From assembly GCA_902557385.1 (NCBI GenBank), contig CACDZF010000006.1, forward strand, positions 1 through 50,785: DNA of 50,785 bases. The letters are read 5' to 3'. The stretch comes from an uncultured Pelagibacteraceae bacterium. GTDB lineage: Bacteria; Pseudomonadota; Alphaproteobacteria; Pelagibacterales; Pelagibacteraceae. A program made the translations under genes and the position numbers. Each line of letters begins with the position of its first letter. Within the stretch, counting starts at the first letter, position 1. This document shows positions 1 to 50,785 of the stretch, piece by piece. The notes beneath the pieces were generated by a model, which was not told the origin of the DNA, made no database searches, and was given only the letters and a program-made list of their open reading frames with translations.

Positions 1-2157
1 TGCAAGTTTTTTATGTAAATTAAAAAAATTATCATCTGCATTCAATACCATTGTGCCATTTGTATCGATATTATTAATTATTTCTGACTTTGCCATAGCA
101 ATCTGTTTTATATTTTTAAAATTTTTTGCGTGTGCATATGAAATATTGGTAATGATACCAACATTAGGTTTAAGTATTTTCGACAAGTAATCAATTTCAC
201 CCTTTTTATCCATCCCAATTTCAAAAACACCATATTCATGCTTTGGATTTAAGTTAAATAAACTTAATGGAACTCCGTATTTGTTGTTAAAAGATTTTGG
301 TGAGGATGACGTTGTGCCAAACTCATTAAGGGTTTTTTTTAACATTTCTTTTAAAGAAGTTTTTCCACAACTGCCAGTTATTGCAATTATTTTTGGGGAA
401 GAATTTTGTCGAATAATTTTAGAGGTTTTTGTTAAAAAATTTAAGCTATTTTTTACTTTTATTTGATTGTTTTTCTTTCCTGATTTATTAATTTTGTTTA
501 CTACAGCCAAACATGCGCCATTCTTAAAAGCTTCACTGATAAAATTATTTCCATCTTTATTTTTTCCCTTAATAGCAAAAAAAATATCATTTTTTTTTAT
601 TTCCTTAGAGTTGATTGAGGCTTTTTTGATTTTTGCTTTTATTAAAAGATTTTTATTTTTAGATACTTCTTTTAAAATATTAAATTTAAAATCATTTTTT
701 AAAATTTTGTTTTTTTTCTTTATTGACCTAAGAATGCAATTCTTGTCAGAAAAAAAAATTTTAAACTTCCCATAATCCTGAATTTGTTCGTGTCCTTTTC
801 CTGCTACAACCAAAATTTCACCTGTTGACAAATCTTGTATTGCTTGATCAATAGCTTTTCCTCTATTTGAAATATCATATAATTTTGACCTGTTAATTTT
901 TTTACTAATGCTGATTCTAATTTTTTTTGGATCTTCATTTCTGGGATTGTCATCAGTCAAATAAATTCTATCACAATATTCATTTGCTATTTTTCCCATT
1001 GATGGTCTTTTAAATTTATCTCTGTCACCACCACATCCAAATACTAGAGATATTCTCTTACTTTTAAATTGATCTTTTATATTTTGTAAACATGTTTTTA
1101 ATGCATCTGGTGTATGCGCATAATCTAAAATTACAGATGAATTATTTTTTATTGAGCCAACTTTCTCTAGTCGACCATAAACAGGTTTTAGTTTATGAAT
1201 AAAATTTACAATGTTTTCAAAATTAATATTACTTAAATGTGAAGCGATCATTGAAATTAAAACATTCTTTAATTGAATTTTGCCAATTAAATTTAACTCA
1301 AAATTATATATTTTCTTTTTATATTTTATTTTAACAAGTTGTTTTTCACCATTATACTCGTGAGATATAATTGAAAGGTCGCCATATTTATCAGATACTG
1401 TATGTAAATTTAAATTTTTCTCTAACGCAATAGATTTTATTTTTTTATACTCAGGAATATTTAAATCTGTAATTATATTTGAATTTCTATTTAGTAATTT
1501 TTTGAACAAATGTAATTTTGAGTTTAAATAATCTTTATAAGATTTATGATAATCTAAATGATCATGTGATAAATTGGTAAATATTCCTATTTTAAATTTT
1601 AAACCATCCAATCTTGATTGTTTAAGTCCATGACTCGATGCCTCTAATATTAAATTGTTAATATTTTTTTTTTTTAATCTCATTAGTTGTTTGCTTAATT
1701 GCAATGGATCTAAAGTAGTATTTTGTACCTCAGTTTTTTTTGAAGCTGTATGAATTCCCAAAGTTCCTATAGATGCAGCCTTTTTTTTATTTAATTGTAA
1801 TATTTGTAAATAAAAATTAGCAACTGAAGATTTCCCATTGGTACCGGTAACTGCAATTAAATTTTTAGGTCTTTTTTTATAAATTTTAAATGAAGTTTCG
1901 GCGAGTAATTTTCTAACATTAAATGATTTTATAAAAAGTACATCGTCTTTTTTTCCCTCATATTTAGCATTGGATACGATTGTTCTTGCACCATTTTTTA
2001 TTGCATGTTTAATGAATTTATTTCCATCAAAATCGTTTCCTTTTATCGCAAAAAAAATCATATTTTTTTTGCACTTAGAACTGTTAAAACTTAAACCAGA
2101 AAAAAAATGATCCTTAAATTTTATATTTATATTTTTGAAATAATTGCCTATTAGCAT
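1..2157 (-). CDS. murEF: Fused MurE-MurF peptidoglycan ligase (C-terminus beyond window)
   Basis: I translated the minus strand from ATG at 2157 and found no stop codon down to position 1, so 719 codons of one frame are visible. Residues 1 to about 475 are MurE (UDP-MurNAc-tripeptide synthetase): ATP loop TGTNGKSS at 104-111, the ASSHGL, HLDYH and AHTPDAL motifs, and DNPR at 403-406, the signature of meso-diaminopimelate-adding enzymes. A lysine-rich linker follows, then MurF (D-Ala-D-Ala-adding ligase) with its own N-terminal domain and ATP loop TGSCGKTS ending near residue 601. The two ligases catalyse consecutive cytoplasmic steps of peptidoglycan precursor synthesis. The start lies 4 nt after the ftsI stop. 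MurF is cut by the window edge. The fusion is read directly from the sequence; fused activity is inferred. Confidence 0.95.
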   Translation of the reverse strand, partial: MLIGNYFKNINIKFKDHFFSGLSFNSSKCKKNMIFFAIKGNDFDGNKFIKHAIKNGARTIVSNAKYEGKKDDVLFIKSFNVRKLLAETSFKIYKKRPKNLIAVTGTNGKSSVANFYLQILQLNKKKAASIGTLGIHTASKKTEVQNTTLDPLQLSKQLMRLKKKNINNLILEASSHGLKQSRLDGLKFKIGIFTNLSHDHLDYHKSYKDYLNSKLHLFKKLLNRNSNIITDLNIPEYKKIKSIALEKNLNLHTVSDKYGDLSIISHEYNGEKQLVKIKYKKKIYNFELNLIGKIQLKNVLISMIASHLSNINFENIVNFIHKLKPVYGRLEKVGSIKNNSSVILDYAHTPDALKTCLQNIKDQFKSKRISLVFGCGGDRDKFKRPSMGKIANEYCDRIYLTDDNPRNEDPKKIRISISKKINRSKLYDISNRGKAIDQAIQDLSTGEILVVAGKGHEQIQDYGKFKIFFSDKNCILRSIKKKNKILKNDFKFNILKEVSKNKNLLIKAKIKKASINSKEIKKNDIFFAIKGKNKDGNNFISEAFKNGACLAVVNKINKSGKKNNQIKVKNSLNFLTKTSKIIRQNSSPKIIAITGSCGKTSLKEMLKKTLNEFGTTSSSPKSFNNKYGVPLSLFNLNPKHEYGVFEIGMDKKGEIDYLSKILKPNVGIITNISYAHAKNFKNIKQIAMAKSEIINNIDTNGTMVLNADDNFFNLHKKLA

Positions 2158-2161
2158 GAAG

Positions 2162-3841
2162 TTAATTAACTTTGATATATTTTGTGGCTAAAATAGGTCC
2201 AATTTTATCTATAATTTTGCCCGCAACCTCAACAGATGTCCACCCAGCAGTGTTTCTGGGCGCTCCTTTTAATTTAAATTCCGAACCATCTCTATATTCA
2301 TAAATGTAGTCTTTATTTATTTGAGGTTCATCAAATAAAATAGTGAAAACATACTTTGGATTAGATGTTGGAAAAACTGAAGCGAAGGTATTAATTTTTT
2401 TATTGGTATATTTACCCTTTATCGTTTTATTTGCTGTGCCAGTTTTTCCACCAATTTCATAGCCCTCAACATTTGCTAATTTTGCTGTTCCTGTAAGAAC
2501 AATTTTTCTTAATATAGAATTAATTTTTTGAGAGGTTTCATCACTGATAATTTTTTTTTGATTAAAATCAAACTTTTTCTTAATCAATGTAGGTTTGATA
2601 TAATTTCCTCCGTTTGAAATTATTGCATATGCTTTTGTTAATTGTAACAAATTTGTATTTATACCATGTCCAAAAGACGCTGTTGCAAGTTTACATTTGC
2701 CCCAGGTAACAGGTTGAGGTTTGCCTACTTCTTCGATATCGAAATCTATTTCACCCAGTGCGCCTGTATTATATAAAAAATTTTTAAACTTTTCTTCCCC
2801 TATTTTTTGACCAATTCTGACTGATCCTATATTTCCAGATTTAATTAAAATTTCTTCTGCAGATAAATTTGTGGATATTTTTTTGTCATATTCTCTAATT
2901 GGAAATCCAGCACAATATATTTCTTTTTCCAAATTCAAAAATTTTGTTTCTGGTTCAATCAATCCTTCTTCTATTCCTGCGGCTATAGTAAAAGTTTTAA
3001 AAACAGATCCAAATTCATAGATACCCTTTGTTGCTCTATTAATGAATTTTAAATCTGTAATATGTTCTCTTTTATTTAAATTATAATCAGGCAAAGAAAC
3101 CATTGAAATTATATTTCCGTTATTTACATTCATTAAAATTGCTGCGCTGCCCATACTTTTAAATATTTCTTGAAATTTTAAGAGCTCTTCCCTAATTAAA
3201 AATTGAATATCTGTGTCAACAGTAAGCGTTAATGGTTCTTTTCTAGATTTTAATTCATTATCATAAAATTTTTCAATTCCAGATATTCCATTATTATCAT
3301 CATCTATTTGACCAATAATATGACTAAATAAATTTTCCTGAGGATAAATTCTTGATAATTTTTCCTCTGAAATAATAGACTTTTCTCCTAGCAAACGTAA
3401 TTTTTCATATTCTTCTTGTTTAATTTTCTTCTTTAAATAAAAAAATCTTTTCTCATAAAGTTTTTTTTTAATATGGGCAAAATCTTTATTTGGAAAAATT
3501 AACTTTAAATTTATAAGTAGTTTTTTTTTATCAACAACAAGGTTAGGATTTATTCCTATGTCTATTGTTCTTACAGATTTGACTAAAAAATTTCCTTTAT
3601 TATCTATTATATCGGCTCTATAATCAGATTTAATAGGGAGTGTAATATTTGTATCTATTTTAGAATGTAAGCTTCCTAAATAAAGGACTCTAATTGAGTA
3701 TATTGTGCAAATAATTATGAAAATAAAAAATATAAAAGCAATTCTATTAAATGTAACAATTAAATTAGATTTATTTTTTTTAAATGAAAATTCATTTTCA
3801 TAATCTTCCAAGACTATTCTTTCAAAATTATTATTACTCAT
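2162..3841 (-). CDS. ftsI: Division-specific transpeptidase FtsI (PBP3)
   Basis: This 559-residue class B penicillin-binding protein crosslinks septal peptidoglycan. One membrane segment lies at about residues 31-53 after a short cytoplasmic tail, followed by a periplasmic dimerisation region and the transpeptidase domain. The three active-site motifs are present: SVFK at 279-282 (acylated serine S279), SGN at 335-337 and KTGTA at 466-470. The length is normal for the family. Its ATG overlaps the ftsL stop codon by one base, which suggests translational coupling, and the murE-murF fusion follows 4 nt downstream. Division-specific identity rather than general PBP2 rests on the cluster context. 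Confidence 0.96.
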   Translation of the reverse strand: MSNNNFERIVLEDYENEFSFKKNKSNLIVTFNRIAFIFFIFIIICTIYSIRVLYLGSLHSKIDTNITLPIKSDYRADIIDNKGNFLVKSVRTIDIGINPNLVVDKKKLLINLKLIFPNKDFAHIKKKLYEKRFFYLKKKIKQEEYEKLRLLGEKSIISEEKLSRIYPQENLFSHIIGQIDDDNNGISGIEKFYDNELKSRKEPLTLTVDTDIQFLIREELLKFQEIFKSMGSAAILMNVNNGNIISMVSLPDYNLNKREHITDLKFINRATKGIYEFGSVFKTFTIAAGIEEGLIEPETKFLNLEKEIYCAGFPIREYDKKISTNLSAEEILIKSGNIGSVRIGQKIGEEKFKNFLYNTGALGEIDFDIEEVGKPQPVTWGKCKLATASFGHGINTNLLQLTKAYAIISNGGNYIKPTLIKKKFDFNQKKIISDETSQKINSILRKIVLTGTAKLANVEGYEIGGKTGTANKTIKGKYTNKKINTFASVFPTSNPKYVFTILFDEPQINKDYIYEYRDGSEFKLKGAPRNTAGWTSVEVAGKIIDKIGPILATKYIKVN

Positions 3842-4149
3842 TATTCGATAATTAATTGGTTAAAATTTTGAATTATTATTTCTTCTTTTTTCATTATTAA
3901 CTCTTTAATGCTGTTTACATCTATGTTGGTTAGCTCTTTTTCAAAATATTGAGACTGATAATATAATAATTTTTTTGGACTAGTTAAATAATTATAGTCT
4001 AGTAAAACTAGTTCATATTTATCTTTTAAAACGCTAATGTTTTCTTCTGTGATAAAAATTTTATTTTCTAATTTTTTTGTAGAATTTTTTGTATAAGTGG
4101 TTGCAACGATTAAAAAAATTACAGTAAAAAATAAAAAAAAATTTTTCAT
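3841..4149 (-). CDS. ftsL: Cell division protein FtsL-like
   Basis: A 102-residue protein with one N-terminal membrane segment (about residues 3-19) followed by a charged region likely to form a coiled coil, the usual FtsL build. Sequence similarity in this family is weak, so the call rests mainly on size, topology and the fixed position between rsmH and ftsI. FtsL joins FtsB and FtsQ to activate septal wall synthesis by FtsW and FtsI. Its ATG overlaps the rsmH stop (ATGA) and its stop overlaps the ftsI start (TAATG), so all three are probably translated in a coupled way. Confidence 0.8.
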
Positions 4150-5156
4150 ATTTTTTTTGAATAATTTTCAATATCAATTAAATATTTAAATTTATCTAAA
4201 ATGTCAGTTTCAAAGTCATAAAAATCTTGCTTTTTTACTGCATATCTTAATTTTGCTGATCTTGATGAGGGATTTTCCTTTATCTCTCTAGCTGATGGTA
4301 AAATAGGTTTTTTTACAATAACTTTTAGTAAGTTTTTTTTAGAATCAACTTTGGGCATATATCTTGAAATACTTTTTGTTTCGGACAATGTTTTAAAAAA
4401 ATATTTCACTATTTTGTCTTCAATTGAATGAAAACTAACAACTGCAATAATGCCATCTTTTTTTAAAACTTTTGTTGCATTTATAAGACCATAAATTAAT
4501 TCACTAATTTCTTTATTAACAAAAATTCTTAAAGCTTGAAAAACTTTTGTAGCACTGTGTATTTTGTAATTTTTTATTTTTTTAGTTGATTGAATTATTC
4601 TTACCAAATGTTCTGTATTTATTACTTTTTCTTTTCTTTCTTGAACAATTCTAAATGCAATTTTTTTATTCTCTCTTTCTTCACCAAAAAATTTAAATAT
4701 TTCTTCTAACTCTTTTTGACTTAGTCTATTAATTACATCTGAGGCAGAAAAATCATTCAACCCCATTTTCATATTTAATTCTCCCTTTGAGTCAAATGAT
4801 AGCCCTTTTTTTTTATCTTTTATTTGTATATATGAATAACCAAGATCAAACAGAACTGCTTTTACATTTTCATTTTTAAGCTTTAAATTATTTAACTGAC
4901 TAAATTTTAAATTTTTATATATAAATCTATTTTCAAAATTTCTCTTTATATCTAAAGATTTTTTTAATGTATCTTTATCTCTATCAAGGGCAATTATTTT
5001 TGTATTGGAAAACTCTAAAATTTTAGATGAATGTCCACCTTGGCCGAAAGTACAATCTATAAATGTGCCACCATATTGAGGGGAAATAATGCTAATAATT
5101 TCTTTTAGCAATACCGGATAATGCATATGCTTTTCCGGTATTATGATGGCACACAT
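4146..5156 (-). CDS. rsmH: 16S rRNA (cytosine(1402)-N4)-methyltransferase RsmH
   Basis: RsmH (MraW) methylates C1402 in the ribosomal P site using S-adenosylmethionine. Near the start are HYPVLLKE and the SAM-binding stretch around [21 protein letters not shown] and the SRSAKLR end are also family hallmarks. The open frame allows 336 residues from ATG 5156, but the family motif begins at an internal ATG (residue 11, position 5126) preceded by a purine-rich GGAAAAG, so the true protein may be 326 residues. It starts 18 nt after the ftsZ stop and overlaps ftsL by 4 nt. Confidence 0.95.
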
Positions 5157-5174
5157 TTATTTTTTCGAAGACCA

Positions 5175-6615
5175 TTAATTCTTCTGTCTCCGTAAAAAAG
5201 CGGGTATTTCAAATTCATCTTCTTCATTTTCTTCGTTTTCCAAAGATGCTATTTCTCTAACTGGACTCTCTTCGTTAGAGTTGAAAAGATCTGGAGTTTC
5301 TTCTTCTGCCTCTATTCCAAAATTTTCTAAACCGTTTGAAGATGGCTCATGAACTTCTTCAGAAACCGGTGCTAGAGTTTCTTCTTCATGATTTTTAATA
5401 TTAGGATTAATACTTGTATCTTCCGACTTCAACATGTGCGCATCAACTAAATCAGATGAAGATGTTTCTTCCTCAGTTAGAACTTCATTTTCAAGTTTTA
5501 ATGCATTTGCTCCACTTGTCATAGTATTTGACATACTGGTCGATAAATTAAAACTATTTGAATTATTAATATTGGAAAAATCAGAATAACCTGGATTTCT
5601 ATTTTGTATTCTATGAACCATATTTATTACAGATTTCGACTCAGGTTGTTGTCCATCTAGCGCAGTGGCAACAATTGAAACTCTCATAATTCCATCAAGT
5701 GCTGGATCTGTAATTGCACCAATAATTAACTCTGCCTCTGGATCAACTTCAGCTCTTACTTTATTAACGGCTTCATCTACCTCAAAAAGTTTTAGATCTT
5801 TTCCACCAGTAATATTAACAAGTAATCCTTTTGCTCCCTTTAAAGTATAATCATCAATTAACTGATTAGTTATTGCCATCTCTGCAGCTTTTGCAGCTCG
5901 ACCTTCTCCTTCAGCTTCTCCTGTTCCCATCATAGCTTTGCCCATTGAACTCATAACATGTTCAACGTCTGCAAAATCTAAGTTAATAAGACCAGGTCTT
6001 ACCATTAGGTCGGTTATACTTTGTACTCCATGAAGCAATACATGGTTTGAAAGTTCAAAAGACTCCTCAAAAGTAGTTTGTTCACTTGCAACTTTAAACA
6101 AATTTTGATTTGGTATAACTATAATTGTATCAACGTGCTTTCTTAGCTCTTCCAAACCTTGTTGAGCTCTTCTCATTCTAGAAGGACCTTCATATAAAAA
6201 ATGGTAAAGTAACAACACCAACAGTTAAAATATTAAGTTCCTTTGCGGCCCTTGCAATTACATGTGCTGATCCAGTTCCTGTGCCACCGCCCATACCTGC
6301 GGTTATAAAAACCATATTTGCACCTTGCAAAATATTAATAATATCATTTAAAGATTCATCAGCAGCGGCTTGGCCAATATCTAATTTTGATCCTGCGCCT
6401 AAACCTTTTGTTAAATTTAAACCTATTTGAACTTTATTTTTTGCTTTACTATGTTTTAAATCTTGAGCATCAGTATTTACTGCTATAAATTCTACTCCTT
6501 GAAGACCATTATCTATCATTCCATTAATTGCATTGCCTCCAGCTCCCCCAACTCCAAGAACTAATATTCTTGGTTTTAATTCTCTTATATCTGGTGTTTT
6601 AAAATTTATTGTCAT
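5175..6615 (-). CDS. ftsZ: Cell division GTPase FtsZ, interrupted by a one-base frameshift
   Basis: FtsZ polymerises with GTP into the division ring. The first 139 residues carry the nucleotide-binding GVGGAGGNA region and the tubulin signature GGGTGTGS (about 109-116). The frame then breaks at a run of six A on the plus strand (6196-6201): as written it reads LPFFI-stop, whereas five bases would give [10 protein letters not shown] and join the second half without loss. That half ends in a long acidic linker and the C-terminal partner-binding peptide EIPAFLRRQ. With the run corrected the product is 479 residues. A strong ribosome-binding site (GGAGAGGGG) precedes ATG 6615. The gene is essential in free-living relatives, so an assembly or sequencing error is more likely than a pseudogene. 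Confidence 0.93.
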
Positions 6616-6787
6616 TTATCCCCTCTCCATTTTTTATTAAGTTGTAGTTTTTTTCTAACTTATCGAAAGTATTATTCCAAAAATCATATGCCCAAGTACC
6701 TTCGATAGATTTTTCTATCGCAGCTAAACAATTGTATTGTAGATTTTCTATCTTTTGCATTAAAATGATTTTTTCCATCTTTGTCAT
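6599..6787 (-). CDS. Small protein of unknown function between mraZ and ftsZ
   Basis: A 62-residue product that I do not recognise. It is mostly predicted helix, with aromatic residues clustered in the middle ([12 protein letters not shown]) and a lysine-rich tail; there is no signal peptide or membrane segment. Its ATG overlaps the mraZ stop (TAATG) and its last 17 nt overlap the ftsZ start, so it sits in a tight translational chain. The ftsZ ribosome-binding site lies inside its 3' end, so its translation could affect ftsZ expression. The tight packing and absence of any other gene in the interval argue that it is real; a role in division is only inferred from place. Confidence 0.75.
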
Positions 6788-7242
6788 TATTTCTTACTCA
6801 TCTCTTCCCATTTAAGGCTTGCTCGATTTATATTAGATTTTTTTCTTGCCTGGACCTTAAATTTTTCAAATGCAGTTGGCTCCCAAATTTGAAATGTCTT
6901 TCCTTGGCCAACAAACAACATGCTATTTTTAATTTTTGCATGTTTTAATAATTTTGGTGTTAAAGAAATTCTTCCTTCGCTATCAAACTGTAAATTAATA
7001 CTTTCAGACAGTATTGATGTTGCAAAATAATCTTTCTTTTCTTCAAAAGGATTTAAGGCATCAATTGTGTTTGAAATCTTTTCTATTCTGTCTTGTGGCC
7101 AAGCTTCTATTGATTGATTATTAAATGATGGATAGCAAACTACACCATTATAGCCTAAGTTTGAAAGGTGTGATCTAAAGCTAGCAGGCACAGACACCCT
7201 CCCTTTTTTGTCCAGTTTGTTTTCGTACGTCGATAAAAACAT
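6787..7242 (-). CDS. mraZ: Transcriptional regulator MraZ
   Basis: A 151-residue MraZ protein, a ring-forming DNA-binding regulator with two AbrB-like swapped-hairpin domains. Both domain signatures (D-x3-R) are present: D11/R15 in DKKGRVSVP and D87/R91 in DSEGRISL. In E. coli MraZ represses its own division and wall promoter by binding TGGGN repeats, and matching repeats lie 30-55 bp upstream of this gene. It is the first gene of the minus-strand cluster. The start is supported by the family N-terminus (MFLSTYENKLD). Confidence 0.97.
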   Translation of the reverse strand: MFLSTYENKLDKKGRVSVPASFRSHLSNLGYNGVVCYPSFNNQSIEAWPQDRIEKISNTIDALNPFEEKKDYFATSILSESINLQFDSEGRISLTPKLLKHAKIKNSMLFVGQGKTFQIWEPTAFEKFKVQARKKSNINRASLKWEEMSKK

Positions 7243-7271
7243 ATTTCATAAATCTCTTTATTCCCTTTATT

Positions 7272-7296
7272 TGGGAATATATGGGATATTATGGGT
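7272..7296. promoter_or_regulatory. Probable MraZ operator: three TGGGN repeats
   Basis: On the plus strand TGGGA, TGGGA and TGGGT begin at 7272, 7282 and 7292, exactly 10 bp apart. This matches the published MraZ target of direct TGGGN repeats separated by 5 nt. The repeats cover the -10 element and the expected transcription start of the mraZ promoter, so binding should repress. Confidence 0.85.
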
Positions 7297-7314
7297 TTTC
7301 AACCTGTGCGTCAA
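7286..7314 (-). promoter_or_regulatory. Sigma-70-type promoter of the mraZ-ftsZ-murEF cluster
   Basis: On the minus strand TTGACG (7314-7309) is followed after 17 nt by TAATAT (7291-7286), close to the -35 and -10 consensus with ideal spacing. Transcription would begin near 7279 and leave a leader of about 37 nt before mraZ. Confidence 0.75.
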
Positions 7315-7487
7315 TATCTAATTTTAATTGATTTTTGCTGTTATTTTGGACTTTTTGGTTATCCCGAATTAAACTCTTTTTTCTTTCAAAACAACTTTCT
7401 GAAGAAAAAAAAGAACGAAAGAGACTTAGTAATGAATCAAAAAGAGAACATTGTTATTTAAATTTATTTTTGATTGTGAATAAAGAT

Positions 7488-7842
7488 GCCAGATAAACTG
7501 TAAGCCGGGTTCTGTCGTTTAAACCTATCATTTATCTAGGCTTAAGATCACTCTTAAGCTCAAGCAACTAACCCTGATGACTAGCCAAAGACAGCTTTTA
7601 GTTTTGCAACATTGTCATCTCTACTCAGTCTTGCTCCTAGTGGGGTTTTCCATGCGCTAATTGTTACCAATATAGCCGGTGTGCTCTTACCACACCTTTT
7701 CACCCTTGCCTTGATGAGGCGGTTTATTTTCTGTGGCACTATCCCTAGGGTTTCCCCCGCCAGGCATTACCTGGCACTATGTCTTTGTAGAGCCCGGACT
7801 TTCCTCTTTAAATAGTTTAAAGCGATAAGTCGTTTATCTGGC
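7488..7842 (-). ncRNA. rnpB: RNase P RNA (bacterial type A)
   Basis: The RNase P catalytic RNA removes 5' leaders from tRNA precursors. The minus strand contains the conserved blocks in order: GAGGAAAGTCCGGGCTC near the 5' end, AGGGTGAAAAGGTG, CCACAGAAA, and ACCCGGCTTA near the 3' end. The termini GCCAGATAAAC and GTTTATCTGGC pair to close the molecule, which fixes both ends to within a few bases. The length of about 355 nt fits an alphaproteobacterial type A RNA. It stands alone between mraZ and the AmpD-like gene. Confidence 0.96.
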
Positions 7843-7848
7843 AATTAC

Positions 7849-7876
7849 AAAATATGCTTAAATATTTTATTTTCAA
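7849..7876 (-). promoter_or_regulatory. Probable rnpB promoter
   Basis: On the minus strand TTGAAA (7876-7871) and TATTTT (7854-7849) are separated by 16 nt, and the -10 element ends 6 nt before the inferred first base of RNase P RNA at 7842. The placement is good; the -10 match is imperfect in AT-rich sequence. Confidence 0.5.
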
Positions 7877-7894
7877 GTAAATAATAGTTATGTT

Positions 7895-8611
7895 TTAGGC
7901 TAAATTTTTACTTAATAATAAGCATTCTTGGTCAATTATTCCATTAATTAGGCTAGGTCTAAATCTTCTTTGAAAGGCTTTTATAAGAAGTTTTTCATTT
8001 TGTTTCTTATAATTTTTGGAATAACCAATTTTATATAAATTGGCAAAAAATTTATTATTCAATATTTTGTTACATTTTTTGTTTCTAAGTTTATTTAATT
8101 CATTATTTTTTAAATTGTGCCAAAAACCAATGTTTTTTTTTGCAAGATATTTCCATGGAAAGTTTTCTCCAGGGTCTTTTTTTCTTAATGGCGCTATATC
8201 AGAGTGACCCAAAATATTTTTTTTATTTATTTTATATTTTTTAATCAAAAATTTACTTAATTTTATTAGAGAATTTACCTGCTTTAATGAAAACTTTTTA
8301 TAACCAAACTGATGGCCTGGGTTACTTATTTCTATTCCAATAGAATTTTGATTTAAAAACTTATATTTTTTCCAAGCAGAAACTCCCGCATGCCAAGCTA
8401 CATAAGAATCAGGTACAAAAATAACTATCTCTCCATTTTTTTTAATCAAATAATGACTTGCAACTTCAGATTGAATATTGGTTAACTTTTTTATTGATGC
8501 TGTCTCGCTTTTCATGCCTGTGTAGTGATAAATTAAAAATTTAATACTTTTTTTCGGTCTTTTTTTTATATTAAAATTAGGAGAGTAGTTTATTGTTGCT
8601 TTTAAAGGCAT
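7895..8611 (-). CDS. ampD: N-acetylmuramoyl-L-alanine amidase, AmpD-like
   Basis: A 238-residue Amidase_2 protein. H29 (in IYHYT), H136 (in GHSDIAP) and D146 (in RKKDPG) match the zinc ligands of AmpD, and the AWHAG and IGIEISNPG stretches are typical. AmpD splits the peptide from anhydro-muropeptides so that wall material can be reused. There is no signal peptide, consistent with a cytoplasmic recycling enzyme. The C-terminal 80 residues resemble a peptidoglycan-binding-like tail, as in some AmpD relatives, but this is weak. It is divergent from mlaA with 59 bp between the start codons. Confidence 0.9.
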   Translation of the reverse strand: MPLKATINYSPNFNIKKRPKKSIKFLIYHYTGMKSETASIKKLTNIQSEVASHYLIKKNGEIVIFVPDSYVAWHAGVSAWKKYKFLNQNSIGIEISNPGHQFGYKKFSLKQVNSLIKLSKFLIKKYKINKKNILGHSDIAPLRKKDPGENFPWKYLAKKNIGFWHNLKNNELNKLRNKKCNKILNNKFFANLYKIGYSKNYKKQNEKLLIKAFQRRFRPSLINGIIDQECLLLSKNLA

Positions 8612-8670
8612 AATTATTAATCACTAAATTTGATTTAGAAAATATGTTATTATACACATAGTTCAAAAAA

Positions 8671-9432
8671 ATGAAAAAAATTTTGATTATATCTTTGCTA
8701 GCTCTTTGCATGGGATTTACTGCAAATGCAACCAATAATGATCCATCAAATGTTAAAGATTGCTCAGAAGGCTTTAATAGAGCAAGTTTTAAATTTAATC
8801 AGGGTTTAGATAAGGCTATTTTAAGACCAATTGCATTAGGTTACAGAAAACTTCCAAATGGATTAAGAACTATAACTAGCAACTTTCTTAATAACCTTTC
8901 AAACCTGGTAACAATACCAAATAATGCTCTTCAAGGAGACTTCGCAAAAGCAGGAACAAATTTTGCAAGACTAGGTATTAATTCTATACTTGGAATATTA
9001 GGAATGTTTGATGTGGCATCGAGCATGGGATTTGAAAAATATGAAAAAGAGGATTATGGACAAACTTTAGGTGTAATGGGAGCTGGACCAGGATGTTATT
9101 TAGTTTTGCCAGTTTTAGGATCCACTACTGCAAGAGATACTGTGGGAATTATAGGTGGAATTGTTGGAGGTGATCCTTGGTACAACGTTACAGTGAGAAA
9201 TGACACTCAATATTTTAAAGACTCAGATTATTATATAAGCAGAGGAGCAGGAGGAGTTGACTTTAGAGCAAAAAATTTAGAAGCAATAGATAATTTAGAA
9301 GAAAACTCAATGGACTTTTATGCTTCTGTAAAAAGTTTATATCTGCAAGATAGACAGAAAAAAATATTAAATTCAAATCAAACAACCGAAACCCAGGACG
9401 ATAGTGACTGGGATGAAGTAAGCTCAGATTAA
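8671..9432 (+). CDS. mlaA: MlaA (VacJ) family outer-membrane lipid transport protein
   Basis: MlaA removes misplaced phospholipids from the outer leaflet of the outer membrane and passes them to MlaC. This 253-residue protein has an N-terminal signal peptide, the EGFNRASFKFNQ start of the domain, the LRTITSNFLNNL segment and the DYGQTLGVMGAGPG region seen in VacJ proteins. The signal region has LALC, a poor lipobox because Leu precedes Cys, whereas TANA gives a plausible ordinary cleavage site, so the lipoprotein state is uncertain. The C-terminus is acidic and disordered. mlaC follows 13 nt later. Confidence 0.95.
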   Translation: MKKILIISLLALCMGFTANATNNDPSNVKDCSEGFNRASFKFNQGLDKAILRPIALGYRKLPNGLRTITSNFLNNLSNLVTIPNNALQGDFAKAGTNFARLGINSILGILGMFDVASSMGFEKYEKEDYGQTLGVMGAGPGCYLVLPVLGSTTARDTVGIIGGIVGGDPWYNVTVRNDTQYFKDSDYYISRGAGGVDFRAKNLEAIDNLEENSMDFYASVKSLYLQDRQKKILNSNQTTETQDDSDWDEVSSD

Positions 9433-9445
9433 TTCTTAAAAATCA

Positions 9446-10045
9446 ATGTATTTTAAAAGAAAAATATATTTATTAACTATTATACTTTTATTTATTGGTC
9501 TATCAAAACATTCATATTCTATAGAACCAAATATTTTTGTTCAATCAACAGTCAATAGAGCTTCCACCATACTAAGTAATGATATTACTAAAGAAGAAAA
9601 AATTGAAAAACTAAAAGAAGTAGCATTAGAAACTGTTGATATTAAAGGAATAGGTTTTTACACGCTTGGAAAACATAGAAAAACATTAAGTGATCAGCAA
9701 AAAAAAGAATACTCTCAACTTTTCAACAAATATTTTCTAAAGAGTTTTTCAAGTAGATTAGCTGAATATTCAAATCCTAAAATTGACGTAAATTCACAGG
9801 AAAAAATAAGTGAAAAATATACAATCGTATCCAGTACATTGGTTGGCACCGACGAAAGACCTGAGGTTAAAATAGATTGGAGAATTTATACAAAAAATCC
9901 AGAGAAACCTCTGATTAGAGATTTAATAATAGAAGGTCTTAGTCTCGCAAGAACTCAAAAAGAAGAGTTTAACTCAATTATTCAAAGTAATGATGGAGAT
10001 ATAAATGCACTCTTCGCTAGTTTAAAAGAATTTATAAATAAGTAG
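9446..10045 (+). CDS. mlaC: MlaC-like periplasmic phospholipid-binding protein
   Basis: A 199-residue Ttg2D/MlaC family protein with a signal peptide (about residues 1-25). Family features include the QQKKEYSQLFNKYF helix, a strand region around VSSTLVGTDERP and VKIDWRIY, and a conserved IEGLSLARTQKEEF segment near the end. MlaC carries phospholipid across the periplasm between MlaA and the inner-membrane MlaFEDB transporter, which is not in this window. It forms a two-gene unit with mlaA and ends 3 bp before the convergent tRNA at 10049. Confidence 0.92.
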   Translation: MYFKRKIYLLTIILLFIGLSKHSYSIEPNIFVQSTVNRASTILSNDITKEEKIEKLKEVALETVDIKGIGFYTLGKHRKTLSDQQKKEYSQLFNKYFLKSFSSRLAEYSNPKIDVNSQEKISEKYTIVSSTLVGTDERPEVKIDWRIYTKNPEKPLIRDLIIEGLSLARTQKEEFNSIIQSNDGDINALFASLKEFINK

Positions 10046-10048
10046 ATT

Positions 10049-10125
10049 TGGTGGGCCCGCCAGGACTCGAACCTGGGACCAATACATTATGAGTGTACTG
10101 CTCTAACCAACTGAGCTACAGGCCC
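10049..10125 (-). tRNA. tRNA with CAT anticodon (probably Ile2, possibly Met)
   Basis: The minus strand folds into a full cloverleaf starting GGGCCTGTAGCTCAG, with anticodon loop CTCATAA, standard T-loop TTCGAGT and encoded CCA. CAT tRNAs may be initiator Met, elongator Met or Ile2, whose C34 is changed to lysidine by TilS. The acceptor has C4-G69 and C5-G68, pairs used by E. coli TilS, and the 5' half looks like alphaproteobacterial tRNA-Ile, so Ile2 is favoured. It lacks the initiator C1-A72 mismatch. It lies 60 bp downstream of tRNA-Val. Confidence 0.95.
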
Positions 10126-10185
10126 AAAATTAAATATTTATTTATAACATATTTTAACACTAATCAATTCAAGATAAATTTTTTA

Positions 10186-10260
10186 TGGTGGGCCGTGTTG
10201 GTTACGCTCCAACTACCCCTGCAATGTCAATGCAGTACTCTACTATTGAGCTAACGGCCC
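10186..10260 (-). tRNA. tRNA-Val(GAC) with a non-canonical T-loop and D-loop
   Basis: The minus strand has a perfectly paired 7-bp acceptor stem (GGGCCGT with ACGGCCC), anticodon arm CTGCA-TTGACAT-TGCAG with anticodon GAC, a 5-bp T-stem (GTTGG with CCAAC), discriminator A and encoded CCA. The T-loop reads AGCGTAA instead of the usual TTCRANY, so the 54-58 pair is A-T rather than T-A and position 55 is G. The D-loop AATAGTA has A where G18 is expected and keeps G19, which can still meet C56. It begins 2 nt after the rpoD stop. Intact stems argue for a working gene. Confidence 0.88.
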
Positions 10261-10262
10261 AA

Positions 10263-12107
10263 TTAACTTTCCAAGAAACTCTTTAGCTGCTTTGATCTAC
10301 TTGGATGTTTTAATTTTCTAAGAGCTTTAGCTTCTATTTGTCTTATTCTTTCTCTAGTGACTGAAAACTGCAATCCAACTTCTTCCAAAGTATGATCGGT
10401 GTTCATTCCTACGCCAAATCTCATTCTTAATACTCTTTCCTCTCTAGGTGTTAAAGTAGATAATATTTTTGTTGTTGCCTCGCTTAAGTTTGCTTTAATT
10501 GCCTGCTCTAAAGGTGCTAGAGCTTTTGTGTCTTCTATAAAATCTCCCAAACTACTATCTTCCTCGTCACCAACTGGTTTTTCTAAAGAAACTGGCTCTT
10601 TAGAAATTTTTAAAACTTTTCGAACTTTTTCTAAGGGCATTCTTAACTTTTTAGCTAATTCTTCTGGTGTAGCTTCTCTACCAAATTCACTTAAAATTAA
10701 TCTTTGAGTTCTAACTATTTTATTTATTGTTTCTATCATATGGACAGGAATTCTAATTGTTCTTGCCTGGTCAGCTATTGATCTTGTTATTGCCTGTCTG
10801 ATCCACCAAGTTGCATAAGTTGAAAACTTATATCCTCGTCTATACTCAAACTTATCCACTGCTTTCATAAGGCCTATATTGCCTTCTTGAATAAGATCTA
10901 AAAATTGTAAACCTCTATTTGTATATTTTTTTGCAATAGAAATTACTAACCTTAAATTAGCTTCAACCATTTCTTTTTTTGCAATTCTAGACTCTTTCTC
11001 TCCTTTTTGGACTCTGCTTACAAGTTTTTTAAAATCAGTTACTGAAATTCCAAGCTTATGACTTATTTCAACTAGCCTGTCTCTAATATTTTTGAATTCG
11101 CTCTTATTTTTTTGAAAAAAATTTTTCCATGTTTGGTTTGTATCAAGAAAAGATTTTAGGTTAGGATTAATTTCATTTCCAACATAAAACTTGATAAACT
11201 CATTTCTTTGGATCTTACTTTCTAAGGCTAGCCTTAATAAATTTCCTTCTAGAGAAATAATTTTTTTGTTTTCGATGTAATGTTTTTGTACCAATTCTTC
11301 AAGGATAGAAGGTGATAATTGAAGTGATTTTATATTTTCAAGTATATCACTAACAATTTTTTGATAATTTTTTTCTTTTGAAGGAGAAAAGTTAATTGAT
11401 TTTAAAACACAATCTAGTTTCTCTTTTTGATATTTTATTAACTTTGCGTAATCTCTTGTTAAAATATTTACAGTTTTTAAAACTTTCGGTTTGATTTCAG
11501 ACTCCATTGCGGCAAGAGTTGGATTAAACTCATCTTCAGTTTCATCTCCGCTTTCATTGTTGTTTTCATCTAATTTCTTTTTATCTTCCTCGTCTGAACC
11601 TTTTTGTTTTGGAGATGAATTATTTGTTTCATCTTCCATATAATTTGTGTCTATATCAATTATTTCTCTAACTAAAATTTCATCATTTTGAAGTTTTGTA
11701 TCCCATTCGTAAAATTGCTGAGCGGTTATTGGACTTTGAGACAATGCGTTTAACATAACATCTTTTCCTGCCTCTATCCTTTTTGCTATTGCGATTTCAC
11801 CTTCCCTCGAAAGTAATTCCACTCCACCCATCTCTCTGAGATACATTCTTATTGGGTCATCACTCTTCTCAATTGTCTTGCCTTCTTCTTTTGAAGAGCT
11901 TTCTTTCTTTCTTAAAACTTTAAAATCAGATTTTTTTTCTACTAAACTTATTTTTTCATCAAGTATATGTAGGAAAGCTTTTTCGAGGTTTTCGCCAGAA
12001 AGGTTTCTTTTCCCTAAAGATTTATTAAGTTCTTCATGAGTAATAAAACCTCTATGGACACCTCTGCCCATTAATCTTGCAAATGATTTTGTTATAATTC
12101 TTTCCAC
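10263..12107 (-). CDS. rpoD: Primary sigma factor RpoD (sigma-70)
   Basis: A 614-residue housekeeping sigma factor. Region 1.2 follows [13 protein letters not shown]; regions 2.1-2.4 include [20 protein letters not shown] and the -10-reading [14 protein letters not shown]; region 3 follows; region 4.2 near the end has the helix-turn-helix [18 protein letters not shown] long acidic non-conserved insert lies between regions 1.2 and 2. It is the last protein gene of the minus-strand yqeY-dnaG-rpoD unit, 70 bp after dnaG, and tRNA-Val begins 2 nt past its stop codon, so RNase P cleavage probably shapes the mRNA 3' end. Confidence 0.98.
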
Positions 12108-12177
12108 AATAAATAAAAAAGTCTGGAAGACTTATATAATGAGAATTTTACAAAAATCTACGTTTAATTTGAATGAT

Positions 12178-13953
12178 TTAGTTGATATTTTGTAATTTTT
12201 TCAGTTCCCTTATTTCATTAAAGGTGCTTTCGCTTAGATCTTTTGAAAATTTCGATTCTAGTTCTTCTATCCTGTATTCTAATTCATAATTCTTAAGATC
12301 TCTTTTAATCTCTTCTAGAAGTTCCAGTACTTTTTGCTCATCATTCTTATTGTTATTTAAAATATGTTTAATAGATGCAAATTTAAAAATTTTATCTATC
12401 AATTGACTATCAATTAATAAATCATCTAATTTTAAATTATTCTTGATTTTTAATTCTTTTAAAACCTTTTCTAAAACAAGTTTATTTTCATTAGTAAAAA
12501 ATCTAATATTTTCAATCAAGTGTGTATTTTCTTGAAAAATATTTATGTTATTTAATACAATATATAAAAGTGAGAATTCTTTTAATTCAATTGGGCTCAA
12601 AGATTGAGTTTCATTAAAATATTTCTGGGTAGTTTTTAAAGATTTTTCATTTCTACTATAAAATTTTTTCTTTTTAGAGTTGGAATGAGGAGTTAACAAA
12701 GAAATTTGTTCTAAAAAATATTCTAGAATATATTTTTTAATAAAATTATCTTTTATAGTGCTGGCAATACTTCTCAATGTTTTTTCAAAAATAGCCATTG
12801 AAGATGGATCGTTATTGGTTTTTTTAATATAATGATTAAAAATGAATTTATGTATTGGAACTTTAGTTTCTTTTGAAAATTTTGTAAAAGCTTCCATACC
12901 ATTTTTATTAACAAAACTATCTGGATCTTCTTTCTCGGGTAAAAATAAAAAAGAAATTTTTTTTTCTGGTTTTAATTCTTTTATAGAATTCTCTGCTGCT
13001 CTTAAAGCTGCCTTATAACCACTTTCATCTCCATCAAAACAAATTATTATATCGTCAAAAAACTGATTCAAAACTAATATTTGTTTTTCTGTAAGAGAGG
13101 TTCCTAAATTTGCAACGACATTTTCGATTCCATTTTTACTTAATCCAATCACATCCATATAGCCTTCAACTAAATAAACATGATCTATTTTATTTGATAA
13201 TTTCCTTGCTAAATCTAAATTGTACAAATTAGATCCCTTTTTAAAGAAAGGAGTTTCTGGAGAATTTATATATTTCGCTAGATAGTTATTATCTTGAAAG
13301 GTTCTTCCCCCAATTCCAATTGGGGAGCCAGAAATATTGTTGATAGGAAAAATTATTCTGTTTCTAAATCTCTCTACGAATATTTTTTTTTTTTCGTCAA
13401 AATAAAAAAGGCCACTATCTGTTAAAATTTTTTCGCTAAATTGATTTCGAAGTTTTTCATAAAATATTGGATTTTTTTTAACATAACCGATTTTAAATTT
13501 TTTAACTTCTTCTTTAGAAAGATTTCTTTTTTTTAAATATTCACGAGCGATAACAGCTTCTTCATTTTTTAAAATTTCTTCATGATAAAATTCCACATAT
13601 TGATTATAAATTGAACTATATTCTTTCCATTGTTTTTCCCTTTCTTCGTCCTGTTTAGAAAATGTATAAGGTTGCATGCCAGCTAAATTAGCCAAAAATT
13701 TTACAGCCTCGCCAAACTTAAGGTTTTGAGTTTTCATTATAAAATCAAATATGTTGCCGTGTTCTGAAGTTGCAAAACAATGATAAAATTCTTTTTCATC
13801 ATTAACTGTAAAGGAAGGTGTTTTTTCAGTCTTAAAAGGAGAAAGACCTACAAATTCTTTTCCTCTTTTTTTTAAATTTATAGTTCTTGATACAACTGTT
13901 GAAACTTTTAAACGTGTCTTAATTTCATCTAAATACTCTTTTGGATATTTCAT
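12178..13953 (-). CDS. dnaG: DNA primase DnaG
   Basis: A 591-residue primase that lays RNA primers at the replication fork. The N-terminal template-binding domain (EKTPSFTV), the catalytic TOPRIM core (LVEGYMDVIGL, and IICFDGDESGYKA) and a divergent helical C-terminus for DnaB are visible in order. Three of the four zinc ligands expected in the CHC2 finger are absent: S38, K41 and T62 replace Cys, His and Cys, leaving only C59. Several other alphaproteobacterial primases also show an SPF version of this motif, so it may be a lineage trait. The gene begins 2 bp after yqeY ends. Confidence 0.97.
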   Translation of the reverse strand: MKYPKEYLDEIKTRLKVSTVVSRTINLKKRGKEFVGLSPFKTEKTPSFTVNDEKEFYHCFATSEHGNIFDFIMKTQNLKFGEAVKFLANLAGMQPYTFSKQDEEREKQWKEYSSIYNQYVEFYHEEILKNEEAVIAREYLKKRNLSKEEVKKFKIGYVKKNPIFYEKLRNQFSEKILTDSGLFYFDEKKKIFVERFRNRIIFPINNISGSPIGIGGRTFQDNNYLAKYINSPETPFFKKGSNLYNLDLARKLSNKIDHVYLVEGYMDVIGLSKNGIENVVANLGTSLTEKQILVLNQFFDDIIICFDGDESGYKAALRAAENSIKELKPEKKISFLFLPEKEDPDSFVNKNGMEAFTKFSKETKVPIHKFIFNHYIKKTNNDPSSMAIFEKTLRSIASTIKDNFIKKYILEYFLEQISLLTPHSNSKKKKFYSRNEKSLKTTQKYFNETQSLSPIELKEFSLLYIVLNNINIFQENTHLIENIRFFTNENKLVLEKVLKELKIKNNLKLDDLLIDSQLIDKIFKFASIKHILNNNKNDEQKVLELLEEIKRDLKNYELEYRIEELESKFSKDLSESTFNEIRELKKLQNIN

Positions 13954-13955
13954 AA

Positions 13956-14417
13956 CTATTTATTTAATAACTCTTTAAGCAAAGTGCCTGCTTTAGCAAA
14001 ATCTAAATTATCCGAATAATTTTTTTTAAGTTCACCCATTACTTTGCCCATATCTTTTATTGAATTTGCGCCTAAAGCATTAACTAAGTCAGAACAAATC
14101 TTTTTTGTCTCCTCATCTGTTAATTGTTTAGGCAAAAAGCTAGATAAAATATCATACTCTTTTTGCTCTACTTCTAATAAATCTTGTCTATTATTTTTTT
14201 TATAAATATCTATCGATTCAACTCTCTGCTTTATCATTTTTTTTAATAGCTTTTTAATATCCGAGTCATCTGTCTCCTTCTTGTTTGGCCCGGAACGATT
14301 AGCAATGTCAATATCTTTTATTGCTGATAATATTAACCTATAGGTTGATATCTCTGCTTTGTCTTTGGTTTTAAGAGAGTTTTGATAATTATTATTGATT
14401 TTTTCTTTTAAAGACAT
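13956..14417 (-). CDS. yqeY: GatB/YqeY domain protein
   Basis: A 153-residue helical protein matching the YqeY family, which resembles the C-terminal tRNA-contacting domain of the GatB amidotransferase subunit. Recognisable stretches are TYRLILSAIKD, EYDILSSFLPKQL and DMGKVMGELKK. Its biochemical role is not settled. In many alphaproteobacteria it heads the dnaG-rpoD operon, as here, and faces carA across a 117-bp divergent intergenic region. Confidence 0.93.
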   Translation of the reverse strand: MSLKEKINNNYQNSLKTKDKAEISTYRLILSAIKDIDIANRSGPNKKETDDSDIKKLLKKMIKQRVESIDIYKKNNRQDLLEVEQKEYDILSSFLPKQLTDEETKKICSDLVNALGANSIKDMGKVMGELKKNYSDNLDFAKAGTLLKELLNK

Positions 14418-14495
14418 TTTTTTAATCTACTTTAAAGACATTGTTGTTCAAAAGAAAATTTTTTAATTTTTCCACATTAGATCGTTGCGGTAATT

Positions 14496-14517
14496 AAGGT
14501 TTTATTGTATTAACCTT
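14496..14517 (+). promoter_or_regulatory. Small inverted repeat in the carA leader
   Basis: AAGGTT (14496-14501) and AACCTT (14512-14517) form a 6-bp stem with a 10-nt loop, ending 17 bp before the carA start. It could be an operator or a leader hairpin, but a 6-bp repeat can arise by chance in such AT-rich sequence. Confidence 0.25.
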
Positions 14518-14534
14518 TAACTCATGAGTTGTAA

Positions 14535-15732
14535 TTGAAGAAAAAAGCAAAAAAAAATAACTCAAAAAAAATCTCTAGGATTCACACAGGCGTTTTAGTT
14601 CTTGAAAATAGAAAAGTCTTTAAAGGTATTGGTATAGGTTACCTAGGTACAGCAACTGGAGAGGTATGTTTTAATACTTCGTTAACTGGTTACCAAGAAA
14701 TTATTTCTGATCCTTCTTATGCAGAACAGATAATAAATTTTACCTTTCCTCATATAGGAAACGTGGGTACCAACAAGGAAGATCACGAGTCTGATAAAAT
14801 TTGGACAAAAGGAGTTATTTTTAATTCTGATATTACAAATCCGTCAAATTATAGATCTTTAGCAAATCTAGATTGGTGGCTTAAAAAAAATAAAGTTGTT
14901 GGAATAACAGGGTTAGATACTAGAAGTTTAACTAATTTCATTAGAGATAAAGGCGCTCCTAAAGGAACAATTTCTTTATCAAAAAATGGAAAATTTAACA
15001 TTAATAAATTAATAAATTTAACTACAAAATGGAGTGGTTTAAAAAACTTAGATCTAGCAGAAAAAGTAACAACAAAAAAAAATTATATGTGGAAAGGTTT
15101 TAAAACTTGGAAAAAAGAAAGCGGATATATAAGAAACAATACAAAATCACTTAATGTTGTTGCTATAGATTATGGAATAAAAAAAAATATTTTAAGATAT
15201 TTTTCAGATTTTAATTGCAAAGTTAATATTGTCTCGTGTAAAACAAGTGTTGAAAAAATATTAAAACTAAAACCAAATGGTGTTTTTTTATCTAACGGAC
15301 CAGGAGACCCTGCAGCAACAGGAAAATATGCTATTGGAATAATCAAAGAACTAATAAAAAAAAGATTTACCTGTTTTTGGAATATGCCTAGGTCATCAAA
15401 TATTAGGTTTAGCACTTGGTGCAAAAACAAAAAAAATGAAACTTGGCCACAGAGGAGCAAATCATCCTGTAAAAAATTTAAATGAAAATAAAGTTGAAAT
15501 TACAAGCCAGAATCACGGTTTTGAAATTATTAGAGAAAGCTTACCAAAAAATATTCAAATAACTCATACTTCTTTATTTGATAACAGTATTGAGGGAATT
15601 AGATTAAAAAACAAACCTGTATTCTCAGTTCAATATCATCCCGAGTCTAACCCTGGTCCTCAAGACAGTGTTTATTTGTTTCAAGAATTTATTAATAATA
15701 TGAAAAAAAATGCCAAAAAGAAAAGATCTTAA
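14535..15732 (+). CDS. carA: Carbamoyl-phosphate synthase small subunit CarA, interrupted by a one-base frameshift
   Basis: CarA hydrolyses glutamine and channels ammonia to CarB for arginine and pyrimidine synthesis. The N-terminal half contains [24 protein letters not shown] and SNGPGDP. The frame breaks in a run of eight A (15356-15363): with seven, the reading passes directly into [15 protein letters not shown], restoring the nucleophile cysteine, and later the YHPES histidine-glutamate pair. The corrected product is 398 residues, normal for CarA. The first codon is TTG at 14535; E. coli carA also uses a UUG start. The 3' end overlaps carB by 23 nt. As written the enzyme would lack its catalytic domain, so a sequence error is likely. 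Confidence 0.93.
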
Positions 15733-18700
15733 AAAAATTTTAGTTGTTGGTGCAGGACCTATAGTAATTGGTCAAGCATGTGAGTTTGATTATTCAGGAA
15801 CACAAGCTTGTAAAGCTCTTAAAGATGAAGGTTACAAGGTTATTTTAATTAATTCTAATCCAGCAACAATTATGACTGACCCTAATGTCGCTGATAAAAC
15901 CTATATAGAGCCTATTACTTTAGAGATTTTAGAAAAAATTATTCAAAAAGAAAAACCCGACGCAATTTTACCAACAATGGGGGGTCAAACAGCGCTAAAC
16001 TTAGCAATGGAAGCTGAAAAAAAAGGTGTTTTAAAAAAATACAAAATTGAACTTATTGGAGCAAAATCCAGAGCTATCGAAAACGCAGAAGATAGAAAAA
16101 AGTTTAGAAAAAATATGCTAGATATTGGTTTAGATCTTCCTAAATCAAAAATTATAAGAAAATATAAGGATGCAAATATAGCTTTAAAAAAAATTGGATT
16201 ACCTGCAATAATTAGACCAGCATTTACTTTAGGCGGACTTGGAGGTGGTATTGCAAAAAATAGAAATGATTTTTTTAAAATAGTAAAAAATGGTTTGCAG
16301 GAGTCCCCAGTCAGTCAAGTTTTAATAGAAGAATGTCTCGAAGGGTGGAAAGAATTTGAAATGGAAGTTGTTAGAGATAAAAATGATAATTGTATAATAA
16401 TATGTTCAATAGAAAATGTGGACCCAATGGGCATTCATACAGGTGACTCCATTACAATTGCTCCGGCCTTGACGCTCACAGATAAAGAATATCAAGTAAT
16501 GAGAAATGCATCTATAGCATGTTTAAGAAAAATTGGTGTTGAAACTGGTGGATCAAACGTCCAGTTTGCAATAAATCCGAAAAACGGAAGAATGGTTATA
16601 ATAGAGATGAACCCAAGAGTTTCAAGATCATCAGCCTTAGCATCTAAAGCAACGGGTTTTCCTATTGCAAAAGTTGCAGCAAAGTTAGCCATAGGATACA
16701 CACTTGATGAATTAAAAAATGAAATAACCAAAACAACTCCTGCATCTTTTGAGCCAACAATTGATTACGTAGTAACAAAAATTCCCAGGTTTACTTTTGA
16801 AAAATTTTCTCAATCCCCTGCTATTTTGGGGACATCAATGAAATCTGTAGGAGAAGCGATGGCAATTGGAAGAAACTTCAAAGAATCTCTTCAAAAAGCA
16901 TTATCATCTCTAGAAATCGGCCTATCGGGTTTAGATAGAATTTTTAATCTCAACAAAAAAGAAATTGAAAAAAAACTAAAAATAAATATTCCAAATAAAT
17001 TACTTTTAGTTGCAGAAGCTATAAGAAAAAAAATAAACTTAAAAAAAATCCGAAAACTATCTGGTATTGATCCATGGTTTTTAGATCAAATAAAAGAAAT
17101 TGTAGAAGAAGAAAATAAGATTAAAAAAGACGGGGTGCCAAAAAACTTTGAAGATTTTAATAGGTTAAAATCTATAGGTTTTTCAGATAAAAAAATATCA
17201 GAACTTTCTTCAACAAGTGAAAAAATAATTAAACAAAAAAGAATGGCACTGAAAGTTTTCCCTGTCTACAAAAAGGTAGATACTTGCGCAGCTGAATTTA
17301 AATCATTCACACCTTATATGTATTCCACATATCAAAGAAATTTTTCAATAAAAACTGAATGCGAGGCTAATCCAAGTTCAAAAAAGAAAATTATTATTTT
17401 AGGTGGTGGACCCAATAGAATAGGTCAAGGAATTGAATTTGATTATTGCTGTTGTCAAGCGAGCTACGCTTTAAAGGATGCTGGTTTTGAAACTATAATG
17501 ATAAATTGTAATCCAGAAACAGTCTCTACTGATTATGACACAAGTGATAGACTTTATTTTGAACCTTTAATAGAAGAATATGTTTACAATATAATATTAA
17601 AAGAACAATCGAATGGAAATTTAGTCGGAATAATTGCTCAATTCGGTGGTCAAACTCCTATAAAGCTAGCAAAATTTCTTCACGAAAATTCATTGCCAAT
17701 AATAGGAACACAATATTCTTCAATCGACCTTGCTGAGGATAGAGATAGATTTAGAAATCTTTTAACAAAATTAAAATTAAAACAAGCAGAAAGTGGAATT
17801 GCAAAAACATATGATGAGGCGATTAAAATTGCTTCGAAAATTGGATTGCCGTTAATGGTTAGACCTTCTTACGTATTAGGTGGAAGAGCAATGGAAATAG
17901 TCTATGAAAAAAGCCAACTAAAAGAATTTGTTGAAGAGGCATTTAGAGCTGGAGAAAATAACCCAATTTTAATTGATAAATTCATTAACAATGCAATGGA
18001 AGTTGATGTAGATGCTATTTCGGATGGTAAAGAAGTCTTTGTAGCAGGTATAATGCAGCATATTGAAGAAGCTGGTATCCATTCGGGTGATTCAGCTTGC
18101 TGTTTGCCCCCAATCGCCATTAAAAAAAGTTTAGTTGAAGAGATTAAAATTCAAACAAAAAAATTGGCACTAGCATTAAAAGTAGTGGGTTTTATGAATG
18201 TTCAGTACGCAATAAAAAATGATAAAATTTTTATTATTGAAGTTAACCCAAGAGCCAGTAGAACAGTTCCGTTTGTATCAAAAGCTAAAGGAATTTCTCT
18301 AGCTAAAATTGCCTCGAGAATAATGACAGGTGAAAAATTATCAAAATTTAATCTAAAAAATAAAAATAAAAATATGTATGCAGTTAAAGAAGCTGTTTTT
18401 CCATTTAATAAATTTCCAAATGTAGATGTATTATTGGGTCCTGAAATGAAATCTACTGGTGAGGTTATGGGACTGGATAAAGATTTTGGTTTGGCGTATG
18501 CCAAAAGTCAAATAGCATCATCAAATTCATTGCCAACTAAAGGGTTGGCATTTATATCTTTAAAAAATAGTCATAAAGAAGAAGGTATTGATTTAGCAAA
18601 ACAACTATTAAAATTAAATTTCACTTTGTCTGCGACAGAAGGAACTGCAAACTTCATACGTAAACATGGCATGAAATGCAAAAAAATAAATAAGGTTAGT

Positions 18701-18934
18701 GGAGGATCTCCGCATATAGTTGACGTATTAAATTCAAAAAAAATTGCTTTAGTAATTAATACAGGGGGAGGAAAAAGTGAACACCGACTTAATGATGCAA
18801 TCGCTTTAAGAAGAGCAACTTTAATAAATAAAGTACCCTATTGTACAAATATGTCTACTGCACAAGCTTGTTTAAAAGGCATTAGATCTCTTAAAACATT
18901 GCCCATTACAACAACTTCTATCCAGGATATTTAG
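15710..18934 (+). CDS. carB: Carbamoyl-phosphate synthase large subunit CarB
   Basis: A 1074-residue CarB made of two homologous ATP-grasp halves. The first opens with [19 protein letters not shown] and has the GGLGGG glycine loop; the second begins near residue 560 with [19 protein letters not shown]. The C-terminal MGS-like domain (from about residue 940, [13 protein letters not shown]) binds allosteric effectors. The enzyme makes carbamoyl phosphate from bicarbonate, ammonia and two ATP. Translation is probably coupled to carA through the overlap. Its stop codon directly abuts the stop of the convergent gene at 18935. Confidence 0.98.
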
Positions 18935-19606
18935 CTAGTCTACTTTCCAATCAGTCGGAAATGTTACATAGTTAATTTGTAAACATCGTCTCTCTTTAAC
19001 TATTTCTTTTTTTTCCATACCATGCCAAGTATTTGGTCCACTTGTAAAAAAGTATCCATAATTATTTTTGTATGGGACAGTTTTAATTTTTTCTAATTTT
19101 TCATTATATAAATCTGTACCTAAATCCTCAGACTCATTTAATTTGTTAACAAATATTAGGCCCGATAATATTTTTTCTTCAATATCACAATGAGGTTTTA
19201 ACCAAAATCCTTTCCTATCGCAAATAACTTCAACTCTTACATATGAATTGGATAAATCTTTTTTAATTAGTTTGGAAAGTGTTTCGTAAGTTTTCTTTGA
19301 TTGTAATTCTTTAATAAATTTTACCAAATTAGGGAAATTTTTAGCATTTTCTTTAGTTACAAAGCATCTAAATTTTATAGCCTTACCGCCTGAGGCTATT
19401 CCTTTTCTAAATTCAGGTGCCCCCCCATCAATTGCTCTTGTTCCATCATAATTTAAATTATGTTCATTAACGTCAGCGATATCTGCTTTTATTATCTCTT
19501 GTATTGCATCTTCAGTTAATGGATCATTATATTCCCAATGCTCAAAAGGGATTTCAGATTTTTTTGATTTATTTAATATTGAATTAAGAAAAATCATGTT
19601 TTTCAA
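18935..19606 (-). CDS. 2OG-Fe(II) oxygenase-like protein, substrate unknown
   Basis: A 223-residue protein with the pattern of the 2-oxoglutarate- and iron-dependent dioxygenase fold: H139-x-D141 (in KPHCDIEE), distal H195 (in NTWHGMEK) and R206/R207 about a dozen residues later as candidate 2OG-binding arginines. There is no signal peptide. Its start overlaps the end of the ELM1-like gene by 23 nt, so the pair is co-expressed and probably acts in one pathway, perhaps modification of a glycan or surface molecule, but nothing in the sequence shows the substrate. Confidence 0.7.
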   Translation of the reverse strand: MKNMIFLNSILNKSKKSEIPFEHWEYNDPLTEDAIQEIIKADIADVNEHNLNYDGTRAIDGGAPEFRKGIASGGKAIKFRCFVTKENAKNFPNLVKFIKELQSKKTYETLSKLIKKDLSNSYVRVEVICDRKGFWLKPHCDIEEKILSGLIFVNKLNESEDLGTDLYNEKLEKIKTVPYKNNYGYFFTSGPNTWHGMEKKEIVKERRCLQINYVTFPTDWKVD

Positions 19607-20537
19607 TTTTATCTTTTATATAACTTGATATTCTTTGAGTTTCATCTAATTTTTCATAATTCCAATCCTCAACTGAAGTTCCAAGACTTTTAATAATATT
19701 TAAGCTCTCAAATAATTCAAAAAAGTCTTTAAACCTATTATTTTTCTTGATAGCTGGCATTTGTGCCACATATATTGGTTTGCCTGTTAAGGCTGCTTCT
19801 GAAATCATCGAAGTAGAGTCGCAAGTTACGATAATATGATCTGCTAGCTGTAAAGAAGATAAATAAGCTTTTTTATCTACATTGGGAATTACAATTTGAT
19901 GGTTATCAAAATAATTTTGAGCCATTTCAATAATTTTTTTGGGGGTTCTCATTGAAGGTATAATTATAGCCTGATAGTTATTTTGTATGAAGCTTTTCTT
20001 GACTCTAGAAAAAATACCATCAATTACACTTTCATTATAACTATAATATTTGTTTGGACCTCCAATAATAAATGAAACTATCTTTTTTTTTAGATCTACT
20101 TTAGATTTAAGATAATTTTGACTTAAAACTAGTTCATCTTTTGTCAAATAATGTATTGCGCCCTTGGTAGTTAAAACATTTGATCCAGTTATTCTGTCGT
20201 GTTCTGGTGCTACAACAAAATCAAAATTATTTAAAGATACTTTTGGGTCTTGAATATGAATATTGATAATTTTGCTTTTATATTTATTTTTTAAATATAG
20301 TGAAGGAATAACGCTTTTTCGACCACATGAAATTACAATATTAAAATATTGATTGATTTTATTTTTAAAAACAAAACTTTTGACCGGGGTTATCTTTGGA
20401 GGTAAAAATTTCCAAAAATTGTTAAGTTCAATTTTTTCGTGTATAAAATTTAAGTTCAGAGCTTTAGCTAACCCCTCAACTTGGCTTACCATTCCGTGCA
20501 TGCCTTCTGTTAATAATAAACCTTTTAATTTAGACAT
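19584..20537 (-). CDS. ELM1/DUF1022-family protein, glycosyltransferase-like
   Basis: A 317-residue member of the ELM1-like family found in alphaproteobacteria and plant mitochondria. The start has the family pattern EGMHGMVSQVEGLAKAL, and the C-terminal half has VTCDSTSMISEAALTGKPIY, which resembles the donor-binding site of GT-B glycosyltransferases. Plant ELM1 takes part in mitochondrial fission; the bacterial role is not established. It is 21 bp from the divergent trxB start and overlaps the oxygenase-like gene downstream. Confidence 0.85.
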   Translation of the reverse strand: MSKLKGLLLTEGMHGMVSQVEGLAKALNLNFIHEKIELNNFWKFLPPKITPVKSFVFKNKINQYFNIVISCGRKSVIPSLYLKNKYKSKIINIHIQDPKVSLNNFDFVVAPEHDRITGSNVLTTKGAIHYLTKDELVLSQNYLKSKVDLKKKIVSFIIGGPNKYYSYNESVIDGIFSRVKKSFIQNNYQAIIIPSMRTPKKIIEMAQNYFDNHQIVIPNVDKKAYLSSLQLADHIIVTCDSTSMISEAALTGKPIYVAQMPAIKKNNRFKDFFELFESLNIIKSLGTSVEDWNYEKLDETQRISSYIKDKIEKHDFS

Positions 20538-20558
20538 AAATTACTATATAGCTTTGAT

Positions 20559-21503
20559 ATGAATCAAAATCCAACTAAACACACAAAAGTGTTGATAATT
20601 GGATCTGGCCCAGCTGGATATACTGCTGCTGTTTATGCAGCAAGAGCAATGTTAAAACCTATAATGGTTTCTGGTATGGAGCCAGGAGGACAATTAACAA
20701 CCACAACTGATGTTGAAAATTATCCAGGATTTGCGAAAGTAATACAAGGTCCGTGGTTAATGGAACAAATGAAGGAACAGGCGGAAGCAGTTGGAACTGA
20801 GATGGTTCAGGATCAAATCTCATCCGTAAATTTAAAATCTAAACCTTTTGAGGCTATTGGAGATGGTGGTCAAAAATATACCGCAGATTCAATAATTATT
20901 TCAACAGGAGCACAAGCTAGATGGCTAAATATAGACTCTGAACAAAAATTTAGAGGTTTTGGAGTTTCTGCATGTGCAACATGTGACGGTTTTTTCTTTA
21001 AAGACAAAACAGTGGCTGTTGTTGGAGGGGGAAACGCAGCTGTCGAGGAGGCTATATTCCTTACAAAGTTTGCATCAAAGGTTCAATTAATTCACAGAAG
21101 AGACTCGCTGAGAGCAGAAAAAATGCTTCAAAAAAAATTAATGGATAATCAAAAAATTGAAATAATTTGGGACAGCGTAGTCGAAGAGGTGATTGGAGAC
21201 AATGAACCTAAAAATGTAAAGGGTTTAAAAATTAAAAATGTAAAAACTAATAAATTAGAAGAATTAAAAATAGATGGACTTTTCATTGCAATCGGGCACG
21301 ATCCTGCAACTAATTTATTTAAAGATCAATTAGATATGGATAAAGAAGGTTACTTAACAACAAAACCAGATTCTACAGAAACAAACGTACCTGGTGTATT
21401 TGCTGCAGGAGACGTAAAAGATAAAATTTTTAGACAAGCTGTTACTGCAGCAGGCATGGGTTGTATGGCTGCACTTGAAGCTGAAAAATTTTTATCTCAT
21501 TAG
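20559..21503 (+). CDS. trxB: Thioredoxin reductase TrxB
   Basis: A 314-residue flavoprotein that reduces thioredoxin with NADPH. The FAD-binding GSGPAGYTAAVYAARA is near the start, the redox-active CATC is at 139-142, the NADPH-binding GGGNAAVEEAIFL follows, and the C-terminal FAD site (GVFAAGDVKD) is intact. Length and order are standard for low-molecular-weight bacterial TrxB. Its promoter must lie partly within the divergent ELM1-like gene. Confidence 0.97.
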   Translation: MNQNPTKHTKVLIIGSGPAGYTAAVYAARAMLKPIMVSGMEPGGQLTTTTDVENYPGFAKVIQGPWLMEQMKEQAEAVGTEMVQDQISSVNLKSKPFEAIGDGGQKYTADSIIISTGAQARWLNIDSEQKFRGFGVSACATCDGFFFKDKTVAVVGGGNAAVEEAIFLTKFASKVQLIHRRDSLRAEKMLQKKLMDNQKIEIIWDSVVEEVIGDNEPKNVKGLKIKNVKTNKLEELKIDGLFIAIGHDPATNLFKDQLDMDKEGYLTTKPDSTETNVPGVFAAGDVKDKIFRQAVTAAGMGCMAALEAEKFLSH

Positions 21504-21571
21504 CAAAACATGCATAGCAGAAATCCAATATTAACCTTTCTTAATTTGGCATTGCTGCTAAATAATAAACT

Positions 21572-22594
21572 ATGAGTGATAAAGTCTTATTAACTGGTGT
21601 CAGTGGATGGATTGCAAAACATACTGCGATAGAATTATTAAATTCAGGTTATCAAGTTTTAGGAACGGTTAGAAACAAAAATTTAATAGCACAAACAAAA
21701 GAAACTATAAGTAAATATACTTCTATAGATAAATTGTCATTCATTGAATTAGATCTTTTAAAAGATGATGGATGGAATGAAGCAGCAAAAGGATGTAAAT
21801 ATATAATGCACATTGCTTCTCCTTTTCCTATGAAAGTTTCAAATAATAGAGATAGTTTATTACCAGTTGCAGTAGATGGAACTTTAAGGGTTTTAAATGC
21901 TAGTTTAAATGCTGATGTAGAGCAAATAATTATAACTTCCTCTATCGTAGCAATGTTTAGAAAGCCTAATAGAAGTAATCCTTATTCATTTGGAGAAAAT
22001 GATTGGACTGATGTTAATTGGATTGAGGGTGTGAGTGATTATTTTTTATCGAAAACAAAGGCTGAAAGAGCTGCTTGGGATTTTATGGAAAGCAAAGGAT
22101 TAAAAAATAAATTAACATCAATTAATCCAGGCGGTGTATTCGGTGATGCATTGGATAAAAAAGGTGGCACATCAATCGAATATGTAAGACAATTTATGAA
22201 GGGTAAATTTCCAGGTGCACCTAAATTTGCAGTTTTAATTTCTGACGTAAAAGATATAGCAAAGGCACATGTTGCTTGCATTGGAAATAGCAAAGTTGGT
22301 GGAAGGAGGTTAATTGTTGGTAAAGAAGTAAAAAAACTAGTTGAATTATCTCAATTGATGGCTGAGGCAATGCCTGAGTATGCAAAGAAGCTTCCCAAAA
22401 AAGAACTGCCAAATTTTATGGTTAAATTAATTAGTTATTTAGACTCGAGCGCTAAAACAATGATACCGGATCTAGGAATTTTAATGCAAACTGACACAAC
22501 TTATGCTGAGGAGTTATTAGGTTTTAAATTTAAACCTGCAAAAGGTTGTATATCTGAGAATGCTAAATCAGTTGTAAGACTTGGTTTAGTCTAA
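21572..22594 (+). CDS. Extended SDR NAD(P)-dependent reductase, DFR/aldehyde-reductase-like
   Basis: A 340-residue extended short-chain dehydrogenase. The cofactor loop is TGVSGWIAKH near residue 8, the catalytic pair is in YFLSK, and SINPGGVFG matches the family of dihydroflavonol-4-reductase-like aldehyde and ketone reductases. The physiological substrate cannot be told from sequence. It is preceded by a 68-bp gap after trxB and overlaps the convergent aspartate aminotransferase gene by 9 bp. Confidence 0.88.
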   Translation: MSDKVLLTGVSGWIAKHTAIELLNSGYQVLGTVRNKNLIAQTKETISKYTSIDKLSFIELDLLKDDGWNEAAKGCKYIMHIASPFPMKVSNNRDSLLPVAVDGTLRVLNASLNADVEQIIITSSIVAMFRKPNRSNPYSFGENDWTDVNWIEGVSDYFLSKTKAERAAWDFMESKGLKNKLTSINPGGVFGDALDKKGGTSIEYVRQFMKGKFPGAPKFAVLISDVKDIAKAHVACIGNSKVGGRRLIVGKEVKKLVELSQLMAEAMPEYAKKLPKKELPNFMVKLISYLDSSAKTMIPDLGILMQTDTTYAEELLGFKFKPAKGCISENAKSVVRLGLV

Positions 22595-23773
22595 ATTATT
22601 GCAAAAAGATTTTATTCTCTCCATTGCTATTTTTAACTTTTGCATTGATGTGGCATAAGAAATTCTAAAATAACCAGGTGAACCAAAAGCTGATCCTTGA
22701 ACGACAGCTACATTTGCCTTTTCTAAAAGCTTTTCAACAAATTCACTATCTGTTTTTAGTTTTGTCTTTTTACCTAATAATTTTTTGCAACTTGGAAAGA
22801 CATAAAAAGCGCCATTAGGAGTTAAACAATTAATTCCTTTTATTTTGTTTAAACTTCTTACTACAAAATCTCTTCTTTTTTTAAACTCTTTTGATCTTAC
22901 TTTTATAAAATTTTGAGTTCCATTTAAAGCTTCAACGGCTGCTGCTTGACTTACTGAAGATGGATTTGAAGTTGATTGAGATTGAACCTTACGAATTGCT
23001 TTAATTATTTCTTTTGGTCCTCCCGCATAACCTATTCTCCATCCTGTCATAGCATAAGATTTACTTACGCCATTCATGGTAAGAGTTCTGTTTTTTAAAC
23101 TGGGTATTTGAGCAATTGTGAAAAACTTATCTTTATCATACGTGATATGCTCATAAATATCATCACTTAAAATTTGAATTTTCTTATATTTAATTAATAC
23201 TTGAGATAATTTTTTTATCTCTGTTTTTGTATAACTTGCACCTGTAGGATTTGATGGTGAATTTAATATTAGCCATTTTGTTTTTTTAGAAATTGCTCTT
23301 CTTAATTTTTGTGGTGTTAGTTTAAAATTATCTGACTCATTACATTTAACAATTTTTGGTTTACCGCCTGCTAGCAAAACCATATCAGGATAAGAAACCC
23401 AAAAAGGTGCTGGAATAATTACTTCATCTCCTCTATTTAGGGTTGCCATGAATGCATTGTAAAGAACTTGCTTACCACCTGTTCCTACAGTTACTTCTTC
23501 GTTTGAGTACCTCAAATTATTTTCTTTTTTAAATTTTCTAATTATTGCTTTTTTTAAAGCTGGCGTTCCATCAACTGCTGTATATTTGGTATCACCTCCT
23601 CTAATTGCTTTTATGGCAGCATTCTTAATATTATTTGGTGTATCGAAATCTGGCTCTCCTGCTCCTAGTCCAATCACATCTTTCCCTGCTGCTCTCAATT
23701 CTCTGGCTTTTTGAGTAACAGCTATAGTTGGTGATGGTTTAATCCTTTTTAAATTGTCCGATATTATGCTCAT
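22586..23773 (-). CDS. aatA: Aspartate aminotransferase, class I (alphaproteobacterial AatA type)
   Basis: A 395-residue fold-type I aminotransferase that exchanges amino groups between aspartate and 2-oxoglutarate using pyridoxal phosphate. K238 in GVSKSYAMTGWRIGY is the Schiff-base lysine, and NSPSNPTGA is the conserved substrate-loop segment. The N-terminus (ISDNLKRIKPSPTIAV) is typical of the 1b subgroup in alphaproteobacteria, some members of which also act on prephenate; that is possible here but not shown. It is divergent from uvrB with 36 bp between starts. Confidence 0.93.
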   Translation of the reverse strand: MSIISDNLKRIKPSPTIAVTQKARELRAAGKDVIGLGAGEPDFDTPNNIKNAAIKAIRGGDTKYTAVDGTPALKKAIIRKFKKENNLRYSNEEVTVGTGGKQVLYNAFMATLNRGDEVIIPAPFWVSYPDMVLLAGGKPKIVKCNESDNFKLTPQKLRRAISKKTKWLILNSPSNPTGASYTKTEIKKLSQVLIKYKKIQILSDDIYEHITYDKDKFFTIAQIPSLKNRTLTMNGVSKSYAMTGWRIGYAGGPKEIIKAIRKVQSQSTSNPSSVSQAAAVEALNGTQNFIKVRSKEFKKRRDFVVRSLNKIKGINCLTPNGAFYVFPSCKKLLGKKTKLKTDSEFVEKLLEKANVAVVQGSAFGSPGYFRISYATSMQKLKIAMERIKSFCNNLD

Positions 23774-23809
23774 TGAAATATAAAATTATTCTACTACGTT
23801 GTTTAATAT

Positions 23810-25984
23810 ATGGAAAATACTTATCAAGATTTAATTACAGATATTCAGAGTAAAAATCCAAAAATTAGTGGAAAACTTGAGGGTGGTAAAAAATTCAAAA
23901 TTAAATCTGATTTTAAACCTGCTGGAGATCAGCCAGAGGCTATAAAAAAATTGGTTCAAAGTGCCAATAAAGGAGAGTTTAATCAAGTTCTTCTTGGAGT
24001 CACGGGATCTGGAAAAACTTTTACAATGGCTAAAATTATTGAAGAAACAAATAGACCCGCTTTAATATTAGCACCTAATAAAACTTTGGCGGCTCAGCTT
24101 TACGGGGAAATGAAAAGTTTTTTTCCAGAAAATGCAGTTGAATATTTCGTATCCTATTATGATTATTATACACCTGAAGCATATGTTCCAAGATCAGATA
24201 CTTATATCGAAAAAGAGGCTTCTATTAATGAACAAATTGATAGAATGAGACACTCTGCAACTAGATCTTTGCTCGAAAGGGATGACGTTTTAATTGTAGC
24301 TAGTGTTTCATGTATTTACGGACTTGGATCTGTTGAAGCTTACAGCAAGATGACTTTAACGCTTCAAAAAAATTATGATTATAATAGAGAACAAATAATT
24401 AAATCTTTAGTTGCACTTCAATACAAAAGAAATGATCAGAACTTTTATAGGGGGACCTTTAGGGCTAGAGGAGAATATCTTGAAATTTTTCCTTCTCATT
24501 TAGAAGACAGAGCTTGGCGATTAAGTTTGTTTGGAGATAAACTTGAAAAAATCGAAGAATTTGATCCATTAACTGGAGATCAAGTTAGAGATTTAAATTT
24601 AGTAAAAGTTTATGCTAACAGTCATTACATCACACCAAAACCTACAATTGAACAAGCAATTATAAATATTAGAAAAGAACTAGAGCTAACACTTAAAAAA
24701 CATAAAGCTGAAAATAAACTACTAGAGGCACAAAGATTAGAGGAAAGAACTAAATTCGATTTAGAGATGATTGAAGCAACCGGATCTTGTGCCGGAATTG
24801 AGAATTACTCAAGATTTTTATCTGGAAGAAAACCTGGTGAACCACCACCAACTTTATTTGAATATTTTCCAGATAATACTTTAATTTTTGTAGATGAGTG
24901 TCACGTAACAGTTCCTCAGCTAAATGGAATGTTTAAAGGAGACAGGTCTAGAAAAAGTACACTTGCAGAGTATGGTTTCAGATTGCCTTCATGTATGGAT
25001 AACAGGCCACTAAAATTTGAAGAATGGGACTTAATGAGGACACAAACAATATTCGTTTCTGCAACTCCAGGACCATGGGAACTTGAGCAAACAAAAGGTA
25101 AATTTATAGACCAAGTTATCAGGCCTACAGGTTTAATAGACCCAGAAGTAGAAATAAGACCAGCTAAAAATCAAGTTGATGATCTTATGTATGAATGTAA
25201 AAAAGTTGTAGAAAAAAATCATAGAGTTCTTGTAACAACACTTACAAAAAAAATGGCAGAAGATTTAACTGAGTATCTTCACGAAAATGGAATTAAAGTA
25301 AGATACCTTCACTCTGATATAGACACACTTGAAAGAATTGAAATTATGAGAGATCTTAGAATGGGTGTCTTTGATGTTTTGGTTGGAATTAATCTATTAA
25401 GAGAGGGTCTTGATATTCCAGAATGTTCTTTAGTTGGAATATTAGATGCTGACAAAGAAGGTTTTTTAAGATCAGAAACTTCACTAATACAAACAATTGG
25501 AAGAGCTGCAAGAAATATAGAGGGAAGAGTTATTCTTTATGCCGACAAAGAAACAAAAAGTATTAAAAAAGCACTTGAAGAGACGAATAGAAGAAGGCAA
25601 ATACAATTAGAGTATAACAAAAAAAATAATATTAGCGCTACTTCAGTTAAGAAAGAAATTAGTGATATTTTAGAAAGTGTTTATGAGAAGGATTATGTAA
25701 AAGTAAGTGAAAATTCAAATATTGGGGGTAATCTTAAAAAACATTTAAAAGGATTAAATAAAAAAATGAAGGATGCTGCATCAAATCTAGAATTCGAGGA
25801 AGCAGCAAAAATTAGAGACGAAATAAGAAAATTGGAGGCTACAGAATTAGAAATAACTTTAAATCCAAAAATAAGACAGTACGATGTCAAAAATAGATTA
25901 TATCCAAAGGGCAGATCAACTTTAGGGATGCCTGGAACAAAGGTCAAACAAAAGAGAGATAAAAAATGGAAGCCAAAAAGATAA
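23810..25984 (+). CDS. uvrB: Excinuclease ABC subunit UvrB
   Basis: The 724-residue damage-verifying helicase of nucleotide excision repair. The Walker A loop GVTGSGKT ends at residue 70, the beta-hairpin region around [12 protein letters not shown] inserts into damaged DNA, DECH forms motif II, and the C-terminal UVR domain ([13 protein letters not shown]) recruits UvrC. There are about 30 extra N-terminal residues before the usual family start. uvrC lies 1.1 kb downstream on the same strand. The next gene overlaps its 3' end by 19 nt. Confidence 0.98.
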
Positions 25985-26721
25985 TAATAACAGGTGGAGC
26001 AACACGGATTGGCGCAGCGATCGCTAAAAAATTATCTGGACCTGGAAAAGAAATAATCATTCATTACAATAAATCAAAGCAAAAAGCTGAAAATTTAAAA
26101 AATGAACTATCAAAAAATCAAACAAAAATTTTTCTGGTCAAAGGTGACCTAAGTAAAGAAAAAGATTTAAATAAAATAGTAAAATTTGCTAAATCTAAAT
26201 TGAAGTATTTTGATTGCTTAATTAATAACGCTTCATTATTCGAAAATGACAAGATTGAAAATTTTACCACAAATAGCTGGGGACGCCATTTAAGAACTAA
26301 TTTAAGAACACCAGCATTGCTATCTAAAGAATTTGCTAAAAATATTAGAGGTAAAAATAACAATATAATTAACATTATTGATCAAAGAATTTTTAAACTA
26401 ACACCATTTTTCTTTTCTTACACAATTAGTAAAACTGGACTTTTCACTCTTACAAAGACTAGTGCTATGAGTTTAGCTCCAAATATACGTGTAAATGGTA
26501 TTGCACCTGGTCCAACTTTAAAAAACAAAAGACAATCAGATAAGCATTTTAAAAAACAATATTTGGCAACTCTATTAAAAAAACAAGTAGATGTAAGTGA
26601 AATTTGTAATGCTGTCGAATTTTTTATCAAGAATAGGTCAATTACAGGACAAGTAATTTCTATAGATAGTGGTCAGAGTTTAAACTGGCAAACTCCTGAT
26701 ATAATGGGAGGAAAAGAATGA
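25966..26721 (+). CDS. SDR oxidoreductase, probable pteridine reductase (FolM/PTR1-like)
   Basis: A 251-residue classical SDR. The cofactor loop TGGATRIG fits the TGx3RxG form seen in pteridine reductases, in which Arg favours NADPH. NNAS and the YTISK catalytic pair follow, then GIAPGPTL. The gene overlaps folB by 4 nt, so its likely substrate is dihydrobiopterin, dihydromonapterin or dihydrofolate, complementing folate synthesis. That is inferred from motif and neighbour. Whether a conventional folA or thyX exists elsewhere in this genome cannot be seen. Confidence 0.82.
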
Positions 26722-27137
26722 AAAAAAGCAATCTCAAAGTTATTAAGCTAGGTAAATCTTTATTTAATTATGAAAAAAAAGTTTTAATTAAAGAATTAAT
26801 TTTAGATTTAAAACTTGGATACTATGAATTTGAAAAAGAAAAAGCCCAAAAAGTAAAATTTAATCTAGAAATAGATTATAAGGATAAAAAGCCCACAAAT
26901 GACAGGGATTTAAAGTCAATTGTAAACTACGGCAAAATTGTAAAATTGGTTAAAAAATTAGTTAAAAATAAACATTATAATTTCTTAGAGACCTTGGCGG
27001 AAGACGTTTTTGATGAATTATTTAAAGATAAAAGAATTGACAAAATAACTCTTAAAATCGAAAAATTGGAAATTTTAAAAGACTGTTCATCTGTTGGAAT
27101 TCAAATTTCTAAAAAAAGAAGTCATGAAAAAATCTGA
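26718..27137 (+). CDS. folB: Dihydroneopterin aldolase FolB
   Basis: A 139-residue FolB that cleaves dihydroneopterin to the hydroxymethyl-dihydropterin used for folate. The core begins after about 20 extra residues with [25 protein letters not shown]-type strands, followed by the VNYGKIVK segment and [14 protein letters not shown]; the catalytic lysine is probably in the [12 protein letters not shown] region. It sits between the SDR (4-nt overlap) and uvrC (14-nt overlap), in one dense plus-strand unit. Confidence 0.88.
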
Positions 27138-28959
27138 TTTTGGTAAAGAAGTAATTAAAAAAGAACTGCCCGTAATACCAAAACTACCAGGTATTTATAG
27201 AATGCTGAATGAAAAAAATGAAATTTTATATGTGGGAAAAGCAAAAAATCTGCCTAATAGATTAAAATCTTATGTAACAGAGAGAAATCACATTATTAGG
27301 ACAGAAAGAATGCTATCTCAAACAAAAAAGATTGAAATAACCACAACATCAAATGAGAGCGAAGCCTTATTGTTAGAAGCAAATTTAATCAAAAAATATA
27401 AACCTAAATTTAATATTCTTTTAAGAGACGATAAATCATTCCCTTTTATTTATATAGGCAGCAAAGATAAATGGCCTCAAATTACTAAACATAGAGGTAA
27501 AAAAACAAAAGATGGATTCTTTTTTGGTCCTTTTGCATCAGCTGGGTCTGCAAATTGGACTATAAAAATGATCCAAAAAATTTTCCAATTGAGAGTTTGT
27601 GATGATACAGTTTTTAAAAACCGCGAAAGGCCATGTATTTTATATCAAATTAAAAGATGCTCGGGTCCTTGCGTTGGAAATGTAAATGAAGCTGACTACA
27701 GAAAAACTGTAGAAGACGCAATAGAGTTTGTTTCGGGAAAGTCTAGAAAAATTCAAAAAAATCTTTCAAATCAAATGGAAAAGGCAAGCGAAGAGCTTGA
27801 TTTTGAAAAAGCCACAATCTTAAGAGATAGAATTAAATCTTTAAATATTATTCAGTCGTCTCAAAGAATTAATGAAGCAAATTTAGTAGAGGCAGACGTT
27901 ATCGCTGGTTATAAAGAGTCGGGAAAAACATGTATACAAGTTTTCTTTTATAGATCAAAACAAAACTGGGGAAATCAGGCCTTTTTTCCAAAACATGATA
28001 CAGATGAAAGTATAGAAAATATAATTAATTCTTTTATTGCGCAATTTTATGAAAATAAAAATGTTCCACAAAATATAATTTTAAGTCACCAAATAAAAGA
28101 AAGGTTATTAATTGAAAAAACATTATCTCAAAAAGAAAATAAAAACATAAATATTTCTGTTGCAAAAAAAGGATCTAAATTAAAAGTCATAGACTTGGCA
28201 CTAAATAATGCGAAAGATAGTTTAAATAGAAAACTTTATGAAAGCCAAAATAATAAAAATCTATTTGAGGAAGTTTCCCAAAAATTCAACTTGCAAACAA
28301 ATATTAACTTGGTTGAAGTTTATGATAACAGTCATATTCAGGGGAGTCACAGTGTTGGTGCTTTGATAACTTATGGTGAAGAGGGTTTTATTAAAAAAAG
28401 ATATAGAAAGTTTAATATCAAAATACAAAAAAATGAGAAAGATGATTATGGAATGATAAAAGAAGTGCTAAATAGAAGATTTAAAAGAGCTATACAAGAA
28501 AAAGATAACTATCTAACATTTCCAGACTTAGTATTAATAGATGGTGGAAAAGGCCAATATTCTGCAGCTAGAGAAACCATAAATGAATTAGGCCTATATG
28601 ATATGCCTATAATTGCTATCGCTAAAGGCAAGTTTAGAAACAGTGGGAATGAAAAATTTTTTCACAACGGAAAAGAGTATGGTTTTGAAAAAAACGACCC
28701 TACCCTTTTCTTTCTTCAAAGACTTAGAGATGAGGCTCACAGATTTGCAATAAGCGCGCATAGAGCAAAAAGGAAAAAAGCACTAAGCAGGTCTCTTTTA
28801 GATCAAATTAATGGCATTGGATCTATAAGAAAAAGAGCCTTATTAAATCACTTTGGGTCAGCTCGAGCAGTAGAATCTGCAAGCCTAGATGAAATTAAGT
28901 CAGTCGAGGGAGTTGAAGAAAAAGTTGCTAAAAAGATATATAATTTTTTTCACGAATAA
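27124..28959 (+). CDS. uvrC: Excinuclease ABC subunit UvrC
   Basis: The dual-incision nuclease of nucleotide excision repair, 611 residues from ATG 27124. An in-frame TTG 30 nt upstream would extend into folB and is less likely. The N-terminal GIY-YIG domain ([18 protein letters not shown]) makes the 3' cut, the UVR motif ([14 protein letters not shown]) contacts UvrB, the RNase H-like domain ([21 protein letters not shown]) makes the 5' cut, and tandem helix-hairpin-helix motifs end the protein. pgsA starts 2 bp after its stop. Confidence 0.97.
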
Positions 28960-28961
28960 TT

Positions 28962-29546
28962 ATGAAAATAAAAATACCAAATATACTAACTATTGGCAGA
29001 ATAATAATTGTTCCTATCTTTGTTTTTTCTTTTTATCTTCCAGGCTTCTATGGAGATGTAATTCCTTTTGCTCTATTTATTATAGCTTCATTCACTGATT
29101 TTCTAGATGGATTGTTAGCAAGAATGTTTAAAGAAGAGTCAAAGCTCGGCGAACTTTTAGATCCAATAGCAGACAAAATCATTGTTGCTGCTGCACTTAT
29201 ACTTTTAGTAATGGATGGAACAATTAAAAACTTCGAAGTAATCGCAGCTATAATAATTTTAACAAGAGAAATTTTAATATCTGGTTTAAGAGAATTTTTG
29301 GCTAAAGGACAGATTAAACTGCCAGTTTCAAATCTAGCAAAATTAAAAACTTTCTTACAAATGTTTTCTATTGCAATTTTGTTAACAGGCGAAACAGGGA
29401 AAAAAATAATAAATTTTCAAGATTATGATGCTCAAACTATAGGAATAATTTTATTATGGTTTTCTGCATTTTTAACTTTGTACACAGGCTATGAATATAT
29501 AATAAAAGGGATAGATCACGCAATATCTGAGGACGAAAAAAATTAA
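28962..29546 (+). CDS. pgsA: CDP-diacylglycerol-glycerol-3-phosphate 3-phosphatidyltransferase PgsA
   Basis: A 194-residue integral membrane enzyme that makes phosphatidylglycerol phosphate, the precursor of phosphatidylglycerol and cardiolipin. The CDP-alcohol phosphotransferase signature DG-x2-AR-x8-G-x3-D-x3-D is complete, running from DGLLAR through KLGELLDPIAD. Several hydrophobic helices fit the family. It closes the uvrB-to-pgsA plus-strand run and overlaps the convergent ilvE by 4 bp, the two stop codons sharing TTAA. Confidence 0.96.
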   Translation: MKIKIPNILTIGRIIIVPIFVFSFYLPGFYGDVIPFALFIIASFTDFLDGLLARMFKEESKLGELLDPIADKIIVAAALILLVMDGTIKNFEVIAAIIILTREILISGLREFLAKGQIKLPVSNLAKLKTFLQMFSIAILLTGETGKKIINFQDYDAQTIGIILLWFSAFLTLYTGYEYIIKGIDHAISEDEKN

Positions 29547-30424
29547 GCTGCTTTTTTTTTTCTTACTAATGCCTGATAGCTTTCATTTAAATCCAAAATT
29601 GTATTACAAACTTTAAATTTATATTTATCAATACACGAAACTGGGGTTACTTCAGCTGCTGTTCCTGTTAAAAAACATCCAACAAATTTTGACAATTCAT
29701 CAGGTGATATTTTTCTTTCAATAACCTTTATTTTTTTTGATTTTGCAATTTCAATTACTGTCCTTCTAGTAATACCATCTAAGAAAGAGTCTGGCGTAGG
29801 CGTGTGCAAACTTCCTTCGCTATCTTTAAAAAAAATATTAGCTCCTGTAGCTTCCGCAACATTGCCTTCATGGTCTAACATCAGTGAGTCCGTGAATCCT
29901 TGCTGTTCAGCTTCATGTTTAGATAAAGTACAAATCATATATAATCCTGAAGCTTTTGTATCCCAAGGTATCGTATCTGGCGCAGGTCTTCTCCATTTAG
30001 AAATATTTAATTTTATACCTTCAACTTTAAGTTTAGGGTCAAAATAAGATCCCCATTCCCAAGTCGCTATTGCTACATGAATTTTTGTTTGCTGCGCAGA
30101 AATAGCCATCATCTCACTGCCTCTCCAAGCAACTGGTCTAACATAGCCATTTTGAACATTTTGAACTGAAATTATTTTATTGCAGGCATTATTTATTTCT
30201 TTCTCTGAATAAGGTATTTGAAAGCCCATTCTTTTTGCTGAATAGAAAAACCTTGATGTATGTTCTTCAAGTTTAAAAATGCTTCCATCATAAACTCTTT
30301 CTCCCTCAAAAACACAACTAGCATAATGTAAACCGTGACTTAAAACATGAAGTTTAACATCACCCCAGTCAACCAGCTCATTATTATACCAGATTTTACC
30401 TGATCTTTTATCGTAAGTTATCAT
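29543..30424 (-). CDS. ilvE: Branched-chain amino acid aminotransferase IlvE
   Basis: A 293-residue class IV (fold-type IV) PLP aminotransferase performing the last step of valine, leucine and isoleucine synthesis. SHGLHYASCVFEGERVYDG is near the start, K157 in WDTKASG is the probable cofactor lysine, and NVAEATGANIFF plus FLTGTAAEVTPV bind the phosphate and substrate. The length is typical of the bacterial form. It is divergent from the marR-type gene with 65 bp between start codons. Confidence 0.95.
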   Translation of the reverse strand: MITYDKRSGKIWYNNELVDWGDVKLHVLSHGLHYASCVFEGERVYDGSIFKLEEHTSRFFYSAKRMGFQIPYSEKEINNACNKIISVQNVQNGYVRPVAWRGSEMMAISAQQTKIHVAIATWEWGSYFDPKLKVEGIKLNISKWRRPAPDTIPWDTKASGLYMICTLSKHEAEQQGFTDSLMLDHEGNVAEATGANIFFKDSEGSLHTPTPDSFLDGITRRTVIEIAKSKKIKVIERKISPDELSKFVGCFLTGTAAEVTPVSCIDKYKFKVCNTILDLNESYQALVRKKKAA

Positions 30425-30425
30425 T

Positions 30426-30456
30426 AAAGATTTATTTTTTTTAAAAAAATATCTTT
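30426..30456. promoter_or_regulatory. Imperfect palindrome between ilvE and the marR-type gene
   Basis: AAAGAT at 30426-30431 and ATCTTT at 30451-30456 bracket T-rich and A-rich halves that also largely pair, giving arms of about 14 bp with a small offset. It lies directly before two divergent start codons, and a TATAAT (30462-30467) follows on the plus strand. This is a reasonable place for a MarR operator, but the A/T composition makes chance pairing likely. Confidence 0.35.
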
Positions 30457-30489
30457 GTATCTATAATATGTCAATATAACTTACCAATT

Positions 30490-30927
30490 ATGAAAGAACT
30501 TTTATATTTAAAAGATGATCAATTAAAAGGATTTGTTGAAAAACTGTTCATGGGCTACAGGGAGTCTTTCGGAGATGCAAAAAAAATTTTAGAAAAGCAT
30601 TCAATAGGAATAGCTCATCATAAAGTTATTCACCTTTTATCAATATATGAAGGAATTACAGTTTCTGAACTTTTAAAAAAACTCAAAGTTACTAAGCAAA
30701 GTTTAAACAGAATTTTAAAAGATTTAATTAAACTTGATGTTATTTCTTTTGAAAAAGATAAAAGGGATAGCAGACTAAAACATGTTTTATTAAATGAAAA
30801 AGGGCAAAAGCTGTTTAATGAAATATTTTCTGTTCAAAAAAAAAGGATTTATAAAGCTTTTTTAAATTCTAAATCAGAGGAAGTTTTATTTTTTGATAAC
30901 GTTTTAAAAAAAATAATTAATGAATAA
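30490..30927 (+). CDS. MarR-family transcriptional regulator
   Basis: A 145-residue winged-helix regulator. The recognition region ITVSELLKKLKVTKQSLNRILKDL and the wing with the conserved KDKRDSRLKHVLL (Asp-x-Arg) are clear. MarR proteins bind as dimers to palindromes and usually repress near genes until a small ligand binds. It is first in a three-gene unit with a response regulator (8-nt overlap) and a histidine kinase, so it may control that pair or ilvE; the effector is unknown. Confidence 0.92.
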   Translation: MKELLYLKDDQLKGFVEKLFMGYRESFGDAKKILEKHSIGIAHHKVIHLLSIYEGITVSELLKKLKVTKQSLNRILKDLIKLDVISFEKDKRDSRLKHVLLNEKGQKLFNEIFSVQKKRIYKAFLNSKSEEVLFFDNVLKKIINE

Positions 30928-31597
30928 ATTTGATGCGCATATACTAGTTGTTGATGATGATGAGGGTATAAGAAACTTAGTTAAACAGTATTTAAACGAG
31001 AATAACTATTTAATTACAACCGCTGACAGCGCTGAAGATGCTAAAGAAAAAATTTCTATCATAAAATTTGATTTAATTGTTTTAGATGTAATGATGCCTG
31101 GTAAAAGTGGATTGGAATTCACATTAGAAAATAAAGAAAAAATTAATACTCCTATTATTTTATTAACAGCTAAAGGTGAGGCAGAGGAAAGAATTGAGGG
31201 ACTGGAAGTTGGTGCGGATGATTACTTGCCGAAACCATTTGAACCAAAAGAACTCATATTAAGAATAAAAAATATTTTAAATAAAACAAAAAATAAGTAT
31301 CAAAAAAGATTTGTAGAATTTGATAATATTAAAATTGATTTAAATAAATTAATAATTATTAAAAACAATAGTGAATTTAAAATAAACAATACAGAAAAAA
31401 TAATTCTTGAAAAAATGATCAATGCACCTGGCGAAACATTTACTAGAGAGTCTATTGGAAACTTAATTGACATTGACAAAGAAAGATCAGTAGATGTAAT
31501 AATAACCAGGTTAAGAAAAAAAATCGAAATTGATCCAAAAAATCCAAAATATCTTCAAACAATTAGGGGAGCGGGTTATGTTTTATGGGTTGAATAA
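30920..31597 (+). CDS. ompR: OmpR-family response regulator
   Basis: A 225-residue two-component regulator. The receiver domain has the acidic pocket at VVDDDEG (about 11-15), the phosphorylated aspartate D56 in IVLDVMMPG, and the conserved TAK lysine. The C-terminal winged helix ends in the classic RSVDVIITRLRKKIE and TIRGAGYVL. It overlaps the downstream kinase gene by 20 nt and is translationally linked to marR upstream. OmpR-like control of outer-membrane or osmotic genes is inferred from the kinase type; the targets are unknown. Confidence 0.93.
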   Translation: MNKFDAHILVVDDDEGIRNLVKQYLNENNYLITTADSAEDAKEKISIIKFDLIVLDVMMPGKSGLEFTLENKEKINTPIILLTAKGEAEERIEGLEVGADDYLPKPFEPKELILRIKNILNKTKNKYQKRFVEFDNIKIDLNKLIIIKNNSEFKINNTEKIILEKMINAPGETFTRESIGNLIDIDKERSVDVIITRLRKKIEIDPKNPKYLQTIRGAGYVLWVE

Positions 31598-32891
31598 ATT
31601 TATAAAAAATTTACTACCTAAACAATTATTTTACAGAGCTTTACTTATTGTTGCGACTCCAATTATTATCTTGCAAATAATTATCTCAGTAGTTTTTTTT
31701 GACAGCCTTTGGATCAAAACTAATAAAGGAATGACAAGAGCACTTGTTGGTGAAATTAAATTTTTTATAGATGCATATGATAACGAACAGTACAATAAAG
31801 ACTCTTTAACAAAACTTTTTTCAGAGGCTCACAATTTAAAGGTTAAATATTTTCCTCATAAAATTTTACCAAACGATGACCTAGAACGATGGTTTAGCCC
31901 AATGGATAGAACTTTAAGAAGAGAGCTTAAATCTCAATTTGCCAGTCATTGGTTTGATACTACTTCTATGCAAGAATTAATTGATTTAAAAATAAAATAT
32001 TTAAATGGATATTTTCAATTTATTGTTCCTAAAGATAGAGTAACGAACTCCTCGGCAAGAATTTTTGCTTTATGGATAACTCTTCCAGCATTTTTGTTAA
32101 TTATTATTGCTTTAATATTTTTAAAAAATCAGACCAGACCAATCATTAACTTAGCTAAAGCATCTGCAAAATTTGGAAGAGGTGAGGATGTTGATGAATT
32201 TAGGCCATCTGGTGCTTTAGAAATTAGACAGGCAGGTTACGAATTCGACAAAATGAGAAAAAGAATTATGAAACATTTAAATCAAAGATCAGAAATGTTA
32301 TCTGGAATTAGTCATGATCTTAGAACGCCCCTAACAAGAATAAAATTACAACTTGCATTAATTAAAGACAAAGATGTTTCAAAAAAATTATCAGATGATG
32401 TCCAAGAGATGGAAAAAATGCTTAATGAATATTTGCAATTTGCTAGCTCTCGTTCATTAGAAAAGAGTGAAAATTTTAATTTAACTAATTTAATAATTAA
32501 TATTATTAAAAAATATGAAAACAAAAAAATAACTTCTGATATAAGTGAAAATATATTTATGGATGGTAGAAAAAACTTAATAATAAGATGTATTAATAAT
32601 TTAATTGATAATAGTGTTAAGTATGCAAATAAAATCCATATCCAACTCTCCAAAAGTAACAACCATAACATTATAGTTATAGATGATGATGGGCCGGGAA
32701 TAGATAAAAAAGAATATGAAAATGTATTTAAACCGTTTTATAAAATCAATAAAAGTCGAGGAGATGCAAAATCGAGTGTTGGACTTGGATTATCGATTGC
32801 ATCAGATATAATTAGGTCTCATGGTGGAAATATAATGTTAGATGTATCACCATCAAAAGGGCTAAGAGTTAAAGTTTTTTTACCTTTCTAG
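31578..32891 (+). CDS. envZ: Sensor histidine kinase, EnvZ-like
   Basis: A 437-residue membrane kinase counted from ATG 31578; an in-frame upstream start at 31530 would run further into the regulator gene and is less likely. Two membrane helices (about 19-41 and 163-183) enclose a periplasmic region of about 120 residues, followed by HAMP, the phospho-accepting H246 in GISHDLRTPLTR, and the ATPase domain with NLIDNSVKYA, DDGPGI and GLGLSIA. The H-box with DLRTPLTR is typical of EnvZ-like kinases. It overlaps the convergent ubiK gene by 23 bp. Confidence 0.93.
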   Translation: MFYGLNKFIKNLLPKQLFYRALLIVATPIIILQIIISVVFFDSLWIKTNKGMTRALVGEIKFFIDAYDNEQYNKDSLTKLFSEAHNLKVKYFPHKILPNDDLERWFSPMDRTLRRELKSQFASHWFDTTSMQELIDLKIKYLNGYFQFIVPKDRVTNSSARIFALWITLPAFLLIIIALIFLKNQTRPIINLAKASAKFGRGEDVDEFRPSGALEIRQAGYEFDKMRKRIMKHLNQRSEMLSGISHDLRTPLTRIKLQLALIKDKDVSKKLSDDVQEMEKMLNEYLQFASSRSLEKSENFNLTNLIINIIKKYENKKITSDISENIFMDGRKNLIIRCINNLIDNSVKYANKIHIQLSKSNNHNIIVIDDDGPGIDKKEYENVFKPFYKINKSRGDAKSSVGLGLSIASDIIRSHGGNIMLDVSPSKGLRVKVFLPF

Positions 32892-33120
32892 ATTTTCTTT
32901 TAATAGTCTTTTCAATTTTTTCTATTTTTTTTTCTAAAATTTCGATTCTTCGATTTTGTACTTCTGTTTCCTCTTTACTGGTTATTTTCATCTTAAAAAT
33001 TATTTCGTCTCTTTTTGATCTTAAAATATTTAAAATTTCTGTGCTTAAATCTTTATATGATACAAGTCCTTGCTCAAATAATTTAGCTAATTTATCAATT
33101 ACAAATTTTGATTTTGACAT
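32869..33120 (-). CDS. ubiK: UbiK/BMFP-family accessory factor
   Basis: An 83-residue protein from ATG 33120; a longer frame to 33216 exists but would cover the lgt start and is unlikely. FVIDKLAKLFEQG and SYKDLSTEILNILRSKRDEI match the BMFP/YqiC family, and the C-terminal third is a coiled coil rich in Ile, Glu and Lys. UbiK helps ubiquinone synthesis proteins on lipid in E. coli. Part of a ubiquinone-type hydroxylase gene lies at the far end of this window but is not adjacent. Confidence 0.82.
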   Translation of the reverse strand: MSKSKFVIDKLAKLFEQGLVSYKDLSTEILNILRSKRDEIIFKMKITSKEETEVQNRRIEILEKKIEKIEKTIKRKSRKVKKL

Positions 33121-33165
33121 ACAATTCTTTAAAAATCTAATATACTCTAATTTTATATAATTAAA

Positions 33166-33939
33166 ATGTTTATAAACAATTTTGACCCAGTTGCATTCAC
33201 TTTTCTTTCTTTGCAAATTAAATGGTACTCGATCTCTTATATTTTGGGGATTGTTTTAGGTTGGACCTACTGTAAAAAAAAATTAATTGAGGATAAAAAA
33301 ATTCTTAATTTATTTGATGACTTGATAGTCTATATAATTTTTGGAATTATTATAGGCGGAAGATTAGGTTATGTATTGCTGTATAATTTAAAATATTATT
33401 TGGAAAATGTTTCTGAAATTTTAATGATTTGGAATGGAGGAATGTCTTTTCATGGAGGTTTGATAGGTGTAATTATCGCAGTTTTTTTATTTAGTAAAAA
33501 ACATAAAATAAATTCATATATATTTTTAGATTTAATTTCTTTAGTTGCTCCTATTGGTATTTTTTTTGGAAGAGTAGCAAATTTCATTAATTCTGAACTA
33601 TACGGTAAAGAAACAGATGTTTTATGGTCTGTTAAATTTTTAGCTGTAGATAATATTCCAAGACATCCCTCACAAGTTTACGAAGCAATACTGGAGGGTA
33701 TAATATTGTTTATTTTGTTAAATTATATATTTAAAAAAAAAATATTTATTAAACCAGGTACAATTTCTGCAATTTTTTTAATTTTATATTCTTTATTTAG
33801 GTTTTTTGCTGAATTTTTTAGAGTTCCAGATATACAAATCGGATATATAATTTTTAATTTCAGTATGGGGCAAGTTGTAAGCGCTATTTTCTTTGCTTTG
33901 GGAATTTATTTATTTTTAAAAAAAAATAATGCAACTTAG
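33166..33939 (+). CDS. lgt: Prolipoprotein diacylglyceryl transferase Lgt
   Basis: A 257-residue, seven-helix inner-membrane enzyme that moves diacylglycerol from phosphatidylglycerol onto the cysteine of lipoprotein precursors. The conserved GGRLGYVLLYN, HGGLIG and GRVANFINSELYG segments, plus RHPSQVYEA near the active site, are present. It starts a plus-strand run of seven genes and overlaps the next gene by 11 nt. There are 45 bp to the divergent ubiK start. Confidence 0.96.
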   Translation: MFINNFDPVAFTFLSLQIKWYSISYILGIVLGWTYCKKKLIEDKKILNLFDDLIVYIIFGIIIGGRLGYVLLYNLKYYLENVSEILMIWNGGMSFHGGLIGVIIAVFLFSKKHKINSYIFLDLISLVAPIGIFFGRVANFINSELYGKETDVLWSVKFLAVDNIPRHPSQVYEAILEGIILFILLNYIFKKKIFIKPGTISAIFLILYSLFRFFAEFFRVPDIQIGYIIFNFSMGQVVSAIFFALGIYLFLKKNNAT

Positions 33940-34981
33940 TAAAGATAAAATTCTCACACTAGACAAATATATTGATGAAGCGTTGTACAATAAAAAGTCT
34001 GGTTATTACATGAATTCTAATCCCTTTGGTAAAAATGGTGACTATATTACGTCTCCTAATATTTCGGTATTATTTTCTGAGATGATTGCAATTTGGGTAA
34101 TTTTATTATGGAAAAAATTAAAATCTCCAAAAAAATTTAACCTTGTAGAACTTGGCGCGGGTAATGGAGAAATGATTTTTCAAATAATTAAAACATTTGA
34201 AAAATTTCCATTAATTAAAAATTCTTGTAAAATTAATATCTTAGAAAAAAGTCTTTATTTGAAAAAAATACAAAAAAACAAATTAAAAAATTATAATATA
34301 AATTGGATAAACGATTTAAGTTTTTTATCAAATTCACCGACTATATTTATTGCTAACGAATTTTTTGATGCATTGCCTATAAAACAGTTAGTTAAAAAAG
34401 GAAATAAATGGTATGAAAAAAATGTAAAATATTCAAGATCTAAGGCACCAGTATTTTTAGATAAATTGATTAATATTAAAAAATTCGAAAAAAAAATTGG
34501 TTTCGAAATTTCTAATAAACAAAATTTCGTTGAATATTCTCCCTTATCTATAAAATACTTAAAATTTATTTCAAAAATTATCAAAAACAAAACTGGTGGC
34601 CTACTTATCATAGACTATGGATATACTGACCAAAAAATGAAAAATACTCTTAAGTCCATATCAAAACATAAGATAAGCAATGTTTTAGAAAATTTTGGTA
34701 AATCTGATATATCTTACGATATAAATTTCAAATTGATTGAAAAAATCGTAAAAAAATTTGGATTAAAAGTTAATGGAATCACAAGCCAAAAAAGATTTTT
34801 ACAGGAATTGGGCATACTAGAAAGAGCAGAAATTATTTCAAAAAATTTACCTTTTTCTAAAAAAGCAAATATATATTTAAGATTAAAGAAACTAATGGAT
34901 GAAAATACAATGGGAAAATTGTTCAAAGTGATGTTTATATCCAAAAAAAATATGAAATTTAAAATAGGATTTAATAATTGA
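33929..34981 (+). CDS. MidA/NDUFAF7-family SAM-dependent methyltransferase
   Basis: A 350-residue protein of the family that includes mitochondrial NDUFAF7, which methylates an arginine of a complex I subunit. The family start (YIDEALYNKKSGYYM, FGKNGDYITSP), the SAM motif VELGAGNGEM, and IANEFFDALPIKQ are all recognisable. A role in complex I maturation is plausible but taken from the mitochondrial relative. It overlaps lgt by 11 nt and pgeF by 4 nt. Confidence 0.9.
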   Translation: MQLSKDKILTLDKYIDEALYNKKSGYYMNSNPFGKNGDYITSPNISVLFSEMIAIWVILLWKKLKSPKKFNLVELGAGNGEMIFQIIKTFEKFPLIKNSCKINILEKSLYLKKIQKNKLKNYNINWINDLSFLSNSPTIFIANEFFDALPIKQLVKKGNKWYEKNVKYSRSKAPVFLDKLINIKKFEKKIGFEISNKQNFVEYSPLSIKYLKFISKIIKNKTGGLLIIDYGYTDQKMKNTLKSISKHKISNVLENFGKSDISYDINFKLIEKIVKKFGLKVNGITSQKRFLQELGILERAEIISKNLPFSKKANIYLRLKKLMDENTMGKLFKVMFISKKNMKFKIGFNN

Positions 34982-35739
34982 TAAAATCAAAAAAACTCTC
35001 AAAATATAAAATAGTAAGCCATGGATTCTTTGATAGTAAAGGTGGTAAATCAAAAGGAATATATAAAAGCCTCAATTGTGGAATAGGCTCTTCAGATTAC
35101 CAAAAAAATGTAAAACAAAATTTAAGAATTGTTTGCCAAAAGCTTAGTCTTAATTATGAAAAACTTTTTTTATTAAATCAAGTTCACAGTAGTAAATTCC
35201 ATTTTTTAAATGAAAATTATAAAAAAAATAATAAAAAACTCATAGGAGATGCATTAATAACAAATCAAAAAAAACTAATTATCGGTGTTTTGACCGCTGA
35301 TTGCGTACCAATACTTATTTATGATAATAAGCTCAAAATTATATCAGCAATTCATGCGGGGTGGAAAGGAGCCTATAAAGGAATTATCAAAAAAGTTATA
35401 AAGTTTCTTTTAAAAAATGGTAGCGAATCAAAAAATCTAGTGGCTGCAATTGGACCATGTATATCTCAAAATAGTTATGAAATTAAGAAAGATTTTAAAA
35501 ATAAATTTTTAAATCAAAGTAAAAAAAATGAAATTTTTTTTAAAAAAAATAAGAATAAAACATATTTTGGCCTTAATAAGTATGTTTATTATCAATTGAA
35601 AAGTCTGGGATTAAAAAAAATAGATATAATCAATAAGGATACTTACAATCCAAAAAATAACTTTTTTAGCGCAAGAAGAGCTATACATAAGAAAGAAAAT
35701 GATTATGGTAGAAATATTTCAATAATTATGATTAATTAG
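34978..35739 (+). CDS. pgeF: Peptidoglycan editing factor PgeF / YfiH-type protein
   Basis: A 253-residue laccase-domain (DUF152) protein. The metal-binding set is visible: the histidine in NQVHSSKFH, the cysteine in TADCVPI, and the histidine in HAGWKGAYKGI. E. coli PgeF removes mis-incorporated amino acids from peptidoglycan precursors; relatives show purine nucleoside phosphorylase or adenosine deaminase activity. The start is TTG at 34978, overlapping the stop of the preceding gene (TTGA), so translation is probably coupled. Confidence 0.9.
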   Translation: MIKSKKLSKYKIVSHGFFDSKGGKSKGIYKSLNCGIGSSDYQKNVKQNLRIVCQKLSLNYEKLFLLNQVHSSKFHFLNENYKKNNKKLIGDALITNQKKLIIGVLTADCVPILIYDNKLKIISAIHAGWKGAYKGIIKKVIKFLLKNGSESKNLVAAIGPCISQNSYEIKKDFKNKFLNQSKKNEIFFKKNKNKTYFGLNKYVYYQLKSLGLKKIDIINKDTYNPKNNFFSARRAIHKKENDYGRNISIIMIN

Positions 35740-35748
35740 GACATCTCA

Positions 35749-36681
35749 ATGAAATTGCTAACTGGAAATAGTAATAAAAACCTAAGCAAAAAAATTGCTA
35801 AAAATTTAAAATCAAAATTAATAAACTCAAGCATTAGAAAATTTGCAGATGGAGAAATTTATGTAGAAATAAATGAAAACATAAGAGGTAATAGTATTTT
35901 CATAATCCAATCTGTATCTTCTCCAGCCAATGATAATTTAATGGAATTATTATTATGTATAGATGCTCTTAAAAGATCCTCTGCAAAAAATATTACTGCG
36001 GTAATTCCATATTTTGGATATGCTAGACAAGATAGAAAAGTAGTTCCAAGAACTTCGATATCTGCAAAATTAGTTTCTAATTTGATAACTAAGGCAGGAG
36101 CAGACAGAGTGGTTACGGTTGATCTACATGCTGGTCAAATCCAAGGTTTTTTTGATATACCGGTAGATAACTTATTTGGTACTCCAATCTTTGCTAGACA
36201 TATTAGAAAAAATATTAAAAGTAAAAATATTATTTGTGTGGCTCCAGATGTTGGAGGGACTGAGAGAGCGAGAGCTTTAGGAAAATTATTAGATGTTGGT
36301 TTAGCAATAGTTGATAAAAGAAGACCTGCTCCAGGAAAATCTCAAGTAATGAACGTGATAGGAAATGTTAAAGACAAAACTTGTATTCTAGTAGACGATA
36401 TAATTGATTCTGGCGGAACAATTGTTAATGCAGCAAAAGCATTGAAAGATAGAGGCGCAAAAGAAGTTTATGTTTATATAACTCATGGTGTTTTAAGTGG
36501 TGATGCAATTAATAAAATTAAAAAATCAATAATAAAAAAATTAGTAATTACCGATACTATAGATAACTTAGGCAAAACTAATAAAGCTAAAAATATTGAA
36601 GTACTATCAATTTCAAACTTAATGGCTGAGGCAATCAAACGAATATCTAATTCCACATCTGTTTCGGACTTGTTTAAATAA
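35749..36681 (+). CDS. prs: Ribose-phosphate pyrophosphokinase Prs
   Basis: A 310-residue PRPP synthetase providing phosphoribosyl pyrophosphate for nucleotides, histidine and tryptophan. [10 protein letters not shown], the [14 protein letters not shown] flexible loop, the [11 protein letters not shown] metal site and the PRPP loop [10 protein letters not shown] are all present at normal spacing. Start ATG 35749 follows a modest purine-rich leader. It is followed by rplY after 46 bp. Confidence 0.97.
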
Positions 36682-36727
36682 TCTTCTTGAGTTATTTTTT
36701 AATTAAGTTATAAAGCTTTGTTTTTTT

Positions 36728-37480
36728 ATGAATTCAATTGAAGCAACCATTAGGAATACAAGTACCAAGGGTGAGCTTGGTGCGTTAAGAAAAAAAGGCA
36801 TAGTTCCTGGAATAATTTATGGTGGAAAAGATCAAAATCAAAAAGTTTCTGTTTCCAAGAAAGAAATTAAAATTTTATTAGAAAAAGAAAACTTTTTGTC
36901 AAATGTATTGGCACTTAAGCTTGATGGAAAAGATCAAAAAGTACTTCCTAGGGAAATAAAATATGACATTATTACAGATGAACCAATCCATTTAGATTTT
37001 TTAAGAATTGTTGACGGAACAAGAGTAATTTTAGAAATCCCTGTTAAATTTATTAATAATGAAAAATCACCTGGTCTAAAAAGAGGAGGTGTATTAAATA
37101 TAGTTAGAAGAAAAGTTGAGCTAAAATGTCCAACTGAAAATATTCCAACAGAATTAGTTATAGACTTAGATGGTGTAGATATAGGTGATAGTTTTAAAAT
37201 CTCATCTATCAAGTTGCCAGAAAATGTTACACCCACAATTCAAGGGCGTGATTTTGTGATTGCCACACTAGCAGCACCAACTATTATAAAAGAACCAGAA
37301 AAACCAGCAGAAGAAACTGCTGAAGGCGCAGAAGGAGCAGAAGGAGCAGAAGGTGCCGAGGGAACTGATGGAGAAACTAAAGCCGCAGCCGAAGGTGATA
37401 AGAAGGAAACTGATAAAGAAAAAAAAGATGGAGATAAAAAAGCTCCTGAAAAAAAAGAAGCTCCTAAAGAAAAAAAATAG
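36728..37480 (+). CDS. rplY: 50S ribosomal protein L25 (Ctc form) with a charged repeat tail
   Basis: A 250-residue long-form bL25 that binds 5S rRNA. The N-terminal L25 domain runs to about residue 95 (GALRKKGIVPGIIYGG) and the TL5-like C-terminal beta domain to about 183. The last 60 residues are low complexity: AEG repeats, then a Lys/Glu-rich end. Such tails occur on other alphaproteobacterial L25 proteins but vary. It lies between prs and pth, a common gene order in the class. Confidence 0.95.
   Translation: MNSIEATIRNTSTKGELGALRKKGIVPGIIYGGKDQNQKVSVSKKEIKILLEKENFLSNVLALKLDGKDQKVLPREIKYDIITDEPIHLDFLRIVDGTRVILEIPVKFINNEKSPGLKRGGVLNIVRRKVELKCPTENIPTELVIDLDGVDIGDSFKISSIKLPENVTPTIQGRDFVIATLAAPTIIKEPEKPAEETAEGAEGAEGAEGAEGTDGETKAAAEGDKKETDKEKKDGDKKAPEKKEAPKEKK
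37319..37363 (+). repeat. Tandem 9-bp repeat in rplY (five copies)
   Basis: Five 9-bp units of the form GCNGANGGN encode Ala-Glu-Gly five times. The middle units are identical (GCAGAAGGA) and the outer ones differ at one to three bases. Being a multiple of three, gains or losses would leave the frame open. Confidence 0.85.
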
Positions 37481-37509
37481 TGAAAATTTCAGTAAACAAC
37501 TAAACAATT

Positions 37510-38070
37510 ATGCTTTTATTTGTAGGTCTAGGAAATCCAACGCCTGATAGCGAAAATAATAGACACAATATTGGTTTCAAAATTATTGATGCTATAAATA
37601 AAAAATTTAGCCTATCAAAACAAAAGCCAAAATTTAAAGGATTACTTACAACTGGTAATATTAATAGTAAAAAAGTTTATGCTATTAAACCTTTAACTTT
37701 TATGAATAACTCAGGTATATGTATTCGTGAGTTGATTGAGTATTTCAAAATAGACGCCGAAAATGTAATTGTATTTCACGATGATTTAGATATTGGTTTT
37801 GGAAAAATAAAAGCGAAGTTTGGTGGATCTAGTGCGGGACACAATGGGATTGAGTCAATAGATAAATTTATAGGAAAAGATTATTCAAGAGTAAGAATTG
37901 GAATTGGTAAGCCTAATTTAAAATCTAATGTTGTAGATCATGTACTGAAAGATTTTGATGAAGAAGAAATTAATGAATTGAAAAAAATTACAGAAAATAT
38001 AACTGGATCACTAGAAATATTAATTGATAAAAAACTAGATCTTTTTTCTAGCACAGTTAATAACAAATAA
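37510..38070 (+). CDS. pth: Peptidyl-tRNA hydrolase Pth
   Basis: A 186-residue enzyme that frees tRNA from stalled peptidyl-tRNA. VGLGNPTPDSENNRHNIGF carries the substrate-binding Asn and the catalytic His; PLTFMNNSG and the FHDDLDIGFGKIK and GGSSAGHNGI segments complete the active-site cleft. The length is normal. Its stop codon shares a base with the ychF start (TAATG). Confidence 0.97.
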   Translation: MLLFVGLGNPTPDSENNRHNIGFKIIDAINKKFSLSKQKPKFKGLLTTGNINSKKVYAIKPLTFMNNSGICIRELIEYFKIDAENVIVFHDDLDIGFGKIKAKFGGSSAGHNGIESIDKFIGKDYSRVRIGIGKPNLKSNVVDHVLKDFDEEEINELKKITENITGSLEILIDKKLDLFSSTVNNK

Positions 38071-39143
38071 TGAGTTTTAAGTGCGGGATAGTTGGATTGC
38101 CAAATGTAGGTAAATCAACATTGTTTAATGCACTGACAAATTCGAGTAAGGCACAAGCTGAAAATTTTCCATTTTGCACAATCGATCCTAACATAGGAAT
38201 TGTACCAGTTCCTGATTTTAGACTTGAAAAATTAACTAAAATTTCTAATTCAAAAAAAAAAATCAATACCACTATATCTTTCGTAGATATAGCAGGACTG
38301 GTCAAAGGAGCCTCAAAAGGCGAAGGTTTAGGTAATAAATTTTTATCTCATATTAGAGAAGTCGATGCAATAATTCATATGATTAGGTGTTTTGACTCAA
38401 ACGATATCCAAAATGTTAACCCAGATGTTAATCCTATTAGGGACCTAGAAATTATTGAGACAGAAATGATGTTGGCAGATTTAGATTCTATTCAAAAAAG
38501 ATTAGACAAAAAAAATAAAAAAAACATGGATAATGAACAGCTTAAAATATTAGAAATGGCTTTAGATTGTATAAATAATAATAAAAATATTGATTTTTTA
38601 AATAATAATTTTGATAAAAAAGCATTAAATCTTAGTGGTCTATTAGCAGTTAAACCAAAAATTTTTGTATGTAACGTTGATGAAAAAAGCATTGAAAAAG
38701 GTAATAAATATACAGAAACTTTTATTGACAAATTTGGAAGTAAAAACACGATTATTATTTCAGCTGATATTGAAAATCAAATAAACGAACTATCTGGCGA
38801 TGAAAAAAATAATTATATGAAAATGATTGGACTAAAAGAAACAGGTTTAAATATTCTAATTCAAAAAGGATATAAAATTCTAGAATTAGAAACTTACTTC
38901 ACGTCTGGACCTGAAGAGACTAGAGCTTGGACAATTCAAAAAAACTGTACTGCACCAAAGGCAGCGGGAGAAATACATACTGATTTTGAAAAAGGATTTA
39001 TAAGAGCAGAAACAGTTGCATATGATGATTTTGTTAATAATCAAGGCTGGCTTAATTCAAAAACAAATGGAAAAATGAGACTTGAAGGTAAAGATTATAT
39101 TGTTAAAGATGGCGATATATTAAACTTCAGATTCAATACGTGA
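38070..39143 (+). CDS. ychF: Ribosome-binding ATPase YchF
   Basis: A 357-residue Obg-family P-loop protein, unusual in preferring ATP. GLPNVGKST is the P-loop, DIAGLVKGASKGEGLG is switch II, a helical insertion follows, and the C-terminal TGS-like domain begins after TSGPEETRAWT. YchF binds ribosomes and is linked to stress responses. Its last 24 bp overlap the convergent cytochrome c1 gene. Confidence 0.97.
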   Translation: MSFKCGIVGLPNVGKSTLFNALTNSSKAQAENFPFCTIDPNIGIVPVPDFRLEKLTKISNSKKKINTTISFVDIAGLVKGASKGEGLGNKFLSHIREVDAIIHMIRCFDSNDIQNVNPDVNPIRDLEIIETEMMLADLDSIQKRLDKKNKKNMDNEQLKILEMALDCINNNKNIDFLNNNFDKKALNLSGLLAVKPKIFVCNVDEKSIEKGNKYTETFIDKFGSKNTIIISADIENQINELSGDEKNNYMKMIGLKETGLNILIQKGYKILELETYFTSGPEETRAWTIQKNCTAPKAAGEIHTDFEKGFIRAETVAYDDFVNNQGWLNSKTNGKMRLEGKDYIVKDGDILNFRFNT

Positions 39144-39902
39144 CCAAATTTTCTTCATACTGAAATATACTAGTATAGTAATAATAAATAAGTAAATAAG
39201 TGCTCTAAATCCAATTTTATGTCTTGCCTCTAAATGTGGTTCTGCAGACCAAGCCATGAATGTTACTACATCTTTTGCCATCTGTTCAGGGGTTGCTAAC
39301 GTTCCATCATTATAAGTAACTAGATCATCATAAAGTTGTTTTGGCATCTTAATTTTATTCCCATACATGTACTTGTTATAATAAACTCCATCATCTAATA
39401 TCATTCCTTCTGGAGGATCTTCATATCCTAGTAGAACAGAGTAAATATAGTCTGCACCTCCTGATCTCGCTTTTACTAGTACAGACATATCTGGAGGATA
39501 AGCACCTCCGTTAGAGACCTTCGCTTCCTCAATATTTGCATAGGGCAAAACAAATTTATCAGATAACTTTGCTGGCCTTGTAAACATCTCTCCATCACTA
39601 TTTGGGCCATCTTCTACTTCAAAATTTGATGCAATCGCTTTTGCCTGTTCTTGTGTAAACTCAGGTCCTCCTTCTTCTGCAAGATTTCTATAAGAAAGAT
39701 ATTTCATCGAATGACATGAAGCACAAACTTCAGTATAGACCTGATAACCTCTTTGTAATGATCCTCTATCAAACTTTCCGAAAAATCCTTTAAAGCTCCA
39801 ATCAATTGTTAACAGATCTGTCTTTTCACCTGCAGAGTATGCTTTAGTCAAAAATATTGATGACAAAAAAATTAAGAAAAATAATTTTATAATATTTTTC
39901 AT
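39120..39902 (-). CDS. petC: Cytochrome c1 of the bc1 complex
   Basis: A 260-residue haem protein passing electrons from the Rieske centre to cytochrome c. An N-terminal signal peptide (about residues 1-23) is followed by the haem attachment site CASCH at 60-64, the sixth-ligand methionine probably in PPDMSVLVKARSGG, and a C-terminal membrane anchor (IYLFIITILVYFSM). It is last in the petABC unit, 3 bp after cytochrome b. Confidence 0.96.
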   Translation of the reverse strand: MKNIIKLFFLIFLSSIFLTKAYSAGEKTDLLTIDWSFKGFFGKFDRGSLQRGYQVYTEVCASCHSMKYLSYRNLAEEGGPEFTQEQAKAIASNFEVEDGPNSDGEMFTRPAKLSDKFVLPYANIEEAKVSNGGAYPPDMSVLVKARSGGADYIYSVLLGYEDPPEGMILDDGVYYNKYMYGNKIKMPKQLYDDLVTYNDGTLATPEQMAKDVVTFMAWSAEPHLEARHKIGFRALIYLFIITILVYFSMKKIWSRIESEV

Positions 39903-39905
39903 AAC

Positions 39906-41162
39906 CTAGCCGAGCTCTCTTTTTTTGACCATTTGTGGATTTGGTGAGCCTCCTAAAACTGGTTCAGTGATGCTTAGAGGAACAGTTAATGTTTTTTCTC
40001 TTTTCCCTAAGAGTGGTAGAATAACTAAAAAATGAATAAAGTAATAAAAAGTTGCTACTCTAGCAATTAATAAATAAATTCCCTCTGCTGGCATAGCTCC
40101 CATATAGCCTAGAATTAATACATCTAAAACTAGTATCCAATAAAGCTGTTTATATATAGGTCTAAATATTGCTGATCTAATTTTTGATGTATCAAGCCAA
40201 GGAAGTATTACTAAAATAAAAATTGATGCGAACATTGCAATAACTCCCAATAATTTATCAGGTATAGATCGTAAAATTGCATAGAAAGGTAATAAGTACC
40301 ATTCAGGCACAATATGTGCTGGAGTAACTAGTGGGTTGGCTTCAATATAATTATCTGAATGTCCCAAAATATTTGGCGAATAAAAAACAAAAAAAGCAAA
40401 TACAATCAAAAATAATAATAAAGCAAATAAATCTTTAATCACTATATACGGGTGGAATGGAACTGTATCTTTAGAGGGTTTTTTTAAATCAATTCCGATT
40501 GGATTATTATTTCCTGGGACATGAAGTGCCCAAATATGTAATACAACTAAACCCAAAATCATAAATGGTAAAAGATAGTGTAAACTAAAAAATCTCGTCA
40601 AAGTTGGGTTATCTACGGAATATCCTCCCCATAACCAATTAGTTATGCCTTCGCCAAAAAATGGAACGGCACTAAATAAATTTGTTATTACTGTTGCTCC
40701 CCAAAAGCTCATTTGACCCCATGGAAGAACATAACCCATAAAAGCAGTCATCATCATTAATAAATAGATTATCATTCCTATAATCCATATGACTTCTCTA
40801 GGCGACTTGTAAGATCCATAGTACAAAGATCTAAATATGTGAATATAAACTGCTAAAAAAAACATTGATGCACCATTTGCGTGAACATATCTAATTAACC
40901 AACCATAGTTCACATCTCTCATTATATGTTCAACGCTATCAAAAGCTAAGTCAACGTGAGCTATATAATGCATTCCTAAAACTATTCCTGTAATTATTTG
41001 TGTCATCAAACAAAAAGTTAAGATGCCTCCAAATGTCCACCAATAATTTAAGTTTTTTGGTGTTGGGTATTCTTTTAAATGATCAGCTAAAGTTAATAAA
41101 GGCAATCTATCATTAAACCACTTGCCTAATTTAGACGATGGGACATAATTGTGATCACTCAT
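39906..41162 (-). CDS. petB: Cytochrome b of the bc1 complex
   Basis: A 418-residue integral membrane subunit binding two b haems and both quinone sites. The haem histidines fall in [12 protein letters not shown] with [10 protein letters not shown], and in [10 protein letters not shown] with [16 protein letters not shown] of the quinol-oxidation site is intact. The length indicates the full eight-helix mitochondrial-type subunit rather than the split b6f form. It lies 10 bp after the Rieske gene. Confidence 0.97.
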
Positions 41163-41172
41163 ATTTTATTTT

Positions 41173-41685
41173 CTAACCAATCTTAATTGTGTTGCTATTA
41201 ACAAATTCATATTTAGGAATTTCCATGTTTGTTGGGGCTGGACCTTTTCTTATTCTGCCCGATGTATCATAGTGAGATCCATGACAAGGACAAAACCATC
41301 CATTGTATTCCCCTTTGTCTCCCAGAGGAACACATCCAAGGTGTGTACATATTCCTAACATAACAAGCCATTCTGGATTTTTTGCTCTATCTTCGTCTTT
41401 TTCTGGATGTGGAAGATCTTTAATATTGACATTTCTTGCCTCAGCTATTTCCTCTTCAGTTCGCCTTTTAATAAATACAGGTTTTCCTCTCCACAATACT
41501 GTAATTGACTTGCCTGGCTCCAATGAACTAACGTCAACTTCTGTACTAGCTAGAGCTTTTACTGATCTGTCTGGATTCATCTGGTCTACAAGAGGCCAAA
41601 CTACTGCTCCAACTCCTACTGCACCAAGAGCATAAGAAGCTGTAAAAATGAAATCTCTTCTTTGAACTTTTTTCTTTTCAGACAT
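41173..41685 (-). CDS. petA: Ubiquinol-cytochrome c reductase Rieske iron-sulfur subunit
   Basis: A 170-residue Rieske protein. The [2Fe-2S] ligands lie in CTHLGC (C113, H115, with C118) and CPCHGSHYD (C132, H135, with C134), the two extra cysteines forming the usual disulfide. The N-terminus has twin arginines (QRRDFIF) before the membrane anchor, as expected for Tat insertion. It is first in the minus-strand petABC unit and is divergent from trmL with 75 bp between starts. Confidence 0.97.
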
Positions 41686-41760
41686 TTATAATTTTTTTAT
41701 TTATTTTTATCTAATATATGTTTTCATATAATATAAAAATGAATTTTTTCTACAGAAACA

Positions 41761-42243
41761 ATGACACACAAAAATAGCCATTTAAGGCCTAAAATAGCAT
41801 TATACGAACCGGATATACCTCAAAATACAGCAGCTATTATTAGAACTTGTGCGTGTCTAGGTGCTGATCTTGAAATCATTGAACCATGTGGATTTCTATT
41901 GAGTGACAAAAGGTTTAAGAGAGTAGTGATGGACTATATCGACGAAAAAATGATAAAATTTTATTCTGGGGTTGACGAATTTTTAAAAGCTAAATCTAAA
42001 GAAAGGATTATTTTATTGACTACAAAAGCATCTAAATCGTACAATTCTTTCAAATTCAAAATAAATGATACACTTTTATTTGGCCGAGAAAGTGCTGGGG
42101 TGCCAAAAAAGATTCATGAAATAATTAAGAATAAACTTAAAATACCAATGATGAAGAAAAAAAGATCTTTAAATATAGCCTCATCCGTTGCTATAGTTTT
42201 AGCTGAAAATTTAAGACAAAATAAATTCATAAATCATGGATAA
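41761..42243 (+). CDS. trmL: tRNA (cytidine/uridine-34 2'-O)-methyltransferase TrmL
   Basis: A 160-residue SPOUT methyltransferase acting on the wobble base of leucine tRNAs. PDIPQNTAAIIRTCACLGA at the start, LLFGRESAGVP in the middle and SLNIASSVAIVLAE at the end are the three family motifs that make the trefoil-knot SAM site. The size is normal for a minimal TrmL. It overlaps hemF by 8 nt. Confidence 0.93.
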   Translation: MTHKNSHLRPKIALYEPDIPQNTAAIIRTCACLGADLEIIEPCGFLLSDKRFKRVVMDYIDEKMIKFYSGVDEFLKAKSKERIILLTTKASKSYNSFKFKINDTLLFGRESAGVPKKIHEIIKNKLKIPMMKKKRSLNIASSVAIVLAENLRQNKFINHG

Positions 42244-43063
42244 AGAAGTTAAAAAAAAAATCGCTAAGAATTGGTTTAAAATACTTCAAAATATCATTTG
42301 TTTTGAGATTGAACGATTAGAAAATTCATCAGCGAAATTTATATCTAGAAAGTGGGAAAAGAATCCAAAAAAAAATGAAGGTGGTGGTGAGTATAGAATC
42401 CTAAAAAATGGAAAAATATTTGAAAAAGTTGGAGTAAATTTTTCAGAAGTGAATGGTAAGTTTTCTAAAGATATAAGAAAAAAAATACCAGGAACAAAAA
42501 AAAATGGAAATTTTTGGGCTTCTGGAATATCGGTTGTAATGCATATGAAAAATCCCAATATACCTGCAATGCATTTTAATACTAGATATATTTATACTTC
42601 ATTTGGATGGTTTGGTGGAGGAATGGATGTAACTCCTTGCATAAAAGATTTGAAAGAAAAAAAATGGTTTCACAAGGAACTTAAAAAAACTTGTGATTTT
42701 CATAATAAAAATTACTACAAAAAATATAAAAAATGGTGCGACCAATATTTTTATTTACCTCATAGAAAAGAAATGAGAGGTATAGGTGGAATTTTTTTTG
42801 ATTATAAGAAGAAAAACTGGGAAAAAGATTTTGCATTTGTAAGAGATGTCGGAATAACTTTTAAAAATATTTTTAAAACAATTGTATCAAAGAAATACAA
42901 AAAAAAATGGAGCGTAAAGCAAAAGGAACTACAATATTTAAAAAGAGGCAGATATGTTGAGTTTAACTTAATATATGATAAAGGAACGAAATTTGGATTA
43001 CAAACAGGTGGGAATACTGAAGCAATTTTAATGTCATTGCCTCCTTTAGCAAAATGGAAATGA
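42236..43063 (+). CDS. hemF: Oxygen-dependent coproporphyrinogen III oxidase HemF
   Basis: A 275-residue enzyme that converts coproporphyrinogen III to protoporphyrinogen IX with oxygen in haem synthesis. [35 protein letters not shown] and [15 protein letters not shown] are strongly conserved in HemF, including the active-site histidines. Its use fits an aerobic lifestyle and the nearby cytochrome genes. greA starts 1 bp after it. Confidence 0.96.
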
Positions 43064-43064
43064 T

Positions 43065-43541
43065 ATGGATAAAGAACCAATTACAGTTCAAGGTCTTGAA
43101 AAATTAAAAGAAGAATTAGTTTTTTTAAAAGAAAAAAAAAGACCAGAAATAGTTTCTGCTATAGCTGAAGCAAGATCACATGGTGATCTCAAAGAAAATG
43201 CAGAGTATCACGCTGCAAAAGAACAACAATCACACAATGAAGGAAGAATAGAACAAATTAATGATGTTATAGCAAGAGCAAACGTAATTGATGTAACTAA
43301 AATGAACAATGATGGGAAAATTATTTTTGGTTCAACTGTTTTTTTAGAAAATTTAGATAATGGTGAAAAAATTGAATATAAAATTGTTGGTAAGGATGAA
43401 GCTGACTTAAAAAATAAACTTATTTATTTTCAATCGCCAGTAGGCAAAGGATTAATAGGTAAAAATAAAAATGATTTAGTAGAAATAAAAACACCAGCCG
43501 GAGTCAAAAATTTTGAAATAAAAGATGTTAAATATATTTAG
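43065..43541 (+). CDS. greA: Transcription elongation factor GreA
   Basis: A 158-residue factor that rescues backtracked RNA polymerase by stimulating RNA cleavage. The coiled-coil tip that enters the polymerase channel contains [16 protein letters not shown] with the acidic pair, and the C-terminal FKBP-like domain ends with [10 protein letters not shown] and GVKNFEI. The length is normal. Its stop codon overlaps that of the convergent pcnB-type gene. Confidence 0.97.
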
Positions 43542-44809
43542 GTACTTATAATTTTTTCAACTTCTTTCTCTGTAATTCTAAAATCATTATCAACCCACTT
43601 GTTTTCAATTTGCTTTAATTTCAATCCTAACTCTTTACCTTCTGGAATATTATATTTTGTCATTAAAGTAGCTGCTTTCAAAGGCAATGTGGGTACCTTT
43701 TTATCTTTAAAAAAATTTAAAAAGTTTTCTAATTTTTTATCAACTTTTTTTGATTTAAAAATATGAAAATTAATCAAATCTAACAAGGAGTCTTTTCCAT
43801 TAAAATATAAAATTTTCCATAGATTTTTAGTATTAAATTTTTCATTATTTTTATTTTTTAAATATTCGTTTAAAAATAAAATTCTTTTTTGATCTTTTTT
43901 AGAAATATTAAACTTATAAATAAAATAATCTGCATTATCTGTTCCATCTGCTATCAAAAGAGAAATCAAAAAAATGAAATCTATATTTTTTATGTTGTCC
44001 TTTGCATATTTATGCAAATTTTTAAGTAAATGAATATTTTTAAATTGTGGAAATATTAAAATAATTATCTCGCAACAAAATTCATCTTCATTTAATTTTA
44101 AAAATCCATCTGAATTAAATAATTTTTTAAACTCATCAAGCAATCTTTCAGATGAAATTTTAGAAACTCCCTCAAGGTTCTTTTTTATAATCTTGGTAAT
44201 ATCTCTGTTGTGGTCATGTTTGCTATAATTTAAAAAAAACCTGATATAGCGTAAAATTCTTAGATAATCTTCTTTTATTCTTTTTTCTGCATCTCCGATA
44301 AAACTTATTTTTCCATCTTCAAGATCTTTCTTTCCATTAAAAGGATCAAATATGTTGCCTTCCAAATCTGAATAAATTGAATTTATTGAAAAATCTCTTC
44401 TTGATGCGTCTTCTTTCCAGTCATTAGTGAAAATAACATCTGCATGTCTTCCGTCAGTTTTTAAATCTTTCCTTAAGGAAGTAATTTCGAATTTATAATC
44501 ATTAATAATTGCTGTAATAGTTCCATGCTCTAACCCAGTTTCATAAAATTTAATATTTTTTTTCTTACAAACTTGCATTATTTGGTCGGGATTTAAGTTT
44601 GTCGCAAGATCAATATCATTAACCTTCTCATTTTTTAGAATCTTTCTTACACAACCTCCCACGTACCTGATTTCACTTTCGTCTGAATAGCTTTCCACAG
44701 CTCTAAAAAGTAATTCTATCCCAGTTTTTTTTCTTAATTCTTGAAATTCTACATTTAGATTTCCTAGATTTTTAGATCGTAAAAAAATTTTATTTAAAAT
44801 TTCTATCAT
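43538..44809 (-). CDS. CCA-adding tRNA nucleotidyltransferase / poly(A) polymerase family protein
   Basis: A 423-residue class II nucleotidyltransferase. VGGCVRKIL and DIDLATN provide the template-free catalytic site with its two aspartates, ETGLEHGT and ITSLRKD follow, then RRDFSINSI; the helical C-terminal half is divergent. It could repair or complete tRNA CCA ends, or act as poly(A) polymerase; alphaproteobacterial members usually are called CCA enzymes. All three tRNAs here already encode CCA. Its ATG lies only 3 nt after the CCA of tRNA-Gln on the same strand, with no ribosome-binding site in between. Confidence 0.9.
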
Positions 44810-44812
44810 ATT

Positions 44813-44887
44813 TGGCTGGGGCGCTAGGATTCGAACCTAGGAATGGCGGTACCAAAAACCGCTGCCTTACCACTTGGCTACGCCCCA
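44813..44887 (-). tRNA. tRNA-Gln(TTG)
   Basis: The minus strand begins TGGGGCGTAGCCAAG and folds into a standard cloverleaf with anticodon stem GCGGT/ACCGC, loop TTTTGGT (anticodon TTG), canonical T-loop TTCGAAT, discriminator G and encoded CCA. The weak U1-A72 first pair is typical of tRNA-Gln. It lies between ispE upstream (32 bp) and the CCA-adding enzyme gene downstream (3 bp). Confidence 0.97.
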
Positions 44888-44919
44888 AAATTAAATTCAT
44901 ATAACATAAAAAAAAAATT

Positions 44920-45768
44920 TTATACAGTTTTAGATACAATACACCAGTAATTTTTATATTTCTTTTTAAGCAATCCAAGTCCTTTTAAAGCTTTTTTTTT
45001 AGACTGATAATATGCAACTATGCATGATCCTGATCCTGTCATTCTAACACACATTGTATTAGGCAAACTAGATAAAAATAATTTTAGGTTTTTTAGTTTA
45101 GGATTTAATTTAAATGCAGCTTTTTCCAAATCATTATTTGAATTGATTATATTATTTATAGAGAAAAGACTTACTTTAGGATTGTTATACTTAGGTTTAG
45201 TTTGTTCCTTTGTTTTTGAATAAATAATTTTTGTAGAACAGCCAAAATTAGGCTTTACGATCAAAGCATATAGCCCGAGTTTTTTTTCTTTTACAGTCAA
45301 TTTACCTGTTTTTGATAAAATAGTATTTTTTAAGTTCATGCCTAGAGGAACATCCGAACCGATAGTTTTCATAATATTATTTAAATCTTTTTTATCCAGA
45401 TTTATAATTTTTTTTTTTAAAAAAAATTTTATAATACTTGAAGCATTCATAGAGCCTCCTCCCATGCCAGATTTTTGGGGAATATTTTTTATTATTTTAA
45501 TTTCAAATTTTTTACCTTTTAGAATCTTTTTTTTATCAAGTAAATTTAGTAAATTATTAACAGTATTTTTTTGAGTTATATTTTTTGAAAAATCTCCAAG
45601 AAACTTTAATTTATGTTCTAAAGCTTGGATTTCCCTAATGTATATTGCGTCATAGAAATTTACAAATGTTATCAAGCTTTCAATGATATGAAGTTTTTTT
45701 GGTATTTTTTTTATTACATGTAAAGAAAGATTTAATTTTGCGTGTGATTTAATTTTACTAAATTGCAT
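44920..45768 (-). CDS. ispE: 4-diphosphocytidyl-2-C-methyl-D-erythritol kinase IspE
   Basis: A 282-residue GHMP kinase of the non-mevalonate isoprenoid pathway, which supplies ubiquinone and undecaprenyl carriers. The start SHAKLNLSLHVIKK, the ATP loop PQKSGMGGGSMNAS and the C-terminal MTGSGSCIVAYY are the three GHMP motifs. The usual GYH near residue 27 has become LHI, a small departure. It begins 3 bp after the TPR-protein gene ends, an order common in alphaproteobacteria. Confidence 0.93.
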   Translation of the reverse strand: MQFSKIKSHAKLNLSLHVIKKIPKKLHIIESLITFVNFYDAIYIREIQALEHKLKFLGDFSKNITQKNTVNNLLNLLDKKKILKGKKFEIKIIKNIPQKSGMGGGSMNASSIIKFFLKKKIINLDKKDLNNIMKTIGSDVPLGMNLKNTILSKTGKLTVKEKKLGLYALIVKPNFGCSTKIIYSKTKEQTKPKYNNPKVSLFSINNIINSNNDLEKAAFKLNPKLKNLKLFLSSLPNTMCVRMTGSGSCIVAYYQSKKKALKGLGLLKKKYKNYWCIVSKTV

Positions 45769-45771
45769 TTA

Positions 45772-47457
45772 TTATATTTTTTTTAATCCTTTCAAAATTT
45801 TAATATAAACTTTATCTTTCATCTCTTGCTCAGTATCATCTAAACTTAAAACATTTTTCCAAAAATATTGAGCTTCTATTTTCCTGTCTAGTTTCCACAA
45901 AATATCTCCATAGTGATCATTTACTATTGGATCGTCGGGCATAATTTGTATTGCTTTTTTTAATAACTTTTCAGCTTCAGAATAGTTTCCAGTAAGATAA
46001 TGGGCCCAACCTATCGAGTCTATAATAAAAGCGTCCTCTGGTTCTTGCTCATATGCTTTTTCAAGCATTTCCATTGCAACATCAATTTTATAATTTCTTT
46101 CTAACCATGAGTAAGCCAAATAATTTAATACATATGCGTCGTCTGGATCAATTTCTAAAGATTTTAAAAGATCCTCATCTGATTTAATGTAATTACCTAG
46201 TCTTTCAAATCCGCCCCCTCTTCTATAAAGAACGTCGGCATAAGTTATTGAGTTTTTATCTAGTCTCGATAAAAGTTTGTTATAATAACTAATAGCTTCT
46301 TCATAATTTTTAAATTGTTTAGATAAATTTGCCATATCAAAAAGAATTTTTTCCGATGGGTCTTTTATTTTTTCAAAATTTGACTTTAAATAATTTGAAG
46401 AATTTGCTGTTCCACTTTCTTTTAAAATAATTTGGGTATTTTTTTTTATTTTGTACCAATAATAAATCCCATCTTCCTCATTGAAATCTTTAATAATAAG
46501 CTTGCTTTGAGAATATTTACCATTTATGTAAAAATTTTCTGAAATTAATGTTAAATTAAATTTAAATTTTGGGTTTAAAAAGTTAGATATTTTTAAATAA
46601 AAATTTGATTTTTTATAGTTTTCTTCTGAAGAGTATAGACTTGCGATTAGATAAAAATATTCGCTTAAAATATCAGTTTCACTTTGACAAGAAAATATTG
46701 AACTAATTTTGCCAAATTGTTCTGTATCGATCCAATTTCTAGTTTGCAAAGTTAATAGATTGCTATTTATTACGTCTATACTATTTGTAATATCTTTAGC
46801 TTTATTGAATTTACTCTCTGAAATCAAATAATTTACATAAAAAAATATGTATCTTGAATAATCTAGTTGGGTTTTATTAAGTAAATTTTTAAAGTAGGTA
46901 TCTGATTTATTTTCTTTTAAATAACAGCTTTGAAAAACTAAATTTATAAATCCTAGATCACCAAGCTCGTTTTTTCTTGAATTTTTTTTTTTATTTACAA
47001 ACACATAAAAAAAATCTTCTAAAGACTGAATTATAACTTCTTCAAAAGATCCATCTTTTTTATAGTTTATTAATTTTTTTAAATATTTTTGACTGTTGCT
47101 AAGATCTTCTTTTTTAATTGCATCTAAAAAAAGTATCAAATAGGCTTCAAAAAAATTTAAATTGTTTCTATTAGATGCAAATTTCAGTTGATGTGAGGCT
47201 TTTTTAATTTTTCCATCTTGTACAAGAGAATTTATATATTTTTTCAGATATGGCTCGTGTGAATAAATTAAAGATTTAGAAGAATTAAAAAATTTTAGAG
47301 ATTCTTTGTTTTGTTGATTTTCGTACGATACAAGTGCTGAAAAATAGCTAGATAAATTTTTTGTTTTAAAATCGTTATTATTTGAAATTTTGGAGTATAC
47401 TGGGTTAATATTTAAAAATAATAATAAAAGAAATGTTCTATAAATTTTAGTAAACAT
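45772..47457 (-). CDS. Secreted TPR-repeat protein
   Basis: A 561-residue protein with an N-terminal signal peptide (about residues 1-22) and no further membrane segment. The C-terminal 200 residues hold at least four tetratricopeptide repeats, for example around NYKIDVAMEMLEKAYEQEP and NYSEAEKLLKKAIQIMP. The middle is divergent helical repeat. Such proteins lie next to ispE in many alphaproteobacteria; the function is unknown, probably a periplasmic scaffold. Its start is 11 bp from the divergent glycosylase gene. Confidence 0.85.
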   Translation of the reverse strand: MFTKIYRTFLLLLFLNINPVYSKISNNNDFKTKNLSSYFSALVSYENQQNKESLKFFNSSKSLIYSHEPYLKKYINSLVQDGKIKKASHQLKFASNRNNLNFFEAYLILFLDAIKKEDLSNSQKYLKKLINYKKDGSFEEVIIQSLEDFFYVFVNKKKNSRKNELGDLGFINLVFQSCYLKENKSDTYFKNLLNKTQLDYSRYIFFYVNYLISESKFNKAKDITNSIDVINSNLLTLQTRNWIDTEQFGKISSIFSCQSETDILSEYFYLIASLYSSEENYKKSNFYLKISNFLNPKFKFNLTLISENFYINGKYSQSKLIIKDFNEEDGIYYWYKIKKNTQIILKESGTANSSNYLKSNFEKIKDPSEKILFDMANLSKQFKNYEEAISYYNKLLSRLDKNSITYADVLYRRGGGFERLGNYIKSDEDLLKSLEIDPDDAYVLNYLAYSWLERNYKIDVAMEMLEKAYEQEPEDAFIIDSIGWAHYLTGNYSEAEKLLKKAIQIMPDDPIVNDHYGDILWKLDRKIEAQYFWKNVLSLDDTEQEMKDKVYIKILKGLKKI

Positions 47458-47468
47458 AAATATATTTT

Positions 47469-48173
47469 ATGAGTAAAAAAATATTAAATCAAAATGACAT
47501 AATCAACACTGAAATAATTAATTCTTATGATTTAGATTGTGTTTTTGACAATAATCCTATTAATAGGGTAAAAAACGAACCTTTGACTCTAAATAAAGCT
47601 GAAGAATTAATTAAGCTCAAAGAGAGAGTTCAAAATATTGAAAATTGCGAATTAAAAAATCATGGATCAAAAATAGTATTTGCTGATGGTAATAATGATA
47701 GCCCTATAATGATTGTTGGAGAAGGGCCTGGTCAAAAAGAAGATGAGCTAGGAAAACCTTTTGTTGGTGATGCAGGAGTGTTGTTAAATAAGATGCTTAA
47801 GGCTATAAATATTAATAGAGAAAATGTTTATATAACGAATGTTGTAAACTTTAGACCTCCCAATAATAGAAAGCCAGAATCTAGTGAAATTATCAAATAC
47901 TCCAATTTTTTAAGAGATCATATTTCAATAATTGATCCAAAAATATTAGTTCTTATGGGAAGTACTGCCATGGAATCATTGCTTGGATCAAAGATTAAAA
48001 TTTCAAAAGAAAGAGGTATTTGGAAGGAAGTAATTATTAAAAATAAAACTTACCTTACAATGATAACTTTTCATCCTGCATATTTGTTGAGACAAGCAGA
48101 TCAAAAAAAATATTCTTGGGAAGATCTAAAAAAAATTAAAAAAAAAATAGACGAATTAGGTATTAGTTTTTAA
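47469..48173 (+). CDS. Uracil-DNA glycosylase, family 4-like
   Basis: A 234-residue protein with the family 4 pattern: VGEGPGQKEDELGKPFVG (about 83-100), NVVNFRPPNNRKP, and the C-terminal TFHPAYLLRQ that holds the catalytic-site histidine. These enzymes remove uracil from DNA. Of the four cysteines that normally bind a [4Fe-4S] cluster only C60 remains; I57, N127 or F128, and Y144 stand in the other places, so the cluster is probably absent. The 50-residue N-terminal extension is of unknown role. rnhB begins at its stop codon. Confidence 0.88.
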   Translation: MSKKILNQNDIINTEIINSYDLDCVFDNNPINRVKNEPLTLNKAEELIKLKERVQNIENCELKNHGSKIVFADGNNDSPIMIVGEGPGQKEDELGKPFVGDAGVLLNKMLKAININRENVYITNVVNFRPPNNRKPESSEIIKYSNFLRDHISIIDPKILVLMGSTAMESLLGSKIKISKERGIWKEVIIKNKTYLTMITFHPAYLLRQADQKKYSWEDLKKIKKKIDELGISF

Positions 48174-48743
48174 ATGAAAAAACTCATAGCGGGAGTTGAT
48201 GAAGTTGGCAGAGGTAGTTTAATTGGTCCTGTTTTTGCTGCTGCGGTTATATTAAATGTCAAAATAAATAAAAAAAAAATTAAAGACTCTAAAAAATTAT
48301 CTAAAGCTAAGCGTGAAATTTTAGAAAAATACATTAAAAAAAATTCTTTTTGGTCTGTTGGATCTGCTTCAATTATTGAAATAGAAAAATTAAATATTTT
48401 AAATGCTAGTTTATTGGCTATGAAAAGAGCTATTAAAAAACTTAAAAAAAAACCTAAATTAGTATTAATAGACGGTAATAAAATTCCGAAATTACAAAAT
48501 TATAAGATGAAAAATATTATTAAAGGTGATCAAAAAATACCTGAAATTTCTGCTGCATCAATAATAGCAAAAGTATCTAGAGATCGTTTGATAACCAAAA
48601 TGTCAAAAAAATATAAAAATTACAATTGGGATAAAAACGCTGGGTATGGAACAAATGAACATTTAAAATCCATACGAAAATTTGGAGTAACAAAACACCA
48701 CAGAAAAACATTTAAACCAGTACACAACATATTGAGTCGATAA
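48174..48743 (+). CDS. rnhB: Ribonuclease HII
   Basis: A 189-residue enzyme that cuts RNA in RNA-DNA hybrids and at single ribonucleotides in DNA. GVDEVGRG supplies the first Asp-Glu pair, VLIDGNKIP the third acid, and the region after ISAASIIAKVSRDR the fourth; KHHRKTFKPV is the usual end. It starts directly after the glycosylase stop (TAAATG), so both repair genes are probably co-transcribed. Confidence 0.96.
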   Translation: MKKLIAGVDEVGRGSLIGPVFAAAVILNVKINKKKIKDSKKLSKAKREILEKYIKKNSFWSVGSASIIEIEKLNILNASLLAMKRAIKKLKKKPKLVLIDGNKIPKLQNYKMKNIIKGDQKIPEISAASIIAKVSRDRLITKMSKKYKNYNWDKNAGYGTNEHLKSIRKFGVTKHHRKTFKPVHNILSR

Positions 48744-48786
48744 AATTTCGAACAACTATTAGGACTCAAATTAATTCAATCTCAGG

Positions 48787-48815
48787 TTGACGGGGACTCA
48801 AAGCTAGAGTCTAAT
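48787..48815 (+). promoter_or_regulatory. Probable ccrM promoter with GANTC sites
   Basis: TTGACG (48787-48792) and TCTAAT (48810-48815) are separated by 17 nt, with transcription expected near 48822, about 7 nt before the ccrM ATG. GACTC at 48795-48799 lies in the spacer and GAGTC at 48807-48811 overlaps the -10. Further GANTC sites are at 48763-48767 and 48734-48738. GANTC is the target of CcrM, so methylation feedback is likely. Confidence 0.7.
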
Positions 48816-48828
48816 TGTTTTTTATAAA

Positions 48829-49902
48829 ATGAATAATTTAAATTTAAAAAACAAGATTATCAATGGGGATAGCCTTAAGGAATTAAAAAAAATTCCTGAT
48901 GAAACTTTTGATCTTGTGTTTGCTGATCCTCCTTACAATTTGCAATTAAAAAATAAATTAATTAGACCTGACAGATCTAAAGTGGATGCAGTTAATGATA
49001 AATGGGATAAATTTGAAAGTTTTAAAACTTATGATGATTTTACAATTAAGTGGCTTACTGAATGTAAAAGAATTTTAAAAAAAAATGGAAGTATTTGGGT
49101 TATAGGTAGCTATCATAATATTTTTAGAGTTGGTGCAAAAATTCAAGATTTGGGTTTCTGGATATTAAATGATGTAATTTGGAAAAAAAATAATCCTATG
49201 CCAAATTTTAGAGGAACAAGGTTTACTAATGCACATGAAACTTTAATCTGGGCATCGAAAAGTGAAAAATCAAAATATACTTTTAATTATCAGTCTCTAA
49301 AATGTTTAAACGATGACCTTCAAATGAGATCGACTTGGAGTTTGCCTATTTGCAGTGGCAATGAAAGATTAAAAGAAAAAGGCAAGAAAGTTCACTCCAC
49401 TCAGAAACCTGAAGCATTACTTCATAGAATACTTTTGGCTTCTACAAATAAAAATGATTTTGTTTTAGATCCATTTTCAGGTTCTGGAACCACTGCTGTA
49501 GTTGCAAAAAAACTTAGTAGAATTTTCTGTGGAATTGAGAAAGATAAAACTTACTTTGAGGCTTCGAATAAAAGAATTAAAAATACAAAACCAATAGAGG
49601 ATAACTATTTAGACTCATTACAAAACAACAGATCTAAACCTAGAATTCCTTTTGGTTCGTTAGTTGAGATGGGTATCATCAAACCAGGAACGGAAATATA
49701 TGACCAAAAAGAAAAAATTAACGCAAAAATTATGATAGATGGAAGTATAAAATACCAACAATCTGAGGGTTCTATTCATAAAATTGCTGCTAAAATCTTG
49801 GGTGCTGAAAGTTGTAATGGCTGGACATATTGGCATTACAAATCCGGAAATTCTCTTAAGCCAATAGATGAATTAAGACAAAGATTAAGACCTAGCAATT
49901 AA
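48829..49902 (+). CDS. ccrM: CcrM-type adenine-N6 DNA methyltransferase (GANTC)
   Basis: A 357-residue beta-class methyltransferase: the catalytic DPPY (33-36) comes before the target region and FSGSGTT (216-222). [14 protein letters not shown] is typical of CcrM, and the C-terminal 80 residues form the RAMA-type DNA-contact domain ([18 protein letters not shown]) that marks CcrM as opposed to restriction-linked relatives. CcrM is solitary, methylates GANTC at the end of replication and couples gene expression to the cell cycle in alphaproteobacteria. No restriction gene lies nearby. Its stop overlaps that of the convergent gene. Confidence 0.95.
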
Positions 49903-50785
49903 CCCTTATAAATTTTACCTAAATAGTTATTTAAAAAATTTTTATTATTAACCAATATTTTTAAAATTAAATTTCTTAATAAAATCATAAGAGGATTTGA
50001 AAGATGAAAAGCAAAATGATTGAATTTTGATCGCCAGTTAACTTCTTTAATTTTTAAACCTCTTTTTTTATAATAATTGCTAGTATTATTATTTATTTCT
50101 TCAAATACTTCGTTGCCAGCTTCTATAGACTGCGAGGCTCCCTGTGCAAAAGAGGGAGGGAAGGCAAATAATGCATCTCCTATAAAATAGATATTTTTAT
50201 AACTAAAATTCTCGAATTTTTCACTTACATAAATAGGAAAAGATTTAATATTTTCTATCTTGTCTTTTAAATTCATTGAAGTTTTCTGATATATTTCATT
50301 ACATAAAGATTTTAAAAAATCATTACTTTCAAAAAGATTTTGATCTAAGGTTTGGTTTTTACTAAGTTTTTTTCTGATTATAGATATAAAATTAAATTCC
50401 TTATTTTGGTTTACTGGATATATTACAAAATGAAAATTTGAGCCTAAATATAATGAAATATCGTTATTTTCCAAATTTTTAATATTGCCTCTCAAGGCAA
50501 CCGAATTAAAAAACTTTGGACCGGTTTCCTTTGCTAAAATAATTGATTTCGTTTTTGAAAAAACCCCATCAGAAACTACTAGATAATCAAATTCTTCTGT
50601 CAAATTATTTGAAAATGAAAGTTTAATTTTTTCTCCATGTTCTATGCCAGTCAGTTCTAAATTATTTTTAATTTTTTCTGCTGGAATATTATTTAAAAGA
50701 AATTTAATTAAAAACGATCTTTTAAGAGTTGTATATTTTTTATTTTCACTATTAAACTTTGAAATATCTATCTCACATATTTTTT
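49899..50785 (-). CDS. UbiH/COQ6-type FAD-dependent hydroxylase (N-terminus beyond window)
   Basis: The minus-strand frame stays open from the stop at 49899 to the right edge, giving 295 residues of the C-terminal part of a flavin monooxygenase. [15 protein letters not shown] is the DG motif that binds FAD and NAD(P)H, and [21 protein letters not shown]-like residues are the GD motif binding FAD ribose. The family hydroxylates ubiquinone precursors (UbiH, UbiF, UbiI, UbiL); which ring position is not decidable, and another aromatic substrate is possible. The GxGxxG start is outside the window. Confidence 0.85.

Follow-up and report, generated by a model that had tools for sequence, protein, structure and literature searches.

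The tRNA-Val(GAC) gene found in a 50,785-nucleotide stretch of DNA from an uncultured Pelagibacteraceae bacterium (the window; G+C 28.5%) probably encodes a working elongator for GUU and GUC codons, in which the G18-Psi55 contact of the tRNA elbow is substituted by A18-G55, a substitution that may have been enabled or favored by loss of the pseudouridine synthase TruB. In the canonical elbow, as described in the available excerpts of two articles (PMC4810234, PMC7912444), G18 is inserted between residues 57 and 58, where it touches Psi55, and the outer face is made by G19-C56; the binders of the elbow include the ribosome, RNase P and ValRS. The excerpts of the second article describe Psi55 and the G18-Psi55 contact as near-universal, and state that TruB requires a U at position 55 in a GUUYRANYC context (PMC7912444).

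The features of the gene and its immediate surroundings are listed in Table 1. The letters noted in an earlier sequence-only reading, a T-loop AGCGTAA with A54, G55 and T58 and a D-loop with A18, together with the retained G19 and C56, were confirmed. ARAGORN, the Rfam model and folding agree on the intact stems and encoded CCA reported there: all four stems are fully paired, with one G-U in the D stem, and the full cloverleaf is the minimum-energy structure (z = −3.29). With its GAC anticodon, the gene has the makeup of an elongator tRNA, and it shares the cloverleaf, U8, A14, U33, G19, C56, R57, G53-C61 and CCA with canonical bacterial elongators. The expectation that such a gene would escape standard gene finders did not hold, as both finders that were run (ARAGORN and Infernal/Rfam) detect it. 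Compared to the canonical bacterial elbow, G18 and U/Psi55 are replaced by A18 and G55, and the T54-A58 reverse Hoogsteen pair by A54 and T58, while G19-C56 is preserved by its letters. The 15-48 pair (A15/A48) and residue 60 (A instead of a pyrimidine) are also altered, which extends the earlier list. Since the base at position 55 is G, TruB cannot modify it, as had been pointed out.

Table 1. tRNA-Val(GAC), its loop positions and flanking genes in window coordinates
Feature	Position	Strand	Basis or remark
rpoD (sigma-70)	10263..12107	−	same strand as tRNA-Val(GAC); named by eye from translation
tRNA-Val(GAC), 75 nt, encoded CCA	10186..10260	−	ARAGORN; Rfam RF00005, 53.6 bits (gathering score of the tRNA model, 29); fold
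D-loop AATAGTA (A14 A15 T16 A18 G19 T20 A21)	10241..10247	−	sequence
D-loop key positions A15, A18, G19	10246, 10244, 10243	−	invariant in 8 aligned variant Val sequences
Variable loop GGGTA, with A48 (10214) facing A15	10214..10218	−	sequence; invariant in variant Val alignment
T-loop AGCGTAA	10202..10208	−	sequence; 54, 55, 56, 58 and 60 invariant in variant Val alignment
T-loop letters A54, G55, C56, G57, T58, A59, A60	10208, 10207, 10206, 10205, 10204, 10203, 10202	−
tRNA with CAT anticodon (tRNA-Met type), canonical elbow	10049..10125	−	60 bp downstream of tRNA-Val(GAC); ARAGORN, Rfam

A search of 101 genomes with the 75-nt gene gave matches in 49 of the 61 genomes of its own genus (g1; this count includes the window's genome), whereas the remaining 40 genomes gave none. 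The full-length gene is identical in 39 of the 61, which rules out read error or chance. The 12 genomes of the genus with no match are all incomplete (55–86%). One of the 49 matched genomes, G037, has a canonical elbow in its Val gene. In G028, the variant is present as a 3′ fragment only (locus L038, 3001–3032), with no matching 5′ half; this fragment is not called by ARAGORN and is perhaps an integration remnant. In a second set of 18 genomes of the genus, 16 have the variant Val and two the canonical form (G037 again, and G126). Close relatives with a canonical T-loop, which the sequence-only reading had named as an indication of a pseudogene or read error, are therefore represented by G037 and G126 alone, and not by the other genomes of the genus that were read.

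Eight distinct variant Val sequences were aligned; a ninth (G124), with one extra D-loop base, and the G028 fragment were left out of this alignment. Eleven of the 21 stem pairs are altered on both sides, by 20 two-sided changes in all, and every one of the 168 stem cells remains paired. None of 500 shuffles reached these covariation values. Residues A15, A18, G19, A48, A54, G55, C56, T58 and A60 are invariant, and positions 57 and 59, together with D-loop positions 16 and 20, vary. Because individual loop letters, rather than a contiguous stretch of DNA, are kept while the stems change in pairs, the constraint acts on the RNA. Such conservation with compensatory stem changes is expected of a functional elongator tRNA, whereas a pseudogene would show relaxed, uncompensated change.

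The switch at 18/55 was found in four isotypes, which excludes a single odd gene. In the complete genome G012, three of all 32 tRNAs found have A18/G55, namely Val(GAC), Phe(GAA) (T-loop TGCGAAT) and Thr(GGT) (T-loop TGCAAGT), and the other 29 have G18/T55. The tRNA-Phe is the only one found in this genome; therefore, such an elbow must work in translation. Reading of Phe, Thr and Val genes across the genus and the order also turned up three sequences of His(GTG) with A18/G55. A set of 138 distinct tRNA sequences was drawn from every locus but L072; it is not a random sample, since most loci came from searches with variant tRNAs. In this set, all 26 sequences with A18 have G55 and all 112 with G18 have T55, with no mixed form. 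The 112 comprise 104 assigned by an automatic rule and eight Ser or Leu rows assigned by eye (their D-loops contain GG). The association has a Fisher p of ~1e-26 with relatedness ignored, on the rule's own table, in which one misread Leu row was entered as mixed and seven misread Ser rows were omitted. The 26 A18/G55 sequences are 11 Phe, 9 Val, 3 Thr and 3 His, against 33 with G18/T55 within the same four isotypes. A54/T58, whose covariation with A18 the sequence-only reading had proposed to check, is confined to Val, in all nine variant sequences and in no other of the 138, and is thus a separate or additional change. The earlier view of coordinated change rather than decay is borne out by three results: the gene is conserved within the genus, its stems covary while the loop letters stay fixed, and positions 18 and 55 covary over four isotypes. 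Judged from these sequences, the elbow of tRNA-Val(GAC) is very likely a functional, coordinated change. The usual Phe gene is apparently replaced in three genomes (G009, G034 and G042; loci L321, L322 and L323) by an unrelated tRNA-Phe with G18/T55, whose T-loop is TTCGTTT (T58) and whose D-arm is odd.

No match to the TruB N-terminal domain (TruB_N) was found in 41 genomes of the genus, the complete G012 included, with 14 of 14 controls positive. The 49 matches in a 147-genome sample of the order come from 42 genomes of family f2 and all seven genomes of genera g5, g6 and g7; in this sample, g1, g8 and g9 gave no match. There was also none in 11 genomes taken as f2 by subtraction, at most one of which is ≥90% complete. 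The surroundings of rpsO were compared in 30 genomes, which yielded 29 loci, as rpsO was not matched in G145. In all four loci of TruB-positive genomes (G061, G106, G110 and G120), truB adjoins rpsO. In all 25 TruB-less loci (20 of g1, four of g8 and one of g9), infB and pnp are ~600–650 bp apart, a gap that fits rbfA and rpsO and is too short for truB. The names infB, rbfA and pnp were given by eye, and in several g1, g8 and g9 loci the ORF list has an overlapping frame where rbfA or rpsO would stand. The genus and its two sister genera, g8 and g9, lack truB at its place between rbfA and rpsO, and their closest relatives have the gene. A midpoint-rooted Pnp tree, in which G061 was not included, separates the 25 TruB-less rows of g1, g8 and g9 from g5, g6 and g7 with support of 100/99. 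Near-complete genomes of the genus are about 1.0–1.5 Mb in size.

The type of elbow follows TruB incompletely. All four g8 genomes and the one g9 genome read, as well as many of g1, have A18/G55 in tRNA-Phe; two genomes each of g5, g6 and g7 and the f2 genome G061 have G18/T55 in it. In G061, ARAGORN also called 27 of 28 Rfam tRNA matches, and all 27 have G18/T55. Within the TruB-less clade, a canonical Phe is found in G037, G113, G060, G145, G111, G117 and others, and a canonical Val in G037, G126, six of the seven g8 genomes read and the one g9 genome. Conversely, the TruB-positive genome G160 (g7) has a variant Val beside pnt genes, with all 75 nt identical to g1 copies, which suggests horizontal transfer. 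Contamination from g1 is unlikely, given the g5-like flanks on both sides of the gene and a g5-type initiator tRNA on the same contig. The variant is therefore not restricted to cells that lack TruB. The 29 unaffected tRNAs of G012 and the canonical Phe or Val genes in the genus indicate that TruB loss does not force the change; together with G160, the canonical genes of the clade make TruB loss neither sufficient nor strictly necessary for the variant. At least five changes of the Phe state and at least four of the Val state are counted on the Pnp tree, with gains, losses and transfers pooled; for G112, G114 and G116, the Phe state was assigned from alignment scores that equal those of genomes read. 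The tree shows a single truB loss, and the association of this loss with A18/G55 therefore has a phylogenetic n of 1. TrmFO (TIGR00137) was above cut-off in none of 36 genomes of the order, TruB-positive ones included, and in seven of 14 controls. In the order, TIGR00137 gives partial matches within longer frames of mostly about 620–640 residues, which we take to be MnmG. Loss of TrmFO as a cause of the elbow change is thus rejected, since it does not track with the change, and m5U54 may be absent from the whole order, unless TrmA is present.

These distributions suggest the following course of events. The ancestor of the clade most likely lost truB. In a cell that presumably has no pseudouridine at 55, the G18-U55 contact would no longer be privileged, and U55, with its enzyme gone, would lose part of its advantage, so that a purine-purine A18-G55 could take over. 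A18 of the D-loop would then meet G55 of the T-loop where G18 met Psi55, and the outer G19-C56 pair, touched by the ribosome, RNase P and ValRS, would be retained; in tRNA-Val, the 54-58 and 15-48 pairs would have been rebuilt as well. As an acceptable or better substitute that needs no modification, A18-G55 would have come and gone, or been exchanged, on several occasions. With G19, C56 and R57 retained, recognition from outside should stay unchanged. From covariation of the letters, A18-G55 probably replaces G18-Psi55 directly, and TruB loss may well have been the enabling cause. In a wider version, for and against which the case seems evenly balanced, loss of the Psi55 synthase in a large clade of streamlined bacteria freed the elbow code, A18-G55 arose several times as a clamp that needs no modification and is equivalent to G18-Psi55, and the T-loop perhaps turns in the GNRA fashion rather than as a U-turn. 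The last element is speculation prompted by positions 55–58, which read GCRA in variant Phe, Thr and His. A GNRA-type turn resembles a U-turn, and Steinberg and co-workers reportedly carried out selection experiments on T-loop libraries. A clade that lacks TruB, with the contact replaced on both sides in four isotypes, amounts to a natural experiment on the purpose of Psi55: does it stabilize the elbow, and can a matched base pair do its work? Elbows with A18/G55 should not depend on modification.

Among the alternatives, coincidence deserves the most weight. A18/G55 could be another stable arrangement, accessible to bacterial tRNAs at any time, with the loss of TruB unrelated; the variant Val of G160, the single TruB loss and the 29 of 32 G012 tRNAs that are unaffected all fit this. 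Nevertheless, it is unlikely, since four isotypes switched inside the TruB-less clade and the distinct tRNAs of the TruB-positive genomes sampled are G18/T55 in 40 of 41 cases, the lone exception being identical to a g1 gene. Decay can be given hardly any credence. A redundant or degenerate tRNA-Val(GAC) would be covered by another valine tRNA, for which the sequence-only reading advised looking, and Val(TAC) with a canonical elbow is present in G000 and G012; moreover, tRNA-Val(GAC) has the lowest Rfam score of the three tRNAs in the window, and G028 has only the broken 3′ fragment. Against a pseudogene stand the identical copies in 39 of 61 genomes, the compensated stems and fixed loop letters, the sharing of its 18/55 elbow with the one tRNA-Phe found in G012, and the demand for the tRNA, with GTT and GTC making up 395 of the 653 valine codons in 38 ORFs of the window.

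It is also very improbable, if slightly less so than decay, that the loops of the variant Val are kept for a special role outside decoding, either in another pathway or at the border of a mobile island. This would agree with the restriction of A54/T58 to Val, with the likeness of the G028 fragment to an integration remnant, and with variable glycan- and methyltransferase-like genes next to the gene in several species and neighbors that differ by genus (by eye). It accords poorly with the constraint on the RNA that is evident from kept loop letters and pairwise stem changes, and with the 18/55 switch being common to Phe, Thr and His. An elongator with an A18-G55 elbow, enabled or favored by TruB loss, is the preferred explanation.

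The rebuilt tRNA-Val elbow resembles, in part, that of eukaryotic initiator tRNA and tRNA-Ala(AGC), in which, according to the available text of PMC7566577, A54oA58 and R15oA48 are present and A54, A48 facing a purine at 15, and a purine at 60 co-occur, as in Val; positions 48 and 54 are discussed there as moving together. Variant Val shares the purine 15 with A48 and the purine 60, but differs from the A54oA58 type of that text in having T58 opposite A54 in all nine sequences, in the additional change at 18/55 and in being bacterial (PMC7566577), and no descent is claimed. Small genomes that have naturally lost the Psi55 synthase are likewise known from TruB-less Mollicutes (hemoplasmas, M. 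genitalium and M. pneumoniae), for which the available text mentions no 18/55 changes (PMC4014445). In the open-licence PMC literature, no report was found of A18-G55 in tRNA or of truB together with pseudouridine in Pelagibacter, and nothing related to the T-loop of SAR11 tRNAs. The Val-specific pattern gave one stretch in genome_contigs (Pontibacter, taken as chance) and none in viral_contigs; records near the window's genome were possibly left out of both, which makes these absences weak. Phage records gave weak matches to query bases 5–32 only, outside tRNA-Val(GAC). All four tRNA-His genes checked have A73, and three of the four have no G ahead of position 1; the ancestral G-1 with C73 is reported for HIMB59, and not for other SAR11 strains, in the available text of PMC3937112. 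Together with the genome sizes and the G+C content, this makes Pelagibacterales the probable order.

The TAA stop of rpoD ends 2 nt ahead of the 5′ end of tRNA-Val(GAC) on the same strand, and co-transcription is therefore likely. The neighbors of the Val(GAC) gene vary by genus, being rpoD or pnt genes (named by eye), and the gene often borders variable glycosyltransferase- or methyltransferase-like genes (by eye; loci L229, L239, L241, L243, L246 and others), with a tRNA-Met on their far side in several loci. Elsewhere in the window, FtsZ seemingly occupies two overlapping frames (5175–6221 and 6190–6615, minus strand), and the carbamoyl phosphate synthase small subunit likewise looks divided between two (14535–15485 and 15436–15732, plus strand); both were seen by eye and suggest a frameshift or sequence error. 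A partial, weak tRNA-like match of 30.7 bits lies at G000:C1:139771-139830 (minus strand), and the window also contains an Rfam match to the bablM sRNA at 48763–48832 (plus strand, 59.4 bits).
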